Of a stretch of 64,000 nt of DNA, positions 1 through 64,000 are shown piece after piece (positions within the stretch are counted from its first letter, which is position 1; each line of letters starts with the position of its first letter). Origin of the DNA: Asterias amurensis (lineage: Eukaryota > Echinodermata > Asteroidea > Forcipulatida > Asteriidae); contig NC_092657.1 of NCBI RefSeq assembly GCF_032118995.1, positions 13,344,139 to 13,408,138 on the forward strand. Direction: 5' to 3'. The notes beneath the pieces were generated by a model. It was not told where the DNA came from and ran no database searches. It saw only the letters and a program-made list of their open reading frames with translations. A program made the position numbers and the translations under genes.

Positions 1-135
1 AAGTAGCAGTGCGATATTGAAAATCATTTAACGGTTGTAGGTAGCGCGTTACATGGTTCTTGCTCTATCGACTTGGGTAGTTTGTTCCCAAATGAATATT
101 CATATTATGGTAAATACTACAATGCTTATGCAAAC
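1..135. repeat. Dispersed repeat, copy 1
   Basis: This stretch matches 3436-3570 in order: 'gtgcgatat', a 'ggtagcg' block, 'tagtttgttcccaaa' against 'taggttgttcccaaa', then 'tatggtaaata'. The copies are diverged, with small gaps. No coding potential is seen and the family is not recognised. Confidence 0.5.
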
Positions 136-1077
136 GTTTCCATACAAATGGTTAATGGTAGCCTGTCAGGAATAATTCATTATAGACATGGGAATGTATT
201 TTTATTTTTACTGGCTAGATTTTGTTTACAAATGACAGTTTCTTTCCCATCATTGTAAAAATCATAATATTTTATTCCAGTATGACAATGTGCGACTGTT
301 TCTTGAAAGCATTTTGACCGCTGCATTATCATTAATTGATACTATCGATTATATATCCATATTAGTGAACAAAGTATGCGCCTTAGCGCCTTACATTTAT
401 GCATGACGTCATAATTCTTACCCAAAATTAGGCTATGGGCGCACGACTGCCACCGCTTGCAGTGGCTGTGCCTAGTTTTGGGTTAGCATTGTGACGTACA
501 TCAGGCATTAAGAGACGCGTATAGGAATTGTACACACACAAGCGGCCGAGTGACAAACTCTGTTTTGCCATAAGCTGCAAGATGTAAGATTAATATTCAT
601 GTTCTCACTTTCCTAAACCAATTAAACGTCGAATGCAAGTCAAATGCAAGTACACACAGCTCGGTACAAACTATCCAATACAGTAATATTAGGAATGACA
701 CGCACACATATTGTGGGATCAATGATTGTTTCTAGTCCCCACTACAGTGGGAACGTTGGGGAAAACAAGCAGCAAGGCGACTTGACTTCAAGACTAGTAT
801 TTGTGGGACAAGAAAACGCACCTTCAAATTAAAAATAAATAGTCAACAAGAGTGCGCATTGCTGCAGAAGGCAATCCTCTCAATTATTAAATTCCAGTGA
901 ACTTGTTGGACGTTCATGACGACACATGTGCATTTGACCGCATTTGACATGTGCATTTGACCGTGAATTAGCATAATTATGTGACCCAATCTGTGAAAAT
1001 GAGTCAGATGTCGCCAAATGCATTATTGGGTAGTATACAGTTTAATGTGGAAAATATCAAAACATTATATTTTTTTA
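136..1077. other. Non-coding stretch, nothing recognised
   Basis: Only short ORFs are present. No splice-bounded exon, RNA gene or recognisable transposon was found. A short direct repeat, 'catttgacatgtgcatttgaccg', lies near 930-965 in slightly varied form. Confidence 0.4.
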
Positions 1078-1145
1078 CTCGTTACCAAATGAGGTTTTAT
1101 GCTGATAATTATTTTGGGTAATTACCAATAGTGTCCACTGCCTAA
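1078..1145. mobile_element. MITE-1 end fragment
   Basis: The stretch contains 'aattaccaatagtgtccac' followed by 'tgccta', the terminal sequence of the MITE-1 family found whole elsewhere (for example 4173-4559). The preceding 'ttatgctgataattatttt' is the usual sub-terminal block. The rest of the element is missing or too degraded to see. Confidence 0.75.
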
Positions 1146-1808
1146 ACAACATCGTTATATGAACTAAGAGAATCCACTCATCAGGTTTCCATGAGATAAC
1201 CCAAGAAGACTTTCCAAATTTCCCAACGGGTTTTCGAGTTTCGGCAACCGGCTACTCTCATCATTGGATCTCGTAAGTAAGGAATTTACTCAACATTTTT
1301 TAACGGAGAGAAGAGAGGGAAAGACTGTCGCAGAGAATAGACTGTGCCTTTTGGGAAAAGACGTAACTGTTAACTGCTTGAATAAGTAGTAACTAGTTGT
1401 TAAGTTAAACAAATAATTATGTTGTGATGTACGTGTAAAATAGTGAAAAACCAATGTGCGAGCTATCGTGTATAGTGTTTAATGTGGATAACTCTGGGGT
1501 TCACGAAGAAATATTAATTTGGCTTATTATAAATTTGTGCCATAGCGTGATACTGTCAAAACACTAATGACTTAGCAATAGATCAGTTCATTTACTTAAT
1601 TCCGGGTAAAAACCATTATAAACTAATTTTGTTCAATAAAAACCAATCATCATTAGAACTACCGGTACCCGTTAACGAGAGGCACCTATTGTTACCTAAT
1701 GACTCATCACTTCTGGACCAGAAATAATATCCAACGGCATCATTCATGAAAAGTACGATAACTCTAGGTAAAAAAAGCCTTAAAGGTACCTTTTCAAATT
1801 TTAACCAC

Positions 1809-1830
1809 GATAATAATAATAATAATAATA
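1809..1830. repeat. (AAT)n microsatellite
   Basis: A short run of ATA/AAT trinucleotides in non-coding sequence. Confidence 0.8.
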
Positions 1831-2057
1831 GACGATTATAGTACCTTACTTCAAGAGGCTCAACAATTGAAACATCTTTTCGCCAAACTCGGGCGAAGGA
1901 TGGGCTTAATCAAAGTCCGACCAGGGAGGTATTCGGATCATGACCGAGTAGGTAATAGACTTGGTAAACTATGTGGTGTCATTCAATAGACTGTTGATTC
2001 CTCACACCTGGTTAGATATCCATTAGGAGAGGAAGCTGTTTAGAGCAATCACACAAA

Positions 2058-2378
2058 ACGATATTGTCCAAAGGCACACTTCGTGTATCACAAGTTAAAT
2101 ATAAAATAACAAACCTGGGAAAATTTAGGCTCAATCGGTCATCGGAGTCTGGAGAAAAAAACGGAAAAACCCACCCATCCGCACGTTTCGCCGTGTCCTG
2201 ACATGTGTTTAAAACAAATCCGAGAATTGATAATAGTTTTCTCAAAAAGTAAAGCATATCATGGAATATAGTTTCAAGGGAAGTCTATTACCATTACCTT
2301 CTGTAATCCCTGTAAGTTAATTATAATACTGTGAACTTTTAAATTGTGTTATGTTCAGAAAGTGTCCAATGGCTTTGC
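2058..2378. mobile_element. MITE-2 copy (left end lost)
   Basis: The internal sequence ('cacttcgtgtatca', 'ttaggctcaatcggtcatcg', 'acgtttcgccgtgtc') and the right end 'agtgtccaatggcttt' match the fuller copies at 20277-20634 and 23064-23434. The left terminal AAAGCCATTGGACAC is absent. The element is non-coding. Confidence 0.75.
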
Positions 2379-2624
2379 ATTCCACAAATTCTTGATTTGT
2401 GCAAATTGAAAATTAATTATTTCGAAAAAATATTTTGATCTACAAAATGGGGTCTTACAGTCAGTATATCATCGGAAAGGTCTTTAAAATCCGCGTGAAC
2501 GTTCACAGATATTACCCCCATTTTGTCTTGCGATTCAAACTGGAAGTTGACTTTTTTTTTTCTTGTTTAAAGAAACAAATTGTTTTGGAACGGTAGAGTT
2601 GGTCTTTGAAAAGCGTTTGTAATC

Positions 2625-2889
2625 GTTTGTTATAATGCTAATGGGTAGAAAGATGTTGTAAAAGTAGAATACAATGATCCACACAAACATGCCTCGAAAA
2701 TGCACGGTTATCCTTTTACCTCGTCGACTAACACGGTCGGCAATTTATGGGAGTTTGACTCCCATGAGTGGCCGACCGTGTTAGTTCGCAAAGTAAAAGG
2801 AAAACCGTGCAATTTCGTGGCAAATTTGTGTGGATCATTGTATTCTACTTTTAAAACATCTTTCTACCCATATGCATTTTATAACAAAC
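2625..2889. mobile_element. Near-perfect 265-base palindrome (hairpin MITE)
   Basis: The left arm (2625-2755) and right arm (2759-2889) are reverse complements with a few mismatches and a loop of about 3 bases at 'gggagtttgactccc'. Matching blocks include 'aaaagtagaatacaatgatc' against its complement near 2840, and 'actaacacggtcgg' against 'ccgaccgtgttagt'. The short overlapping ORFs here arise from the palindrome and are not genes. Confidence 0.8.
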
Positions 2890-3435
2890 TCGTCTGCTCC
2901 AAGGCAATGTGCTCCTTCAAAGAAATACGTGTTTCCCCCATGGGTCGTACAACGTTTGGTCACGCTACAACCTTTGAGTGCGCTATGTAGCTTTGTGTAT
3001 AGTCTATGTTCAAGGCGTTTTCAACATACGTTTCCCTTCCTGTTAAATAGTCTATTCTGTAGTCGTCAAATCGTAAAATGCTTTTAAAAGGCGTTAGTTG
3101 GCGGCACATTGTGTTTGTTTTCACAAACACATTTAACTAGTTGGTTTTTGTTTCTGTTTTTTTTTTCTCAACCAAAAGATAATGTTTGAATCATTAGGTT
3201 TAAAACCAACACTTTAATATAAGTACAGTTTTAATAAAATCAAGAAAATTCTAAAACTGAATACATCTTGCTCAAGCTTCACGGTGCGATCGAGTGGCTA
3301 CTAATTAAATTTTAGCGACAGGTGGTTCAGTGCCCTAAAAACTTGATGAATCGTTTTTCAGTGTACAATTGTTTGCAGCGCTGCTTACTACTGGTGTCAT
3401 GCATCCCCAATACACAAATCCTACTGTTCATGGAA

Positions 3436-3570
3436 CAGTCACGGTGCGATATATACGCATGCAATGGTCGTCGGTAGCGTTTGGCATGGTCATACTATGT
3501 ACGGCTTGAGTAGGTTGTTCCCAAAGGGATATTCGTTATGGTAAATAATGCAAAACGTATGCATGTGTTC
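3436..3570. repeat. Dispersed repeat, copy 2
   Basis: Partner of 1-135, in the same order and orientation. The next 600 bases hold no gene; there is a poly-G run at about 3643-3653. Confidence 0.5.
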
Positions 3571-4172
3571 TAATAAATTAATAGGGCTAATCTTAGCTCT
3601 GATCAGTTATATTATATAAATATTTTTCATCAGGAAAACTTGGGGGGGGGGGGTTTCTTGAGACAAAAATCCAGATTGAAAATTGAAGAACTCCTGCAAA
3701 TCAAATTAGAATATTAAAAACAAGTTGTCTTATACTGCGGTATAAGTTTAAAGGGTTGTTGGTACTTTTTGTAGGACTCAAAAAACAATGTGCACATCTT
3801 TGCGTTAAACGTACACGGTTTGAAGATAGTAGAAAGCTTCCAGTGAAATATTACTTCATGAGGTGCTGTATTTTTTTTAGAAATGAGTAAACAATGTCAC
3901 AACGTGCACCCTATTTACCGGTTTTGTTTTTAAATTATGGCTTGGCCATTTAACCAAGCTCGCCTCGCGAAAAATAATATGATTAGAATGGATAATCAAT
4001 TTCTCCTTAAAGTAACAACATCCCTCGCAGAAAGATATACTAATTACCAAACAGTGGCTCAGATTGCACGACAAAGCATCTCTATGACCCCCACGCCTAA
4101 CTCCACGCCGTAAAACTGTTCATTGTAGAATAATGTCGGCAAAAACAATCACTTGGACAATTTCTTTACCAG

Positions 4173-4559
4173 TTTAAAGGCAGTGGACACTATTAGTAAT
4201 TACTCAAAATAATTATTGGCACAAAACCTTACTTAGCAACGATTAATGGGGAGATGTTGATAGTATAAAACATTGCGAGAAACGGATCCCTCTGAAGTAA
4301 CGTAGTTTTCGAGAAAGAAGTAATTTTCCACGAATTTGATTTCGAGACCTAAAATTTAGAACTTGAGGTCCCGAAATCAAGCATCGGAAAGCACACAACC
4401 TCGTTTGACGAGGGTGTTTTTTTTCTCCATTATTATCTCGCAACTTCGACGACCAATTGAGCTCAAATTGTCACAGGTTTGTTTTGTATGCATATATTGA
4501 GATACTCAAAGTGAGAAGACTAGTCTTTGACAATTACCAATAGTGTCCAGTGTATTTAA
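4173..4559. mobile_element. MITE-1 copy
   Basis: A full-length element. The terminal inverted repeat begins 'ttaaaggcagtggacacta' on the left, and the right end is 'accaatagtgtccagtgtatttaa'. TTAA lies at both outer borders. The centre carries a strong stem, 'atttcgagacct' against 'aggtcccgaaat'. There is no coding capacity, so it would have moved using a transposase supplied elsewhere. Confidence 0.9.
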
Positions 4560-4811
4560 GTGTTAATAGTTTTGCATACACCACTAATATTAAATCCCGC
4601 CAAAAAGGAACCCATGTGCCAAATAGTATCATAGTATAATTTGATTGCAATACAGAGCATCTAGGAAACAAAAGCTTTCCACGTGAACCCACACCCCAAG
4701 CCGCTGTGTTTTTGTGTTCTGCACATGCGCCACTTAGTTTGTAAAAAAACACCGTTTTGCAAAAAATGTGTAAAGTGATAATGCATCTACACGCAGTGTG
4801 TACATTATGTG

Positions 4812-4848
4812 TATATAAACGTTGTGTGTATATTTAATTGCTCAGTGC
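4812..4848 (+). promoter_or_regulatory. TATA box plus Inr of the FReD-discoidin gene
   Basis: TATATAA lies at 4812-4818 and an initiator-like TCAGT at 4842-4846. The spacing from TATA to the Inr A is about 32 bases, the normal metazoan distance. Translation would start 164 bases downstream at 5008. Prediction from sequence only. Confidence 0.5.
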
Positions 4849-5007
4849 AGGGAGGGAAGCTGTTGATCAACACAAATACACATTTTCGCCTCGGTTTTAG
4901 ATTGTTCTCTGCATCTGTTGGTAAAATTGCTGCTCTGTTTCAAGACGATTCAAGAACTCTGCCTGTCTTTGTTGATACAGAGAGTTTTTGTCAGTGCAGA
5001 GGACAGG

Positions 5008-5038
5008 ATGGGTCCTTTGCTGTTCCTGGTTCTTGGTG
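5008..5038 (+). CDS. Exon 1: start codon and signal peptide
   Basis: The ATG at 5008 is followed by the hydrophobic run MGPLLFLVLG, then a donor G|GTAAGT at 5039. It ends in phase 1 and joins exon 2 in frame to extend the signal peptide (VYLLSAS). Confidence 0.75.
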
Positions 5039-8000
5039 GTAAGTGCACAGTTTTTCTCCTCTAGGTAAAAAAAAAACGAGTATTGCAGACTCTCATCAAA
5101 AATTCAGTTGAATTTTTTCCTCGATATTTTGATTTTAAGTAATCTAGCAAACTACTTAAGCCCGAATATTTCTTTGAAAAGTGCAATTGTTTCCCATGGT
5201 GCCATAATACGTTGGGCGCGCGTGTGAAGTAACTGTGCGGTAGTTCTTGATAAAATGTGAGGCAACGGACCTGCTTCCGTCATGAGTAATCTTGATCATT
5301 AAATTATGTACTCTGTTTTTATTTTGTATTTGCAGAGGTGCCCTTACATCCTTGTAGAAATAATAGTTAGTAGGAAGCTGTTATTTTAAGTACGCTGAAT
5401 ACTTGTTAAACCTGTGCGAACCAAAATTCAACCTGCTGATAAAAAACTGCTTGTTGTCAATCAGGTCAAACTGCTATGCATCACTCGCAGTAGGGGCGTT
5501 GACAACATTTCTGAGTGATTGAATTAAATAACAGCTTCTTACACCTGTTTGATGTCATTGTTAGATTGTACAACTATATTGTATGATTGTTCTTTTATTT
5601 TGTGCGTTTTACCTCACCTCAAAATGAACCAACGTTAATATCACGCTAGTTGTAGGCCTACGGCTTGCTCAGAGGTGCCCGGAAACTCAATAGTGACCTT
5701 ATCTTCGCGAGACTCGCAAGTCTATTGAATGTGACCACTGGGTAAAACCATACTCATCTTAATTGCTTACTCCATCTTCGTCCGAATGTCTTGGATGTTG
5801 TTTTTGTTTCCATCAGTGGCAGTGGACACTTTTGGTAATTCTCAAAATAATAATTATCATCAAACCTTTCTTGATTACGAGAAATAGGGAGAGGTTGATA
5901 GTATAAAACATTGTGAGAGACAGCTCCCTCTGAAGTGACGTAGTTTTCGAGAAAGAAGTAATTTTCCACGAATTTGATTTCGAGACCTCAAGTTTAGAAT
6001 TTGAGGTCTCGAAATCAAGCATCTGAAAGCACACAACTGTGACCAGGGTGTTTTTTGTTCTGTCATTAATATCTCGCAACTTCGACAACCGACTGAGCTC
6101 AAATTTTCACGGGTTTGTTGTTATATGCATATGTTGAGATACACCAAGTGAGAAGACAGGTCTTTGACAATTACCAATAGTGACCACTGTCTTTAAAGTA
6201 AATTTATAGAATCGTGGTTTTAAATGCCAACAAGTACCACGACTTGACATTGCGTACTACACGTATTGTCGATTTGATTAATGATTTCATTGAATAACAG
6301 ATTAGTTCAAATTGCTGGGTAATAATGTGTGCAGAATACAATAAGCGCCTCGCGTTAAAAGATACGGTGAATTTACATGGTGAATAGAAGTGAATGATTA
6401 GTAATTTCCCCTTCATAGTTGACTCGTTGATGGTGGTTGAAATATTTAGTTTTACTGTTTCGTTTCTTCATCATCATGATATTGTCAAAAACCGATGACT
6501 TGTCAATGAATCAGTTTGATCATTTTGATGCTCACTAAAAGCGTTTTACATTTTCATGTTGGTGGTTGGTACATTTCCGATGGTAAATTATTTCTGAAAC
6601 ATTCGTATATGTCTTTTCAGGAGTTGTTCCTTTTGTTTCATGTGTTGTTCGTATATTTTCCAGCTGGTTGTTTATTTCGCTATGGTGTTGCATGTTGCAC
6701 GCTGTTTGTTACTCGCTAAAGGGGTGTACGCGTTAAAAAAGGTTACCTCGTAAAAAAAAAACCTGTTTGTATTCATATTTACAAGGAGAAAAATGTACGC
6801 AGTAATATTTTCTTTTCATGGCAAATTTCGGTTTTGTAGTTACCTCTGTAGGATGTTGCATCTAAATCCACTTACATATAAAATGTTGATCACTCTTTTT
6901 CTCTTGACTTAAGTTCGTCTGGTATTTATTTTGTTTGCAATACTCGTGTAACTGTTTTTCTTTGTATGTATGTAATAATTATAATTTGTCCCTTGCAATT
7001 TTGGTCTGTTTTGTCTGATGGTTTTACATCACGTAAAAAGCGAATTTGCGAGTCAAAGGTTAGGGTATATGCTCGTTTAGCCACTGTAACTGACAAGTTT
7101 AGGTGACAATGTCGCGCAATGATGTAAGTAGATACGTGCACAGTTTATAATCAGGAAATAAAAGGGTAGCGACGACTTTTTAAACGGACGTTTAAGAACG
7201 AATCGGTACTCTTTTATTCCCATTCATAAGATGCCCTTTTGTTAAAAACGTAAAAAAGTACCATTATAGACACTTTGATAAATCCGAGGTTTGAAATATG
7301 TTTTTCAAAAACTTTGTGAAAAATCTGTTTGATGCGCGTGGGTTGTGTGTACGCGCGCGCGCTTATAAATATATCACGCGCTGTTAGTAATAGCTATGAA
7401 TTGCGTTCCGCGTGATGATATTGGCGTACATGAGCTTGCGCGCCCGACACGCGGAAGCCAGCCGGTTATAAACAGCTCCAGCTGGTCATTATCAACCGTT
7501 TAAACACCCCCACGTGACGCGCTCTCCACCAAAAGGAGTAGCAGAATTGTCTGGGGTATTTATGAATAATGTTTCCCTATGAAATGGCAAGAAGATCAAT
7601 GCAACATATCCATGTGTTGATACAACCTTTCAATGTTCAAATGTCAGGCAAATCAATCGATATCGAACGATCACCCCAAATCGATCCTAAAATAAACACG
7701 ACTGACATCATCGAAGTGTATCCGATGTTGACTGATAAACGTACCGCTATTATACTAATAGGTGTCTTTATATCAAAATAATACCTTATACAAGGAGAGC
7801 AATGGTATTTCACACTGTAAGCTTACATCGGATCCAAACACTGTTGCTATATGATACATCATCGGTAGAAAAAGCAACTAGCAACTGACACTGTGTTGTC
7901 ACCTTGAACTTTATGTAGACCTTCGCTTAAGCACACTCTTCCTGCTTGTGTGGTAAAGAAAGCATGTATTATAAGAAACAACAGTAAACGGTGAACCTGA

Positions 8001-10286
8001 GGGTATACAGCAGTGTGTAAAGCTCTTTTCACATTGTATCTCTTTTTGTATCAGTTCATATGGGCTCCACCCCTGAAAGTGTAAAAAATGTTGTATTGAT
8101 CACTTTGTGTCATGCTTTTGTCACAATCTGATTATTATTATTTTCACCAATCGCGTGACTATCAATACAATTGAATGTTGAACCAAGAACATGAATTGAT
8201 TTTTGGTTTGTAAACTTGGATGTGATTAATGTTTAAAATGTATGCTTATGAAAGTCAAAAACATATTAAGACGAAGGCCGCAAACGTTATGGTCAGATAG
8301 TGAAGATGTTAGAGCACCTACAGTTAATCTTGAAGTAAAACTCTTATCACAATATACCTCAATATACTGTTTTTCTTTGCTTGATTAATTCTCAAATACG
8401 GAAACAGTCTGCATAAAGCAAGACTTTGTTTAACATCACTGCGTATAAGTAGAATACATTCGTACAAACAACACTAACATAAACCAAATCCAACTGCGTG
8501 GTATTATCTGTTTCTGTTGTTAGTTTATTTGCTGAGTGCCAGTGACGTAGCTGCTACTAAAGTTTGCTACTTAACCCAAGAACCTGACCCAGATGAAGGA
8601 AACCGACTACGATGGATCCAACCATTTGAGGATATGTGTTCCTGTACCTCAATCCGACCAGGAGGGCTGTTTAAAGTAGCTCCACAAATAAAGACTAAAC
8701 CCAGCTACACTTTTGAACCAATCTTCACTGATGACCAAGAAGAGATACATGATCGTTATGATTGCCATATGAAGGGTAAGAAGATTTGGAGATTAGGACA
8801 GAAGACTCGGGTGGGATTAGAATCAAACACTTTTGCATGGCTAGAGTGAAGTACTACCACTATGGTATCGAGCTAGCCCCTGTCGGGGATAACTAACAAA
8901 AATTATGCACAATAGTTGTTCGGTACTTTTCCGAGTTTCCAACACAAATTGCATTTGCATTGCTACAGAAGAAGTATCACTAATATAATGCCAAGCTAGC
9001 TCGATTGCTTGAGGCACGTAACGACTTTTTAGCAGTCAGCACCGCATCGAATCAACAAATGCTATGTTTTCCATCGGGTCAAGACAATATTGTTACCCTA
9101 ACACCGATGTGAAGAACCACTTTTTGCAGGAAATCAGCTAACGCATTGAGCTTAATACTTAATAGAGGAAACGGCTGCGTATATACATTTTTTGTTCATA
9201 CTCTGTTTCCAGGGGAAACATGTTTTCTAAATAAATTTAGATGGGAGACAAAAGTGTAGCAACGCCGAACAACGTGATCTGAATTATCAATTTATAGACA
9301 ACAAATTATCGATAATATTAAAATAAATATTTTCGTTTTGATTATTCCTTCAGACTGTCAGGATTTGTTGGATGCTGGTCGTAAGGAGGATGGTATCTAC
9401 ACAATCCATCCCATCCAGAATGAGAATGGAATACAGGTGTTCTGTGATATGACGAAACATACAGGCTGGATTGTAAGTACATCACTAAAGTGGTATTTAT
9501 TTAAGGGATTAAAAGGGTAGCGACGAGTTCTTAAACGGCCGTTTAAAACCGGCTGGGTCATGGTCGTGTGATCGTACGGCCACGACCCTGCAAGGTTTTA
9601 AACGGCGGTTTAGGAACGAGTGGCTACCCTTTTATTCCTATTCATGAATGCCTTCTGGGTTAACATGCGTAATAAAGTAGGAACTTTGTAAATCTTAGCC
9701 GTTGTCCGATGTACTTGAGCTCTGAACGTGTGTTGCCTTTTCATAACCGTTCGTGCGCGTCGTAGTCCTGGTGCAAGACGTTTCCCGTTTTCCTTTCACA
9801 CGCAGAGCGGCCAACTCACCAACAGCGCCCGCATCGCCTGTAACAATAAACGTTTTGCACCAAGACTAGCGCGTAGTATCCGAAAAAACGGTTATAAACA
9901 GAGCTCCAGCTGGTCAGTATCAACCGTTTACACACCACCACGTGAAGCGCTCTCCACCAATATGGATAGCGAAACTGAGGTGAATATACATTTAGGATCA
10001 ATGACATCGCAGACACGTCAACTTCAAACAAACACTTTTTTTTAAGTCAGTTGCATCCCAACAAAGATGATGCACAAGGTTGTTGGTCCGAATCCCCCAC
10101 CTAACCGCTGATTTCACAATGACTACAACAAATATTGTCGTCTAGTTACTTAATCACATTTTGTTGATTTGTGTAATTCATAATCATAGACGTTAAACCA
10201 ATGTTTGTATGAGAGGGATTGGCTGTTGTCAGCTTGGTGTTTATATCCCTTTGTGGGAGTTTGCCGAGTTCACTGAAGGGGAAGAT

Positions 10287-10317
<31 letters not shown>

Positions 10318-13300
10318 ACGGACGGACGGACGGACGGACGGACGGACGGACGGACGGACGGACGGACGGACAGACAGACAGACAGACAGACAGAAAAAAA
10401 ACATACAAACAGACAAACAGACAGACAGACAAACATACAAACAGAAAAACAGACAAACAATCGAGAAATCGAGCGAGCGAGCGAGCAAGCAAGCAAGCGA
10501 GCAAGCAAGCAAGCAAGCGAGCGAGCGAGCAACGAGCATGCACGCGAGCGAGCGAGCAAGCAAACAAACAAACAAACAAATAAATTACTCTCCACTTAAC
10601 ATTCCTTCGAACAAACACACTTTGTTAAGCCCTTTGGACATTCTGCCAAATTTCTTTTGAGTGATTTTCCACTGAACCTCAGACTAGTAGACGTCCTCTC
10701 TAGCCTTAAAACCAACCACAAAACTCACTTGTTTAGATTTATATAGCTTTTGTACTGTCTTTTTGACAGATATGGTGGTTTAAAATGTGTCTTTAGTCCA
10801 AATATTTAATGCATTTTGTCATTTTGCCCATCACACCTTTTGAAGACGAACCTGGTGCACTGTTTAACTCACAGTTTGCAACGTTTTCCATTTTTGTTTT
10901 CATGAAAAATACTTTAGACTAACAGCCAATGCAATAACTGTTTGTTAAATGTATTAAAATTGAGTCATTACTCCACGAAATTGAGAAGTTTGCAACGAAC
11001 ACACTAATTATTGCAAATATTTTCCAAAGTTTTCAAAACCTCATTGTTTTCCTTAAAATTTGAGCGTGATTTGCATAGATGAATATTTATAACAACAGTG
11101 ACGTAATTATACATGTACGAATTTAGTTTTAGAGGGGGTATTATTCATACCGGTTACATACGTTTAAAAATAAATAGAGATAAATCTGACGGCCAAGTCA
11201 AAATATTATCATATAAATAATTGCTTTGAAGGTGTTCCAGCGGCGCGTTAATAGGTCCGTCAAATTCGACCGCAGTTGGGCAGAATACAAAAAAGGCTTT
11301 GGGTCAATGGATGGTGAGTTCTGGCTTGGCAATGAGATTCTTCATAATCTGACTGGAGGGAACTGGACAATCCGTTTGGACCTAACCAATGAAGAAAATA
11401 AAACGGGTCATTTGCTGAAGAAACAGTTCCGCGTCGGACCTGACGATTACACCCTGTTTCTGGAGCGCTCCGAGATACCACCAACTGGTATGTCTACTTT
11501 TAGTTTGTTCTCGCCATTACCAGGGCTCCACTGATTATATTGATAATATATCAAGGTTGTTTTAAAGGCTCCATTTATTGTAATTTTTTGAAAGAACAAT
11601 TTGTAAAATATTTGTTTGTAAAGCACAAACTACGAATTATCAAAAGCTTGGTGACCTTTTAAACTATAATGTTCACAAATTAGTTTTTTTGTTGATGAAG
11701 TATTTCTAAACTCAATTGATGAACCAAAACAAAATTTGTTTATTTAACTCACGAAACAGAGCCCAGTTTGAGCCTATCGTGTTATAGAGAAGCCTTTTAT
11801 AAAGACAACCCAGAACTTACCAGAACTGGAGAACAACGCATCAAATTAAAATCTTCAATTAATCAAACGTTTGTATTTACAGTACGCTGGGTATGTAGAC
11901 AACGCCTTCTTAGGCAAGCCCATATCATTCCAGACGAATCACCACGGCTTCAGATTGACCTGCTGTTAGTAACTCTAGTTGAGGGAGTCATAGCACAAGG
12001 GACAAATGAACCGTCATTTCAAGTAGAATACAGCCTTGATAACGTTACTTGGGTCTATGTTAGCCACCAGGGAGAAGAAGAACCTCAGGTAAATGGTTTT
12101 GTCATTGCACTAACAAAATTGGTTTTGTAAAGGGGCACACCGGCTGAATTGGGCTATTTGGGCCACAACATAGACTAAGATATTGACTTCAAAGGTCTGC
12201 CAGGAATGTAGCCTTGCTCAAGGCAGTCGCATTATTCGCTCCGTGCATGGTGTGTGCGACCGAATGACCCACCCGTATACACACTGTCACATCGCACGAA
12301 TACTGTTAACACAAGTCATCGCACTCGTACACCATGCGGAGGCCGTCAGGCCGACAGCCTTGTCGGGTCTGTATCTTCCCGTTTTAATGTGTTGTATTGA
12401 ACAAATTCCAATAGTGGACGAAATTGGGGGGGGGGGGCTCTAGGATATGCTAGTATGCAGCTCATGAATATGTATATCGTTCGTCAGACCTATCAGACAA
12501 CACAGGATGTGAGGCAAATGAATTATTTATTTTGACGTCCAATCACGCACTTCCCTTATCACGACCTTTGGACCCTATCAGGCGTCCGTGGTGGTGGTGT
12601 GTGAGGTAAACGTGTCTCGTCTTTTGCGGGCATTATGGTAATGAGCTGACCGTGGGAACTCTTCGCTTATTATAGTAATGAGGTCAGTGGCTTCAACACA
12701 GATCCTACAAGGCTGTCGGCCTGATGGCCTCCGCATGGGATGCGGATAGTGTACGGGGGCATCGTGTCGTGTGAATACGGGTGGGTTTTACGCACAGTTG
12801 AATACGGGTGGGTTTTTACACAGCGGCGGTCTTTTTTTCGGAGTGAATAATTCGACTGCCTTGAGCAAGGCTACCAGGAATGGAGAAGAGCACTCACTAT
12901 AAAAATATGTTTTATGATCCTACACAACTAAATTGCGTATACGGTGAGCCGGTGTGCCTCTTTAAATTGACGAGTTTTGTTTATCGTGGACTTGTTACTC
13001 AACTTTAGCTTTAAACAAGGACAATTGATAATCCCAGAAACTCGCACGCACAAGGAACATTGCAGCATTATGAACAATAGATTTAGTTTTTCTTTGTGAC
13101 TAATATAAAAGCAAAGGTGTCAAAAAAAGAGCATTTTACCTTAATCAAGTTGTTCAATATATCCTGTGCTACAGATATTCCGTGGTAACACGGAGCAACC
13201 CGCACCGGTAACCATCTTGTTTCGGCAGCCGATCCGAGCACGCTTCATCCGTGTCACTCAAACAGACGTCGGATATCCTGCTGTACGCATTGAACTCATT

Positions 13301-13948
13301 GGATGCAGAAGTAAGTTCCTTGAAAGTAATAACCCAACTGAATTGTAATTGCAACTGCTGGTGTTGTTTTACTTGTTGGTTTGGCTTTAGTATTAATATA
13401 AATAAATAAAAACGATCTGAAACGTGTGTGAAACAGTGTTTTTGAAACAGTGTTTTGAAAGTGTTTTGAAACAGTATAGCCTGCTAATTTACACCTTTGA
13501 TATAACTTATATTCTAGAACACGCGTGCAGTAACGTTTCTTAAAAAAAAAAAAAAAAAAAAAAAGGTACCAGACATTAAACATTGCTTACTTAATTTTTG
13601 AAAAAGTACCTGAATCCTTTAAAAGAGCATCAAATGTTATTTGTATTTTATTTTGTTTTTCCAGATGATATTCTTGAGACTGCCAACAATCAAGCCTTCA
13701 GCATTCACCACCATACAGATAATAACCGAGACGAAACAAACTGCCCAGGTCTAAATAGTGAAGGAGGATGGTGGTTTAATAGATGCTCTGGTATACCTGG
13801 TGTAGATAATAACCTTAATGCTGAATATATCCAACCTGGTGATACTAAGGGTCCATACAAACGAGTTATTAGAGCTACTGAATGGAATGGGTGTCGTATT
13901 GTAAAAACTGAAATCAAAATACGCCGCCAATCTCCACCTCGTGGCTAA
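5008..13948 (+). CDS. Secreted fibrinogen-related protein with a discoidin domain nested inside the fibrinogen globe
   Basis: Seven coding exons are inferred: 5008-5038, 8524-8775, 9354-9472, 11232-11487, 11760-12088, 13175-13310, 13665-13948. All have GT/AG borders and all phases agree (1,1,0,1,0,1). The total is 1407 bases, 468 residues. Residues 1 to about 21 are a signal peptide. Residues 22-94 are a Cys-containing region I do not recognise. Residues 96-219 are the FReD N-half (CQDLLDAG, FCDM, GWIVFQRR, GEFWLGNEILHNLT). Residues 220-374 are an F5/8 type C domain (LQIDLL, GVIAQG, VEYSLDNVTW, ARFIRV, IELIGC). Residues 375-468 are the FReD C-half (TDNNRDETNC, GGWWFNRC, NLNAEY). FReD proteins are typically extracellular sugar- or acetyl-group-binding lectins, and discoidin domains bind glycans or lipids. 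A role in recognition or defence is inference. Alternative: exons 5-6 may be optional, giving 313 residues. Confidence 0.8.
5817..6196. mobile_element. MITE-1 copy
   Basis: It begins 'ggcagtggacacttttgg', slightly degraded with no TTAA on the left, and ends 'accaatagtgaccactgtctttaa'. It has the central stem 'tttcgagacctcaag' against 'ttgaggtctcgaaa'. It lies in intron 1 of the FReD-discoidin gene. Confidence 0.9.
7153..7570. mobile_element. GC-rich dispersed repeat (family C)
   Basis: It begins 'ataaaagggtagcgacga' and ends near 'ggggtatttatgaata'. Inside are 'cggttataaacagctcc', 'cagctggtcattatcaacc' and 'cacgtgacgcgctctccacc'. These blocks recur at 9512-9995 and, reversed, at 30286-30560 and 32044-32485. 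It is much richer in CG than its surroundings, with no ORF of note. Superfamily not identified. Confidence 0.65.
8524..8775 (+). CDS. Exon 2: end of signal peptide and unrecognised Cys-containing region
   Basis: The acceptor is TTGTTAG before 8524 and the donor is AAGG|GTAAGA at 8776. Entry and exit are both phase 1. Cysteines occur in KVCYL, DMCSC and YDCHMK. I do not recognise a domain. The exit phase joins it to the first FReD cysteine of exon 3. Confidence 0.7.
9354..9472 (+). CDS. Exon 3: FReD start
   Basis: The acceptor is TTCCTTCAG and the donor is ATT|GTAAGT. It encodes CQDLLDAG, DGIYTIHP and FCDM, the canonical beginning of a fibrinogen-related domain including the first disulfide pair, and ends in phase 0 at GWI. 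Confidence 0.85.
9512..9995. mobile_element. GC-rich dispersed repeat (family C) with internal hairpin
   Basis: A hairpin at about 9519-9633 pairs 'aaaagggtagc' with 'gctaccctttt' and 'gggtcatggtcgtg' with 'ggccacgaccc'. A second block (9740-9970) shares 'ggtgcaagacgtttc', 'gagctccagctggtcag' and 'cgctctccaccaa' with the other copies. It lies in intron 3. The ORFs across it are shadows of the repeat. Confidence 0.65.
10289..10579. repeat. Compound tetranucleotide microsatellite
   Basis: Runs of (GACA)n, (GACG)n, again (GACA)n, interrupted (AACA/GACA)n, then (GAGC/AAGC)n and (AAAC)n. Long open frames exist on both strands only because a 4-base repeat without stop words is open in every frame. 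They are not genes. It lies in intron 3. Confidence 0.95.
11232..11487 (+). CDS. Exon 4: FReD N-half, main part
   Basis: It follows the acceptor TTTGAAG and encodes VFQRRVN, WAEYKKGFGS and GEFWLGNEILHNLT, then NWTIRLDL and DDYTLFLER, the conserved FReD core. The donor is ACTG|GTATGT, in phase 1. The FReD stops here, about 90 residues short of its end. Confidence 0.88.
11760..12088 (+). CDS. Exon 5: discoidin (F5/8C) domain, first part
   Basis: The acceptor is GAAACAG (entry phase 1) and the donor is CCTCAG|GTAAAT (phase 0). Motifs: SCYREA (probable first disulfide Cys), RLQIDLLLV, VEGVIAQG and FQVEYSLDNVTWVYV, the usual order for F5/8 type C. The N-terminal third is weakly conserved. Confidence 0.75.
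12128..12964. mobile_element. TTAA-type element (family G), interrupted by a Mutator-like element
   Basis: The left end 'taaaggggcacaccgg' and right end 'ccggtgtgcctcttta' are inverted repeats. The same ends occur at 47946, 49918, 50954 and 51383. The element is split by the insertion at 12209-12873, with 'ccaggaatg' on both sides. Non-coding; intron 5. Confidence 0.75.
12209..12873. mobile_element. Mutator-like MITE with 9-base target duplication
   Basis: The ends are 'tagccttgctcaaggcagtc' and its complement 'gactgccttgagcaaggcta'. It is flanked by a perfect 9-base repeat 'ccaggaatg', diagnostic of Mutator-type insertion. An inner inverted repeat pairs about 12330-12372 with about 12705-12740. 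A poly-G run is at 12426-12437. No transposase. A shorter relative is at 47127-47448. Confidence 0.85.
13175..13310 (+). CDS. Exon 6: discoidin domain, C-terminal part
   Basis: The acceptor is GTGCTACAG (phase 0) and the donor is GCAGAA|GTAAGT (phase 1). It encodes FRGNTEQPAPV, PIRARFIRVTQ and VRIELIGC, the standard closing strands of an F5/8C domain with its terminal Cys. Confidence 0.85.
13540..13564. repeat. Poly-A run
   Basis: About 24 consecutive A in intron 6, with no adjacent recognised retroelement. Confidence 0.9.
13665..13948 (+). CDS. Exon 7: FReD C-half and stop
   Basis: The acceptor is TTTTTCCAG, entry phase 1. It encodes DILETANNQAFSIHH, TDNNRDETNC (calcium-site region), GGWWFNRC, NLNAEYI and a final IKIRR, exactly the part missing from exon 4. 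Stop TAA at 13946. It accepts either exon 6 or exon 4 in frame. Confidence 0.88.
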
Positions 13949-14117
13949 CAATATTTCAGGATGAAAATTTGCTAAGCCCATTGACAGTCAAATGATTAAG
14001 AAACACACAATCGCATGTTGGTGCGTTTATTTGTCAAATTGAAAAGCTGTTCAGCCGAGTCTTAAACATGTGTTACAAAAATCCGTTAAAAATTTGGTAT
14101 TTCAACGTCAAAAGATC

Positions 14118-14123
14118 AATAAA
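14118..14123 (+). terminator. Poly(A) signal candidate
   Basis: AATAAA about 170 bases after the stop of the FReD-discoidin gene, the first such hexamer downstream. Confidence 0.45.
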
Positions 14124-15481
14124 CGCAGACTAATATGTTTGTGCATTATTTATCATACTCACATACGGTTTGCCATACAAGATGGCGACTTTTCATGGCA
14201 AAAAGGGTTATCCAATACGGTCTATCAGCTAAAAAAAAATCGAATGCAGCATGACTGGTAACCTGGTATTTTACTTGGCTCAAAAATGTTTTTTAGATTA
14301 CGTAGTTGAATTGGCCAGGTTTGCCCTAAAATCTTTATTTATTAATATTGTGCACTTATTAATCATTGTTTTAATCAAAGTAATTTTGAATTGTATTTCG
14401 TAGATAGCTGCTGAAACCATCTTTAAAATTCAGAAGAAGTTATCATATTAATGTAAAGTTAAATAAACTTTTCGTAAACCTAAAAACAAACTGCAAAATA
14501 AGTTACAGTTACGTTACGGTTTAGGGGAAACACAGGTAGAAATGAATTTATGGGCAATGAGTGGGGTTTAACTTAAGGAAAACAAAACCTTTGTAATTGA
14601 TTTGAATTTTACAGAGTTCCAATTTTAAGAATGGTTTCTTGTAGAGGTTGATGTAAACAACAAATTTAAAAGGGTTTATGAATATAGCGAACGGATTATT
14701 TAACTTTTAAGAAGTATTAAGTAATTAGCATTGCCGCTTTTAAAAATTATAACTTTAGATAAATGTTCAGTGACTTTATCAAAATCACGCAAATGTAATA
14801 CTTTGACTGCTATTTTCTACAAACAAAACGGCACAGCGTTTTGTCCCTTTTACCCAGCAATCTAACTTGTCAAACAGCCATATCAAACACTGCGTACCAT
14901 GGTAAAATGAAACAGTTGCCATGGTAACACGTTAACCTTTTCAGTTTGTTCACCTGTATATATTACATTAAAACAAGTCTCTTGAAACAAGTCACGAGCT
15001 TTGTGGTGATCAACATTTCCTAACATACCGTAACAACATTGAAGGGAAATTATTACATTGTGTTCCCATGCCTTATTCTCGATGGTTTTAATGTCATTTC
15101 GTTAGAGATACTGTAAGGGCCTTGTCACACAAGGCCAATTTACATGGAGGCAAACCAACTGCAGTGAATGTTACAGGACTACTTTGATGGAAAATTAGTC
15201 AAACAATGCAGTTCCGTTCCCAGTTGGACAAACAACTAAGCCTTGCAAGGGAAAGATTTGTTCTTGAAATTTGAACAGAAACCTTCAAACATATCATCAT
15301 ATATACAACCTTTAACAACGACGGCTGAATGACAAATGAACAGAAAAGTTGTACCTGTGCTTTGACATAGGTGGGAATACTTTTACAAAACGTTTGTTCT
15401 TCAATCTTAAGTATTACATTCCAGCTTGATTCAAGAACTTCTGTCATGTGCGATTTTCACTAAATTTTAATTTATTTTAAT
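14124..15481. other. Non-coding AT-rich stretch, nothing recognised
   Basis: Only short ORFs, with no splice-bounded homology, RNA gene or terminal inverted repeats found. Confidence 0.4.
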
Positions 15482-15651
15482 TAATATCTGCACCTATCAA
15501 TATGTGTGTGTTAAGGTAGTGTTCTATTGGTGTTAATTAATATGGTAAATTATTGGTAAAATTGTCTAATATCTGCACCTATCAATATGTGTGTGTTAAG
15601 GTAGTGTTCTATTAGTGTTAATTAATATGGTAAATTATTGGTAAAATTGTC
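15482..15651. repeat. Tandem duplication, 2 x 85 bases
   Basis: Two adjacent units starting 'taatatctgcacctatc' (15482 and 15567) differ by one visible base ('attggtg' against 'attagtg'). Near-identity implies a recent duplication. Confidence 0.92.
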
Positions 15652-16600
15652 ATCTCAGAAACCATTTTCAAGACTAGGTTTTAAAAAGAAATGTTTTTAA
15701 AATTAAATACATGAAAGCTGCGATTGAGTAGAAGAATAAAAACAGTTTCATATTTTTTGTCAACAAAGCAAACATGGCAAAAATCCTTAAAATAAACATT
15801 ACGTTTTACCAAACTGTGGTAAAAAAAAAAACACTTTGTTTCAAGAATGGTTTTTGGTTTATAGTGTTGTAATTCAATTGTAATTGTTTTGAAAAGTTCC
15901 TAAATTTAGGGGAAAAGTGTTTATTTTAGTGGTGGTACTTGCCGTTAATTGTTTAACAAATTCAGTAACTAGGGCAATGGGTTGGATTCAAATCCCCGTC
16001 GCTGGGTATGTATGGCTAGAGGGAAGATATATAGTTATTGTGAGTGTTTGGATTAAGTTATAGTGACTTATAAGTGACAGCATGTCTGTCTACAGAGAGC
16101 TGAAATGGTTTAGGGGATAAAACAATAATCCGCAAAACTGATGGAAATTGTAAACAGAACAACCAATGTTGGTGGTATGTGTCAATGTAATCAAATAAGA
16201 ATTACAAGCAAGCAAACTCGAGACGAGACAAACACAAGAACACCTCTGATAGTTAACGGTTAAAATAGGTCACAGCTACTTGTTAAAAATCATTCAACTA
16301 AATTTTAAGTAAGAAGTAGATCATTATTGAGCTCTCCTACTGCCAGTTTTCATAGATTTACAAAACATGATAAACTAGACTAAAATGGTACCAGAAAGAT
16401 ATCTGTTGAACAACGAGAATATTATTATAATTGACATTTATTTCTGAACACTGACCTTTAAAAGTTAAAGGCAAACGATTGTAACGAGCATCAACTGGTA
16501 CTTGTTTTATAGTTCGCTATGGTAAGCAACGGAGTTCATTACATTTGGTGACCAAGCAGGTATTTTACACTATCACAGACGGTTTGTTAAAGTTTTGAAT
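15652..16600. other. Non-coding AT-rich stretch
   Basis: No gene, RNA or repeat end was recognised in this stretch. Confidence 0.4.
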
Positions 16601-17544
16601 TCTCAACAAATCACAATCAAATGAGAAATCAATAATCTTTATCTAGGTAACCTTATTATATAATCAGTCATAAGAACTTTTAAACCTTTCAACATTTGTT
16701 GAGTTATTATGTATTATTATATGGATGTATGTAATACTGGTAACAGTTGAAATCATTGTTAAATGCTAGAATTCTCTTTTGATGAATTAAACAAACATCA
16801 AAATGCTAACGACCAGGAAAACGAGTTGGACGACTTAGGGTTTTACTATTTTCTGAGTTAACAATAATGTATTGAAAGTAATGAAAAAAAAAAAAAAAAA
16901 AAAAAAACATTTTGCACAAACCAAGGAACGTTTATTGATATTGATACTCAAGAATTCAAGCTGTAAGAATGGTTTCTCCTGATTTAAGAATGTCTTATTT
17001 AAACGTAATTTTATTAAGCTAACAAAACAAATTATACCTAGATTTTACTTCAATTTCTGAAAAAAATCACAATTAAATGATAAATCCAATATCTTTATTT
17101 AGGTAACCTTATTATATAAGTCAATAGAAGATTTAAACCTTTCAACATTTGTTGAGTTATTATGTATTATTATATCGATGTATGTATCAATGGTAACAGT
17201 TGAAATCATTGTTAAATGCCTAGTTGAAATCATTGTTAAATGCTAAACAATTTTGTTGTTGAATTAAACAAACATCAAATGCTAACGACCAGGAAAACGA
17301 GTTGGACGACTTAGGGTTTTACTATTTTCTGAGTAAACAAATAATGTAATGAAATACAACAATAAAAAAATAAAAAAAAAAAAAAAAAACATTTTGCAAA
17401 AAGCAAGGAACGTGTATTGATATTGATACTCCAGAATTCGAGCTTTAAGAATGGTTTCTTATTTTAGAATGCCTTATTTAAACGTAACTCTATTAAGATA
17501 AAAAAAAAAAAAAAATAGACCTAGATGTTACTTCAATTGCATGT
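16601..17544. repeat. Tandem duplication of about 470 bases
   Basis: 16601-17060 and 17061-17544 match in order: 'aggtaaccttattatataa', 'aacctttcaacatttgttg', 'ctaacgaccaggaaaacg', a poly-A tract, then 'attgatattgatactc'. Copies differ by scattered substitutions and small indels, including an extra 'agttgaaatcattgttaaatg' in copy 2. Poly-A tracts are at about 16883-16906 and 17367-17388. Confidence 0.88.
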
Positions 17545-18119
17545 TTTAGTTGAATGTTTTTATTGCACTGGAATCAAAGTAAAGTGGCAAAGATAATCAG
17601 TTTGTTGGTTCGAATCTTTGTCGATACAAAAAGGTTTTAGGCCATCACATAATACCTCGATAAATAGGGCTGTAAAATGATTAAGAATAATGGTACCACT
17701 TACCAATCAAAAAGGGGGTCAAACTGCTACGTTGTTGAATTATCAAAAAAAAAAAACATTATCCTTGCCACTTTTAAAATCTTACATTTTGTTCATCGAT
17801 TGTGATTTGCAACGTAAAGTAAACTTGTTGGTAGTAACTAATACTAGACCGTGTAAGTCCAACGACGAAAAATATCTCATTACTTTTGTTTTATTGAAAG
17901 GTTTGAGGTAACAACATGTAACGATAATATCTAAATGAGTTGTGGTGGTTCTGAAAAGAACCGTTGCAACGCGTTGGTTGCACTGTTTTTAAAGACCCTA
18001 AAATATGTTGTGGACTTAATACTTTAAAACTTAGAACCAAACAATTAGCTTGGTTTTTTGTATAACTATTATTTAACGTTTTTGTTTTTTGTTTTTTTTA
18101 CGCGATTCATTGGATGAAA

Positions 18120-18860
18120 TTTAATATTACATCACCATACAAGTGCACAAAACGTTAAAACTACACGCTGTAAAGCTGCTTTTAAAAGTGTCAGGAAGTC
18201 CAGATTGTATCGAGGTCGACTTACACAGTCTAATGATTGTTTTTATGGAAATGTACGTACAGTTTGTCTTGGCGCGCCTAGTACAGTGTTGTAATTTAAA
18301 TTCAACTATTTATTGTCCATGCGCATTTGCTGGGGTTCATCACACATTTGTATACATGTTTTGTTAATTTCCCCCTAAGTGACCAAAACTCGTTACTAAT
18401 CTGTGCATTTATAATTTATTAAGGAAACCCCTGTGTCGAAAACAAATGTGTACTCAGTAGAAAAATAAAGTTGACTTAAAAGGAAGAATTGCAATGGTCG
18501 ATAAAGGTCGATAATAATTATAACGTCACTATTCAAGTGCGCAAAACTGCTCGCTGTAGCTGTTTTTCTAGGTATAAAGACGTCCAGATTCTCTAGAGGT
18601 CGACTTACACAGTCTATTGAAGTTGTGTGGTTATGTGATTACAGTATGTAGTATTTGTTCAAACTTAAAGTAATGTTTTGTCTTGTACAACGATGGGGTC
18701 CATTACCATTATATAAAATCGTTGTTAATTTCCCCTTTGTTTACCATAACCCGTTTAAAATGTTGCATTTTATAACTCAGGAAAGATTTGCCTGTGACAA
18801 AATGGAAGCATGTGCTTAATGTTTAAAATATAAGAAGACAACAAATATTACTTCTGGGTA
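18120..18860. repeat. Diverged tandem duplication of about 390 bases
   Basis: 18120-18500 and 18515-18860 share 'aagtgcacaaaac/aagtgcgcaaaac', 'gaggtcgacttacacagtct', 'gttaatttcccc' and 'tgcattt(a)tataa' in the same order. Non-coding. Confidence 0.7.
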
Positions 18861-19600
18861 GGGAACATAGAACATTTTAAAAGACAACTTTGTCAAACAA
18901 ATTTCCGTGTCAAAAAAATTAATAAATAATAAGGTTATTTTAACTTAAACAAACTTTAAACTAGATCAGATACCCAATGTTTGTATTATCGTATTGGTCA
19001 CTAGACAAACCGATCATTTCAGTGAAATGTATTATTAACAGGTTGTCAATTATCTACGATTTTTGTTTGTTTATCTTTTTGGCTATAAACAGCAAATTTT
19101 CTTGAAGATGCCTTCAAAGTTGTGCTGTTTTTTCATAAAATATTTCGGGAAGAACAAAGTGAATGTTGCACAAACTTAGCCAAAAAGAGAAGAGGATAGA
19201 TTTGTTTATACTTTTGTGCCAAAATCAAGCTGAAAAACGGGAGGATTTATTGTTTATCCTTTGGTGCTCCAATTTTCAACTGTAAAATTTTGCAAATAAA
19301 CAAACATTTAAAAATGCAGATAAATGTGAACCTTGTAATATTCTTTAAAAGGGGGGGGGGGGGTTAAGCCAGTTATTTCTATCTCCACTGGTCAAATGTC
19401 GAACTAATGTTATGTATTGTTGTAGAAAGAGGGCATAAATAAAAGATGTAATAAACGTTGCTAGTCTTACAAGTAGTACTTCTTCATTGCTAAAAATTGT
19501 TCTTTGGTAAAGGACCACACTGACAAGTAATCATTTGTAACAACATACACACGAACTAATGACAAATATTCAGTGTCCAGTGTCTTTAAGCTTCTTTTGC
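18861..19600. other. Non-coding, with poly-G run
   Basis: A G run lies at about 19351-19363. 'cagtgtccagtgtctttaag' at 19571-19590 looks like a solo MITE-1 end. Nothing else recognised. Confidence 0.4.
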
Positions 19601-19601
19601 C

Positions 19602-19990
19602 TTAAATGCAGTGGACACTATTGGTAATTACTCAACATAATTATTATCATAAAACCTTTCTTGATTGACGAGTAATGGGAAGAGGTTCATATAATAACAC
19701 ATTGTGAGAAACAGCTTCCTCTCAAGTGACGTAGTTTTCGAGAAAGAAGTAGTTTTCCACGAATTTGATTTCGAGACCTCGAATTTAGAATTTAAGGTCT
19801 CGAAATCAAGCATCTGAAAGCACACAACTTTGTGTGACAAGGTTTTTTTCTGTCAATATTATCTGGCAACTTCGACGGCCGATTGAGCTCAAATTTTCAG
19901 AGGTTTATTATTGTATGCATATGTTAAGATACACCACGTGAAAAGACTGTTTTTTTTACAATAGACAGAATTGTCAAGTGTCTACAAGTG
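19602..19990. mobile_element. MITE-1 copy (right end degraded)
   Basis: It begins 'ttaaatgcagtggacacta' and has the central stem 'ttcgagacctcgaat' against 'aaggtctcgaaat'. The right terminal repeat is eroded to 'caatagacagaattgtc'. Confidence 0.85.
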
Positions 19991-20049
19991 CCAGCAAATG
20001 TTTTGTTAGCAAAACCAATTTGGTAATGTTCTTTTAATTTTCAATAAAC

Positions 20050-20815
20050 TTGTTGAGAATCCACCCATCGTGTGTCCATGAGATAGCAAGCGTTGAGCCA
20101 AACTACGTTCACAAATTACCAACGGGTTTTCGAGTCTGTGTGTAGTTTGTTTCTATCACGACTGGATCTCACGAATAAAGAATTTCTACTAAACATTCTT
20201 AAAGGAGAACACAGGGGAAAGACTTTCACACAGAATAGATTGTGCCTTTTGGAAAATACGTAACTTTTGACTGCTTTAAAGCCATTGGACACTTTCGGTA
20301 AACAGTAATGTCCAAGGCCAACACTTCGTGTATCAAAACTTCTATATAAAATAACAAACCGGTAAAAATTTAGGCTCAATCGGTCATCGGAGTCGGGAGA
20401 AAATAATGGGAAAACCCATACTTGTTTCCGCACGTTTCGCCGTGTCATGACATGTGTTTAAAACAAATCCGAGGATTGATAATAGTTTTAATGTTTTCTC
20501 AAAAAGTAAAGCATTTCATGGAATATAATTTCAAGGGAAGTCTATTACATTACCTTTTGTAATCCCTGTAAGTTATTTATAACAATGTGAACTTTTAAAT
20601 TGTCTTATGTTCAGAAAGTGTCCAATGGCTTTGAGTTCCACAAATTCTTGATTTGTGCAACTTGAAAATGTATTATTTCGAAAAAAATATTTTGATCTAC
20701 AAAATGGAGTCTCAATCAGTATATCATCGGGAAGGTCTTTAAAAACCGCGTGAACGTTCAAAGACATGACCCCCATTTTGACTTTGTCTTGCGATTTAAA
20801 ATGGAAATTGACATT
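20050..20815. repeat. Composite dispersed repeat (pairs with 1165-2585)
   Basis: Left block 20050-20275 and right block 20634-20815 flank a MITE-2 copy and match the blocks at 1165-1380 and 2380-2585. Confidence 0.6.
20277..20634. mobile_element. MITE-2 copy
   Basis: The left end is 'ttaaagccattggacacttt' at a TTAA and the right end is 'agtgtccaatggctttg'. The interior 'ggctcaatcggtcatcgg' resembles 'agctcaattggtcgtcga' of MITE-1, so the two families look distantly related. Confidence 0.85.
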
Positions 20816-20818
20816 TTG

Positions 20819-21278
20819 TTAAAACTTGTTTATTGAAACAAACTTGTTTGTTGCATGACCGCCTGGCACCGTCATGGTGTTGGTCAGTCTGGTGACATGC
20901 TGCCGCTGTGGGATGGCATTCCACTGAACTTGCAGAAGATGGGACAGGTGAGCCAGGTTGCTGTTGGCGTTGATGTGGGAACATGCAGATCGCTTCAGCT
21001 GGTCCCACATGGATGGGATTTAGGTTGGGGGAACTTGCCGGCCACACCATTCGCTCGATCATGCCTTCACCAGCCAGCGAAGCAGTAGCTACCCTGAACC
21101 TGTTTTCCTGGTAAGGCTTATACCACCCCACACCATGACACTCCCACCACCATAGGCGGTAACTGGTTGAACTCGTCTCATCGCGATCGGTGAACAACAC
21201 AACGCAATCTTTTTGACTTTTGAGAATGGCAGTTTGTGTCTTCCATTTGAGCTCATTCAGCCATGAATTCATGGACAT
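20819..21278 (-). pseudogene. Decayed Tc1/mariner transposase
   Basis: Two overlapping minus-strand frames together give the C-terminal half of a Tc1-type DDE transposase. One has DCVVLFTDRDE (the 'FTDE' catalytic-Asp block) and VWPASSPNLNPI (the 'SPDLNPIE' block). The other has MWDQLKRSACSHI, NAIPQRQHVTRLTNTM. The Asp of SPDLN is Asn here, the Glu after NPI is lost at a frameshift, and the segment between the catalytic blocks is largely deleted. Full-length Tc1 transposases have about 340 residues; this is under 160. Clearly inactive. Confidence 0.82.
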
Positions 21279-21299
21279 CTTTCATTTCCATACACCACT

Positions 21300-22384
21300 T
21301 AGGAAACATGTCATATAATTATTTCTTAATTAGTTGTACCGGTAAAATGTTTTACCTTACGATGTTATGACGAATTGTTTAGGGGGGACTTACTTTTGTT
21401 GATGTGTTTATGTTAAATGTGTTAATTTTTTAAAGATGTGCTATCAGAAAATAATTTAGCCTAATTAGAAACGATGTTTTAGTTAATGGCAACTTGATGC
21501 TACAGGATTGCGATAACAAAACAGTGAAAAATCATTCTTGGACATACAAATGCTAACCTAGAAGAAACCAAAAGGCATTGTATGAATGTATTAATAGTAT
21601 ATGTATACTAACATGACTGGGACTTGAGCAGGGGACACTAAATATTAATATTTTAATACGAATAATGCCAGATATGAATACGAATAACGCCAGAACAATT
21701 TGAAGACAAAGCTCCGCGAAAAAAATAATACTTTTCAGAAGGGTTTTGAAGGGATCTTAATTACTGAAACGTACCTAAAGACTTTGCTCGCTGCAATTTG
21801 ACTGTACTGTTAACGTCATCAGCTCAGCTTAAAGGCCGGGAAACTGTTTACTCTGCTTTTGGAAAAATAATTGATAAAACGCGACAAAGCTTCGCGAAGC
21901 GCTTGCCAGAAATTTAACTTAAAACAAGTATCGACGGTGCTGTAAACACGATCGCCTAAGCTTGGAATAAAATCTTGTAGAAACTTAAGTAAACAAAATC
22001 ACATTAAATCAACATAACAAAATATGAATAAAGCAAGATATATTATTAAAAGCAAAACAATTCGAAAACAAAGCTCCGCGAAACGCTCTTGACATAATTT
22101 TCAATTAGATTGGTATCTGTCACTCGAATTTACATCACACCATATCGCGATTTTCAACTGGGCAAAGCACTTCCAAATGAAGCTATATCATTTAAAACCT
22201 CGGCCCATAAATACTGCAAAGAAAAGAAGGTAATGATATATGATCCGTAAAAAGTCTGCCTAAAAAGCTCCTTAGCCACAATAAGATGGGTTACTGCCTG
22301 TCCATCTGAACACAAACTCTTGTGGGATTTTTAAAAGTCAACTTATTACCAACACGTATACCAGCCTTGCGCAAGGCCTGACTG
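21300..22384. other. Non-coding; one diverged dispersed repeat
   Basis: About 21490-21650 resembles 31600-31760 ('acagtgaaaaatcattcttg' against 'ccagtgaaaagtcaatcttg', and 'ggcattgta' against 'ggcattgtc'). Two short blocks with 'acaaagctccgcgaaa' occur at about 21705 and 22070. No gene seen. Confidence 0.4.
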
Positions 22385-22759
22385 TTAAAGGCAGTGGACA
22401 CTATTGGTAATTACCCAAAATAATTATTTGCATAAAACCTTTCTTGGTGACGAGTAATGGGGAGAGGTTGATGGTATAAAACATTGTGAGAAACGGCTCC
22501 CTCTGAAGTGCTATAGTTTTTGAGAAAGAAGTCATTTTCCACGAATTTGATTTCGAGACCTCAGATTTAGTACTTGAAGTCCCGAATCAACCATCTAAAC
22601 GCACACAACTTCGTGTGACAAGGGTTATTTTTCTTGCATTATTATCTCGCAATTTCGATGGCCAATTTTTCACAGGTTTGTTATTTTATGCATATGTTGA
22701 GATACACCAACTGTGAAGGCTAGTCTTTGACAATTACCAATAGTGTCCACTGCCTTTTA
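22385..22759. mobile_element. MITE-1 copy
   Basis: 'ttaaaggcagtggacacta' on the left, 'accaatagtgtccactgcct' then 'tttag' on the right. Well preserved except for the right TTAA. Confidence 0.92.
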
Positions 22760-23063
22760 GTGTTATATTGGTAAGTATTGACTGTGGTCCACGACCATCG
22801 CAACTTGAAGGTCTAGCTATATCGATGGTGAATAGTTTACTTCGCTCTTCCCCAGCGGCATAGGTCTATCCAGGACCGCTGGGATGGGCTTATCAGCTGG
22901 TACAGATTCTTGTTCAGGAAGTACATCACGCAGACATTGTGTGTGATGGTGACGACAATGCTTTGAGCCATGTATGTGAGTTTTCTTTGTTATACCTCCA
23001 CGCAGCAACAAAGCGGCTATACAAGTTGAAGCTCCCAACTATGATGTAAAATGAGTGATTACG

Positions 23064-23434
23064 TTAAAGCCATTGGACCCTTTCGGTACAGAAAAAAAAA
23101 AGTTCACAGACTAACAAATAATTTACAGGGTTTACAGAAGGTAATGGTGAAAGACTTCTCTTGAAATATTAGTCCATGAAATGCTTTACTTTTTGAAAAA
23201 ACGGTAAAACAATATAAATTCTCGTTAACGAGAATTACGGATTTATTTTAAACACATGTCATATCACGGCGAAACGCGCGAAAACAGGAGTGGGTTTTCC
23301 CGTTATTTTCTCCCGACTCCGATGTCCGATTGAGCCTAAATTTCCACAGGATTGTTATTTTATATATAAGTTGTGATACACGAAGTGTGGGACTTGGACA
23401 ATACTGTTTACCGAAAGTGTATAATGGCTTTACA
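23064..23434. mobile_element. MITE-2 copy, reversed relative to 20277
   Basis: Left 'ttaaagccattggaccc', right 'accgaaagtgtataatggct'. The interior is the reverse complement of the other copies ('cacggcgaaacgcgc', 'gattgagcctaaatttcc'). Confidence 0.85.
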
Positions 23435-24362
23435 CGGAGCTTTTCGCGAATCTTTCAAAAAAACGCTGGATAAGGGTATAATTCGAAATGATTGTTTTTG
23501 AACACAATTAAAATCTAGTGAATAGTCATATGACTCGATTTCCTTATTGATTTATTTACCACATTTTGAATGAAGTTCGGCAAAGTTCACACCTGTAGAC
23601 GCGACTATAGTCTGCTTAGTCTTCCTTAAATAATTCGCCTATTGACCTGGTAGTTGGAGCGTACAAGTAGGGGGCGATACAGTGCCACTTTGCTTGTGCA
23701 TTATTAACCAATATTGCTTTGTTGCTTGAAGACTTAGCGCTGCAAGATACAGTGCCCAATTGGCTAAACTTAATTCAGTATTCCACTTCTGAGCGAGGAC
23801 AGTGTTGTATAAAGTATTGCGGAAACGATTAGATGCATACATACATGCATAAACACACAAATGTTTTATCAGCCGACACTTCATCAAGACCAGTGGTTTA
23901 TTATGAAACAGAGACACAAATAAACGATTATCTTGTGTTTTATCGCGTGCATGCATCACTGAACCTTTTGAGAGAGAAAAAAAATTTCCTCATTATTTGG
24001 ACCGAAACACGTAGCTTGTACACGGCAATTAGAATTTCCATTATTATTTTATCAACCAGCAACGAATATAAATTTGACGTTTCTATGGTAACCGTTTTGT
24101 TATCATACAAAACACCACAGGACTTGCGTGGTTGGAAACAATCCAAAAAGCCATCACTTTCTATTTCACGGTGTCACAGAGTGGATCAGATCAACTGAGC
24201 TCCTAATTAAATTTGAGTTTCGCAGACGACTTGCAGTAAGACAACTTTGATGTTGACTGTTAATTTATTTTGTTTAATAAAATAAACAATTGTGACTGAC
24301 AACATTACCAGCTTCTTCATTTTCGTTTGGTATCCGAAACCTTTACTACTTACAAGTTCATC
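23435..24362. other. Upstream region of the second FReD gene
   Basis: Only short overlapping ORFs on both strands. I cannot identify a convincing TATA box or 5' exon for the gene at 24363. Confidence 0.35.
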
Positions 24363-25309
24363 ATGGGAGCTATTGCCTTAGCTTTGTCTCTGTTACTTAT
24401 GGTACTTTATTGTCAGAGTGAGAATCCACAGAGATTTATCTCAACCCTGTATCAAGCTACCAACCGAGCCTTGGAGAATCATGTGTTTCAGTGGAAGACT
24501 GTATCTTCTCCTGTGATCTGTGGGCGAGACTGCTCTATGGATCCACAGTGCGTGTCGTTCAACTACCAACTATGTAGCCATGTTTGTGAATTCAACAATA
24601 TCACCAGAGCAAACAGCCCCGATGACTTTATCGAATCGCAAGGAAGTGTATACTACGATGAAAAGGTTGACACTCTCTTAGTTGGTATTCCGGACCTGAA
24701 GAGGTATAGCAGTTGTATTCAGTTACATCAAGCCGGTTACTGTGACAATGGCATATACACAATCTATCCTACAAGCCTAGCTGATGAATTACATGTCTAC
24801 TGTGATATGAAGACAGATGGAGGAGGCTGGATCGTGTTCCAGAGGAGACAAGATGGCTCGGTTGACTTTTACCGTAACTGGACTGAATACCAATCTGGGT
24901 TTGGTGATCTGCATAATGAGTTCTGGTTGGGGAATGATATCCTGCGTGACCTTACTGGGTCAGGTCAATGGCAGCTCAGAGTACATATGGAAGATTGGCT
25001 GTTACAGGCGACAAGTACACTCTCCAGGTTGGTTCATATGATGCTCAGAGTACAGCAGGTGACTCAATGTCATATCATAATGGCCGTCCATTCTCAGCGA
25101 AGGATCGGGACAATGATGCACTTAATAGAAATTGTGCCTTGGACTATAAAGGTGCCTGGTGGTTTAAATACTGCTTTAAGGCTCATCTGAACGGTATATA
25201 CTATCCACAGGAAGATGGGTCAGACGCACGAGGAATACAATGGTATGCGTGGAAAGGATATCATTACTCACTGAAAAAATGCAGCATGAAATTACGGCAA
25301 GTTCTGTAA
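24363..25309 (+). pseudogene. PAN/apple-like plus fibrinogen-related protein, frameshifted
   Basis: No intron is seen from the ATG at 24363 to the TAA at 25307. In order: signal peptide (MGAIALALSLLLMVLY); a PAN/apple-like module (VICGRDCSMDPQCVSFNY, CSHVCEFNN, GSVYYD); then a FReD starting about residue 117 with CIQLHQAGYCDNGIYTIYP, CDMKTDGGGW, FQRRQDGSVDF and NEFWLGNDILRDL. After VHMEDW (about 24999) a small deletion removes the usual segment of about 13 residues and shifts the frame. The rest continues in another frame (AVTGDKYTLQVGSYD, RDNDALNRNCA, GAWWFKYC, HLNGIYY). No 30-40-base intron could explain this. If real it makes a truncated or dead gene; otherwise it is a null allele or assembly error. 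An intact version would be a secreted lectin-like protein. Confidence 0.82.
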
Positions 25310-25508
25310 CTACCAACCGAGCGGAAAATCTATGATACAAATATAGAATAACAACTACGAAGAAAACAAATTCACATTTTTGAAAACATATCCTACGGTC
25401 GGATATAGGAAATATTTTTAACAATAACAAGTCTTGAACAAAACTCGCTGTACTAATTTAACGTACTTGATTTCCAAACAATTTATTTTGGACAAAAACA
25501 ACATCAAA

Positions 25509-25514
25509 AATAAA
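25509..25514 (+). terminator. Poly(A) signal candidate
   Basis: AATAAA about 200 bases after the stop of the second FReD gene. Confidence 0.35.
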
Positions 25515-26239
25515 ACAAAAAAATTGTTAAATTTGTAGGTGAAACTAATGCGAAATGCCTTTGACTGTCTAAAAAGGGTTAATTAAAAAAAAAATTGGAA
25601 CTGGCCACTAAAGTTTGTTATGTTTATTTCACTAAAAAAACAGATCGGATAAATGCTAAACGGGATGCTCGTATATGAAGAAGCAACACACTACTGTTAA
25701 GATGTAAAATGTTTTAATGATCGTAATCTGAAATATTTGTTGGAAAACCTGTAAATAATTCGTTTTTGTTTTTGACAAAATTGATTTCATTATTGCTTCT
25801 CATTTAACTTTCCCGCATACGAAGTACTATACTTGAACATTTTGTTAAACCCTCGTTCTTCTGAGGAAAAGCTATTTTGAAAGAGACAGAACAATCAAGT
25901 CACTCTGTTGTGAGCAAACTATGAGACTAAAATGCTTTTGACAAAGAAAGTGCAGCTGCTCATCGGTTATAATATAAACATGTATAATACAGTTTTGAAA
26001 GTGTAAGCCTAAACAAAAGTACAACACTTTGATTTGTATTCAATACAACAGCAAAATCATTTTGGATTTTTTGACAATTGCATTGAGAACAAAACCCAAT
26101 TGTTGATTCATTGTTTATTTTGATTTTTTTTTTTCCGCTACATTTTTTAGTTTTGTCTTTTTCAAATGATATCTTACGTTTACGTTCCAAGTGGTGAGAG
26201 GTGTTGAACAGATTATGTAGACGCAAGCGACTCAACGTG
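25515..26239. other. Non-coding stretch
   Basis: AT-rich, with short homopolymers; no gene or repeat end recognised. Confidence 0.35.
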
Positions 26240-26624
26240 TTAAAAGCAGTGGACACTATTGGTAATTGTCAAAGACTAGCCTTCACAGTTGGTGTATCTC
26301 AACATATGCATAAAATAACAAACCTGTGAAAATTTGAGCTCACTCGGTCATCGAAGTTGCGAGATAATAAGGAAAGAAAAATAACCCTTCTCACACGAAG
26401 TTGTGTGCGTTTAGATGGTTGATTTCGAGACCTCAAGTTCTAAACTTGAGGTCTCGAAATCAAATTCGTGGAAAATTACATCTGTCTCGAAAACTAGGCA
26501 CTTCAGAGAGAGCCGTTTCTCACAATGTTTTATACTAACAACCTCTCCCCATTACTTGTAATCAAGAAAGGTTTAATGATAATGATTATTTTCAGAAACT
26601 ACCAATAGTGTCCACTGCCTTTAA
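26240..26624. mobile_element. MITE-1 copy, inverted orientation
   Basis: 'ttaaaagcagtggacacta' on the left and 'accaatagtgtccactgcct' then 'ttaa' on the right, with TTAA on both sides. The strong central stem 'atttcgagacctcaag' against 'cttgaggtctcgaaat' is intact. Confidence 0.92.
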
Positions 26625-26639
26625 CAGTTTGTTTCAGTC

Positions 26640-27210
26640 AAGCATTGTTTACTACATGTCGATAAACATCGCTAACCAAGTTGTGTGTTAATGGTCATGA
26701 AGAAATGATTTCTGACATCAGTGAAACAAGTATTTGTTGTTGTGTGAGTGTTTAAGAAACTAAACTTTAAAGAAGGATGGGTTATTTAAATACACTTATT
26801 TTGTTAATCTTGAAGACCACTCTTCTCTTACCTCTTATGCTAGTCGAAACGTTGAGACCAATTAAGAACGGACTCCGCGGCAGTACAGTTAATTACGATC
26901 CTATAAGCTAAAGTAGTAGTCCAAGTCTATGTTCTATAACATCCGTCTTGGTAATAGTTAAACAGCAGGACAGTTCTTTTCAGAACTGATAAGTCTCCCG
27001 AACCCCCGATTATCTACTCCGCGGCCGCGGCAGTATAATAAAGCAATACAGTTCTCTAAGAACAAATTCTACCTGGCAAGTAGATACACACATGGTGTTA
27101 CCGCAAACCACAAAATATACATTTTTACCTCACCATGCAATGCCTCAAATACTATACGCATTTACAATCAAAATTAACAAAATAAGTGTATTATTTGTTT
27201 ATATTTTTTT
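26640..27210. other. Non-coding stretch
   Basis: No gene recognised. 'ctccgcggc' occurs twice, at about 26874 and 27016, in short related contexts. Confidence 0.35.
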
Positions 27211-28464
27211 TTATAAATGTGTGAGCTTTAGATTAAAAATACATATAATATTTCTGAATGACTGTAATCTACTCGTCCAGGGATAAAAATGGAAAGGAAT
27301 AAGAGGTTGCACAGATCATTACAACAGCAAATTTTGTTTATTAAACGTGCAGGTTAGGATGAAGTGGAAATAACATGTATTGTGAACTGCTTGTTATTTT
27401 CAGAGCGTTTAAGAAGGTACATTTTGAAAAAGGTTGTTCTATTTTAAAATAATTAATTGTCTAAATCGTTTTTCTTAAATGTGTGAACACTAGATCAGAA
27501 CAACATCACTATTGGACGAAAATAAACATGTACTCGTCCAAGGAAACAAACATATGACAAGAAGACATGATTGCAAAGATCAGTACAACAACAAAATCCT
27601 TTACAAAAAAGGTGGTTGAGAATGAAGTGGTAATGCAATTCTTTGTGAACTGCTATTCCCAACATTTGTTGTTATCAGAGCGTTTAAGAAGGTAAATTTT
27701 GAAGAAGGTTGTTTGCTCATAATATCTTTATTTGTTTAGTTACCTGAAATTTACATCATAATAATGTATAATTGTTGGCCATTTATTGCGTTTTTCCACT
27801 GCCAAAGTGCTAACTTTCCGGCAAAAGTGTGTTCGCGCACTTAAAATACCAAAACATTTTGTTACATTTTTATGTAGGTTGGTACCTTATCTTCCAACTA
27901 TAAAAGTGTCATAATCCACAAAGTGTCACTTTCGGACTTATGGCCCAATACAATACCCCTATTTTTCGCTTACAAACAATATGACAAAAACACCCCTATT
28001 TGAAATAGTGGTTTGATCCAAAGTTGATCGCACACTTAATTTTTACAAAAATTTTCTGAAAGCGTGAACATGGTTGTGCAATATGTGTAAAAGAAAAACT
28101 TCAACCTTTTCCCCTTTAGACGTATCAGTGCTTTCAATTTACCTATATTTCAACACTTAAAAAAGGTAAAAACTTGGAAAATTTGCTGAAAATGTTATTT
28201 TGGCCGAAACCTTGGCAACCAATGTCTGATATAACTTTTTTTTCGACTTTTGTGTTTTGTGAACCCATACCTACTCATACATGGAGTTTTGCCAAAATCC
28301 ATTTTTTGACGTCTGCCAACATTTTAAAAATATCTTTGATTTTTACAGCAACCGAGTCTTAATTGTCTAAATCTTATTTTGATATGTGTGAATTAACCTT
28401 ATTTTAGAACAAAAGAATGTTTTTGAAGACTTTAAACATGTACTCATCCACCCCCCCCCCCCCC

Positions 28465-28500
<36 letters not shown>

Positions 28501-30210
28501 CGCAAGAATTGTTTGTCAAGATCAGTACAACAGCAACATTCCTTTCTGGAATACTTGAAGTGTGGTTTAAATTAATTTGATGAAACGGATATATCATTGA
28601 CTGCGAACTGCTAAAACAGTTGTTTTCAGAGTATTTGAGAAAGTAAACTTTGAAGAAGGTTGTTCTACTCCGTTCATACCCTTAATTATATTAAAGTATT
28701 AACTTTTCCCGGTGCAAATTTAACACCTATTTTGTAAATAATCTTGTTTGGGTTTTTGTGTGGACCTTAGATTAGAAACAGGAATTGCGGATGACTATAG
28801 ATATGTACTCATCCAAGAAAACCAAACTATAGATCATAAGAAATGACTGCAAAGATCGGTACAAACTTACTTTACAAAAAAGTGTGGTTTAGGATGAAGT
28901 AGAATAACATTTATTGTCAACAGCTATTTCCAACATTTGTTGTTGTCAGAGCGTTTAAGAAGGTACATTTTGAAGAAGGTTGTTCTCTTTTAGTAAAATT
29001 TAATTGTGTAAATATTATTGTTATATGTGTGAACCTTATATTGACACAAAAACACATTGTTTGAAGAATATAACCACGTCCAACAAACAGATTGATCCGA
29101 CGAAATGATTACAAAGATCAATACAACACCGACATTCCTTTCTGGGATACTTGGAGTGTGGTTTAAATTTTATTCAACCGTTGCTGTGGTTATCAGAGTG
29201 TTTAAGAAAGTACATGATATTTGAAGTTTTAACATACTTTTTATTTTATATAATATTACTTGTATCTGTGTGAACTTTAGATTAGACAACAACAAAATAA
29301 CTGACTAGAATGTTATATTCATTCGGGAATACAAACAAAAAAAAAGATCCGAAGAAATGATTGTAAAGATCAGTACAACAGCAACATTCCCTTTGTGGAA
29401 AATACAGTGTGAATTAAATTTGCTGAAGCGGATATCATACTAATTGTGAACTAATAGTTCAACAATTTGTTGTTGTCAGAGTGTTTAAGAAAGTACATAT
29501 TTGAAGAAGGTTTTCCTTGTTCAATATACTTATTGTTTTATTATATTACTTTTATTGTTGTGAACCTTAGATTAAGACAATATATATATATAAAAGACTA
29601 TAATTGTATACTCAATCAGGGATTCAAAAAAAAAAAAAAAATCGATAGAAAGAAATGATTTCACAGATGATTACAACAGCAACATTCCTTTCTGGAATAT
29701 TCAAAGGGTAGTTTAAAATTGACGAAGCGGACATTACATCAATTGTGAACTGTTCATTTAAACATGTATTGTTGTCAGTGTGTTTATCAAAGTACATACT
29801 GAAAAGGGTTTGTTTCTTTTATTATTCTTAACATACTCAATTGCCTTAGTCTTAATGTTGTCATGTATGGACCTTAGATCAGAGGAAAAACGTCATTGGT
29901 GTCTATAAACATTTACTCATCCAAGGAAACAAAAACTAGGATCAGAAGAAAGGATTGCAAAGATCAGAACAACAACAATAATTCCTTTCTGGAACACTCA
30001 AAGTGTGGTTAAAATTTATTGAAGCAACTATCAAATTTACGAACTATAACTTTAAACATTAATTATTGTTGTTTGTCGGAGTGTTTAAGAATGGAAATGT
30101 TGGCGAAGGTTTCTCTTTTATTTCACTTTATTGATTCACTTTAATTATTTTATGTTAGCATTAGAAGAAAAAAAAAACTTGTTGAATGACTACAAACAAT
30201 TACTCATTTA
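27210..30210. repeat. Divergent tandem array of about 240-380-base units
   Basis: At least eight units share ordered blocks: 'gtgtgaacnttagat', 'actcatccaagga', 'gatcagtacaacaacaa', 'attcctttctgga', 'aagtgtggttta', and 'tgttgtcagagcgtttaag' followed by 'aaggtacattttgaagaag'. Units start near 27221, 27481, 28385, 28759, 29026, 29268, 29557 and 29867. Unit 2 is followed by about 650 bases (27720-28370) without the blocks. No ORF is conserved between units, so it reads as a satellite-like array. Confidence 0.8.
28450..28499. repeat. Poly-C followed by poly-A
   Basis: About 15 C then about 34 A inside one unit of the array; also a likely length-error site. Confidence 0.9.
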
Positions 30211-30285
30211 TGGCACTTTTTCAGAACGATGGAAACCAAGACAATACAAAACATAAATGCCGAGCGGTCCGAGCTTTGAATTAAA

Positions 30286-30560
30286 ATCATAATTATTCAT
30301 AAATACCTCGGACAGTTTCGCTATTCCTATTGGTGGAGAGCGCGTCACGTGGGTGTGTATAAACATTTGTTTATGACCGGTAAAAGGTGTTGAAACATGG
30401 GCGTGACACGCAAGCTTGCACCTGTGCTTATAATACAGTTTCTTCATTCCTATTGGTCGAGAGCAACGGCTGAAACAGTTGTGCCACATCACGCGATACG
30501 CGCAACGCGCACATCATTCCCTTATAAGGAGTTGTTTACCCGAGGGCGGCGGAGGGTTGT
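30286..30560. mobile_element. GC-rich dispersed repeat (family C), reversed
   Basis: 'attcataaatacctcgg', then 'acagtttcgctattcc' and 'ggtggagagcgcgtcacgtg', match the reverse complement of 7153-7570 and the forward strand of 32044-32485. Confidence 0.65.
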
Positions 30561-30666
30561 GTTGAAAGAAATCATTGCACAATTATAATGTTTACATTTA
30601 TTTAACTTTTTGACCAAAAGTGTTGATGTTTTTTGACCGAAAAGGTATTGATGACTGGGAATCAAA

Positions 30667-30810
30667 GTGTGTTGAATCGGTTTTCAACTAGTGGATTAAA
30701 CCCGCCGATGCCCGGTTCTTGATAATTTTACCTCGATTTAGTATCGGTAAATTATCAAGAACCAGGCCTCGTTGGGATTAAACCACTAGTTGAAAACCTC
30801 TCCACCACAC
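30667..30810. repeat. Palindrome with arms of about 65 bases
   Basis: Arms 30667-30732 and 30747-30810 pair: 'ggttttcaactagtgg' with 'ccactagttgaaaacc', and 'ggttcttgataatttacc'-like with 'ggtaaattatcaagaacc'. Loop about 14 bases. It lies just downstream of a family C copy and may be an independent hairpin MITE. Confidence 0.8.
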
Positions 30811-30839
30811 ATTGGTTCTCTTAGTAATACAGTTATCAG

Positions 30840-32043
30840 AGTGTAAGTTTGGAAAACGAGACGTAATTATTGCACTTAGGTTTGGAAAACCAGACGTTAT
30901 TATTGCACTTAATGACCAGACATTATAGTTGTGAATGATAACCAAACTCTGCGCACAAGAACTGCCGGTGATGCATATCATAAATTGAAGTAAAGGCGAT
31001 TTAATACAACTGTAAATCCGCTCACAAATGCCTCTTACTCTTGACACTTTTGATTAATTTTGGCATAGCAGTGGCTTTTTCCTCAATTAGTACCATTCAT
31101 AAGTGGAGATACGTAATAGCTGTTTTTGACATGTTTTGAATAAAATATATATTTCATTGCATTTTAGTAAGCAATATTTATAGACGCCAATGCAAATGAA
31201 TCAGTCAAAAACTGTAAACTACAATAGACCGTGCAAGTGTTGCGCGTTTTTGAACGTTTTAAACATTAAAATGCGTATTGTTGAGAAAAATGGTATTACA
31301 ACTGTTTTTATTTTTTTATTTTTTAAAATTGAGCAAACCCAAAAGGGAACATACAGTTTGGAAGTGTTGAAATATAATACGTACCTAACTTGCACGGTCT
31401 TTTATCTACTTATTTGTTTGAATAGCTGTGCGAATGCGTATGAATGGAGACAATAAAACAAACCCATTCATAACAAGTGAAACACATGTTTTTGATTGAA
31501 TTATGTTAAGTGTGTTTTGTTATTTTCTTTTTTTTTTAGACTAAAGCATATTATAAGGGAAAAAGCAATGTTTTTAGGTAATGGTGTTACTTAATAAATG
31601 CATCAGGAACGCAGTCGATGAACAAACCAGTGAAAAGTCAATCTTGAACTTTGAAATTTGGACCTAAACTAAACCAAATGGCATTGTCTGAGTAATAACT
31701 AATACTAGTGTTTGTCCAAACAGGCTAGGGACTGGAGAAGGGAAAACCAAATACCTATTTCAAAACATTTTCAAGACACACTGATTTGTTTATGATAGTT
31801 GGTAAAATAAAATAATTCAAAACAAGTACATGATGATTCAAAAGTAGTCGCAAGGGGGCGTTTACCCCCTTTTGAGATAGTTTATAGCTTGAGGAATTGG
31901 GGAAGGGAGACACAATGTATTTACAGTTCAAGAATATCTGCCTTGATATTTTGTCGGATTTACATGTTGCAAAAAACATGCAAAATGCACCTTTATAGTC
32001 CCCTCAGGAAATAGTCACGAGGCTAAGAGAATTAATAAATAGT
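30840..32043. other. Non-coding stretch
   Basis: A short direct repeat 'gtttggaaaacnagacgt' occurs near 30848 and 30880. 31600-31760 is the partner of the diverged repeat at 21490-21650. No gene seen. Confidence 0.4.
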
Positions 32044-32485
32044 AATCGTAAATACCTCAGACAGTTTCGCTATTCCTATTTGTGGAGAGCGCATCACGTG
32101 AGGCCGGGGGTGTTTAAACATTTGATAACCGGTTGAGCGCGGATTCTCCGCGCTTGTCTTGGTGCAAGACGTTTCTTGTTACGGGCGATGCAGGCGCTGT
32201 CACTGAGTTGGCCGCGCAGTGTAAGAAAGGAAAATCAGAACATGTTGCACCAAGGCTAACCGCGCATGCGCAGGAACGGAACCGGAAACTGTCGGAAATA
32301 GGCGTCTTAGTCAAAACAATGCAACACACGGACGTCGTACATGTACATACCATGGATGTAGAAACATACATAGCTCAAGCACGTCGGAAACGGATACGTT
32401 TTACAGAAATTCTTACTTCATTACGCCTTTTAACCAAAAAGGCATTTATGGATGGGAATAAAAGGGTAGCGACTAGTTCTTTAAA
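32044..32485. mobile_element. GC-rich dispersed repeat (family C)
   Basis: Starts 'taaatacctcagacagtttc', contains 'ttggtgcaagacgtttc' and 'ttgcaccaaggctaaccgcg' as an internal inverted pair, and ends 'aataaaagggtagcgac'. The 134-codon ORF across it is not similar to any protein I know and shares its sequence with non-coding copies. Confidence 0.65.
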
Positions 32486-32765
32486 CAAAAGGGCAAGTGA
32501 AAAACGTTCATACATGCATTGTTGTTGTTGTTGTTAAAAACTGTGTGTTTTGTTTTGAATTACATAAGGCTGCCAAAACGGGCTGCCCATGTGAATAGTT
32601 GAACAACAGTAATTTTTTAAAACAACTGACATTACATTTCTAAGGGAACTGCGGGTGGTAAACTTTTCAGTATTTCTAAAGAAACCGTTTTTTCGACATG
32701 AATATTAAGTCTGCTCAGTCTTCCGTTAATAATTAGTTGCCTTTGGGTCAGCAAAACTTGTGTCT

Positions 32766-33196
32766 GGCGTTTCATTACTGGTATTAAGAATAGTATAATA
32801 GGTCATTTCAACTTGGTTTAGGTGGTTACACCGTTATTAACCGGGGGAGGGGAGGGGGGGGGGATCTGGCGGGCCCAATGAAGCAAAACATGTACGGCGG
32901 TTGATACTGGTATTATGAATAGTGCTATTTGGTAATTTCAACTTGGTTTCAGGAGGTTCCTCTGATGTTTAACCCGGGGAGGGGAGGTGCCTGCCGGGCC
33001 CAATGCAGCAAAACATTTGTCTGGCGGTTTATACTGGTAATGTGAATAGTGTTATTTGTCATTAAAACTTGGTTTCGGGTGGTTCCACCGATGTTTAACC
33101 CGGGGGAGGGGAGATGTCTGGTGGGCCAAATGCAGCAAAACGTTTGTGTTGCGGTTGATACTTGTTTTAAGTTACTGCTAATTTCAACTTGGTATC
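32766..33196. repeat. Minisatellite, about 3.3 units of about 127 bases
   Basis: Units carry 'atactggtattatgaatag', 'tttcaacttggttt', 'aacccggggaggggagg' and 'gggcccaatgcagcaaaac'. The last unit stops at 'caacttggtatcacg', where a LINE fragment begins. G-rich blocks could form quadruplexes. Confidence 0.88.
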
Positions 33197-33590
33197 ACGT
33201 TGTCCAGTTCATGTCTTGTTGAAATCAACTGGCAAGCACACCTCACTGAACCACAATTCCAGACCAGAGGACATGGATCTTGCTTCTACATCCCTCACTG
33301 CAGCAATCAGGTCTGTATCACCATTCTTTCCTCGCACAATTAGGGACTGGAACTGCTTGAAGACGGACCCTGCACTCTCACCCTCTCTAGATGCATTCAA
33401 GAATGCACTGAGGGTCTCACCTAGTTAGTAATATTGCTGGCCAGTTTTTACTTGCACCATGTATATTTTTGCACCTGACTGGCTTACGGTCCCATAGTTA
33501 CGGTCCCACGCGTGCGCCCAGCCACAGTGCGGTTATATTCAAATTTTCTGAAGCAGCACTTTAAAGGAAGAAGAAGAAGAAGTTCCACCG
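33189..33590 (+). mobile_element. 3' end of a non-LTR retrotransposon
   Basis: A 79-codon frame ends in a reverse-transcriptase-ORF C-terminus: SPFFPRTIRDWNCL, then SLDAFKNALRVS and stop. After it come about 140 bases of 3' UTR and a (GAA)n tail at 33568-33582. 5' truncation and a simple-sequence tail are normal for LINE insertions. Clade not assigned. Confidence 0.75.
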
Positions 33591-33594
33591 TTGT

Positions 33595-34462
33595 TGTCTT
33601 TGTATTTATTAAGGGTAAATACAACTTTAGCGAATAAATACAGAAGCTTTTGACTTATGTAAATTACTTTCTTTTACATAATGAATAATACAAATTTGAC
33701 GGCGGAAACAAGACAAATAACACATTCGGCTAACAACACGTAATAGTTAACAGTAATTTGAACTATCTGGTAAAACAATGTAACAATCAAAACCTCTCAA
33801 ATAACTCCAATTAGTACATGGGAAATGGAGTTTACAAGTGTTTGATAATGTTTACGTGTATTACAAATTGAAGCTGTAAATGTGTCGGTTAAGTATTTTT
33901 ATTAGGTCTAAAGGCGGCACCATATAGTTCAAAATGTTTTAGTTGACATCTCTGAAATTAAAACTGTACGCAAACTTGTTTTTATCTTTTATAGAACAAC
34001 ATCAGCAGTTTTCATTTGAATAATGATCAGGTAAAAAGGGTACCTTTATGTTCAGCCTTAAATGCTAAATGGGTAATGGTGAGTTAAAAAGCAGCAACTG
34101 ATATATAGCAAGGTAATTGTGTGCGGTTATTATTAACCATTTAAAGCCCCCCCCAAAAAAAAAAATAAATAAATAAATAAATAAATAAATAACGCTTACC
34201 ACACCAGACTATACCGTGTAACATTTGTATTATAAGACTTGTATACTGCTTACTTTTTCGTGAGCCACATTTTTAAGCAATATTTACAAAAACTTTAACT
34301 TACACAAGTTAATTAAAGATTAATAATTGTATAACGGTAAACACACAACATAATCTGCCAACAACACAAGGATGGTAAATATTCGGTTGAGGTTAAACAC
34401 AAAAGGAATACTTCATTTACATTACTAATCGACATCCGTAATAATACAGCTCCAAAATTAAT
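33595..34462. other. Non-coding; (AAAT)n at about 34160-34192
   Basis: One tetranucleotide run; otherwise nothing recognised. Confidence 0.45.
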
Positions 34463-34818
34463 GTAAAGGCAGTGGACACTATTGGTAATTACTCAAAATA
34501 ACTATTTGCATAAAACATTACTTGGTAACGAGTAATGGGGAGAGGTTGGTAGTATAACACATTGTGAGAAACAGCTCCCTCTGAAGTAGAGTAGTTTTCG
34601 AGAAAGAAGTAATTTTCCACGAATTTAATTTCGAGACCTCAGATTTAGAATTTTTTTTTTTCATTGATATCTCGCAACTTCAACGACCAATTGGGCTCAA
34701 ATTTCCACAGGTTTGTTATTTTATGCATATGGTTTGTTATTGTATGCATATGTTGAATACTGGTCTTTGACAGTTACCAATATTGTCCGGTACTATCAAT
34801 AGTGTCCAATGTCTTTAA
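34463..34818. mobile_element. MITE-1 copy with an inner deletion
   Basis: 'taaaggcagtggacacta' on the left and 'caatagtgtccaatgtcttt' on the right. One arm of the central stem is missing. A small duplication, 'atgcatatggtttgttattg', near the right end is shared with the copy at 57718-58021, marking both as parts of one duplicated unit. Confidence 0.88.
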
Positions 34819-35337
34819 AAGGCTCCTGAAAATAGAGTAGAGTTACCAGACTGAGAGTTTACAAAAGACTACACTTTGGTACGGATATTACACATTTAAG
34901 CTGGTACTTTGTAGGTTAGTGGTTTTACTAAAACGTATTTAAGAAATAAATGGAAAGAAACAAAAATCACCCAATTAGTACAACCGCCAGAGCGAAAGAA
35001 GCATTTATTTGCGAAAATAGAACACTATTATTTGTACTAAACGATTGGTGGTACGTTATGATCGAAACGTTTTTTTGAGATTCATGAAGATTAGCTATAA
35101 GTGTTAAACTTTATAAGTTGCACATTGCCTTATCATCAATAACAGTGTACATTTTACGACCTTGACGTCATCGACACTCACACGCGATGCAATATCTTGA
35201 CTGATTTCAAATCAGCTACGATGAGGTCACCGGTCGGAGTAAACGTCATGCCTAGAGGACCGTACAGAACACGAGCTAAACAGCCGATGTGCTCACCTGA
35301 TACATCGTAATGATGTATCTCACAAAATCAATCACAA

Positions 35338-35422
35338 TCACCATCACCATCACCATCACCATCACCATCACCATCACCATCACCATCACCATCACCATCA
35401 CCATCACCATCACCATCACCAT
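35338..35422. repeat. (CACCAT)n hexanucleotide, about 14 units
   Basis: It reads Asp-Gly repeats on the minus strand within NHL blade 5 of TRIM copy A. The orthologous tract in copy C (58563-58608) has about 8 units, and copy B has none. Confidence 0.93.
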
Positions 35423-35948
35423 AACCATCATCGCATAAGATACAAGCATATATATCCCCAGCATCATCACAGCACACATCATTAGGCTTTACAGGTTTGC
35501 CGTCAAGGGAGGTGCTGATATTGAACACCTCGTTTTACCATGAAATCCAGACAAACTAGTTTCGACTCGAGGAGGTTTGTAAAGATCAGTTGCTCCTTGC
35601 TGTTAACGGATATAAAGCTTGGATTGTCGGTATCGCCAATATCATCATGATGTATTGTGGAAATGGTTGATCCATCCTTGTTATGAAGATATATTACCTT
35701 TCTCCCACAGTCAGCCACTGCAATACGATCTTTCTTGTCAATAGCAATACTGGCGAGTATACTCTCTGACTGTCCCTCGACTTGATTTTGAAATGGTCTG
35801 AACTTACGAATAAATCGCAGTTCGCTATCATAAACCTTCACATCCTGTCCGTCAGTAACCAGAAGCAGGTCATCAGAGGTCACCGCAACACCGGCAGGGT
35901 CTTGTAGTTGTGCATCTTCTGTTCTACTTTGTACACCTTGAGATTTGT

Positions 35949-35951
35949 AAC

Positions 35952-36002
<51 letters not shown>

Positions 36003-37905
36003 GACTTGTAATGCGCACATATCCACCCTGCTGGGTGTTCAAGGCGCAGTAAACCAAAACAAAACAAAACAAAAACACAACACAAAGAAAAACAGACACA
36101 ACAAAATTAGTCATTGAAAACCTGTGACATAAGATAAGTTTTGAGAAGAGACTTGAATTTTGCGGTACAAAGACAAGATCGAAGATTAAGTGGTAGAGAG
36201 TTCCAGATGCGTGGCGCGGCTACAGAAAAAGACCTGTCACCCCATGAGTGTCGAGACTTGGGTTCAATGAGGAGAAGCATGGAACTAGATCGAAGATTCC
36301 TTGATGGAGTGTAAACTTGAAGCAGTTCAGAAATATAGTGGGGAGCCTTGCCATTTAGAGCTTTGTGGACAATGAGCATCAGCTTGAAGATGATTCGTTG
36401 AGAGATAGGGAGCCAGTGTAGTTGTTTCAGAATGGGGGTGATAGAACAGGATTTTCTAGACAGTGTCACAATGCGGGCAGCAGTATTTTGGAGCCGTTGA
36501 AGTCGGGAAATCTGGTTGTTAGGAAGACTGTAGAGAAGAGCATTGCCGTTGTCAAGACGAGAAGTAACAAATGCGTGAATGACCTTTTCAGTGGCACTTT
36601 TGTCCAAGTACTTGCGAATCTTACCTATATTCCTGATGTGATATGATGATAAACGAACAATGTTGTTGATGTGTGGCTGAAGTGTCATCGATGAATCAAA
36701 AATAACCCCTAAGTTCCGAGCTTTCAGCGAGGGAGCTATCCGAGCATCACCGATGGAGATGTATGGCACTGAAACCTTAGTTAACTGTTGACGTGACCCA
36801 ATTAAAAGGAACTCTGTCTTATCATCATTTAACTTCAGGAAGTTTTGTTGTGTCCAACGTCGAATCTCTTGGATGCATTTCTCAAGTCTTGCAATAGATG
36901 CATTGGCGTTTTCTTGAGAAGATTTAAACGTGATGTATAGCTGAGTGTCGTCTGCGTACACATGGTAATTCAGATTAAATTTGAGGATGATGTCACGAAT
37001 CGGTAAAGTGTACAGCGTAAACCACTGCGGGCCGAGTACCGACCCCTGTGGCACAGAGTAGTTCAAAACAACAGGGTCGGATATTGCAGTGCCAATACAT
37101 ACATGCTGAGTTCTGTTGTGGAGATACGATTTGCACCATGCTAGGGCTGTGTCCTCTATGCCAAGGTGATTCTGGAGCCGAGAGAGAAGGATGTTATGAT
37201 CAACAGTGTCAAAAGCAGCACTCAAGTCTAGCAGGACTAGTGCTGTAAGGTTACCATTGTCCATAGAAGAGAGAATATCGTTGCTCACACGGACTAGTGC
37301 AGCCTCGGTCCCATGGAAAGGCTTGTATGCTGACTGGAACACGTCGGACAGGTTGAAAGTATGAATGTGATCAGAAATACGTGATGACACTATTCGTTCG
37401 ATGACTTTTCCAAGATATTTTAAGTTTGCAACCGGTCTGTAGTTTTTGAATATCTCCTTGTCCAGGTTTGGTTTCTTGATGAGCGGCCTGATGTAGGAAA
37501 CTTTGAGGCTATCGGGGAAACAACCGGAACTGAGAGATTCGTTTACAAGCTTAGTGATGTAGGGTACAAATATATCAATGTTTTGCTTTATCATGGATGT
37601 TGATACTGGATCCAGCTCACAGGATTTTGAAGGAGATTTCATAATAACCCTTTGAATCTCAGCAACAGTGGCAGGCTCAAACACAGATAGTCTACACTCT
37701 GGTTGAAGATGTGGCAATGTCTGCGGCACGTTGTAAGGGACTGATGAAAATGATGAGCGGATGTCTGAAATCTTGGTGACAAAGAATTTCTGGAACTCAT
37801 TTGCTAAGTCCTGGTCATTGTAGGTGGATGGAAGGACAGGGGTTTTGGGTTTGAGCAAAAACTTACCAAATTATCTTGAAGAGCTTCTTTTGATCTCCTG
37901 AGGAT
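35949..37905 (-). mobile_element. LINE 1, L2/CR1-like, 5'-truncated
   Basis: A 583-codon frame (36107-37858) contains a reverse transcriptase: YRPVANLKYLGKVIERI, LDLSAAFDTVDHNILL, VPQGSVLG and the catalytic YADDTQLY, ending FKSLLKTYLMSQVF. The endonuclease half is missing. Just upstream, QKKLFKII is in another frame (one extra T), so even the retained part is broken. The 3' tail is an (ATT)n microsatellite (35949-36002 on the plus strand). It is inserted in TRIM copy A; 'ttgta' occurs at both junctions and may be the target duplication. Confidence 0.9.
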
Positions 37906-37999
37906 GCTTGTACCACTCGATGTAAATTTGGATAATATCCGCCGTTCCGAATCAATAACGATGACATCTCTCATCCATAAATCCGCGTCGCGAGATTTA

Positions 38000-38754
38000 G
38001 TATGGCTCACAGACCGAGGCGTATGTTTATCCCTGCAGCGTGAGAGTACGATCACCCGACCCGGTCTTGTTGCCATAGCTAGTTGCAGCGCTGGTAATAT
38101 GACAATGTACACACGAACACTGCGCGGGTACCATGCACAAACTTTGCTACACGTACGACGTGTGGAACAGTGGAATGTTTATCGAACGTTGGGCAAATAG
38201 TGTCTAATTTCCATCAATGTTTCGTGGCTTTTCAAGGTTGAATGAAATTGCGAATGTTCCCTGGTCTTCAAGCCGAGTTTACCCAATGAGGTTGATGCAA
38301 TGCGCTGTCTTTACTATGTTTTGACTTGACGGAACAAAACTCGCATTTCAAATTGGAAATATCAACGCAAATAGCTCTAAAATTTCAGGTAAACATTGTC
38401 AAACTTATTGTTGAAATTGTCTACAAATTATAATATAACTTCTCGTTGAGTTGTTTGTTCATTTTAGTAATTTGGTTTGCCTGACCACGGGGGGTTAAAA
38501 ATTGATGTTTTCATTATCGTAAACAAATATTATTTTGATGAGTGTGTGAGACGTCGCGTTTTTTCAAATTAATTTTTCTGGAGTTTGTGTTTTCCAAAAC
38601 GGGTCGTAAAATTAAGCGTCAAGGTCGTCGAAAATTCCACATAATTTCAGACAGGAAGGTCGAATGACCTTGATTTTTATTTTATTTAAAATGTTAAGAT
38701 TTGCTTGTTTGGATTACTATGATAAACGCAAAAGTGAAATTTACTAGACATACC
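38000..38754. other. Unique stretch between TRIM copies A and B
   Basis: It begins where copy A homology ends. Short ORFs only. Confidence 0.4.
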
Positions 38755-38762
38755 TCATTTCG

Positions 38763-39116
38763 TTAGTTCACAAAAGACAACACTTTGGTACGGATATTAC
38801 ACATTAATTTAAGCTGTTACTTTGTAGGTTAATGTTTTTACCTAAACGTATTTAAGAAATAAATGGATTAAACAAAAATCACCCAATTAATATAACCGCC
38901 AGAGCGAAAGAAGCATTTATTTGCGAAAATAGAACACTAGATTTGTACTGAACGATTGGTAGTACTTTGAGATCTTTTAAGATCTCAAAGTTTTGTCCAA
39001 ATGGCAGATAATACGCATTATTGAGATTCATGAAGATTAATGTTAAACTTTATAAGTTGCAAATTACCTTATCATTATTAATATTATTCTTTTTACGACC
39101 ATAACGTCGTCGACAC
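38763..39116 (-). other. 3' flank/UTR of TRIM copy B
   Basis: 'ttggtacggatattacaca', 'aacgtatttaagaaataaat' and 'ccgccagagcgaaagaagc' are shared with 34855-35100 and 58060-58210. The shared 'gcatttatt' block reads AATAAA on the minus strand, a poly(A) signal candidate. Confidence 0.6.
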
Positions 39117-41065
39117 TCACACGCGATGCAAGATCTTAACCGAGTGTGTATCAACCACGATGAGGTCACCGGTCGGAGTAAACGTTATGCCTAGAGGAAA
39201 GTACAAGGCACGGGCTACACAGCCGATGTGCTCACCTGATGCATCGTAATGATGTATCCCACCGCTTCCATCCGTACCGTCAGAAATAGACACATATATA
39301 TCCCCAGCATCATCACAACACACACCAGTAGGCTCTACAGGTTGGCCGTCAATGGAGGTGCTGATATTGAACACCTCGTTTCCCATGAAATCCACACAAA
39401 CTAGTTTCATCTCATCATTGTTTGTGAAGATCAGTCGGTCCTTGCTGTTAACAGATAAAAAGCTTAGACTGCCGATGACGCCAATACCATCATGATGTAT
39501 TGTGGAAATGCTGGATCCATCGTTGTTATGAAGAGATATTACCTTTCTTGTAGAGTCATGCACTGCAATCCGACCTTTCTTGTCAACAGCAATACCAAAG
39601 AGTCTACTCTCTGACTGCCCCCCGACTTCATTCTGTGATGGTCTGAACTGACGCATATATCGCAGTTCTCTATCATAAACCTTTACATCCTGTCCGTCAG
39701 TAACCAGAAGCAGGTCATCAGAGGTCACCGCAAGTAAGAAAGGGTTTTCTAGTTCTCCATCTTCTGTTCTACTTTGCACACCTTTATATCTGTAACTACC
39801 ATTCGATGTAAATTTGGATAATATCCGCCGTTTTACATCATTAACGACGATGTCACCGTTGCTTAAACAAGCAACGTCCAATGCACCTTTGAACTCCCCG
39901 TAACCTTCCCCTTCTTTACCAAACCCTGTCTTCACCTCCCACTTCTCTTCCTCTAGTATTTCACCGATATCCGCATCAGAGACGACATCATGACCTTTGA
40001 ACCCGATGAATGACTTGCTATGCTGCACTGTTTGAAACTTGAGCTCATTGTGGAATGTCAAGTTGTGCATAACCTTTGGCTTGAGGTCCAGCAGCTCAAA
40101 GTCATCAGCATGTTGTATCAAGTCGTTGACTGAAGCTACGATCTGCTCTGCACGGCTCATCTTATCGCTATTGCTGATTTGTATGCTGCCAAATTCCTCA
40201 CCTCTTTATTGACCGATTTGAGTTATTCTGTCTTGAAGGATGCGAGATGCTTTTCTGATTTTGTCAAGTTCCTTTTCCTCCTTAGCCACAATATCTCGAA
40301 GAGCCTGGTCGACCATGAGCTGTAATCTATGTTGTGAGTGTTTGATAGAGTCATCCACTTTTTGAAATTGCTTGCGACATTCATCAAACTTCATCAAAGC
40401 CTCTTCAACAGCTTGACGATACGATCGAATGGAATCACTGAGATCAGTTAGGTTATGGTCTGACGATCGGTGATCGAGCACCGCACATTTATGACACGCG
40501 AGTACATCACACGTTTCACAGTAAAAACACAGTTCCTGATCAGTGTGTTTCCGGCATTTTGGAGAGCAAGTTTTTTTCTGGTTTCTGGATCCCTCATTTG
40601 ACGACCCGGCTGCACTCACGACTCGATGATGCCTGTTCAATTTGTTTATGGCGTGGTATTCCAAACAAGTCTTGCAAAAATTAGCTTCACGTCAACACAC
40701 AGTGAGACGGCATCAAGACCTTCGTCGCATCCTTCGCAAATCAATACAAGAGGGTTTGGCCTACTGTCTTCTCCGGGACCATCCGGATTGGTGACGTCAT
40801 CAATAAGCGAGCTCAAGAGAAAGCAGTTGAGAAGAGCCGATGGTCCCTTATCTGGGATTGAAGTTTTCTCTCTACACACTGGGCAAGTGATGAAACGCGT
40901 CTTTGTTTCCTGTTTGTCTACAAGTTCCTGAAGACATTTTAAGCAGAAGCTGTGCTGGCAGTCCAGGATTTTCGGATCGATGAACCGAGTCAAGCAGATT
41001 GGGCATTCGATGTGTACATGTCTAATCTTGCAAGTGGTCTCAGTGTGAAGTGCAGCTTCGGCCAT
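39117..41065 (-). pseudogene. TRIM-NHL copy B, one frameshift and one stop
   Basis: It covers the whole length of copy C. Residues 1 to about 123 (RING: CPICLTRF, CQHSFCLKCL, CPVC) are in one frame up to VDVKLIF. A one-base deletion at about 40693 ('cacgtcaac' against 'cacagtcaac') shifts the frame in the first B-box. The second frame runs through B-box 2 and the coiled coil to a TAA at 40206-40208 (RITQIGQ stop). The same frame then continues through six NHL blades to TGA at 39117. Lacks the Asp-Gly repeat. A 76-base 5'-UTR intron (41076-41151) is conserved with copy C. Probably a recent pseudogene. Two assembly errors would be needed to rescue it. Confidence 0.85.
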
Positions 41066-41075
41066 CTTGGTGAGA

Positions 41076-41151
41076 CTGAAAGTAAAACGAATGTCATTTT
41101 CAATAGTTCATACAGTCAGTGATTTTATACATTGGGTCGTAGCAGACTTAC
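41076..41151 (-). other. Putative 5'-UTR intron of TRIM copy B
   Basis: On the minus strand, GTAAGT (41146-41151) to TTTCAG (ending 41076), leaving ten 5'-UTR bases (TCTCACCAAG) before the ATG. It has the same length and borders as in copy C. Confidence 0.55.
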
Positions 41152-41330
41152 TGCATTAAGAGCCTTTTGTTGAGAGTTGCGATAACTTGTGATTAGAAAC
41201 AGTTTTTGGTCCAACAAACTGTATCTCATACAGTGCCTGCTAAACGAGTAAAATTACCCAGCACTCGGTAAAAAAAACAATGGACTTTTCCCTTTTACAT
41301 GACAGGGATTGTTGTCCTGTGTATGCCATT

Positions 41331-41718
41331 ATTAAAGACACTGGACACTATTGGCATTGTCAAAGACCAGTCTTCTCACTTGGTGTATCTCAACATATGC
41401 ATAAAACAACAAACCTGTGAAAATTTGTGTTCGATTGGTCGTCGAAGTTGCGGGATAATAATAAAAGAAGAAAACAAAACTTTGTCATACGGAGTTGTGT
41501 GCTTTCAGATGCTTGATTTTGAGACATCAAGCTCTAAATCTGAGGTCTCGAAATCAAATTCGTGGAAAATTACTTCTTTCTCGAAAACTACTCCACTTCA
41601 GAGGGAGCCGTTTCTCACAATGTGTTATACTACCAACCTCTCCCCATTACGCGTTACCAAGTAAGTTTTATGCTAATAATTATTTTGAGCAATTACCAAT
41701 ATTGTCCACTGCCTTTAA
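41331..41718. mobile_element. MITE-1 copy, inverted; holds the empty foldback site
   Basis: 'ttaaagacactggacacta' on the left, 'accaatattgtccactgcct' then 'ttaa' on the right. It is paralogous to the copy at 60665-62003. 'tacgcgttaccaag' at 41648-41661 is the unoccupied form of the site that holds the 963-base foldback element in the paralogue. Confidence 0.92.
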
Positions 41719-41832
41719 AAACATAATTGAAAAGCCTCGGGATGGTTTGTTAAAATGTGCCAGTCGTTGGTTTGTGATTGAAACCAGTGTTTGACTCATT
41801 GTTTTATAGTTGTAGATATACTTACCAAACAG

Positions 41833-42807
41833 TTAAAGTCACCTGTAAATATATATTGTTTTCTTTCAAACATAATAGTATATGCTTATGAACAATAATT
41901 TTTTTTTTTTATTATTGTTTGTCACGATTGTTATACTGACAAAATAGATAAAGTTATTTTGGGGGCTGACTCCGCCTTCCCCTTTTGTGACGTCAATCGA
42001 GGCAGACTTTGCCTGCAATGCGTAAAGTAACCACATGTGCAAAGTACATATACCGTCCAAGTCGTCAGTTTGTACGTTTCGATTTGTTTTATTTTGTTGT
42101 TGCATTTTCCGGCAATGCCGACCAGGTGTATTGCTGCTGGATGCAGCAAAACAATTAATGATGGGTTCAGGTTGCATGTGTTTCATGCAGGTCCCAAGTA
42201 TAGGACTCACAAAGCAATGGACGTCCGGTCCGACGTCTTTTTCAGCGCTGTGCAGCGAACTTCGAGTCGTCGTGCTCTCGGAATACACCACACATTGACG
42301 CAAAGAGAAAAGTTATTCTAAAACATGACGCCATCCCAACATTTTTTCCGGAGTGGGAAGTCAAAGAAGGTACCTGAAAGACCTGAAAGACCTAGAGGAG
42401 CATATTCCAAACGTGAACAATTCGGGTTTTAACTTTGAGGGCTTGTTTTAGCTTGCGATTCACCGTGCAGGGTAATCCGAGTGGACCGTCCGCACAGCAG
42501 CCGTAGTGCGTGCAGTCTGCTCCGGGACCGTAGTTCTGTAATTATGCATCATACCGATCAGTTACCCAGACGTAGTGTACATTGTACGGGCCTAGACTAC
42601 ACATTTTCTCTTAAAATATCGCGCCTCGATGTCACGAACAGCGCCCTCTCGGGTCTGGGCATACTATTAAATTTGTAAATAAAAGGACAACTATTTTTTT
42701 AGAACCTATAAGTTAACTACTGTTTATTCATATTCCACTCATTAAAACACATATCTTAGTGACAAAAGCTTTTTTTTTGGAAAACAAATACCACTAGGCG
42801 TCTTTAA
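41833..42807. mobile_element. TTAA-bounded element carrying a THAP exon (family D)
   Basis: Left 'ttaaagtcacctgtaaatat' and right 'ataccactaggcgtctttaa' are imperfect inverted repeats at TTAA. Inside are 'ttttgtgacgtcaatcgagg', a decayed THAP exon (42115-42369) and about 430 further bases. TTAA targets plus THAP match the Kolobok superfamily. No DDE core is present. Confidence 0.7.
42115..42369 (+). pseudogene. THAP zinc-finger exon, broken
   Basis: ATG then MPTRCIAAGCSKTINDGF, RLHVFHAGPKYR: the C-x4-C start and F-x-x-F-like block of a THAP domain. It lacks 23 bases that copy 62411-62688 has (the WDAKVRR region) and is frameshifted. The tail matches LKHDA-P-FPEWEVKE in another frame. A donor AAG|GTACCT follows at 42370. 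Inactive. Confidence 0.72.
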
Positions 42808-43297
42808 TATTTGAATAGTGTCATCTCAATAAGTGACATGTGAGATTGTTTTAACAAAGTAGCGGTTGTCCACACATAAAGAGCACTCTTCAATTGGGTT
42901 TTCACAATCTAAGAAACCTTTATGTCAGAAACAATACTCATTGTCAAAAGATAAAAAGCGATTTCTTTTTCCCGAACCAACCAACCATGGTACTTCGACT
43001 TAAAACAAAAAATCTCTTAAATGCATTTCACTATCCAAAACTGCTGTACTTATTACCAAATTAAACTGCAATGTAAATAATTTTCACAGGCTTTAATACA
43101 AACCCTATAACGTAATACCAAATAAAACCAACATGCAACCACACGGTTTAACGTCCACACTCTAAAGAGACCCCAAGTGAGTGTGGCTTGTACCCAAACC
43201 AATTACATTTGGAAGTTTGAACACCAGTTTTTGCAGTGTAAAGGAAAGTTAAATCTGTGACCTTTGGTTTCCAACAACCATGTAATCGTCAACAACA
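42808..43297. other. Non-coding, duplicated at 63116-63704
   Basis: Near-identical to the copy-C flank except that the latter has about 85 extra bases (about 63543-63628) and small indels. No gene seen. Confidence 0.6.
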
Positions 43298-43678
43298 TTA
43301 AAGGCAGTGGACACTATTGGTAATTACTCAAAATAATTATTGACATAAAACCTTTCTTGGTGACGAGTAATAGGAGGTTGATGGTTTAAACCTCTGTGAG
43401 AAACGGCTCCCTCTAAAGTGCCATAGTTTTCAAGAAAGAAGTAATTTTCCAAGAATTTGATTTCGAGACCTCAGATTTAGAACTTGAGGTCTCGAAATCA
43501 ACCATCTAAACGCACACAACTTGGTGTGACAAGGGTTATTTTTTGTTTCATTATTATCTCGCAACTTCGATGACCGATTGAGCTCAAATTTCCACAGGTT
43601 ATTTTATGCATATGTTGAGATACACGATCTGTGAAGTCTAGTCTTTGACAATTACCAATAGTGCCCACTGCCTTTAAA
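43298..43678. mobile_element. MITE-1 copy
   Basis: 'ttaaaggcagtggacacta' and 'accaatagtgcccactgcct' then 'ttaa', with TTAA at both borders. Paralogue of the copy at 63705. Confidence 0.92.
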
Positions 43679-43729
43679 TAGTTATGTTTCAATAGCCCAA
43701 AATATAATAATAATGTACTATTTCTTTAA

Positions 43730-44440
43730 TAGTCTTTAGCGCACGTATCAGGGAGTAGGGCAACTGCTGCGAAATGTTCGTTGCGAATTTGTGACGTCAA
43801 CATTACTTCGTATTCGCATTCGCAGGAAGTATGAACCGGGCTTAACTAGTCGTAATGCGTTTTGTCAAAAGAGCATATGCAGTTCAATGCAAAAAAGAAA
43901 ATGGCTCAAACTGTGGCATGATCAAATTGAAAAATGTCTGATCTGTCAGTTAAAATACTTTATTGGTCATGTGCATCATTGAACATACCGTTAGACCAAG
44001 GGAAAGTAAACTCTTACCTGTTGTTAAAGTGTGTCTACCAATGCTAATTTTGCACAGTTGAATCTCTGCTGAACTTTACAAAAGTGGATAACTGGCGGCA
44101 ATAACGACGAATACTGTACGAGAAACAACATTGATAATGTTCAAAACAGTACACTTCTTTACCAAACCGTAGTTCCAAATAATCAACTTTATAAACGAGA
44201 TTAAAGTTGTGGAAGTTTCATACAACTGGGAAACCGCACCGTGTTGAAATTGTCCAATATTTCATCGGGTCATTATACCGTATCAAATGGTCATTATACC
44301 GGATACTAAGGTGGCCTGTTGCAATCGAGTCATTAGTTATGTTTGAATTTGTTCGATGCCCACCCTTTCAAATTAACACGAATGTCATTGAGAACTGCAT
44401 CCAGTAGACCGTCGGAAAACGTGAATATTGTATACCTAAT
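43730..44440. repeat. Low-copy diverged repeat (pairs with 53195-53450)
   Basis: 'accgtagttccaaataatca' against 'accgtaattccaaataatca', 'gtttcatacaactgg' against 'gtttcacacaactgg', and 'ctaaggtggcctgttgcaa' in both, in the same order. Possibly an old part of the duplicated block. Confidence 0.55.
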
Positions 44441-44635
44441 TTGTCATGTTGATTTCTAACATTTGCTACACTTGACAACATTTCCAGAGGTTGCAGTGAT
44501 ATTTGTGTTTCCCCTTTTTAAGAACGATGTTTTTACACTGTTAAAGCGCAGTATTTAGTGTACACAGGCATATATGTAGAAAGTGATTTAACAGTCGAGT
44601 CCACGAGTCACACTGCCTAAATGGTCATTGGTATG

Positions 44636-45156
44636 TTAAAGTCACCTGGAAATATATATTTTTTTTTATTTTAAACATAAGAGTATATGCTTACGAACAA
44701 TAAAACATTTTTTTAGTAATTGTTTGTCACGATTTATATGTTTATAAAATATATAAAGTTGTTTGGGGGCTGACTCCGCCTACCCCTTTTGTGACGTCAA
44801 TCGAGGCAGGCTTTGCCTGCAATGCGTATAGTAAACACACGTGCAAAGTACATGTACGTCCAAGTCGTGAGTTGGTACATTTCAGAAAGTGTTTTTCTGC
44901 ATTCAGCAACAATACACCTGGTCGACTTGGTCCGTACATGTACTTTGCAATTGTGTTTACTCTACGCATTACAGGCAAAGTCTGCCTCGATTGACGTCAC
45001 GAACAGCGCCCTCTCGGGTCGGGGTCTACTCTTAAACTTGTAATTAACATAACAACTGATTTTTTAAAACCTTAGTTAACCGTATGTTCACATTCCACTC
45101 ATCAAATCACATATATGCTTTATTTTGAAAAAAATACCACTTCCAGGTGACTTTAA
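44636..45156. mobile_element. Short family D element (MITE form)
   Basis: Ends 'ttaaagtcacctgg' and 'ccaggtgactttaa', perfect inverted repeats at TTAA. It keeps 'ggctgactccgcc' and 'tgacgtcaatcgaggcag' from the THAP-bearing form. Its middle is a long inverted repeat ('caatgcgtatagtaaacaca' against 'gtgtttactctacgcatta') in place of the THAP exon. Confidence 0.82.
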
Positions 45157-45159
45157 ATC

Positions 45160-46900
45160 GCACTTGTCTGATGAAAAACTCAAAGGCTTTCACCTATTTT
45201 TTGAAAGAAACAAACTGAACGAGTCATTAACTAAAATTGTTCTTCTACCATGTTAGATTTACAATTTATTGTGGAAAGTTTTCATTTTTTTTTTAACGGG
45301 AATGTCATTAAACCAATTTTTGTTTGAAGGCGTTTACAACATAAATATGTTAAACATCTTGAAACAATTAAATGCCCAACTTCTGAACACAATGCATTGA
45401 CCAATTAATCGGACAAGTACTTGCCGGCACGTTTACATCCCCAATTGTCCACATCATTACGGTTTACACACCCCATGTTCAGACACTCCTAGTGTATTTT
45501 ACCAGTAACCTAATAACACTACATCCATTGTGTTAATGAAGAAACTTAGGTGTGTCGGAACATAGGCCTATGTTTTCGTATTTCAAAGCAGTCGCTATAT
45601 ATAGGCCTATGAACTTGTTGAAATTTGAAGTATTGGTTGAAATTTCAACTTCATTTAACAAGTGGTGCACGCTGTATGACGAAATATTTGTTTCAATGAA
45701 ATCTGGCCGGTGTGTTTATGGAACTCAGTCTTGTAATAATTGATGCAATCATCAACAAAACATTTAGTATTGGCTGGCTTTATGGCATACTACTGGGGTA
45801 GTTACCTCTAGTTGTTGTATTTGAATGACTGTGTTGTTCCAAAAGAAAGAGGAACACATAAACAAACAAAGGAAAACAACACAGCTCATAAACAAAATAA
45901 TTTAAACTTGAATGTATGCACGTGGTAGATATGGAACACCCTTCCACTGTTCTTCCAATACCCTTGTCACTTTGCAAAAACTTTATAGGCCTATACCTGA
46001 TCATTATATTCCCTAATGATCGTATGTTTACCCTCATTTTTTTTTTTTTTTTTTTTTTTTGGGGGGGGGGGTTTGTATCAGTGTGAACCATATCGCTAGA
46101 CTAATGACAATCCAAGTACGACCCAGTTTGTCAGAAGTGGCATAAAGTCCGGCTATTAGGACAATGGCTCGTTACGTCTCAAGTAAACAAAAACAATGTT
46201 GGTAAACTTAAATGGAAATTGCTCAAAATGCCATGGATCATTAACTATGAACTATAAATAGGCTAATCGGTCAGCTTTTAAATGATGACGTGGCCATATT
46301 TTCCCCTGCAACCAGCGACACTTGACAACCGCCATTTTGCAACCTACAACATTTGGTTCTAAGACTTAGCGGACTGTGTCTTGTAAGACGCAAAATACTT
46401 TGCTACAAACCCTCATAGTTATAATGTTGTGACCCTTTCATTATTTGTATAATGTGTAAGGTGATATAGAGGCTAAAGCAGTTTATGTTTCTTGAACAAT
46501 TATCTTCAATTCCTGTAAAATATCTACAAAATGCAGATAGAACTTAACCGGTATTCATTACTGAAAATATACAAAATAACGAATACTTATTAATACCATG
46601 TATATTTCCACTGATAAATTAAATAACTTGTCTTCTGTTAACTTAGTGACCGCAACATGTCTTTAGAAAAATTAGTTGTCGGAATATGTTCTTAGTTCGG
46701 GGCACACGATTTGTTCACGATAAAAATATTCGTCAATAATCTCGAAGCGATTAGAATAGCATCAACAGTGATTGATTTCTTAGTTTATTTTACAAAATAT
46801 AACTTAAATGAGGACTAAAAAAAGAATATGCAAATCAAGAAAACTATTTGACATTTAGTTCGAACCGTATATAATCAAATCAAAACAACCTAATGCAACG
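45160..46900. other. Non-coding, with homopolymers
   Basis: A poly-T then poly-G run lies at about 46039-46070. No splice-bounded coding sequence, RNA gene or known repeat seen. Confidence 0.4.
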
Positions 46901-46937
46901 GTGCCGGTAAAATTGTAAATAGCCCAAGCAAAACCTT

Positions 46938-46975
46938 TGGTGGTGGTGGGGGGGGGGGGGGGTGGGGGGGGGGGC
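46938..46975. repeat. G-rich run
   Basis: Almost continuous G with a few T; quadruplex-prone on the plus strand and a likely assembly weak point. Confidence 0.9.
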
Positions 46976-47126
46976 TACTATCCTTACTCGCAGCTAGAGC
47001 TGAATGCGACGGACGCGGCTGCAACGCGTTTGGGAAGCAGGCATGCTAGGGCGCCTTTGGCTGCCAGCCACATCAACCCATTATGACCGCAGAGCAGAGC
47101 CAAGATCGAAAATGTTAGATTTTTCT

Positions 47127-47448
47127 TAGCCTTGCTCAAGGCAGTCGCATTATTCACTCCAAAAAGACACCGCTGCAAACCCACCCGTATACACTGTGCT
47201 TACTGTGTGTATTCAAACCGCACGACCCATCCATATACACCGTCACATCGCTCAACGCACACCGTACGACTACTGTGCACAAGTCATTCGCACTCGTACC
47301 ACCAACCCACATGCGGAGGCCGTGCATGCGGATAGTGTACGGGGCATCGTGCGATGTGGTTACACACATTTTACGCACAGTGTATACGGTTGTATACAGC
47401 GGCGGTCTTTTTTCGGAGTGAATAATTCCACTGCCTTGAGCAAGGCTA
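47127..47448. mobile_element. Mutator-like MITE, short form
   Basis: Ends 'tagccttgctcaaggcagtc' and the complement, as at 12209-12873. Flanks 'gatttttct' and 'gatttttcc' are a 9-base target duplication with one mismatch. Non-coding. Confidence 0.85.
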
Positions 47449-47499
47449 GATTTTTCCCGAGGGGGGAAAACCGATGGTCTGGAAAACCCTCGTGAAATA

Positions 47500-47700
47500 A
47501 CATATACCCAACGCACAACTCAGCTCACTTATGGCCCAGGCCGGGAATCGAACGCACAAGCCAACCATGCCACCCTAACAAATAATGGTTTGATGAAACT
47601 TTGCTCTGAGTTTAATTTGTCCGATAAATCTCGGTGGCTGTGGCACATACTGACCAGAGACTTCTTCAGGGGCATTTGATCAGTGACATTGGGTTTCCTA
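47500..47700 (-). mobile_element. Possible SINE fragment
   Basis: The minus strand has a B-box-like 'gttcgattcccgg' (complement at about 47540-47552) shortly after 'gggtggcatggttggc'. The spacing is too short for an intact tRNA, so it is at best a damaged tRNA-derived head. Confidence 0.35.
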
Positions 47701-47945
47701 TGCACACTTTTACAACATTGTGTTTTGGTTTCCCAAATAGCCTGAATACAACTTCCAGAACGCATTTAATTACATGAGCGTGTACTTATCCTTACAATAA
47801 ACTGGTAGAATCATGATATCTTTTTTGTTTTTCACAACAATATTAACAATAACAATAACCAGTTTTTATACACCCGGAGGGCATCTCAAGGCGCTTCCAA
47901 CATTATTATCCCTGCGGGAGATGGTCACTGTGCCTTAATTAATTC

Positions 47946-49918
47946 CTTAAAGGGACACACCAACTCACCGTTTACTCATTTTAGGGGTGTATAATCATAA
48001 ATAATGTTTTATAGATGGTTGCTGTAAAATAAGAAAACACATCAAAATGTCACGTAGTTAGCAAACAATGATTAAAAAAAAAACTAAAACGGTAAAAGGC
48101 CAGCGTATATGTGTTTCCAGCCGTTGCAACTGTCAAATCTTCGTGACATTGTTGCACAATGTTGCAAGTAGACTGGTGTTTTGTTTACAGCAACGTTTTA
48201 CTATGACACAACATAAGGATCCAGTATATCCGTGTATTATAAACAACCAGCATAAATATACGGGGCAGGCAAATCATTCGACGATGGAGGTAGACATTCG
48301 TGTTTCGACGTACATTTAAAGATCGTCACGAAAAACACACAGAAATTAACCCAGAATACGAAGGGACAGTGACAAGTCAAAAAAGCTTTCCTGGCCCCTA
48401 TAAACTAGGCCTCCTACCGCATAGCCATGATGCAGTTTGAAATGCGATCGAGGCTATTACGTGCCACGACGTGCCAGGACCCAGTTTCATAATGCCTGCA
48501 TAGTGGCACAAACATTTTGCTTGGCACAAACATATTTTTGTTTGTCTCCGGGGAAGGGAATCTTGAGGGATTCAAAAGCGTCCTTGTGGGAATGTATTTT
48601 GAAACGTAAGCGTATATAGATTCAAATCTTGAAACTTAAGCCAAGCTTGACTCAGGATTGAAAGCGTACACTTTGATTATAGCGTAACTGGAACGTAACC
48701 AGATCTTTTTGAACGTTACCAAGTTTTTGGGAACGTTAGCATATCTTGGAACGTAAGCATAGCTGGGTATTTTGGAACGCAAACGTAGCTGCGTATGGAA
48801 CGTAAGCTTGACTTGACTCAGGATTGAAAGCGTACCTTTTGTTATTACAGCGTAACTTGAAGAAACATAAGCAAAACTTTGAATGTAAGCGTAGCTGAGT
48901 AGCTGTGTAGCTTAGAACGTAAACGTACCTGCGTATGGAACGCAAGTGTAACTTGACTCAGGATTGTAAGCGTACCTTTTGTAATTATAGCGTTAATTGA
49001 ATGAACGTGAGCAAAAATAGAAAGTAAGCGTAGCTTGGAACCTAAGCATATATTGGAAGGTAAGTGCAGCTGGGTATATTGGAGCGTAAACGTAGCTGCG
49101 TATGGAACGTAAGCGTCGCTTGACTCGGGCCTGAAAACGTACATTTTGATGTCATAGCGCAATTTGACGGAATGTAAGCAAAACTTGGAATGTAAGTGTA
49201 GCTTGGAACGTAAGTATATCTTGGAACGTAAGCATATCTTGGAAGGTAAGCGTAGCTGGGTATCTTGGAACGGAAACGTAGCTGTGCGTACGGAAAGTGT
49301 AGCTTGACTCGGGTTTGAAAACGTATGTGTTGATATTATAGCGAAACTTGAAGGAAAGTAAGCGTAGCTGAGTAGCTGCGTAGCCTGGAACGTAACCAAA
49401 TAATACCTCAACAATCTCAAAAATAACACTTAATTAACATAATTAAAACATATTTATTTTTCTACAAAATTTAGCTTTGAGGGAATTTTGTTTTATCATT
49501 ATTGTTTTGCTCCCATGCCGATGCGCTGTAAAACACGCTTCCGTTGCACGGACTCTCTGAATGAAAATTGTACGTCCCGCAACCTGTTTTACATAGTTTC
49601 TTTTGCAAAATATTCATGAGTAATTGTAACAAAAAAATATAAAGTTTAAATATAAATATAAAGTAATTTGTTTTTTTAATTTATTTGTTTGCGGCTGGAA
49701 GTAAAACTATCTCCGAAGATCACGTGGGTTATTCGAACCAACAAAGTTGTTCCGATAACCCATGTGACGTTCGTTTTGTTTGTTTAATGCGTTAAAACGG
49801 CCAAATTGGATGGTTTATGTTAGCAACTATTCTTCTCCATTCCTAGAAGACCATTACAATCATGTTTTAGTGTATTTTATAGCCTAAATAGCTCAACGAA
49901 GCCGCTGTGTCCCTTTAA
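47946..49918. mobile_element. Large family G element containing a minisatellite
   Basis: Starts 'ttaaagggacacaccaactc' and ends 'agccgctgtgtccctttaa': TTAA plus inverted ends as in the copy at 12128. The first 80 bases match the other element's right end. The interior holds the minisatellite (48600-49400) and a palindrome around 49705-49775 ('cgtgggttattcgaac' against 'gttccgataacccatg'). Confidence 0.65.
48600..49400. repeat. Minisatellite built on 'ttggaacgtaagcgtagc'
   Basis: Short 12-18-base subunits are arranged in higher-order units of about 140-185 bases, each marked by 'cttgactcaggattgaaagc' or variants at 48646, 48812, 48952, 49119 and 49303. The open minus-strand frame of 194 codons is a by-product. 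A reversed fragment lies at 52925-53095. Confidence 0.9.
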
Positions 49919-50012
49919 ACCATCTGAACTCCCTGGTGGTGAGTACGCAGCCTGTGCAACATGCGCTTCTCGGCTTATCGCTTAACAATCACAAGAACCA
50001 TCTCTCTCAACA
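49505..50012. repeat. Duplicated block, copy 1 (pairs with 50562-51036)
   Basis: Shared order: 'atgcgctgtaaaacacgctt', 'cgttgcacggactctct', 'tcacgtgggttat', 'gcgttaaaacggccaaatt', the family G right end, then 'cacaagaaccatctct'. The duplicated block includes the end of a G element and part of the SINE. Confidence 0.8.
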
Positions 50013-50282
50013 GATGCGGTTGGTTGTTTGGCGCCCTTTTCTAGCGTGTATTCATTATTGCTGAGTTGTTCTGAAGCTGATGTTGTCCCGAGTGGACGTG
50101 TTTTTGAGAAGTTGAATAAAAGTTGTGAGTTAAGAATATCTGATTGTCGTTATATTTTCATGTTGGCGTTTAGTGACAGGTTTAAACAAGAACCCAATTT
50201 AGTTCACGCTACACTACTCACACAATATCACTGTCAATGTAACAAAATGCGGTATTCCTACGTTTGACATCATCAATTTTGT

Positions 50283-50595
50283 TTTAATTACCTGAAAACT
50301 CCCAACAAAAAGAAATTAGGAGCCATGAAACAAAACATAGCATTACATTGGCACGTTGCGATCTTAAGAAATAACGGAATCGACACGAGGTGTACCGACT
50401 GACAAACCCACGATGACAAACATGTACTTTGATGTCTTGCTCCAAACCCCTTCCAAGCTCACGGCGAGACCCGCAAGCTGGGAGTTCATAGCGCCCGGGA
50501 TTACACCTCCCACGAGACACGGCATGTGCGGTACGTGATATGCCCCAAGGCTTTCGTTTCGATTGCTTCCATGCCGAGGCGCTGTAAAACACGCT
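50283..50595. repeat. Left arm of a long diverged inverted repeat
   Basis: 'ttaattacctgaaaactc', 'ccgactgacaaacccacg' then 'atgacaaacatgtactttga', and 'cacgagacacggcatg' recur reversed at 51739-51998. Arms are about 80 percent alike by eye. Confidence 0.78.
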
Positions 50596-51036
50596 TCCGT
50601 TGCACGGACTCTCTATATGAGAATATTACGTTCCTTTTTTCATAATTATTTACAGTTTTCACCCGCAACTTGTATACGTAGTCTCTTTTGTCAAATATCC
50701 ATGAATAGTTGTAACAAAAAAATATAAAATTTGGTGTAGTAATTTATTTTTAATTTATGTTTATACGGCTGTAAGTAAAGCTCTCCGAAGGTCACGTGGG
50801 TTATCCGAACCAAAAAAGTGGTTCCGATAACCCACGTGACCTTCGTTTAAAAAATAAATGCGTTAAAACGGCCAAATTTGATGTTTTTTTTAGCAACTAT
50901 TCTTCTCCATTCCTGTAGCCTAAATAGCCCAACGAAGCCGGTGTGTCCCTTTAAACCATCTCAGCTACATGGTGGGCAGTAAGCAGCCTGTTCAACATGC
51001 GCTACTCGGCTAAATCAATCACAAGAACCATCTCTG
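50562..51036. repeat. Duplicated block, copy 2
   Basis: Partner of 49505-50012. The palindrome here ('cgtgggttatccgaacc' against 'ggttccgataacccacg', about 50793-50840) is nearly perfect. A family G end with TTAA is at 50951-50954. Confidence 0.8.
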
Positions 51037-51178
51037 GCCTCACAGGTACCCATTTACCCCTGGGTGGAGAGAAGTAGTTATAGTTAAGTGTCACGCACGG
51101 GCTTCGAACCCACACTCTGCTGAACAGAAGCACCAGAGATTGAGTTCGGTGCTCTTATCCGCTCGACCATGACACCCT
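51020..51178 (-). mobile_element. tRNA-Leu-derived SINE
   Basis: The minus-strand head (51089-51176) is a class II tRNA shape: 'ggtgtcatggtcgagcgg' A box, CAA in the anticodon position, a long variable arm and B box 'gggttcgaagccc'. It continues into 'tacttctctccacccagggg' and 'gtacctgtgag', a SINE-like body, rather than ending as a tRNA gene. The acceptor pairing is imperfect. Confidence 0.65.
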
Positions 51179-51382
51179 CAATGCCTGACCTGTCAGATTT
51201 TATACTATTTGGTCACATGTATCAATGAACATAACATAGACCGGGTGGTGTTTTTGGCTTGCGGTAACACCTTGCTGGGAAGATTATGTTCATTGAGATA
51301 GTGTATTGCTGTAAATTCTTCTTCTTCTTTGTGTTACAGCAAACCAACTTGATACCTCACCATGCATTGCCTCTTAAATTTA

Positions 51383-51560
51383 CACACCGGCTGAATTTGG
51401 CTATTTGGGCTATAAAATAGTTAGGACTTCAAATGGATTCCAGGAATGGAAAAAAAAAACAGGCGCTAAAAAATCATCAAATTTAGCCGTTTAAGCATTT
51501 AGTGATAGTAAAAACCACAAATTGGTTCTAATAATCACGTGATCATCCGAGTTAGTTTCT
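51383..51560. mobile_element. Family G end fragment
   Basis: 'acacaccggctgaatttggc', 'tatttgggc' and 'gattccaggaatgga' match the left part of the element at 12128. No opposite end recognised. Confidence 0.55.
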
Positions 51561-51738
51561 AGCCGTAGAAAAGCTGATTCGTTGAACTAAATTTAATTAT
51601 TTTGTTTACAATTATTAATGAGTATAATTATTTAAAAAAAAAAAATAAAATGTTATCAGGCTGTGGATACAAATCGTAAATAATGGTCAAAAATCGAACG
51701 TAAGGTTATAACATTCAGAATAATTCAGAGTTTATTGT

Positions 51739-51998
51739 AAAGCCCCACGGCGTGGAGCAATTGGAACGTAAGCCTTGAGGCGTACCGCCCATGCCGTGTC
51801 TCGTGGGGGGCTGGAGGTGTAATCGCCCGCGCTACGAACTGCGGGTCTAGCCATGAGCTTGGGAGGGGTTGGGAGCCAGACATCAAAATACATGTTTGTC
51901 ATCGTGGGTTTGTCAGTCGGTTGTCGAATCCGATATGTATTATGATCGCAACTTTCCAATTTCTATTTTGTTACGAGTTTTCAGGTAATTAAAACAGA
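51739..51998. repeat. Right arm of a long inverted repeat
   Basis: Reverse complement of 50283-50595, with substitutions and small gaps. The 1.1 kb between the arms holds the second duplicated block and the SINE. Confidence 0.78.
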
Positions 51999-52160
51999 TT
52001 GATGTTTTCAAAACGTAATGATACCGCCGTTTGTTATTTTGTCGGTGTTATTGTGAGAGTAGCATAATAAACAATGTTTCATACAGAAAAAAATCACAAA
52101 TAACGGAGCCCATCGATCGTAAAAAAGACATGTAAATAAACTTGTTTTTTTCATAAAACG

Positions 52161-52444
52161 TTAAAGACTCTGGACACTTTTGGTAATTGTCAAAGACCAG
52201 TCTTCTCACTTGCTGCATCTCAACATATGCATAAAATAACAAACCTGTGAAAATCTGAAAAAAGTTGCGAGATAATAATGAAAAAAAACACAAAAAAAAA
52301 CAACCTTGTCACACGAAGTTGTGTGCGTTCAGATGCTTGATTTCGAGACCTCAAACTCTAAATCTGAGGTCTCGTTACTTCAGAGGGAGCCGTTTCCCAA
52401 AGTGTTTTATACTATACCAAACCAATAGTGTCCACTGCCTTTAT
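52161..52444. mobile_element. MITE-1 copy, inverted, internally deleted
   Basis: 'ttaaagactctggacac' on the left and 'accaatagtgtccactgcct' on the right. About 100 bases are missing after 'ctgaggtctcg' and near the right end. Confidence 0.88.
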
Positions 52445-52924
52445 AAACACAAATAATGATACAACCAAATTCCCTCAAAGTAGAATTTTGTCAAACAAAA
52501 TGTTAATTTTGAATTATGTGAATGAAATGTTATTTTGACAGTTTTGAGGTTATGATTTACTTGGGCGAGTGGAAGTTATTACTCGGCTATAGTCGTGCCT
52601 CAAATAGCTGGGACTTCGACTAGTCGCAAAACTTGAACTCCCATTGTCCAACATCCATGGCGACATTATGTTTGCAGAAGGCGCAATAAAATAAAACTCG
52701 TACTGAAATGATTGAAGAATTTTGTAAATGATGTCTGGTGGTGTTTTGTAAAAAGTTGTTGTGAACAGTCGTGAGCGACAAAAGTGGTTAACCAATTCGA
52801 TCGCGACTACTTTTATAATACATAGTCGTAGCAGCACGATTAACCGAGTGGGTTGAATAGCGGTAGTCGCGACTCGACTAAGCAATCAAAAGCAGTCGCA
52901 ATTTCCCATGAGTTGTTCCAAAAA

Positions 52925-53095
52925 GATATGGTTACTTTCCAAGATATACGCAGCTACGCTTACATTCCAAGATATGCTTTCGTTCCTTCAAGTTACGCTA
53001 TAATTCCATCAAAAGGTACGCTTTCAATCCCGATTCAAGCCATACGCTAACATTCAAAGATACACAGCTACGCTTACGTTCCAAGATACGCTTTT
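52925..53095. repeat. Minisatellite fragment, reversed
   Basis: 'agctacgcttacattccaag', 'ttcaagttacgctataattc' and 'aggtacgctttcaatcc' are reverse complements of the 48600-49400 units. Confidence 0.85.
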
Positions 53096-53194
53096 GTCAC
53101 AAGTCCACAACATTTGAAGTTAATTTAAGTAAAATATATTATATAGTCTATATAGGCTCACCTTAAGTTGTAGACTTATTTGTGACTAAATGCC

Positions 53195-53450
53195 CACTGC
53201 GTAAAGCTGCATTTCTTTGCTGAGCTGAATTCCACTTGACCAAAACATAAACTTTAGAAGTATGTCTTCACAAACAATGCACTACTTTACTAACCGTAAT
53301 TCCAAATAATCATTTTTATATATTGGAAAAAACTGCACTAGTTTCACACAACTGGAAAAACTCATCCGTATTAATAGAGTTCAATTGATACAAGGGTCGT
53401 TTCTCAATCTAAGGTGGCCTGTTGCAACCATTGCAATTGTTGTGGAATAG
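53195..53450. repeat. Low-copy diverged repeat (pairs with 44010-44340)
   Basis: See the partner at 43730-44440; ends at 'ctaaggtggcctgttgcaac'. Confidence 0.5.
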
Positions 53451-53607
53451 GACTTTAAATTATTGCGAAAAGCTCAATTTAATTTGATAACTTATGAATG
53501 TAGAGTTAGACGGATTTGAAACTCGACGTTTCGATCAGTATGCTAATTGTCCAGGCGACGATCAGAGCAAACTCTTTTCGGAATCACCGCAACTAAATTA
53601 GGGATTT

Positions 53608-55320
53608 TAATAATAATAATAATAATAATATGAAACATTTATATAGCGCTCTACGGAGAACAGAGCGCTTTACATGAGACTATGACAACAAAACAAAAGA
53701 AAAACAAACAAACTAGGATGGGTGGGGAAAAAGAAATGTCTTGAGGAGGCTTTTGAATACAGGCAACGAGATCGCCTCTCTCAGACCCGCGGGGAGCTCA
53801 TTCCATAGGCGAGGGGCAGCTATGGAGAATGAGCTATCCCCAGCTTTCCGTCTAGTTCTAGGAACGGAAAGCCGGGTCTGATCAGCTGATGAGCGGAGTC
53901 GTTGCCTGTATTCATCAGCAGTATTGGAGTTTTGGGAATGAACAAGTTCAACCAGATATGATGGAGATTGGGTGTGGAGGATTTTGTATACATGAGTGAA
54001 AATTTTGAAGTTGATACGTTCTTTAACAGGGAGCCAATGCAGCGATGCAATCAGGGCGGCAGAAGGCTGGTCACGGCCACACGCAAATACTAGCCGAGCG
54101 GCCTTGTTTTGTAGACGCTGGAGTCGAGCGAGGTCATTTTCGCGGGCACCTACCAAAAGAGAGTTGGCATAGTCAAGACGGGACAAGACCAGACTTCTGA
54201 CGGCATGATGGCAAGCGCTTTGTGTAATAAACCGGCGAATACGCCATAGATTACGTATGTGGAAATTAACAGTTTTACATACAGAGCTAATGTGATGAGA
54301 CATATTCAGAGAACAATCAAGCGAGACTCCTAGGTTCTTAACAGATGTGGAAGCAGGAATTGTAAAGTCGGCCAATATTAGTTCAAGATTAGGGAGAGTG
54401 GATAAAACATGACTGTTCGCAAAAACAATAAACTCCGTCTTTCCCTGGTTCAGCTGAAGCATGTTTTGAGCCATCCATTTGTTGATGGCAAGCACACATG
54501 ATGATAATTTGCTGAGTACACGCTGACGATCACCTTCAGACTTAGGGTCAAACTCAGCATAAAGCTGAATATCATCAGCGTATTCATGAAATGAGATACC
54601 ATGTTGACGAATGATCTCGCCAATGGGATTGGTGTACAAAATGAAAGCCAACGGACCTACTATGGACCCCTGAGGTATGGAATAGGTAAAGATATGATGT
54701 CTTGAGAAATCGCCTTTTATCGAAACTTTGGTGGTACGGTTTTTGATATAAGTGCTGAACCAAGTATTGACCGTACTGCTTATTCCAAATTGAGTATGAA
54801 GTCTCTGGAGGAGAATGTCGTGGTCAACCGTGTCAAAGGCGGCAGACATGTCAAGCAACACCAAGAGAACAGCTTTACTTTTATCAAGGGAACGAAGAAT
54901 GTCATTTTTCACCCGAAGGAGGGCAGTCTCAGTGCTATGAAAGCGCTTGTAAGCAGACTGGAACTGTTCCCCTAGTGTGTAGCTGTCCACATGGTTAATT
55001 ACTTGACATGTTGCCACCTTCTCTATGACCTTGGACAAAAAGGGTACATTGGCTACAGGACGGTAACTCTTAAGATCATTACGGTCAAGAGAACTCTTCT
55101 TAAGTACAGGAGTAATTACAGAGTGTTTAAGATTGGACGGGAATATACCAGATGAGAGGGAAGCATTAACAATCTTTGTGATAACCGGGAGAAGAGTGGA
55201 TAGATTGTTTTTAACCAACCAGGATGGTAAGGTGTCCAATGAGCAAGATTTGTTTGAAAGACGCATGATAATTTGTTTAACGGCGTCACAATTACATGTT
55301 GTTACGGTAAGCCTTACTAT
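53608..55320 (-). mobile_element. LINE 2, L2/CR1-like, 5'-truncated
   Basis: The uninterrupted minus-strand frame is recognisable from about 55310 to 53713. It has the reverse transcriptase blocks YRPVANVPFLSKVIEKV, LDMSAAFDTVDHDILL, IPQGSIVGP and catalytic EYADDIQLY, then the C-terminal domain (LQRLQNKAARLV, LHWLPVKERI, RLWNELP, FKSLLKTFLF). No endonuclease half. The 3' UTR has a small hairpin ('gcgctctgttctccgtagagcgc') and ends in (ATT)n at 53608-53632. It differs strongly from LINE 1 in sequence, so a separate family. The open RT frame suggests a fairly recent insertion. Confidence 0.9.
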
Positions 55321-55439
55321 ACTAACTAATTCAAAGTGGATTTGACAATATTTTCCTTTGAATCCAGATTTCATTAACCAATAAAAACAATAAAAATAAG
55401 GGGATATGATCATGCTAGGGACAGCTTACAAATACATCA

Positions 55440-56900
55440 AAAATAGGGCAATGTCATGTTAACAAATACTTGTTACCAATCACTCTCCTATAAATTATAA
55501 AATGAAACTCTTGACCAATCCGTTGATGAACAATGTCAAACTTGTGGGAAAAACAAAAACGATTAGGGCACGGCGAGTTAAACTTCAAAATTGCATAGAC
55601 GCTTGGGAAGTTAGCCCCTTTCTCTTTCTGCCCCCCCCCCCCTGCCCCCCCCCCCCCACACAACAAAGCTATATCAAACAATACTACACAGGACAGCTCA
55701 CAACTTTTAATTGTGTACCCGTGGTAGATATTGGGCACCGTACATTCCTGTACAGTAAAAACAAAACTCATAACATCACCATGAACTCTATGCATGATCA
55801 TCACATTTCCTAAAATGGACATTTTTATTTGTGGCAACAACACTACTGGTGTTGTTTGTGTTCCCAGAAGCCCGACGATGTCAACCATACCACTTGACTG
55901 ATAACAATACAAGCACTAACTAGTTGTGTTTGCGTGTTATTTATAGTGTGGTGTAAAGTCCGTTTTGGGGACTAATTATCGTTATGCGTCTCGGTAAATA
56001 TTTATTTTGGCAAACTATGATGGCAACACGTCCTACCTCTAATGCCATCAAACTGTTTGGGCTTACACTCTATACATGTATGTTACTTCTGTTTGCTCCT
56101 ATTTTGGTACTAGTTAAAACATCAAGCGCAAGTTATACAAAGAACCAACAAATAATCAAAACAAAAGCCGTGTATAATAATAAGTAAATTGAATGGTGGA
56201 TGCACATCTTGGATGGAGATAATCTCGCGTGTTCCTTTTTGAAGTTCAATAATTTGGCCAATGGACCAGTTTTAATAAAGGCGGTCCCTCTATTTGTCAA
56301 CCTTTTTTACAATTAAACCCTAAAAAGGAGACTTTAGTTATCAAGGCGACGGAGACTGTCTTTAAGCTGCCGCTGCAGTGGTCAGATGCCTTTATTCAAT
56401 CATAATGCTCAATAGTTAACATACAGCCGTCTTAAACAGCGCTCTAAGCGCTCAATAATGCTCAATAGTTAACATAAATTAATGATTACAATCATTTTGA
56501 AAACAATTATTATGCTCTTATAATCTCCCTCGACTCTCAATTATTATTATTATTATTATTTTTGTTTATCACACGATTCTGTGATCTTCTAAATGAGAAA
56601 CTTTTGAACAGTAGGTGGAAGCAGACTTCTAGTTATATTCCCATTTCTTACGCCCTTCTGAGCACGCGCACGAAACAAATAAGAATATAAATTGTAATGT
56701 TTCTGGGTGACGTCACCACTTTGGGCTTATTGCATGGTCACGTATGACGTCTGCACGTTCTTACCTGACGTGACAAAAATGGTAAACTCACGTATGCTAA
56801 AAATTTGAAATTTTTTAAACGCAATTTTCTGACGTTCACGTTCACGTGTTTGGTCGCTTATAATAAGGCTGAAGCCAAGAAGCGTACAAAAGTTACCGTA
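55440..56900. other. Non-coding, with poly-C and (ATT)n
   Basis: Poly-C runs lie at about 55630-55657 and (ATT)n at about 56538-56561. A 32-base direct repeat ('taatgctcaatagttaacat' with flanks) lies near 56404 and 56455. No gene seen. Confidence 0.4.
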
Positions 56901-56902
56901 AT

Positions 56903-57118
56903 ATGGCAAACATCACTTGGATAAAAAACATTCCATATGTACATCGCAAAAATAATGTCTCAGTACCGTTCAAACTGACCAATAATGTCTCAGTGCCGTT
57001 CAAACTGACCAATCATGTCTCAGTACCGTTCAAACTGACAAATTATGTCTCAGTACCGTTCAAACTGACAATGATGTTGGAAATATCATTCAAAACAAAG
57101 TACGTGACTTGGACTTGA
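56903..57118 (+). CDS. Small ORF with four tandem 10-residue repeats
   Basis: A 71-codon frame from ATG 56903. After MANITWIKNIPYVHRK come four copies of N-x-VSVPFKLT (x = N, N, H, Y) and a decayed fifth, LEISFKTK. The 30-base repeat (56951-57070) has variants that are synonymous (GTA/GTG, ACC/ACA) or confined to one position. I do not recognise it. There is no signal peptide, and upstream and downstream exons are unknown. It may be a chance open minisatellite. Confidence 0.3.
   Translation: MANITWIKNIPYVHRKNNVSVPFKLTNNVSVPFKLTNHVSVPFKLTNYVSVPFKLTMMLEISFKTKYVTWT
56951..57070. repeat. Minisatellite, 4 x 30 bases
   Basis: Unit 'aataatgtctcagtaccg' then 'ttcaaactgacc'; four uninterrupted units with one to three differences each. 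Confidence 0.95.
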
Positions 57119-57717
57119 GCCAAGAACTTTCCAGTCAGTCGAAATTAAACAATTTCATTATTGAACATTAATTTGGTCAATATACATACAACAGTATTCG
57201 ATCTCGGGATAATTAAAAAAACAACTGATTCCAACTAATTCTAACGCTTCAATCTCAATAAGCTATCAACCAATAATGTGCTTCTTAACAATAAGCTGCC
57301 TCAAAAAAAATAATCCGTTTTATCCAGTCACTATTTGGTGACTGAATTGTGATTTACGTTGACTTTCTTTTTAAATAACATACTTTGAAGGTAACGTTTA
57401 CGTTTGGTTATCAGTCTGTTTGCTTCAAGCTTACTTTAGCTTTCAAATGTAAAAAGCATTTTGAGAATCATCTCACTTCGAAGTAATCTGGTTATGTAAT
57501 AATATATCACATTCATCGCCCATTGGTTGAATCTGAGAAGTGTAAATTTTCAGTTGCATTTCTCAGATTGTGGAATCTTGTTAGTTTCTTTGTTTTCCTG
57601 CTTGGACATTGCGCCAGATTTCCGGCGATATCTCAAAACTGTGAACACCTGTTGCCATGCAATTTCAACAGGTTAGTTTAAATGTATACAGTGATATTTA
57701 TATAATATTAAATCTTA
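57119..57717. other. Non-coding stretch
   Basis: Nothing recognised before the MITE-1 fragment. Confidence 0.35.
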
Positions 57718-58021
57718 TCCAACGGCTGCCTCTGAGGTGGAGTACTTTTTGAAAAGAAGTAATTTTCCACGAATCTGATTTCGAGATCTCAGATTTTGAA
57801 TTTGGGGTCTGGAAATGAAGCATCTGAAAGCACACAACTTCGTGTGACAAAGGTGTTTTTTCTTTCATTATTATCTCGCAACGTCAACGACCAATTGGGC
57901 TCAAATTTCCACAGGTTTGTTATTTTATGCATATGGTTTTTATTGCATGCATATGTTGAATGCTGGTCTTTGACAGTTACCAATAGTGTCCAGTATTACC
58001 AATAGTGTCCAATGTCTTTAA
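57718..58021. mobile_element. MITE-1 copy, left end missing
   Basis: It starts inside the element ('ggctgcctctgaggtgg') and ends 'caatagtgtccaatgtcttt'. It shares the 'atgcatatggttttta' duplication with 34463-34818, marking homologous positions downstream of TRIM copies A and C. Confidence 0.85.
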
Positions 58022-58411
58022 AAGGCTCCGGAAAATAGAGTAGAGTTACCAGACTGAGAGTTCACAAAAAACTACACAATGGTACGGATATTACACATTT
58101 AAGCTGGTACTTTGTAGGTTAATGTTTTTACTAAAACGTATTTAAGAAATAAATGGAATGAAACAAAATCACCCAATTAATATAACCGCTAGAACGAAAG
58201 AAGCATTTATTGCGAAAATAAAACACTATAATTGTATGAAGCGATTGGTACGTTGTGATTGTAACGTTTTGTCCAAAATGACATTAAATTCGTATTATTG
58301 AGATTAATAAAGATTTTAATCTAAAACTAGAAAAGTTAAAACTTCATAAGTGACAAATTACCTTGTGTCACCAATATTAATGAAATTTTACGACCATGAC
58401 GTCATCGACAC

Positions 58412-60400
58412 TCACACGCGATGCAATATCTTGACCGACTGCGAATCAGCCACGATGAGGTCACCGGTCGGAGTAAACGTCATGCCTAGAGGATTGTACA
58501 AGCCACGAGCTACACAGCCAATGTGCTTACCTGATGGATCGTAATGATGTATTTCACAAAAGCCATCACCATCACCATCACCATCACCATCACCATCACC
58601 ATCACCAACACCGCAGAAGATACACGCATATATATCCCCAGCATCATCACAGCACACACCAATAGGCTTTACCGGTTTGCCGTCAAGGGAGGTGCTGATA
58701 TTGAACACCTCGTTTCCCATGAAATCCAGACAAACTAGTTTCTTCTCAACGTGGTTTGTAAAGATCAGTCGTTCCTTGCTGTTAACAGATAGAAAGCTTG
58801 GACTGCCGATGACGCCAATAGCATCATGATGTATTGTGGAAATAGTGGATCCATCCTTGTTATGAAGATATATTACCTTTCTCACACAGTCAGCCACTGC
58901 AATACGATCTTTCTTACCAACAGCAATACCAAAGAGTATACTCTCTGACTGCCCCTCGACTTGATTCTGTGATGGTCTGAACTTACGAATAAATCGCAGT
59001 TCGCTATCATGAACCTTTACATCCTGTCCGTCAGTAACCAGAAGCAGGTCATCAGAGGTCACCGCAACACCGCCAGGGTCTTCTAGTTGTCCATCTTCTG
59101 TCGTACTTTGCACACCTTGAGATTTGCAACTACCGCTCGATGTAAATTTTGATAATATCCGCCGTTCCGAATCAGTAACGACGATGTCATCGTTGCTTAA
59201 ACAAGCAACGTCCACTGGATCTATGATTTCCCCCTCACCTTGCCCGTATTCACGAAACTCTGTCTTCACCTCCCACTTCTCTTCCTCTAGTATTTCACCG
59301 ATATCCGCATCAGTGACGACATCATGACCTTTGAACCCGATGAATGACTTGCTATGCTGCACTGTTTGAAACTTGAGCTCTTTGTGGAATGTCAAGTTGT
59401 GCATAACCTTTGGTTTGAGGTCCAGCAGCTCAAAGTCATTAGCATGTTGCATCAAGTCGTTGACTGAAGCTACGATCTGCTCTGCACGGCTCATCTTATC
59501 GCTATTGCTGATCTGTATGCTGCTGAATTGCCCACCTCTCTCTATGCTGATTTGAGTGACTCTTTCTTGAAGGAGGCGAGATGCTTTTCTGATTTTCTCG
59601 ACTTCCTCTTCCTCCTTAGCCACAATATCTCGAAGAGCCCGGTCGACCATGATCTGTAATCTATGCTGTGAGTGTTTGATAGAGTCGTCCACTTCTTGGA
59701 ATTGCTTGCGACATTCATCAAATTTCATCAAAGCCTCTTCAACAGCTTGACGATAAGATTGAATGGAATCTTTGATTTCAGTTAGTTTGTGGTTTTGCTC
59801 TCTGTGTTGAAATACCGCACATTTGAGACAAACAAGTAAATCACACGTGTCGCAATAAAAACACAGTTCCTGGTCAGTGTGTTTCCGGCATTTTGGAGAG
59901 CAAGTTTGTTTCTGGTCTTTGGATCCCTCATTTGACGACCCGGCTGCATTAACGACTCGATGATGCCTGTTCAATTTTATTTTGGCGTGGTATTCCAAAC
60001 AAATCTTGCAAAAATTCGCATCACAGTCAACACACCGTGAGACGGCATCAAGACCTTCGTCGCATCCTTCGCAAATCGAGACAAGAGGGTTAGGCCTACT
60101 GTCTTCTCTGGGACCATCCGGATTGATGACGTCATCAATAAGCGAGCTCAAGAGAAAGCAGTTGAGAAGAACCGATGGTCCCTTATCTGGGATTGAAGTT
60201 TTCTCTCTACACACTGGGCAAATGATGAAATCCGTCTTCGGATCCTGTTTGTCTACAAGTTCCTGAAGACATTTTAAGCAGAAGCTGTGCTGGCAGTCCA
60301 GGATTTTCGGATCGATGAACCGAGTCAAGCAGATGGGGCATTCGATGTGTACATGTCTAATCTTGCAAGTGGTCTCAGTGTGAAATGCAGCTTCGGCCAT
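58412..60400 (-). CDS. TRIM-NHL E3 ubiquitin ligase-like protein (copy C, intact)
   Basis: A single open coding exon of 662 residues. RING C3HC4: C21, C24, C36, H38, C41, C44, C61, C64. B-box 1 is about residues 110-147 (C110, C113, C123/126, C131, C134, H138). B-box 2 is about 171-204 (C171, H174, C183, C186, C191, C194, H199, H204). A coiled coil spans about 205-310. Six NHL blades run from about 395 to the end (DVACLSNDDIVVTDSERRI, GVAVTSDDLLLVTDG, GIAVGKKDRIAVADC, FLSVNSKERLIFTN, GVCCDDAGDIYACI, GMTFTPTGDLIVADS). RING proteins of this kind transfer ubiquitin. NHL propellers bind RNA or proteins. Substrate unknown; probably cytoplasmic. The ATG has a good context (ACCAAGATGG) ten bases after a splice acceptor. 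An Asp-Gly run of about 8 pairs interrupts blade 5. It is the only intact copy of three. Confidence 0.9.
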   Translation of the reverse strand: MAEAAFHTETTCKIRHVHIECPICLTRFIDPKILDCQHSFCLKCLQELVDKQDPKTDFIICPVCREKTSIPDKGPSVLLNCFLLSSLIDDVINPDGPREDSRPNPLVSICEGCDEGLDAVSRCVDCDANFCKICLEYHAKIKLNRHHRVVNAAGSSNEGSKDQKQTCSPKCRKHTDQELCFYCDTCDLLVCLKCAVFQHREQNHKLTEIKDSIQSYRQAVEEALMKFDECRKQFQEVDDSIKHSQHRLQIMVDRALRDIVAKEEEEVEKIRKASRLLQERVTQISIERGGQFSSIQISNSDKMSRAEQIVASVNDLMQHANDFELLDLKPKVMHNLTFHKELKFQTVQHSKSFIGFKGHDVVTDADIGEILEEEKWEVKTEFREYGQGEGEIIDPVDVACLSNDDIVVTDSERRILSKFTSSGSCKSQGVQSTTEDGQLEDPGGVAVTSDDLLLVTDGQDVKVHDSELRFIRKFRPSQNQVEGQSESILFGIAVGKKDRIAVADCVRKVIYLHNKDGSTISTIHHDAIGVIGSPSFLSVNSKERLIFTNHVEKKLVCLDFMGNEVFNISTSLDGKPVKPIGVCCDDAGDIYACIFCGVGDGDGDGDGDGDGDGFCEIHHYDPSGKHIGCVARGLYNPLGMTFTPTGDLIVADSQSVKILHRV
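58563..58608. repeat. (CACCAT)n hexanucleotide in TRIM copy C
   Basis: About 8 units, encoding Asp-Gly pairs on the minus strand between IYACIFCG and FCEIHHYD of NHL blade 5. Because the unit is six bases, length changes keep frame. Confidence 0.93.
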
Positions 60401-60410
60401 CTTGGTGAGA

Positions 60411-60486
60411 CTGAAAGTAAAACGAATGTCATTTTCAATAGTTCATACAGTCAGTGATTTTATACATTGGGTGGTAGCAGACTTAC
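60411..60486 (-). other. Putative 5'-UTR intron of TRIM copy C
   Basis: Minus strand GTAAGT (60481-60486) to TTTCAG (ending 60411), 76 bases, conserved in copy B. Confidence 0.55.
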
Positions 60487-60664
60487 CGCATTAAGAACCT
60501 TTTGTTGAGTTGCGATAACTTGTGATTAGAAACGATTTTCGGTCCAACAAACTGTATCCCATACAGTACCTGCTAAACGAGTAAAATTACCCAGCACTCG
60601 GTGAAAAAACAATGGACTTTTCCCTTTTACATGACAAGGATTGTTGTCCTTTGTATGCCATAGT

Positions 60665-62003
60665 TAAAGACACTGGACACTATTGGCATTGTCACTTGGT
60701 GTATCTCAACGTATGCATAAAACAACAAACCTGTGACAATTTGTGCTCGATTGGTCGTCGAAGTTGCGGGATAATAATAAAAGAAGAAGAAAAACATTGT
60801 CATACGGAGTTGTGTGCCTTCAGATGCTTGATTTTGAGACATCTAGTTCTAAATCTGAGGTCTCGAAATCAAATTCGTGGAAAATTACTTCTTTCTCAAA
60901 AAGTACTCCACTTTAGAGGGAGCCGTTTCCCACACTGTTTATACTACCAACCTCTCCCCATTACGCGTTAGTAGTATATATGAAGGAACGCACACCCCGC
61001 GGCAGTCCGGCAAGCGACTAGCGCGCATGCGCGCAGCGGTGGTAGGCTGGGTGTGCCGACCCAGGCGGAAGTGGGCTAATGAAATTAGGGCGAGCCACGC
61101 AGTGGTAAGGGGTTTGGCCCACGGCAGTGTTCGGGAGGCCCGAAGGGCCGATATGTGGGGTAGGGGGTTAACATGATGCATGGCATTATGTTGAGTGGTG
61201 TTTGAAAAACACCGCAGTAGTTGTCTCACGACAGTGTAACTGAGTGCAAACCGTTATTGTTTGTACTCAGTTCGCGGTGCGTTAGTGATTTTTTAAAATC
61301 ACGAAGCGCCGCATCACAAAACCACGCAGCACAACTGAGACGTGTACGTCTCGGTTGTATGCAAAGGTGACACCGGCCTACACAGACGGGGTAGCACTAG
61401 AGACAACGGGTGAGATAAATAAATTTGAATCTGCAAACACACATATACATACACACATTCTAATCCTCGACCAACCCTTTTTATTCTTCCATGACGGTTG
61501 TCAGACGTCGTGGAATCAACCGCTTTGTTTTCACTTCGTGAAAATACAACCGAGACGTACACGTCTCGGTTGTGCTGCGTGGTTTTGTGATGCGGCGCTT
61601 CGTGATTTTAAAAAATCACTAACGCACCGCGAACTGAGTACAAACAATAACGGTTTGCACTCAGTTACACTGTCGTGAGACAACTACTGCGGTGTTTTTC
61701 AAACACCACTCAACATAATGCCATGCATCATGTTAACCCCCTACCCCACATATCGGCCCTTCGGGCCTCCCGAACACTGCCGTGGGCCAAACCCCTTACC
61801 ACTGCGTGGCTCGCCCTAATTTCATTAGCCCACTTCCGCCTGGGTCGGCACACCCAGCCTACCACCGCTGCGCGCATGCGCGCTAGTCGCTTGCCGGACT
61901 GCCGCGGGGTGTGCGTTCCTTCATATATACTACTCGCGTTAACAAGTAAGGTTGTATGCTAATAATTATTTTGAGCAATTACCAATATTGTCCAGTGCCT
62001 TTA
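60665..62003. mobile_element. MITE-1 copy, inverted, split by the foldback element
   Basis: 'ttaaagacactggacacta' on the left and 'accaatattgtccagtgcct' then 'ttaa' on the right. Without the insertion (60971-61933 plus target duplication) it matches 41331-41718 closely. A further small deletion near 60692 is private to this copy. Confidence 0.92.
60971..61933. mobile_element. Foldback transposon, 388-base near-perfect arms
   Basis: Arms 60971-61358 and 61546-61933 (388 bases each) are reverse complements with at least one visible mismatch (61336 T against C). Outer end 'gtagtatatatgaaggaacg'; loop 187 bases (61359-61545). Flanks 'acgcgtta' and 'tcgcgtta' are a 7-8-base target duplication. 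The arms are GC-rich, unlike the surroundings, and contain a series of smaller hairpins. The 95-96-codon ORFs in each arm are the same sequence read twice. No transposase. It resembles sea urchin TU-type foldback elements in plan (from memory). Confidence 0.93.
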
Positions 62004-62120
62004 AATACATAATTGAAAAGCCTCGGGATGGTTTGTTTAAAATGTGCCAGTCGTTGGTTTGTGATTGAAACCAGTGTTTGATTCATTGTTTTATAGTTGT
62101 ACATATACTTACCATACAGT
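62004..62120. other. Duplicated flank
   Basis: Matches 41719-41832 ('gcctcgggatggtttgtt', 'gtgccagtcgttggtttg'). Confidence 0.7.
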
Positions 62121-63115
62121 TAAGTCACCTGGAAATTTATATTGTTTTCTTTCAAACATAATAGTATTTGCTTTTGATCAATAAACATTTTTGTTATTAT
62201 TATTATTATTGCTTGTCACGATTGATATGTTGACAAAATATATAAAGTTATTTTGGGGGCTGACTCCGCCTCCCCTTTTGTGACGTCAATCGAGGCAGAC
62301 TTTGCCTGCAATGCGTAGAGTAACCATATGTGCAAAGTACATATACCGTCCAAGTCGTCAGTTTGTACGTTTCGATTTGTTTTATTTTGTTGTTGTTGCA
62401 TTTTCGGGCAATGCCGACCAGGTGTATTGCTGCTGGATGCAGCAAAACAATTAATGCTGGGTTCAGGTTGCATGTGTTTCCTGCAGGTCCCAAGTATAGG
62501 CGGTAGTGGGACGCGAAAGTCAGACGCACAAAGCAATGGACGTCCGGTCCGACGTCTTTTTCAGCGCTGTGCAGCGAACTTCGAGTCGTCGTGCTCTCGG
62601 AATACACCACACATTGACACGAAGAGAAAAGTTATTCTAAAACATGACGCTAAACCAACAACTTTTCCGAAGTGGGAAGTCAAAGAAGGTACCTGAAAGA
62701 CCTGTAGAGGAGCATTAGCCAAACGTGAAAAATTCGGGTTTTAACTTTGAGGGCTTGTTTGTGCTTGCGATTCACCGTGCAGGGTAAGCCGAGTGGACCG
62801 TCCGCACAGCAGCCGTAGTGCGTGCAGTCTGCTCCGGGACCGTAGTTCTGTAAATAGGCATCATACCGATCAGTTACCCAGACTTAGTGTACATTGTACG
62901 GGCCCAGACTACACATTTTCTCTTAAAATATCGCACCTCGATGTCACAAACAGCGCCCTCTCGGGTCGGGCCATCCTATTAAATTTGTAAATAAAAGAAC
63001 AACTATTTTTTTAGAACCTAAGTTAACTAATGTTTATTTATATTCCACTAATTAAAACACATATCTTAGTGACAAAAGCTTTATTTTGAAAACAAATACC
63101 ACTAGGCGACTTTAA
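62121..63115. mobile_element. TTAA-bounded element carrying a THAP exon (family D, copy 2)
   Basis: Left 'ttaagtcacctggaaat' and right 'ataccactaggcgactttaa'. Duplicate of 41833-42807, with the longer THAP remnant. Confidence 0.72.
62411..62688 (+). pseudogene. THAP zinc-finger exon, broken
   Basis: MPTRCIAAGCSKTINAGF, RLHVFPAGPKYRR, then an in-frame TAG, then WDAKVRRTKQW and SFSALCS: the ordered THAP features (C-x4-C, FP, W, R, W, CS). A one-base shift then leads to NFESSC, where the zinc-ligand His of the usual 'HF' is Asn, and DTKRKVILKHDAKPTTFP (the AVPTIF-like box). A donor AAG|GTACCT follows at 62689, so this was a 5' exon. It retains 23 bases lost from the other copy. Not functional. 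Confidence 0.75.
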
Positions 63116-63704
63116 TAATTGAATAGTGTCATCTCAATAAGTGACATGTGAGATTGTTTTAACAAATGTAGCGGTTGTCCACACATAAAGAGCACTCTTC
63201 AATTGGGTTTTCACAATCTAAGAAACCTTTCTGTCAGAAACAATACTCATTGTCAAAAGATAAAAAGCGATTTCTTGTTCCCGAACCAAGCATGGTACTT
63301 CGACTTAAAAAAAAATCTCTTAAATGCATTTCACTATCCAAAACTGCTGTACTTGTTACAAAATTAAACTGCAAAATTAAACTGCAAAGTAAATAAAACT
63401 GCAAAGTAAATAATTTTCACAGGCTTTAATACAAACCCTATAACGTAATACCAACTAAACCAACATGCAACCACACGGTTTAACGTCCACACTCTAAAGA
63501 GACCCTAAGTGAGTGTGGCTTGTACCCAAACCAATTACATTTGGTGCTATTTTATCACCATGTGATGTTAGTCTTGATTCTCATTTTGGTACGTATAAGT
63601 GGCAACAACCCAGACGTAAGTTTGAACACCCCAGTTTTTGCAGTGTATAGGAAAGTTAAATCTGTGACCTTTGGTTTCCAACAACCATGTAATCGTCAAC
63701 AACA
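63116..63704. other. Duplicated non-coding flank with about 85 extra bases
   Basis: Matches 42808-43297 but contains about 85 additional bases at about 63543-63628. Either an insertion here or a deletion in the other copy. Confidence 0.65.
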
Positions 63705-64000
63705 TTAAAGGCAGTGGACACTATTGGTAATTACTCAAAATAATTATTGACATAAAACCTTTTTTGGTGACGAGTAATAGGAGGTTGATGGTTTAAACCA
63801 TTGTGTGAAACGGCTCCCTCTGAAGTGCCATAGTTTTCGAGAAAGAAGTAATTTTCCACGAATTTGACTTTGAGACCTCAGATTCAGAACTTGAGGTCTC
63901 GAAATCAACCATCTAAACGCACACAACTTCGTGTGACAATGGTTATTTTTCTTTCGATATTATCTCACAACTTCGATGACCGATTGAGCTCAAATTTTCA
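63705..64000. mobile_element. MITE-1 copy, cut by the window end
   Basis: 'ttaaaggcagtggacacta' start; paralogue of 43298-43678, continuing beyond 64000. Confidence 0.9.

What the first reader, a model, noticed from the sequence alone, without database searches (positions are those of the whole stretch)
5008..13948. A discoidin domain nested inside a fibrinogen-related domain
Seen: collinear exons with correct splice sites encode FReD N-half (exons 3-4), a complete F5/8C module (exons 5-6), then the missing FReD C-half (exon 7). All phases agree over 1407 bases with no stop. Known: FReD and F5/8C domains occur side by side in animal lectins. I do not recall one inserted within the other. Inferred: the insertion lies in the loop just before the FReD calcium and ligand-pocket region, so it may move the binding pocket or add a second ligand.
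Basis: partly seen in the sequence, partly recalled or inferred. Interest (0 to 1): 0.92.

Follow-up and report, generated by a model that had tools for sequence, protein, structure and literature searches.

The report
Sea-star fibrinogen domain with nested discoidin
A sea-star gene encodes a probably secreted protein in which a shortened discoidin-type domain sits inside a fibrinogen-type domain; database relatives carry one to four such inserts at the same place, pointing to an overlooked family that may swap recognition modules inside a fixed frame.

The parts
5008..5038 (+). exon 1: start codon and first part of the signal-peptide-like start
   Evidence: in-frame join to exon 2; P0023 begins with nearly the same residues across this junction
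8524..8775 (+). exon 2: rest of the signal-peptide-like start and a Cys-containing N-terminal module without a Pfam match
   Evidence: 92% identical to P0020 over 84 residues; no Pfam family (protein 4)
9354..9472 (+). exon 3: first part of FReD N-half
   Evidence: Fibrinogen_C; exons 3-4 94% identical to P0020
11232..11487 (+). exon 4: rest of FReD N-half, ends in phase 1 at the insertion site
   Evidence: weak acceptor score but homology supports it
   Evidence: no match better than E 1.7 among 176 proteins; relatives start at 11883
11883..12088 (+). exon 5 (corrected): start of the shortened F5/8C, type 4
   Evidence: tblastn 77-90% with P0001-P0004 from 11882; exons 5-6 91% identical to P0019
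13175..13310 (+). exon 6: C-terminal part of the F5/8C with the domain's last Cys
13665..13948 (+). exon 7: FReD C-half and stop codon
   Evidence: 82-93% identical to P0001, P0002 and P0004-P0006 by tblastn; up to 95% by blastp
4812..4817 (+). TATA-like motif, possible promoter
   Evidence: pattern match only
14118..14123 (+). AATAAA, possible polyadenylation signal 170 bases after the stop
   Evidence: pattern match only
24300..25306 (+). neighbouring PAN + FReD coding region whose FReD is not interrupted by F5/8C (comparison)
   Evidence: Pfam and HMM matches in two overlapping frames

Best explanation
This is a genuine, apparently intact gene of a sea-star family of probably secreted FReD proteins in which F5/8C exon cassettes sit in a phase-1 intron inside the FReD. 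The two FReD halves fold together into one domain, and the F5/8C, whose first and last cysteines would bring its ends together, projects from a surface loop near the pocket. In longer family members nested full-length F5/8C domains would be recognition heads held by a conserved FReD frame. The window gene is the shortest form: it lacks types 1-3 and keeps only the shortened type 4, so it most likely works as a frame with a spacer (subunit or assembly partner, or low-affinity form), not as a two-ligand lectin. Shown: exon anatomy, family, same site, cassette types, missing spikes. Supported by modelling of a relative: FReD closure. Inferred: secretion, disulphide, recognition role, spacer role.
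Against: Type 3 domains show no loop excess (0.33 against 0.37; 94 of 152 shifts) and type 4 no clear one (26 of 114); in type 2 the excess is mostly spike 3 (1.80) while spike 1 (0.48) is like the core (0.44). I set the loop windows after seeing the variable strings, so the test is not blind. The first, shallower model had pLDDT under 50 in much of the FReD C-half. The second reached pTM 0.55 only: C-half blocks range 44-81 apart from the last strand, the start of the type 4 domain (331-350) and the N-terminal part of the type 1 domain are low, and its alignment contained 103 intact FReDs. Foldseek's top 35 rows are F5/8C proteins; its listed FReD hits mostly align 124-130 columns at rmsd 1.2-2.2, one 145 at 7.6, and two longer ones at rmsd above 20. 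The relatives are database gene models whose transcript support I did not see. The Patiria protein falls outside the Asterias nested clade, with unnested FReDs between.
Confidence: 0.62

Rival explanations
1. Exons 5-6 are an optional cassette that is usually skipped, and the main product is an ordinary FReD.
For: Exons 5-6 (342 bases, phase 1 to 1) can be skipped in frame; the exon 4-7 join gives one full Fibrinogen_C match, positions 2-219 of 221, 129.1 bits, against 122.6 with the insert.
Against: All 16 proteins that the pattern found with this C-half motif, among the 176 fetched, carry F5/8C; no unnested model of this subfamily was seen there.
Confidence: 0.15
2. The gene is a decaying short paralogue without function: binding loops gone, calcium motif altered, three cassettes missing.
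For: Only the spike-poor type 4 domain remains; at least the first calcium Asp is replaced; the 5' half resembles P0020 most and the F5/8C P0019 most, as after unequal exchange.
Against: Start, junctions, frame and stop are intact; the shortened type 4 domain is shared by 15 A. amurensis paralogues and the motif change by the relatives of this clade shown, so neither is decay of this copy alone; best identity per segment is 91-95%.
Confidence: 0.18
3. Assembly collapse: the real gene has types 1-3 between exon 4 and exon 5, lost in the window's assembly.
For: Closest relative P0020 has four nested domains; intron 4 is only 395 bases; tandem-like paralogues invite collapse.
Against: Two-domain members exist in two species (P0001, P0002, P0004, P0006), so fewer cassettes are ordinary here; the nested layout itself does not depend on this.
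Confidence: 0.12
4. One reading: 468 residues with a complete F5/8C that adds a second ligand or moves the pocket.
For: The frame is open from 11723 to 12130 and an AG precedes 11760.
Against: The 41 extra residues match nothing; relatives use 11883.
Confidence: 0.04

Closest known systems
FReD lectins: ficolins, tachylectin-5A, FIBCD1, MFAP4
   Same: Same domain family; the exon 4-7 join is of canonical length; the GGWW, the two nearby Cys and the LN(A/G)EY motifs are kept.
   Different: Split by an F5/8C; first calcium Asp replaced; Pfam matched no further domain in the product at a significant score.
F5/8 type C (discoidin) domains of factor V, factor VIII, neuropilin, lactadherin
   Same: Best PDB sequence matches are factor V-type chains and neuropilin-2; first and last Cys kept.
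   Different: Lacks spikes 1 and 2 and part of spike 3; lies inside another domain instead of in tandem.
Asterias 'coagulation factor VIII-like'/'uncharacterized' proteins P0001-P0004, P0006, P0019-P0029
   Same: Same split FReD and same cassette types; P0020 is 83-95% identical segment by segment.
   Different: Two to four nested domains; the window has one.
Asterias P0031, P0032 and Patiria P0036 with one full-length nested F5/8C
   Same: Same insertion site.
   Different: Complete F5/8C and usual FReD calcium motif.
Branchiostoma P0040 with F5/8C and FReD
   Same: Both domain kinds in one chain.
   Different: Side by side: two F5/8C, then a FReD in one stretch (profile 31-244).
Mollusc FREPs (recalled; also named in a passage of PMC13428168)
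   Same: Germline-expanded FReD family.
   Different: Ig domains lie beside the FReD, not inside it (recalled).

Membership tests
FReD (Fibrinogen_C) | profile match over the whole domain | tested here: met
   two stretches around the insert, 122.6 bits; one stretch 2-219 of 221 when exons 4 and 7 are joined
FReD (Fibrinogen_C) | closed FReD fold from both halves | tested here: inconclusive
   seen in the model of relative P0002; the window product itself was not folded
FReD calcium site | Asp pair as Asp393 and Asp395 of FIBCD1 (PMC3908420, passages) | tested here: not met
   the first Asp position is His; the second is Thr or Asp depending on a one-residue gap, so calcium binding by other ligands is not excluded
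F5/8C domain | profile match above the curated cut-off | tested here: met
F5/8C domain | complete domain with binding spikes 1-3 | tested here: not met
   spikes 1 and 2 absent, spike 3 shortened
F5/8C domain | first and last Cys that join the domain ends | tested here: met
   both Cys present in the sequence; the bond itself is not testable here
Sea-star nested FReD/F5-8C family | insertion at the same FReD site | tested here: met
   C-half begins at FReD profile position 161; range 157-164 in 19 relatives
Sea-star nested FReD/F5-8C family | expressed as one polypeptide | not testable with these tools
   no transcript or protein data held

The most novel reading that the evidence does not exclude
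Sea stars use the FReD as a constant frame whose internal loop presents 1-4 exchangeable F5/8C heads; germline cassette gain, loss and exchange plus variation focused on the F5/8C spikes make a diversified recognition repertoire, and the window gene is its headless base form.
Probability: 0.35. Interest if true: 0.82.

Novelty: new variant of a known kind. Interest (0 to 1): 0.64.

Why it matters
None of the paper listings and passages that I saw describes an F5/8C inserted in a FReD, yet database models show a multi-gene family with it. If confirmed, it is a clear case of exon cassettes shuffled inside a folded domain, with partly loop-focused variation that would make a germline immune-type repertoire in sea stars directly testable.

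Tried and rejected
(2) That the layout is a one-off: relatives in three species share it. (3) That F5/8C with FReD in one chain is always nested: Branchiostoma P0040 is side by side. (4) A single origin of the nested forms could not be shown: the FReD tree puts Patiria P0036 outside, with unnested FReDs of Asterias, Acanthaster and Patiria between (supports 0.75-0.93 on the intervening nodes), so either precise cassette loss or two insertions at one loop; undecided. (5) Remnants of cassettes 1-3 in introns 4 and 5: tblastn of P0001-P0008 against the window at E 0.01 shows none; F5/8C matches there fall on exons 5-6, except one of 27% identity (P0005, 11738-12088) that starts in the intron and runs through exon 5. 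(6) A window-wide look for further nested copies: the two profiles hit, among 684 ORF pieces of 40 residues or more, only this gene's exons and the PAN-FReD region.

Limits: the protein searches fetch relatives that share short words; one search listed the best 120 of 361 and only E <= 1e-20, so absence of nested forms outside sea stars holds for the 176 proteins fetched and no further. Branchiostoma P0125 also has a FReD interrupted by 48 residues at another place, not looked into. Ten paper searches were made. Papers: passages by term search only in PMC13428168, PMC13409769 (none of five terms found), PMC11257402, PMC9643838, PMC11090083 ('fibrinogen', 'discoidin' and 'lectin' not found in the main text), PMC3908420; all others as search listings with the start of the abstract. 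The statement that the layout is not described rests on those searches of open-licence papers alone.

Full report
What is there. The TAA stop is at 13946-13948. On the joined product Pfam finds Fibrinogen_C in two stretches (2.8e-35) with F5_F8_type_C between them (1.3e-10).

Correction of exon 5. A search of about 5.8 billion proteins returned 18 relatives; the top six are Asterias proteins named 'coagulation factor VIII-like' or 'uncharacterized'. tblastn of P0001-P0004 places the start of their last F5/8C at 11882, which fits an acceptor before 11883. Of the 15 A. amurensis members with the shortened last domain, 12 begin it VRWVC, P0025 VRLVC, P0028 VNWVC and P0005 VRC. The 41 residues read by the first stage from 11760 match nothing better than E = 1.7 among the 176 fetched proteins. 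With 11883 the product is 427 residues. A second search with alignment A2 (six relatives plus this product) and a third with A4 (P0032, P0036, P0031) gave 361 and 68 relatives, of which 120 and 68 were listed; 176 distinct proteins were held in the end.

A family, not a one-off. Profiles built here from FReDs and from the family's F5/8C domains were run on all 176 proteins. Twenty-five matched both. Nineteen have a FReD N-half, one to four F5/8C domains and a FReD C-half: 16 A. amurensis, 2 A. rubens (P0006, P0032) and 1 Patiria miniata (P0036). The other six are four partial models (P0005, P0033, P0126, P0127), a Branchiostoma protein with the domains side by side (P0040), and an Amphiura protein with a partial FReD stretch (P0034). 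In all 19 the C-half starts at FReD profile position 157-164, as in the window (161). One more protein, Branchiostoma P0125, has a FReD interrupted elsewhere. Fifteen A. amurensis family proteins (14 of the nested ones and the partial P0005) bear the contig length 22,560,732, so they very likely lie on one chromosome.

Cassettes. A tree of 66 F5/8C domains groups those of the multi-insert members by position into types 1, 2, 3 and 4 (no support values printed). Twelve of the 19 are 1-2-3-4; P0002 is 1-4; P0001, P0004 and P0006 are 3-4; P0031, P0032 and P0036 have one domain outside these types; the window is 4 alone. Type 4 is full length in P0006 and P0029 and shortened in the window and 15 A. 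amurensis members. Segment by segment the window is closest to P0020 in exons 1-4 (92% and 94%), to P0019 in exons 5-6 (91%, against 83% for P0020), and ties with four relatives in exon 7 at 95%. This mosaic suggests exchange among paralogues. Exons 5-6 are a phase 1-1 cassette of 342 bases, so gain, loss or skipping keeps the frame.

What the insert lacks. Aligned to the factor VIII C2 domain, the window's F5/8C has no residues at spike 1 or spike 2 and a shortened spike 3 (in the separate type 4 alignment two columns at the end of spike 2 are filled). In factor VIII, M2199-F2200, L2251-L2252 and W2313-H2315 are reported as needed for optimal binding, and R2320 as central (PMC9643838, passages); the numbering of my alignment reproduces the first two pairs. 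The Arg at the R2320 position is kept in the window, P0006, P0029 and P0028 and is Ser in the other 14 of the 15 shortened A. amurensis domains. The FReD calcium motif, usually F-S/T-T-x-D-x-D, reads F-S-I-H-H-H-T-D in the window: the first Asp is lost, and the second depends on the placing of a one-residue gap. P0031, P0032 and P0036 keep the Asp pair.

Where the family varies. Among the 15 family proteins of the large A. amurensis contig, mean pairwise identity is 0.905 for the FReD C-half (15), 0.826 for an 87-residue piece of the N-half (14), and 0.776, 0.777, 0.846 and 0.801 for F5/8C types 1 (13), 2 (12), 3 (14) and 4 (15). In types 1 and 2 entropy is higher in the spike loops than in the core (1.16 against 0.32, and 0.87 against 0.44; 2 of 146 and 2 of 149 circular shifts reach this); in type 2 the excess is mostly spike 3. 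Type 3 shows no excess (0.33 against 0.37, 94 of 152) and type 4 none that is clear (0.66 against 0.48, 26 of 114). The loop windows were chosen after the variable strings had been seen, so this is a lead and not a blind test.

How it most likely works. The FReD is a frame; its loop before the pocket segment presents F5/8C domains, whose paired end cysteines suit insertion into a loop. In longer relatives types 1 and 2 look like diversified recognition heads. The window gene has no such head: it is a base form with a spike-poor spacer and an altered calcium motif. I infer a structural or partner role, or a low-affinity form. A transcript skipping exons 5-6 would be a complete FReD and is not excluded.

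Origin. In a FReD tree the 18 Asterias nested sequences and the window form one clade (support 1.0), with unnested Asterias FReDs next to it; Patiria P0036 lies further out. One insertion followed by losses, or two insertions at one tolerant loop, remain open. The species of the window is not established; its segments are 91-95% identical to the best A. amurensis relatives.

Novelty. The layout stands in databases without a name. None of the listings or passages from ten full-text searches describes it, and the main text of the A. amurensis genome paper has no mention of fibrinogen, discoidin or lectin. I rate it a new variant of a known kind: known domains, a little-noticed way of combining them.

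Noticed in passing
   Followed up: partly
window 58415-60442 (-) and 39120-41107 (-): TRIM-like RING/B-box/NHL coding regions: one open over 676 residues, one broken into several frames; a further NHL piece at 35506-36219.
   Followed up: partly
window 36110-37870 (-) and 53716-55425 (-): Two reverse-transcriptase ORFs. Annotated relatives P0020 (Pfam RVT_1) and P0001 (its N-terminal part hits these ORFs) seem to have reverse-transcriptase pieces fused to their N-termini, probably annotation errors.
   Followed up: no
window 8524-8775 (exon 2): Cys-containing N-terminal module without a Pfam family, shared with unnested sea-star FReD proteins P0008, P0030, P0046 and P0057.
   Followed up: no
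type 4 F5/8C domains of the window and relatives: Arg at the factor VIII R2320 position is kept in the window, in P0028 and in full-length type 4 domains (P0006, P0029) but is Ser in 14 of 15 shortened A. amurensis ones.
   Followed up: partly
P0125 residues 75-340: Branchiostoma FReD interrupted by 48 residues at a different place.
   Followed up: no
window 10285-10400: GACA/GGAC tetranucleotide array inside intron 3, seen in the sequence.
   Followed up: no
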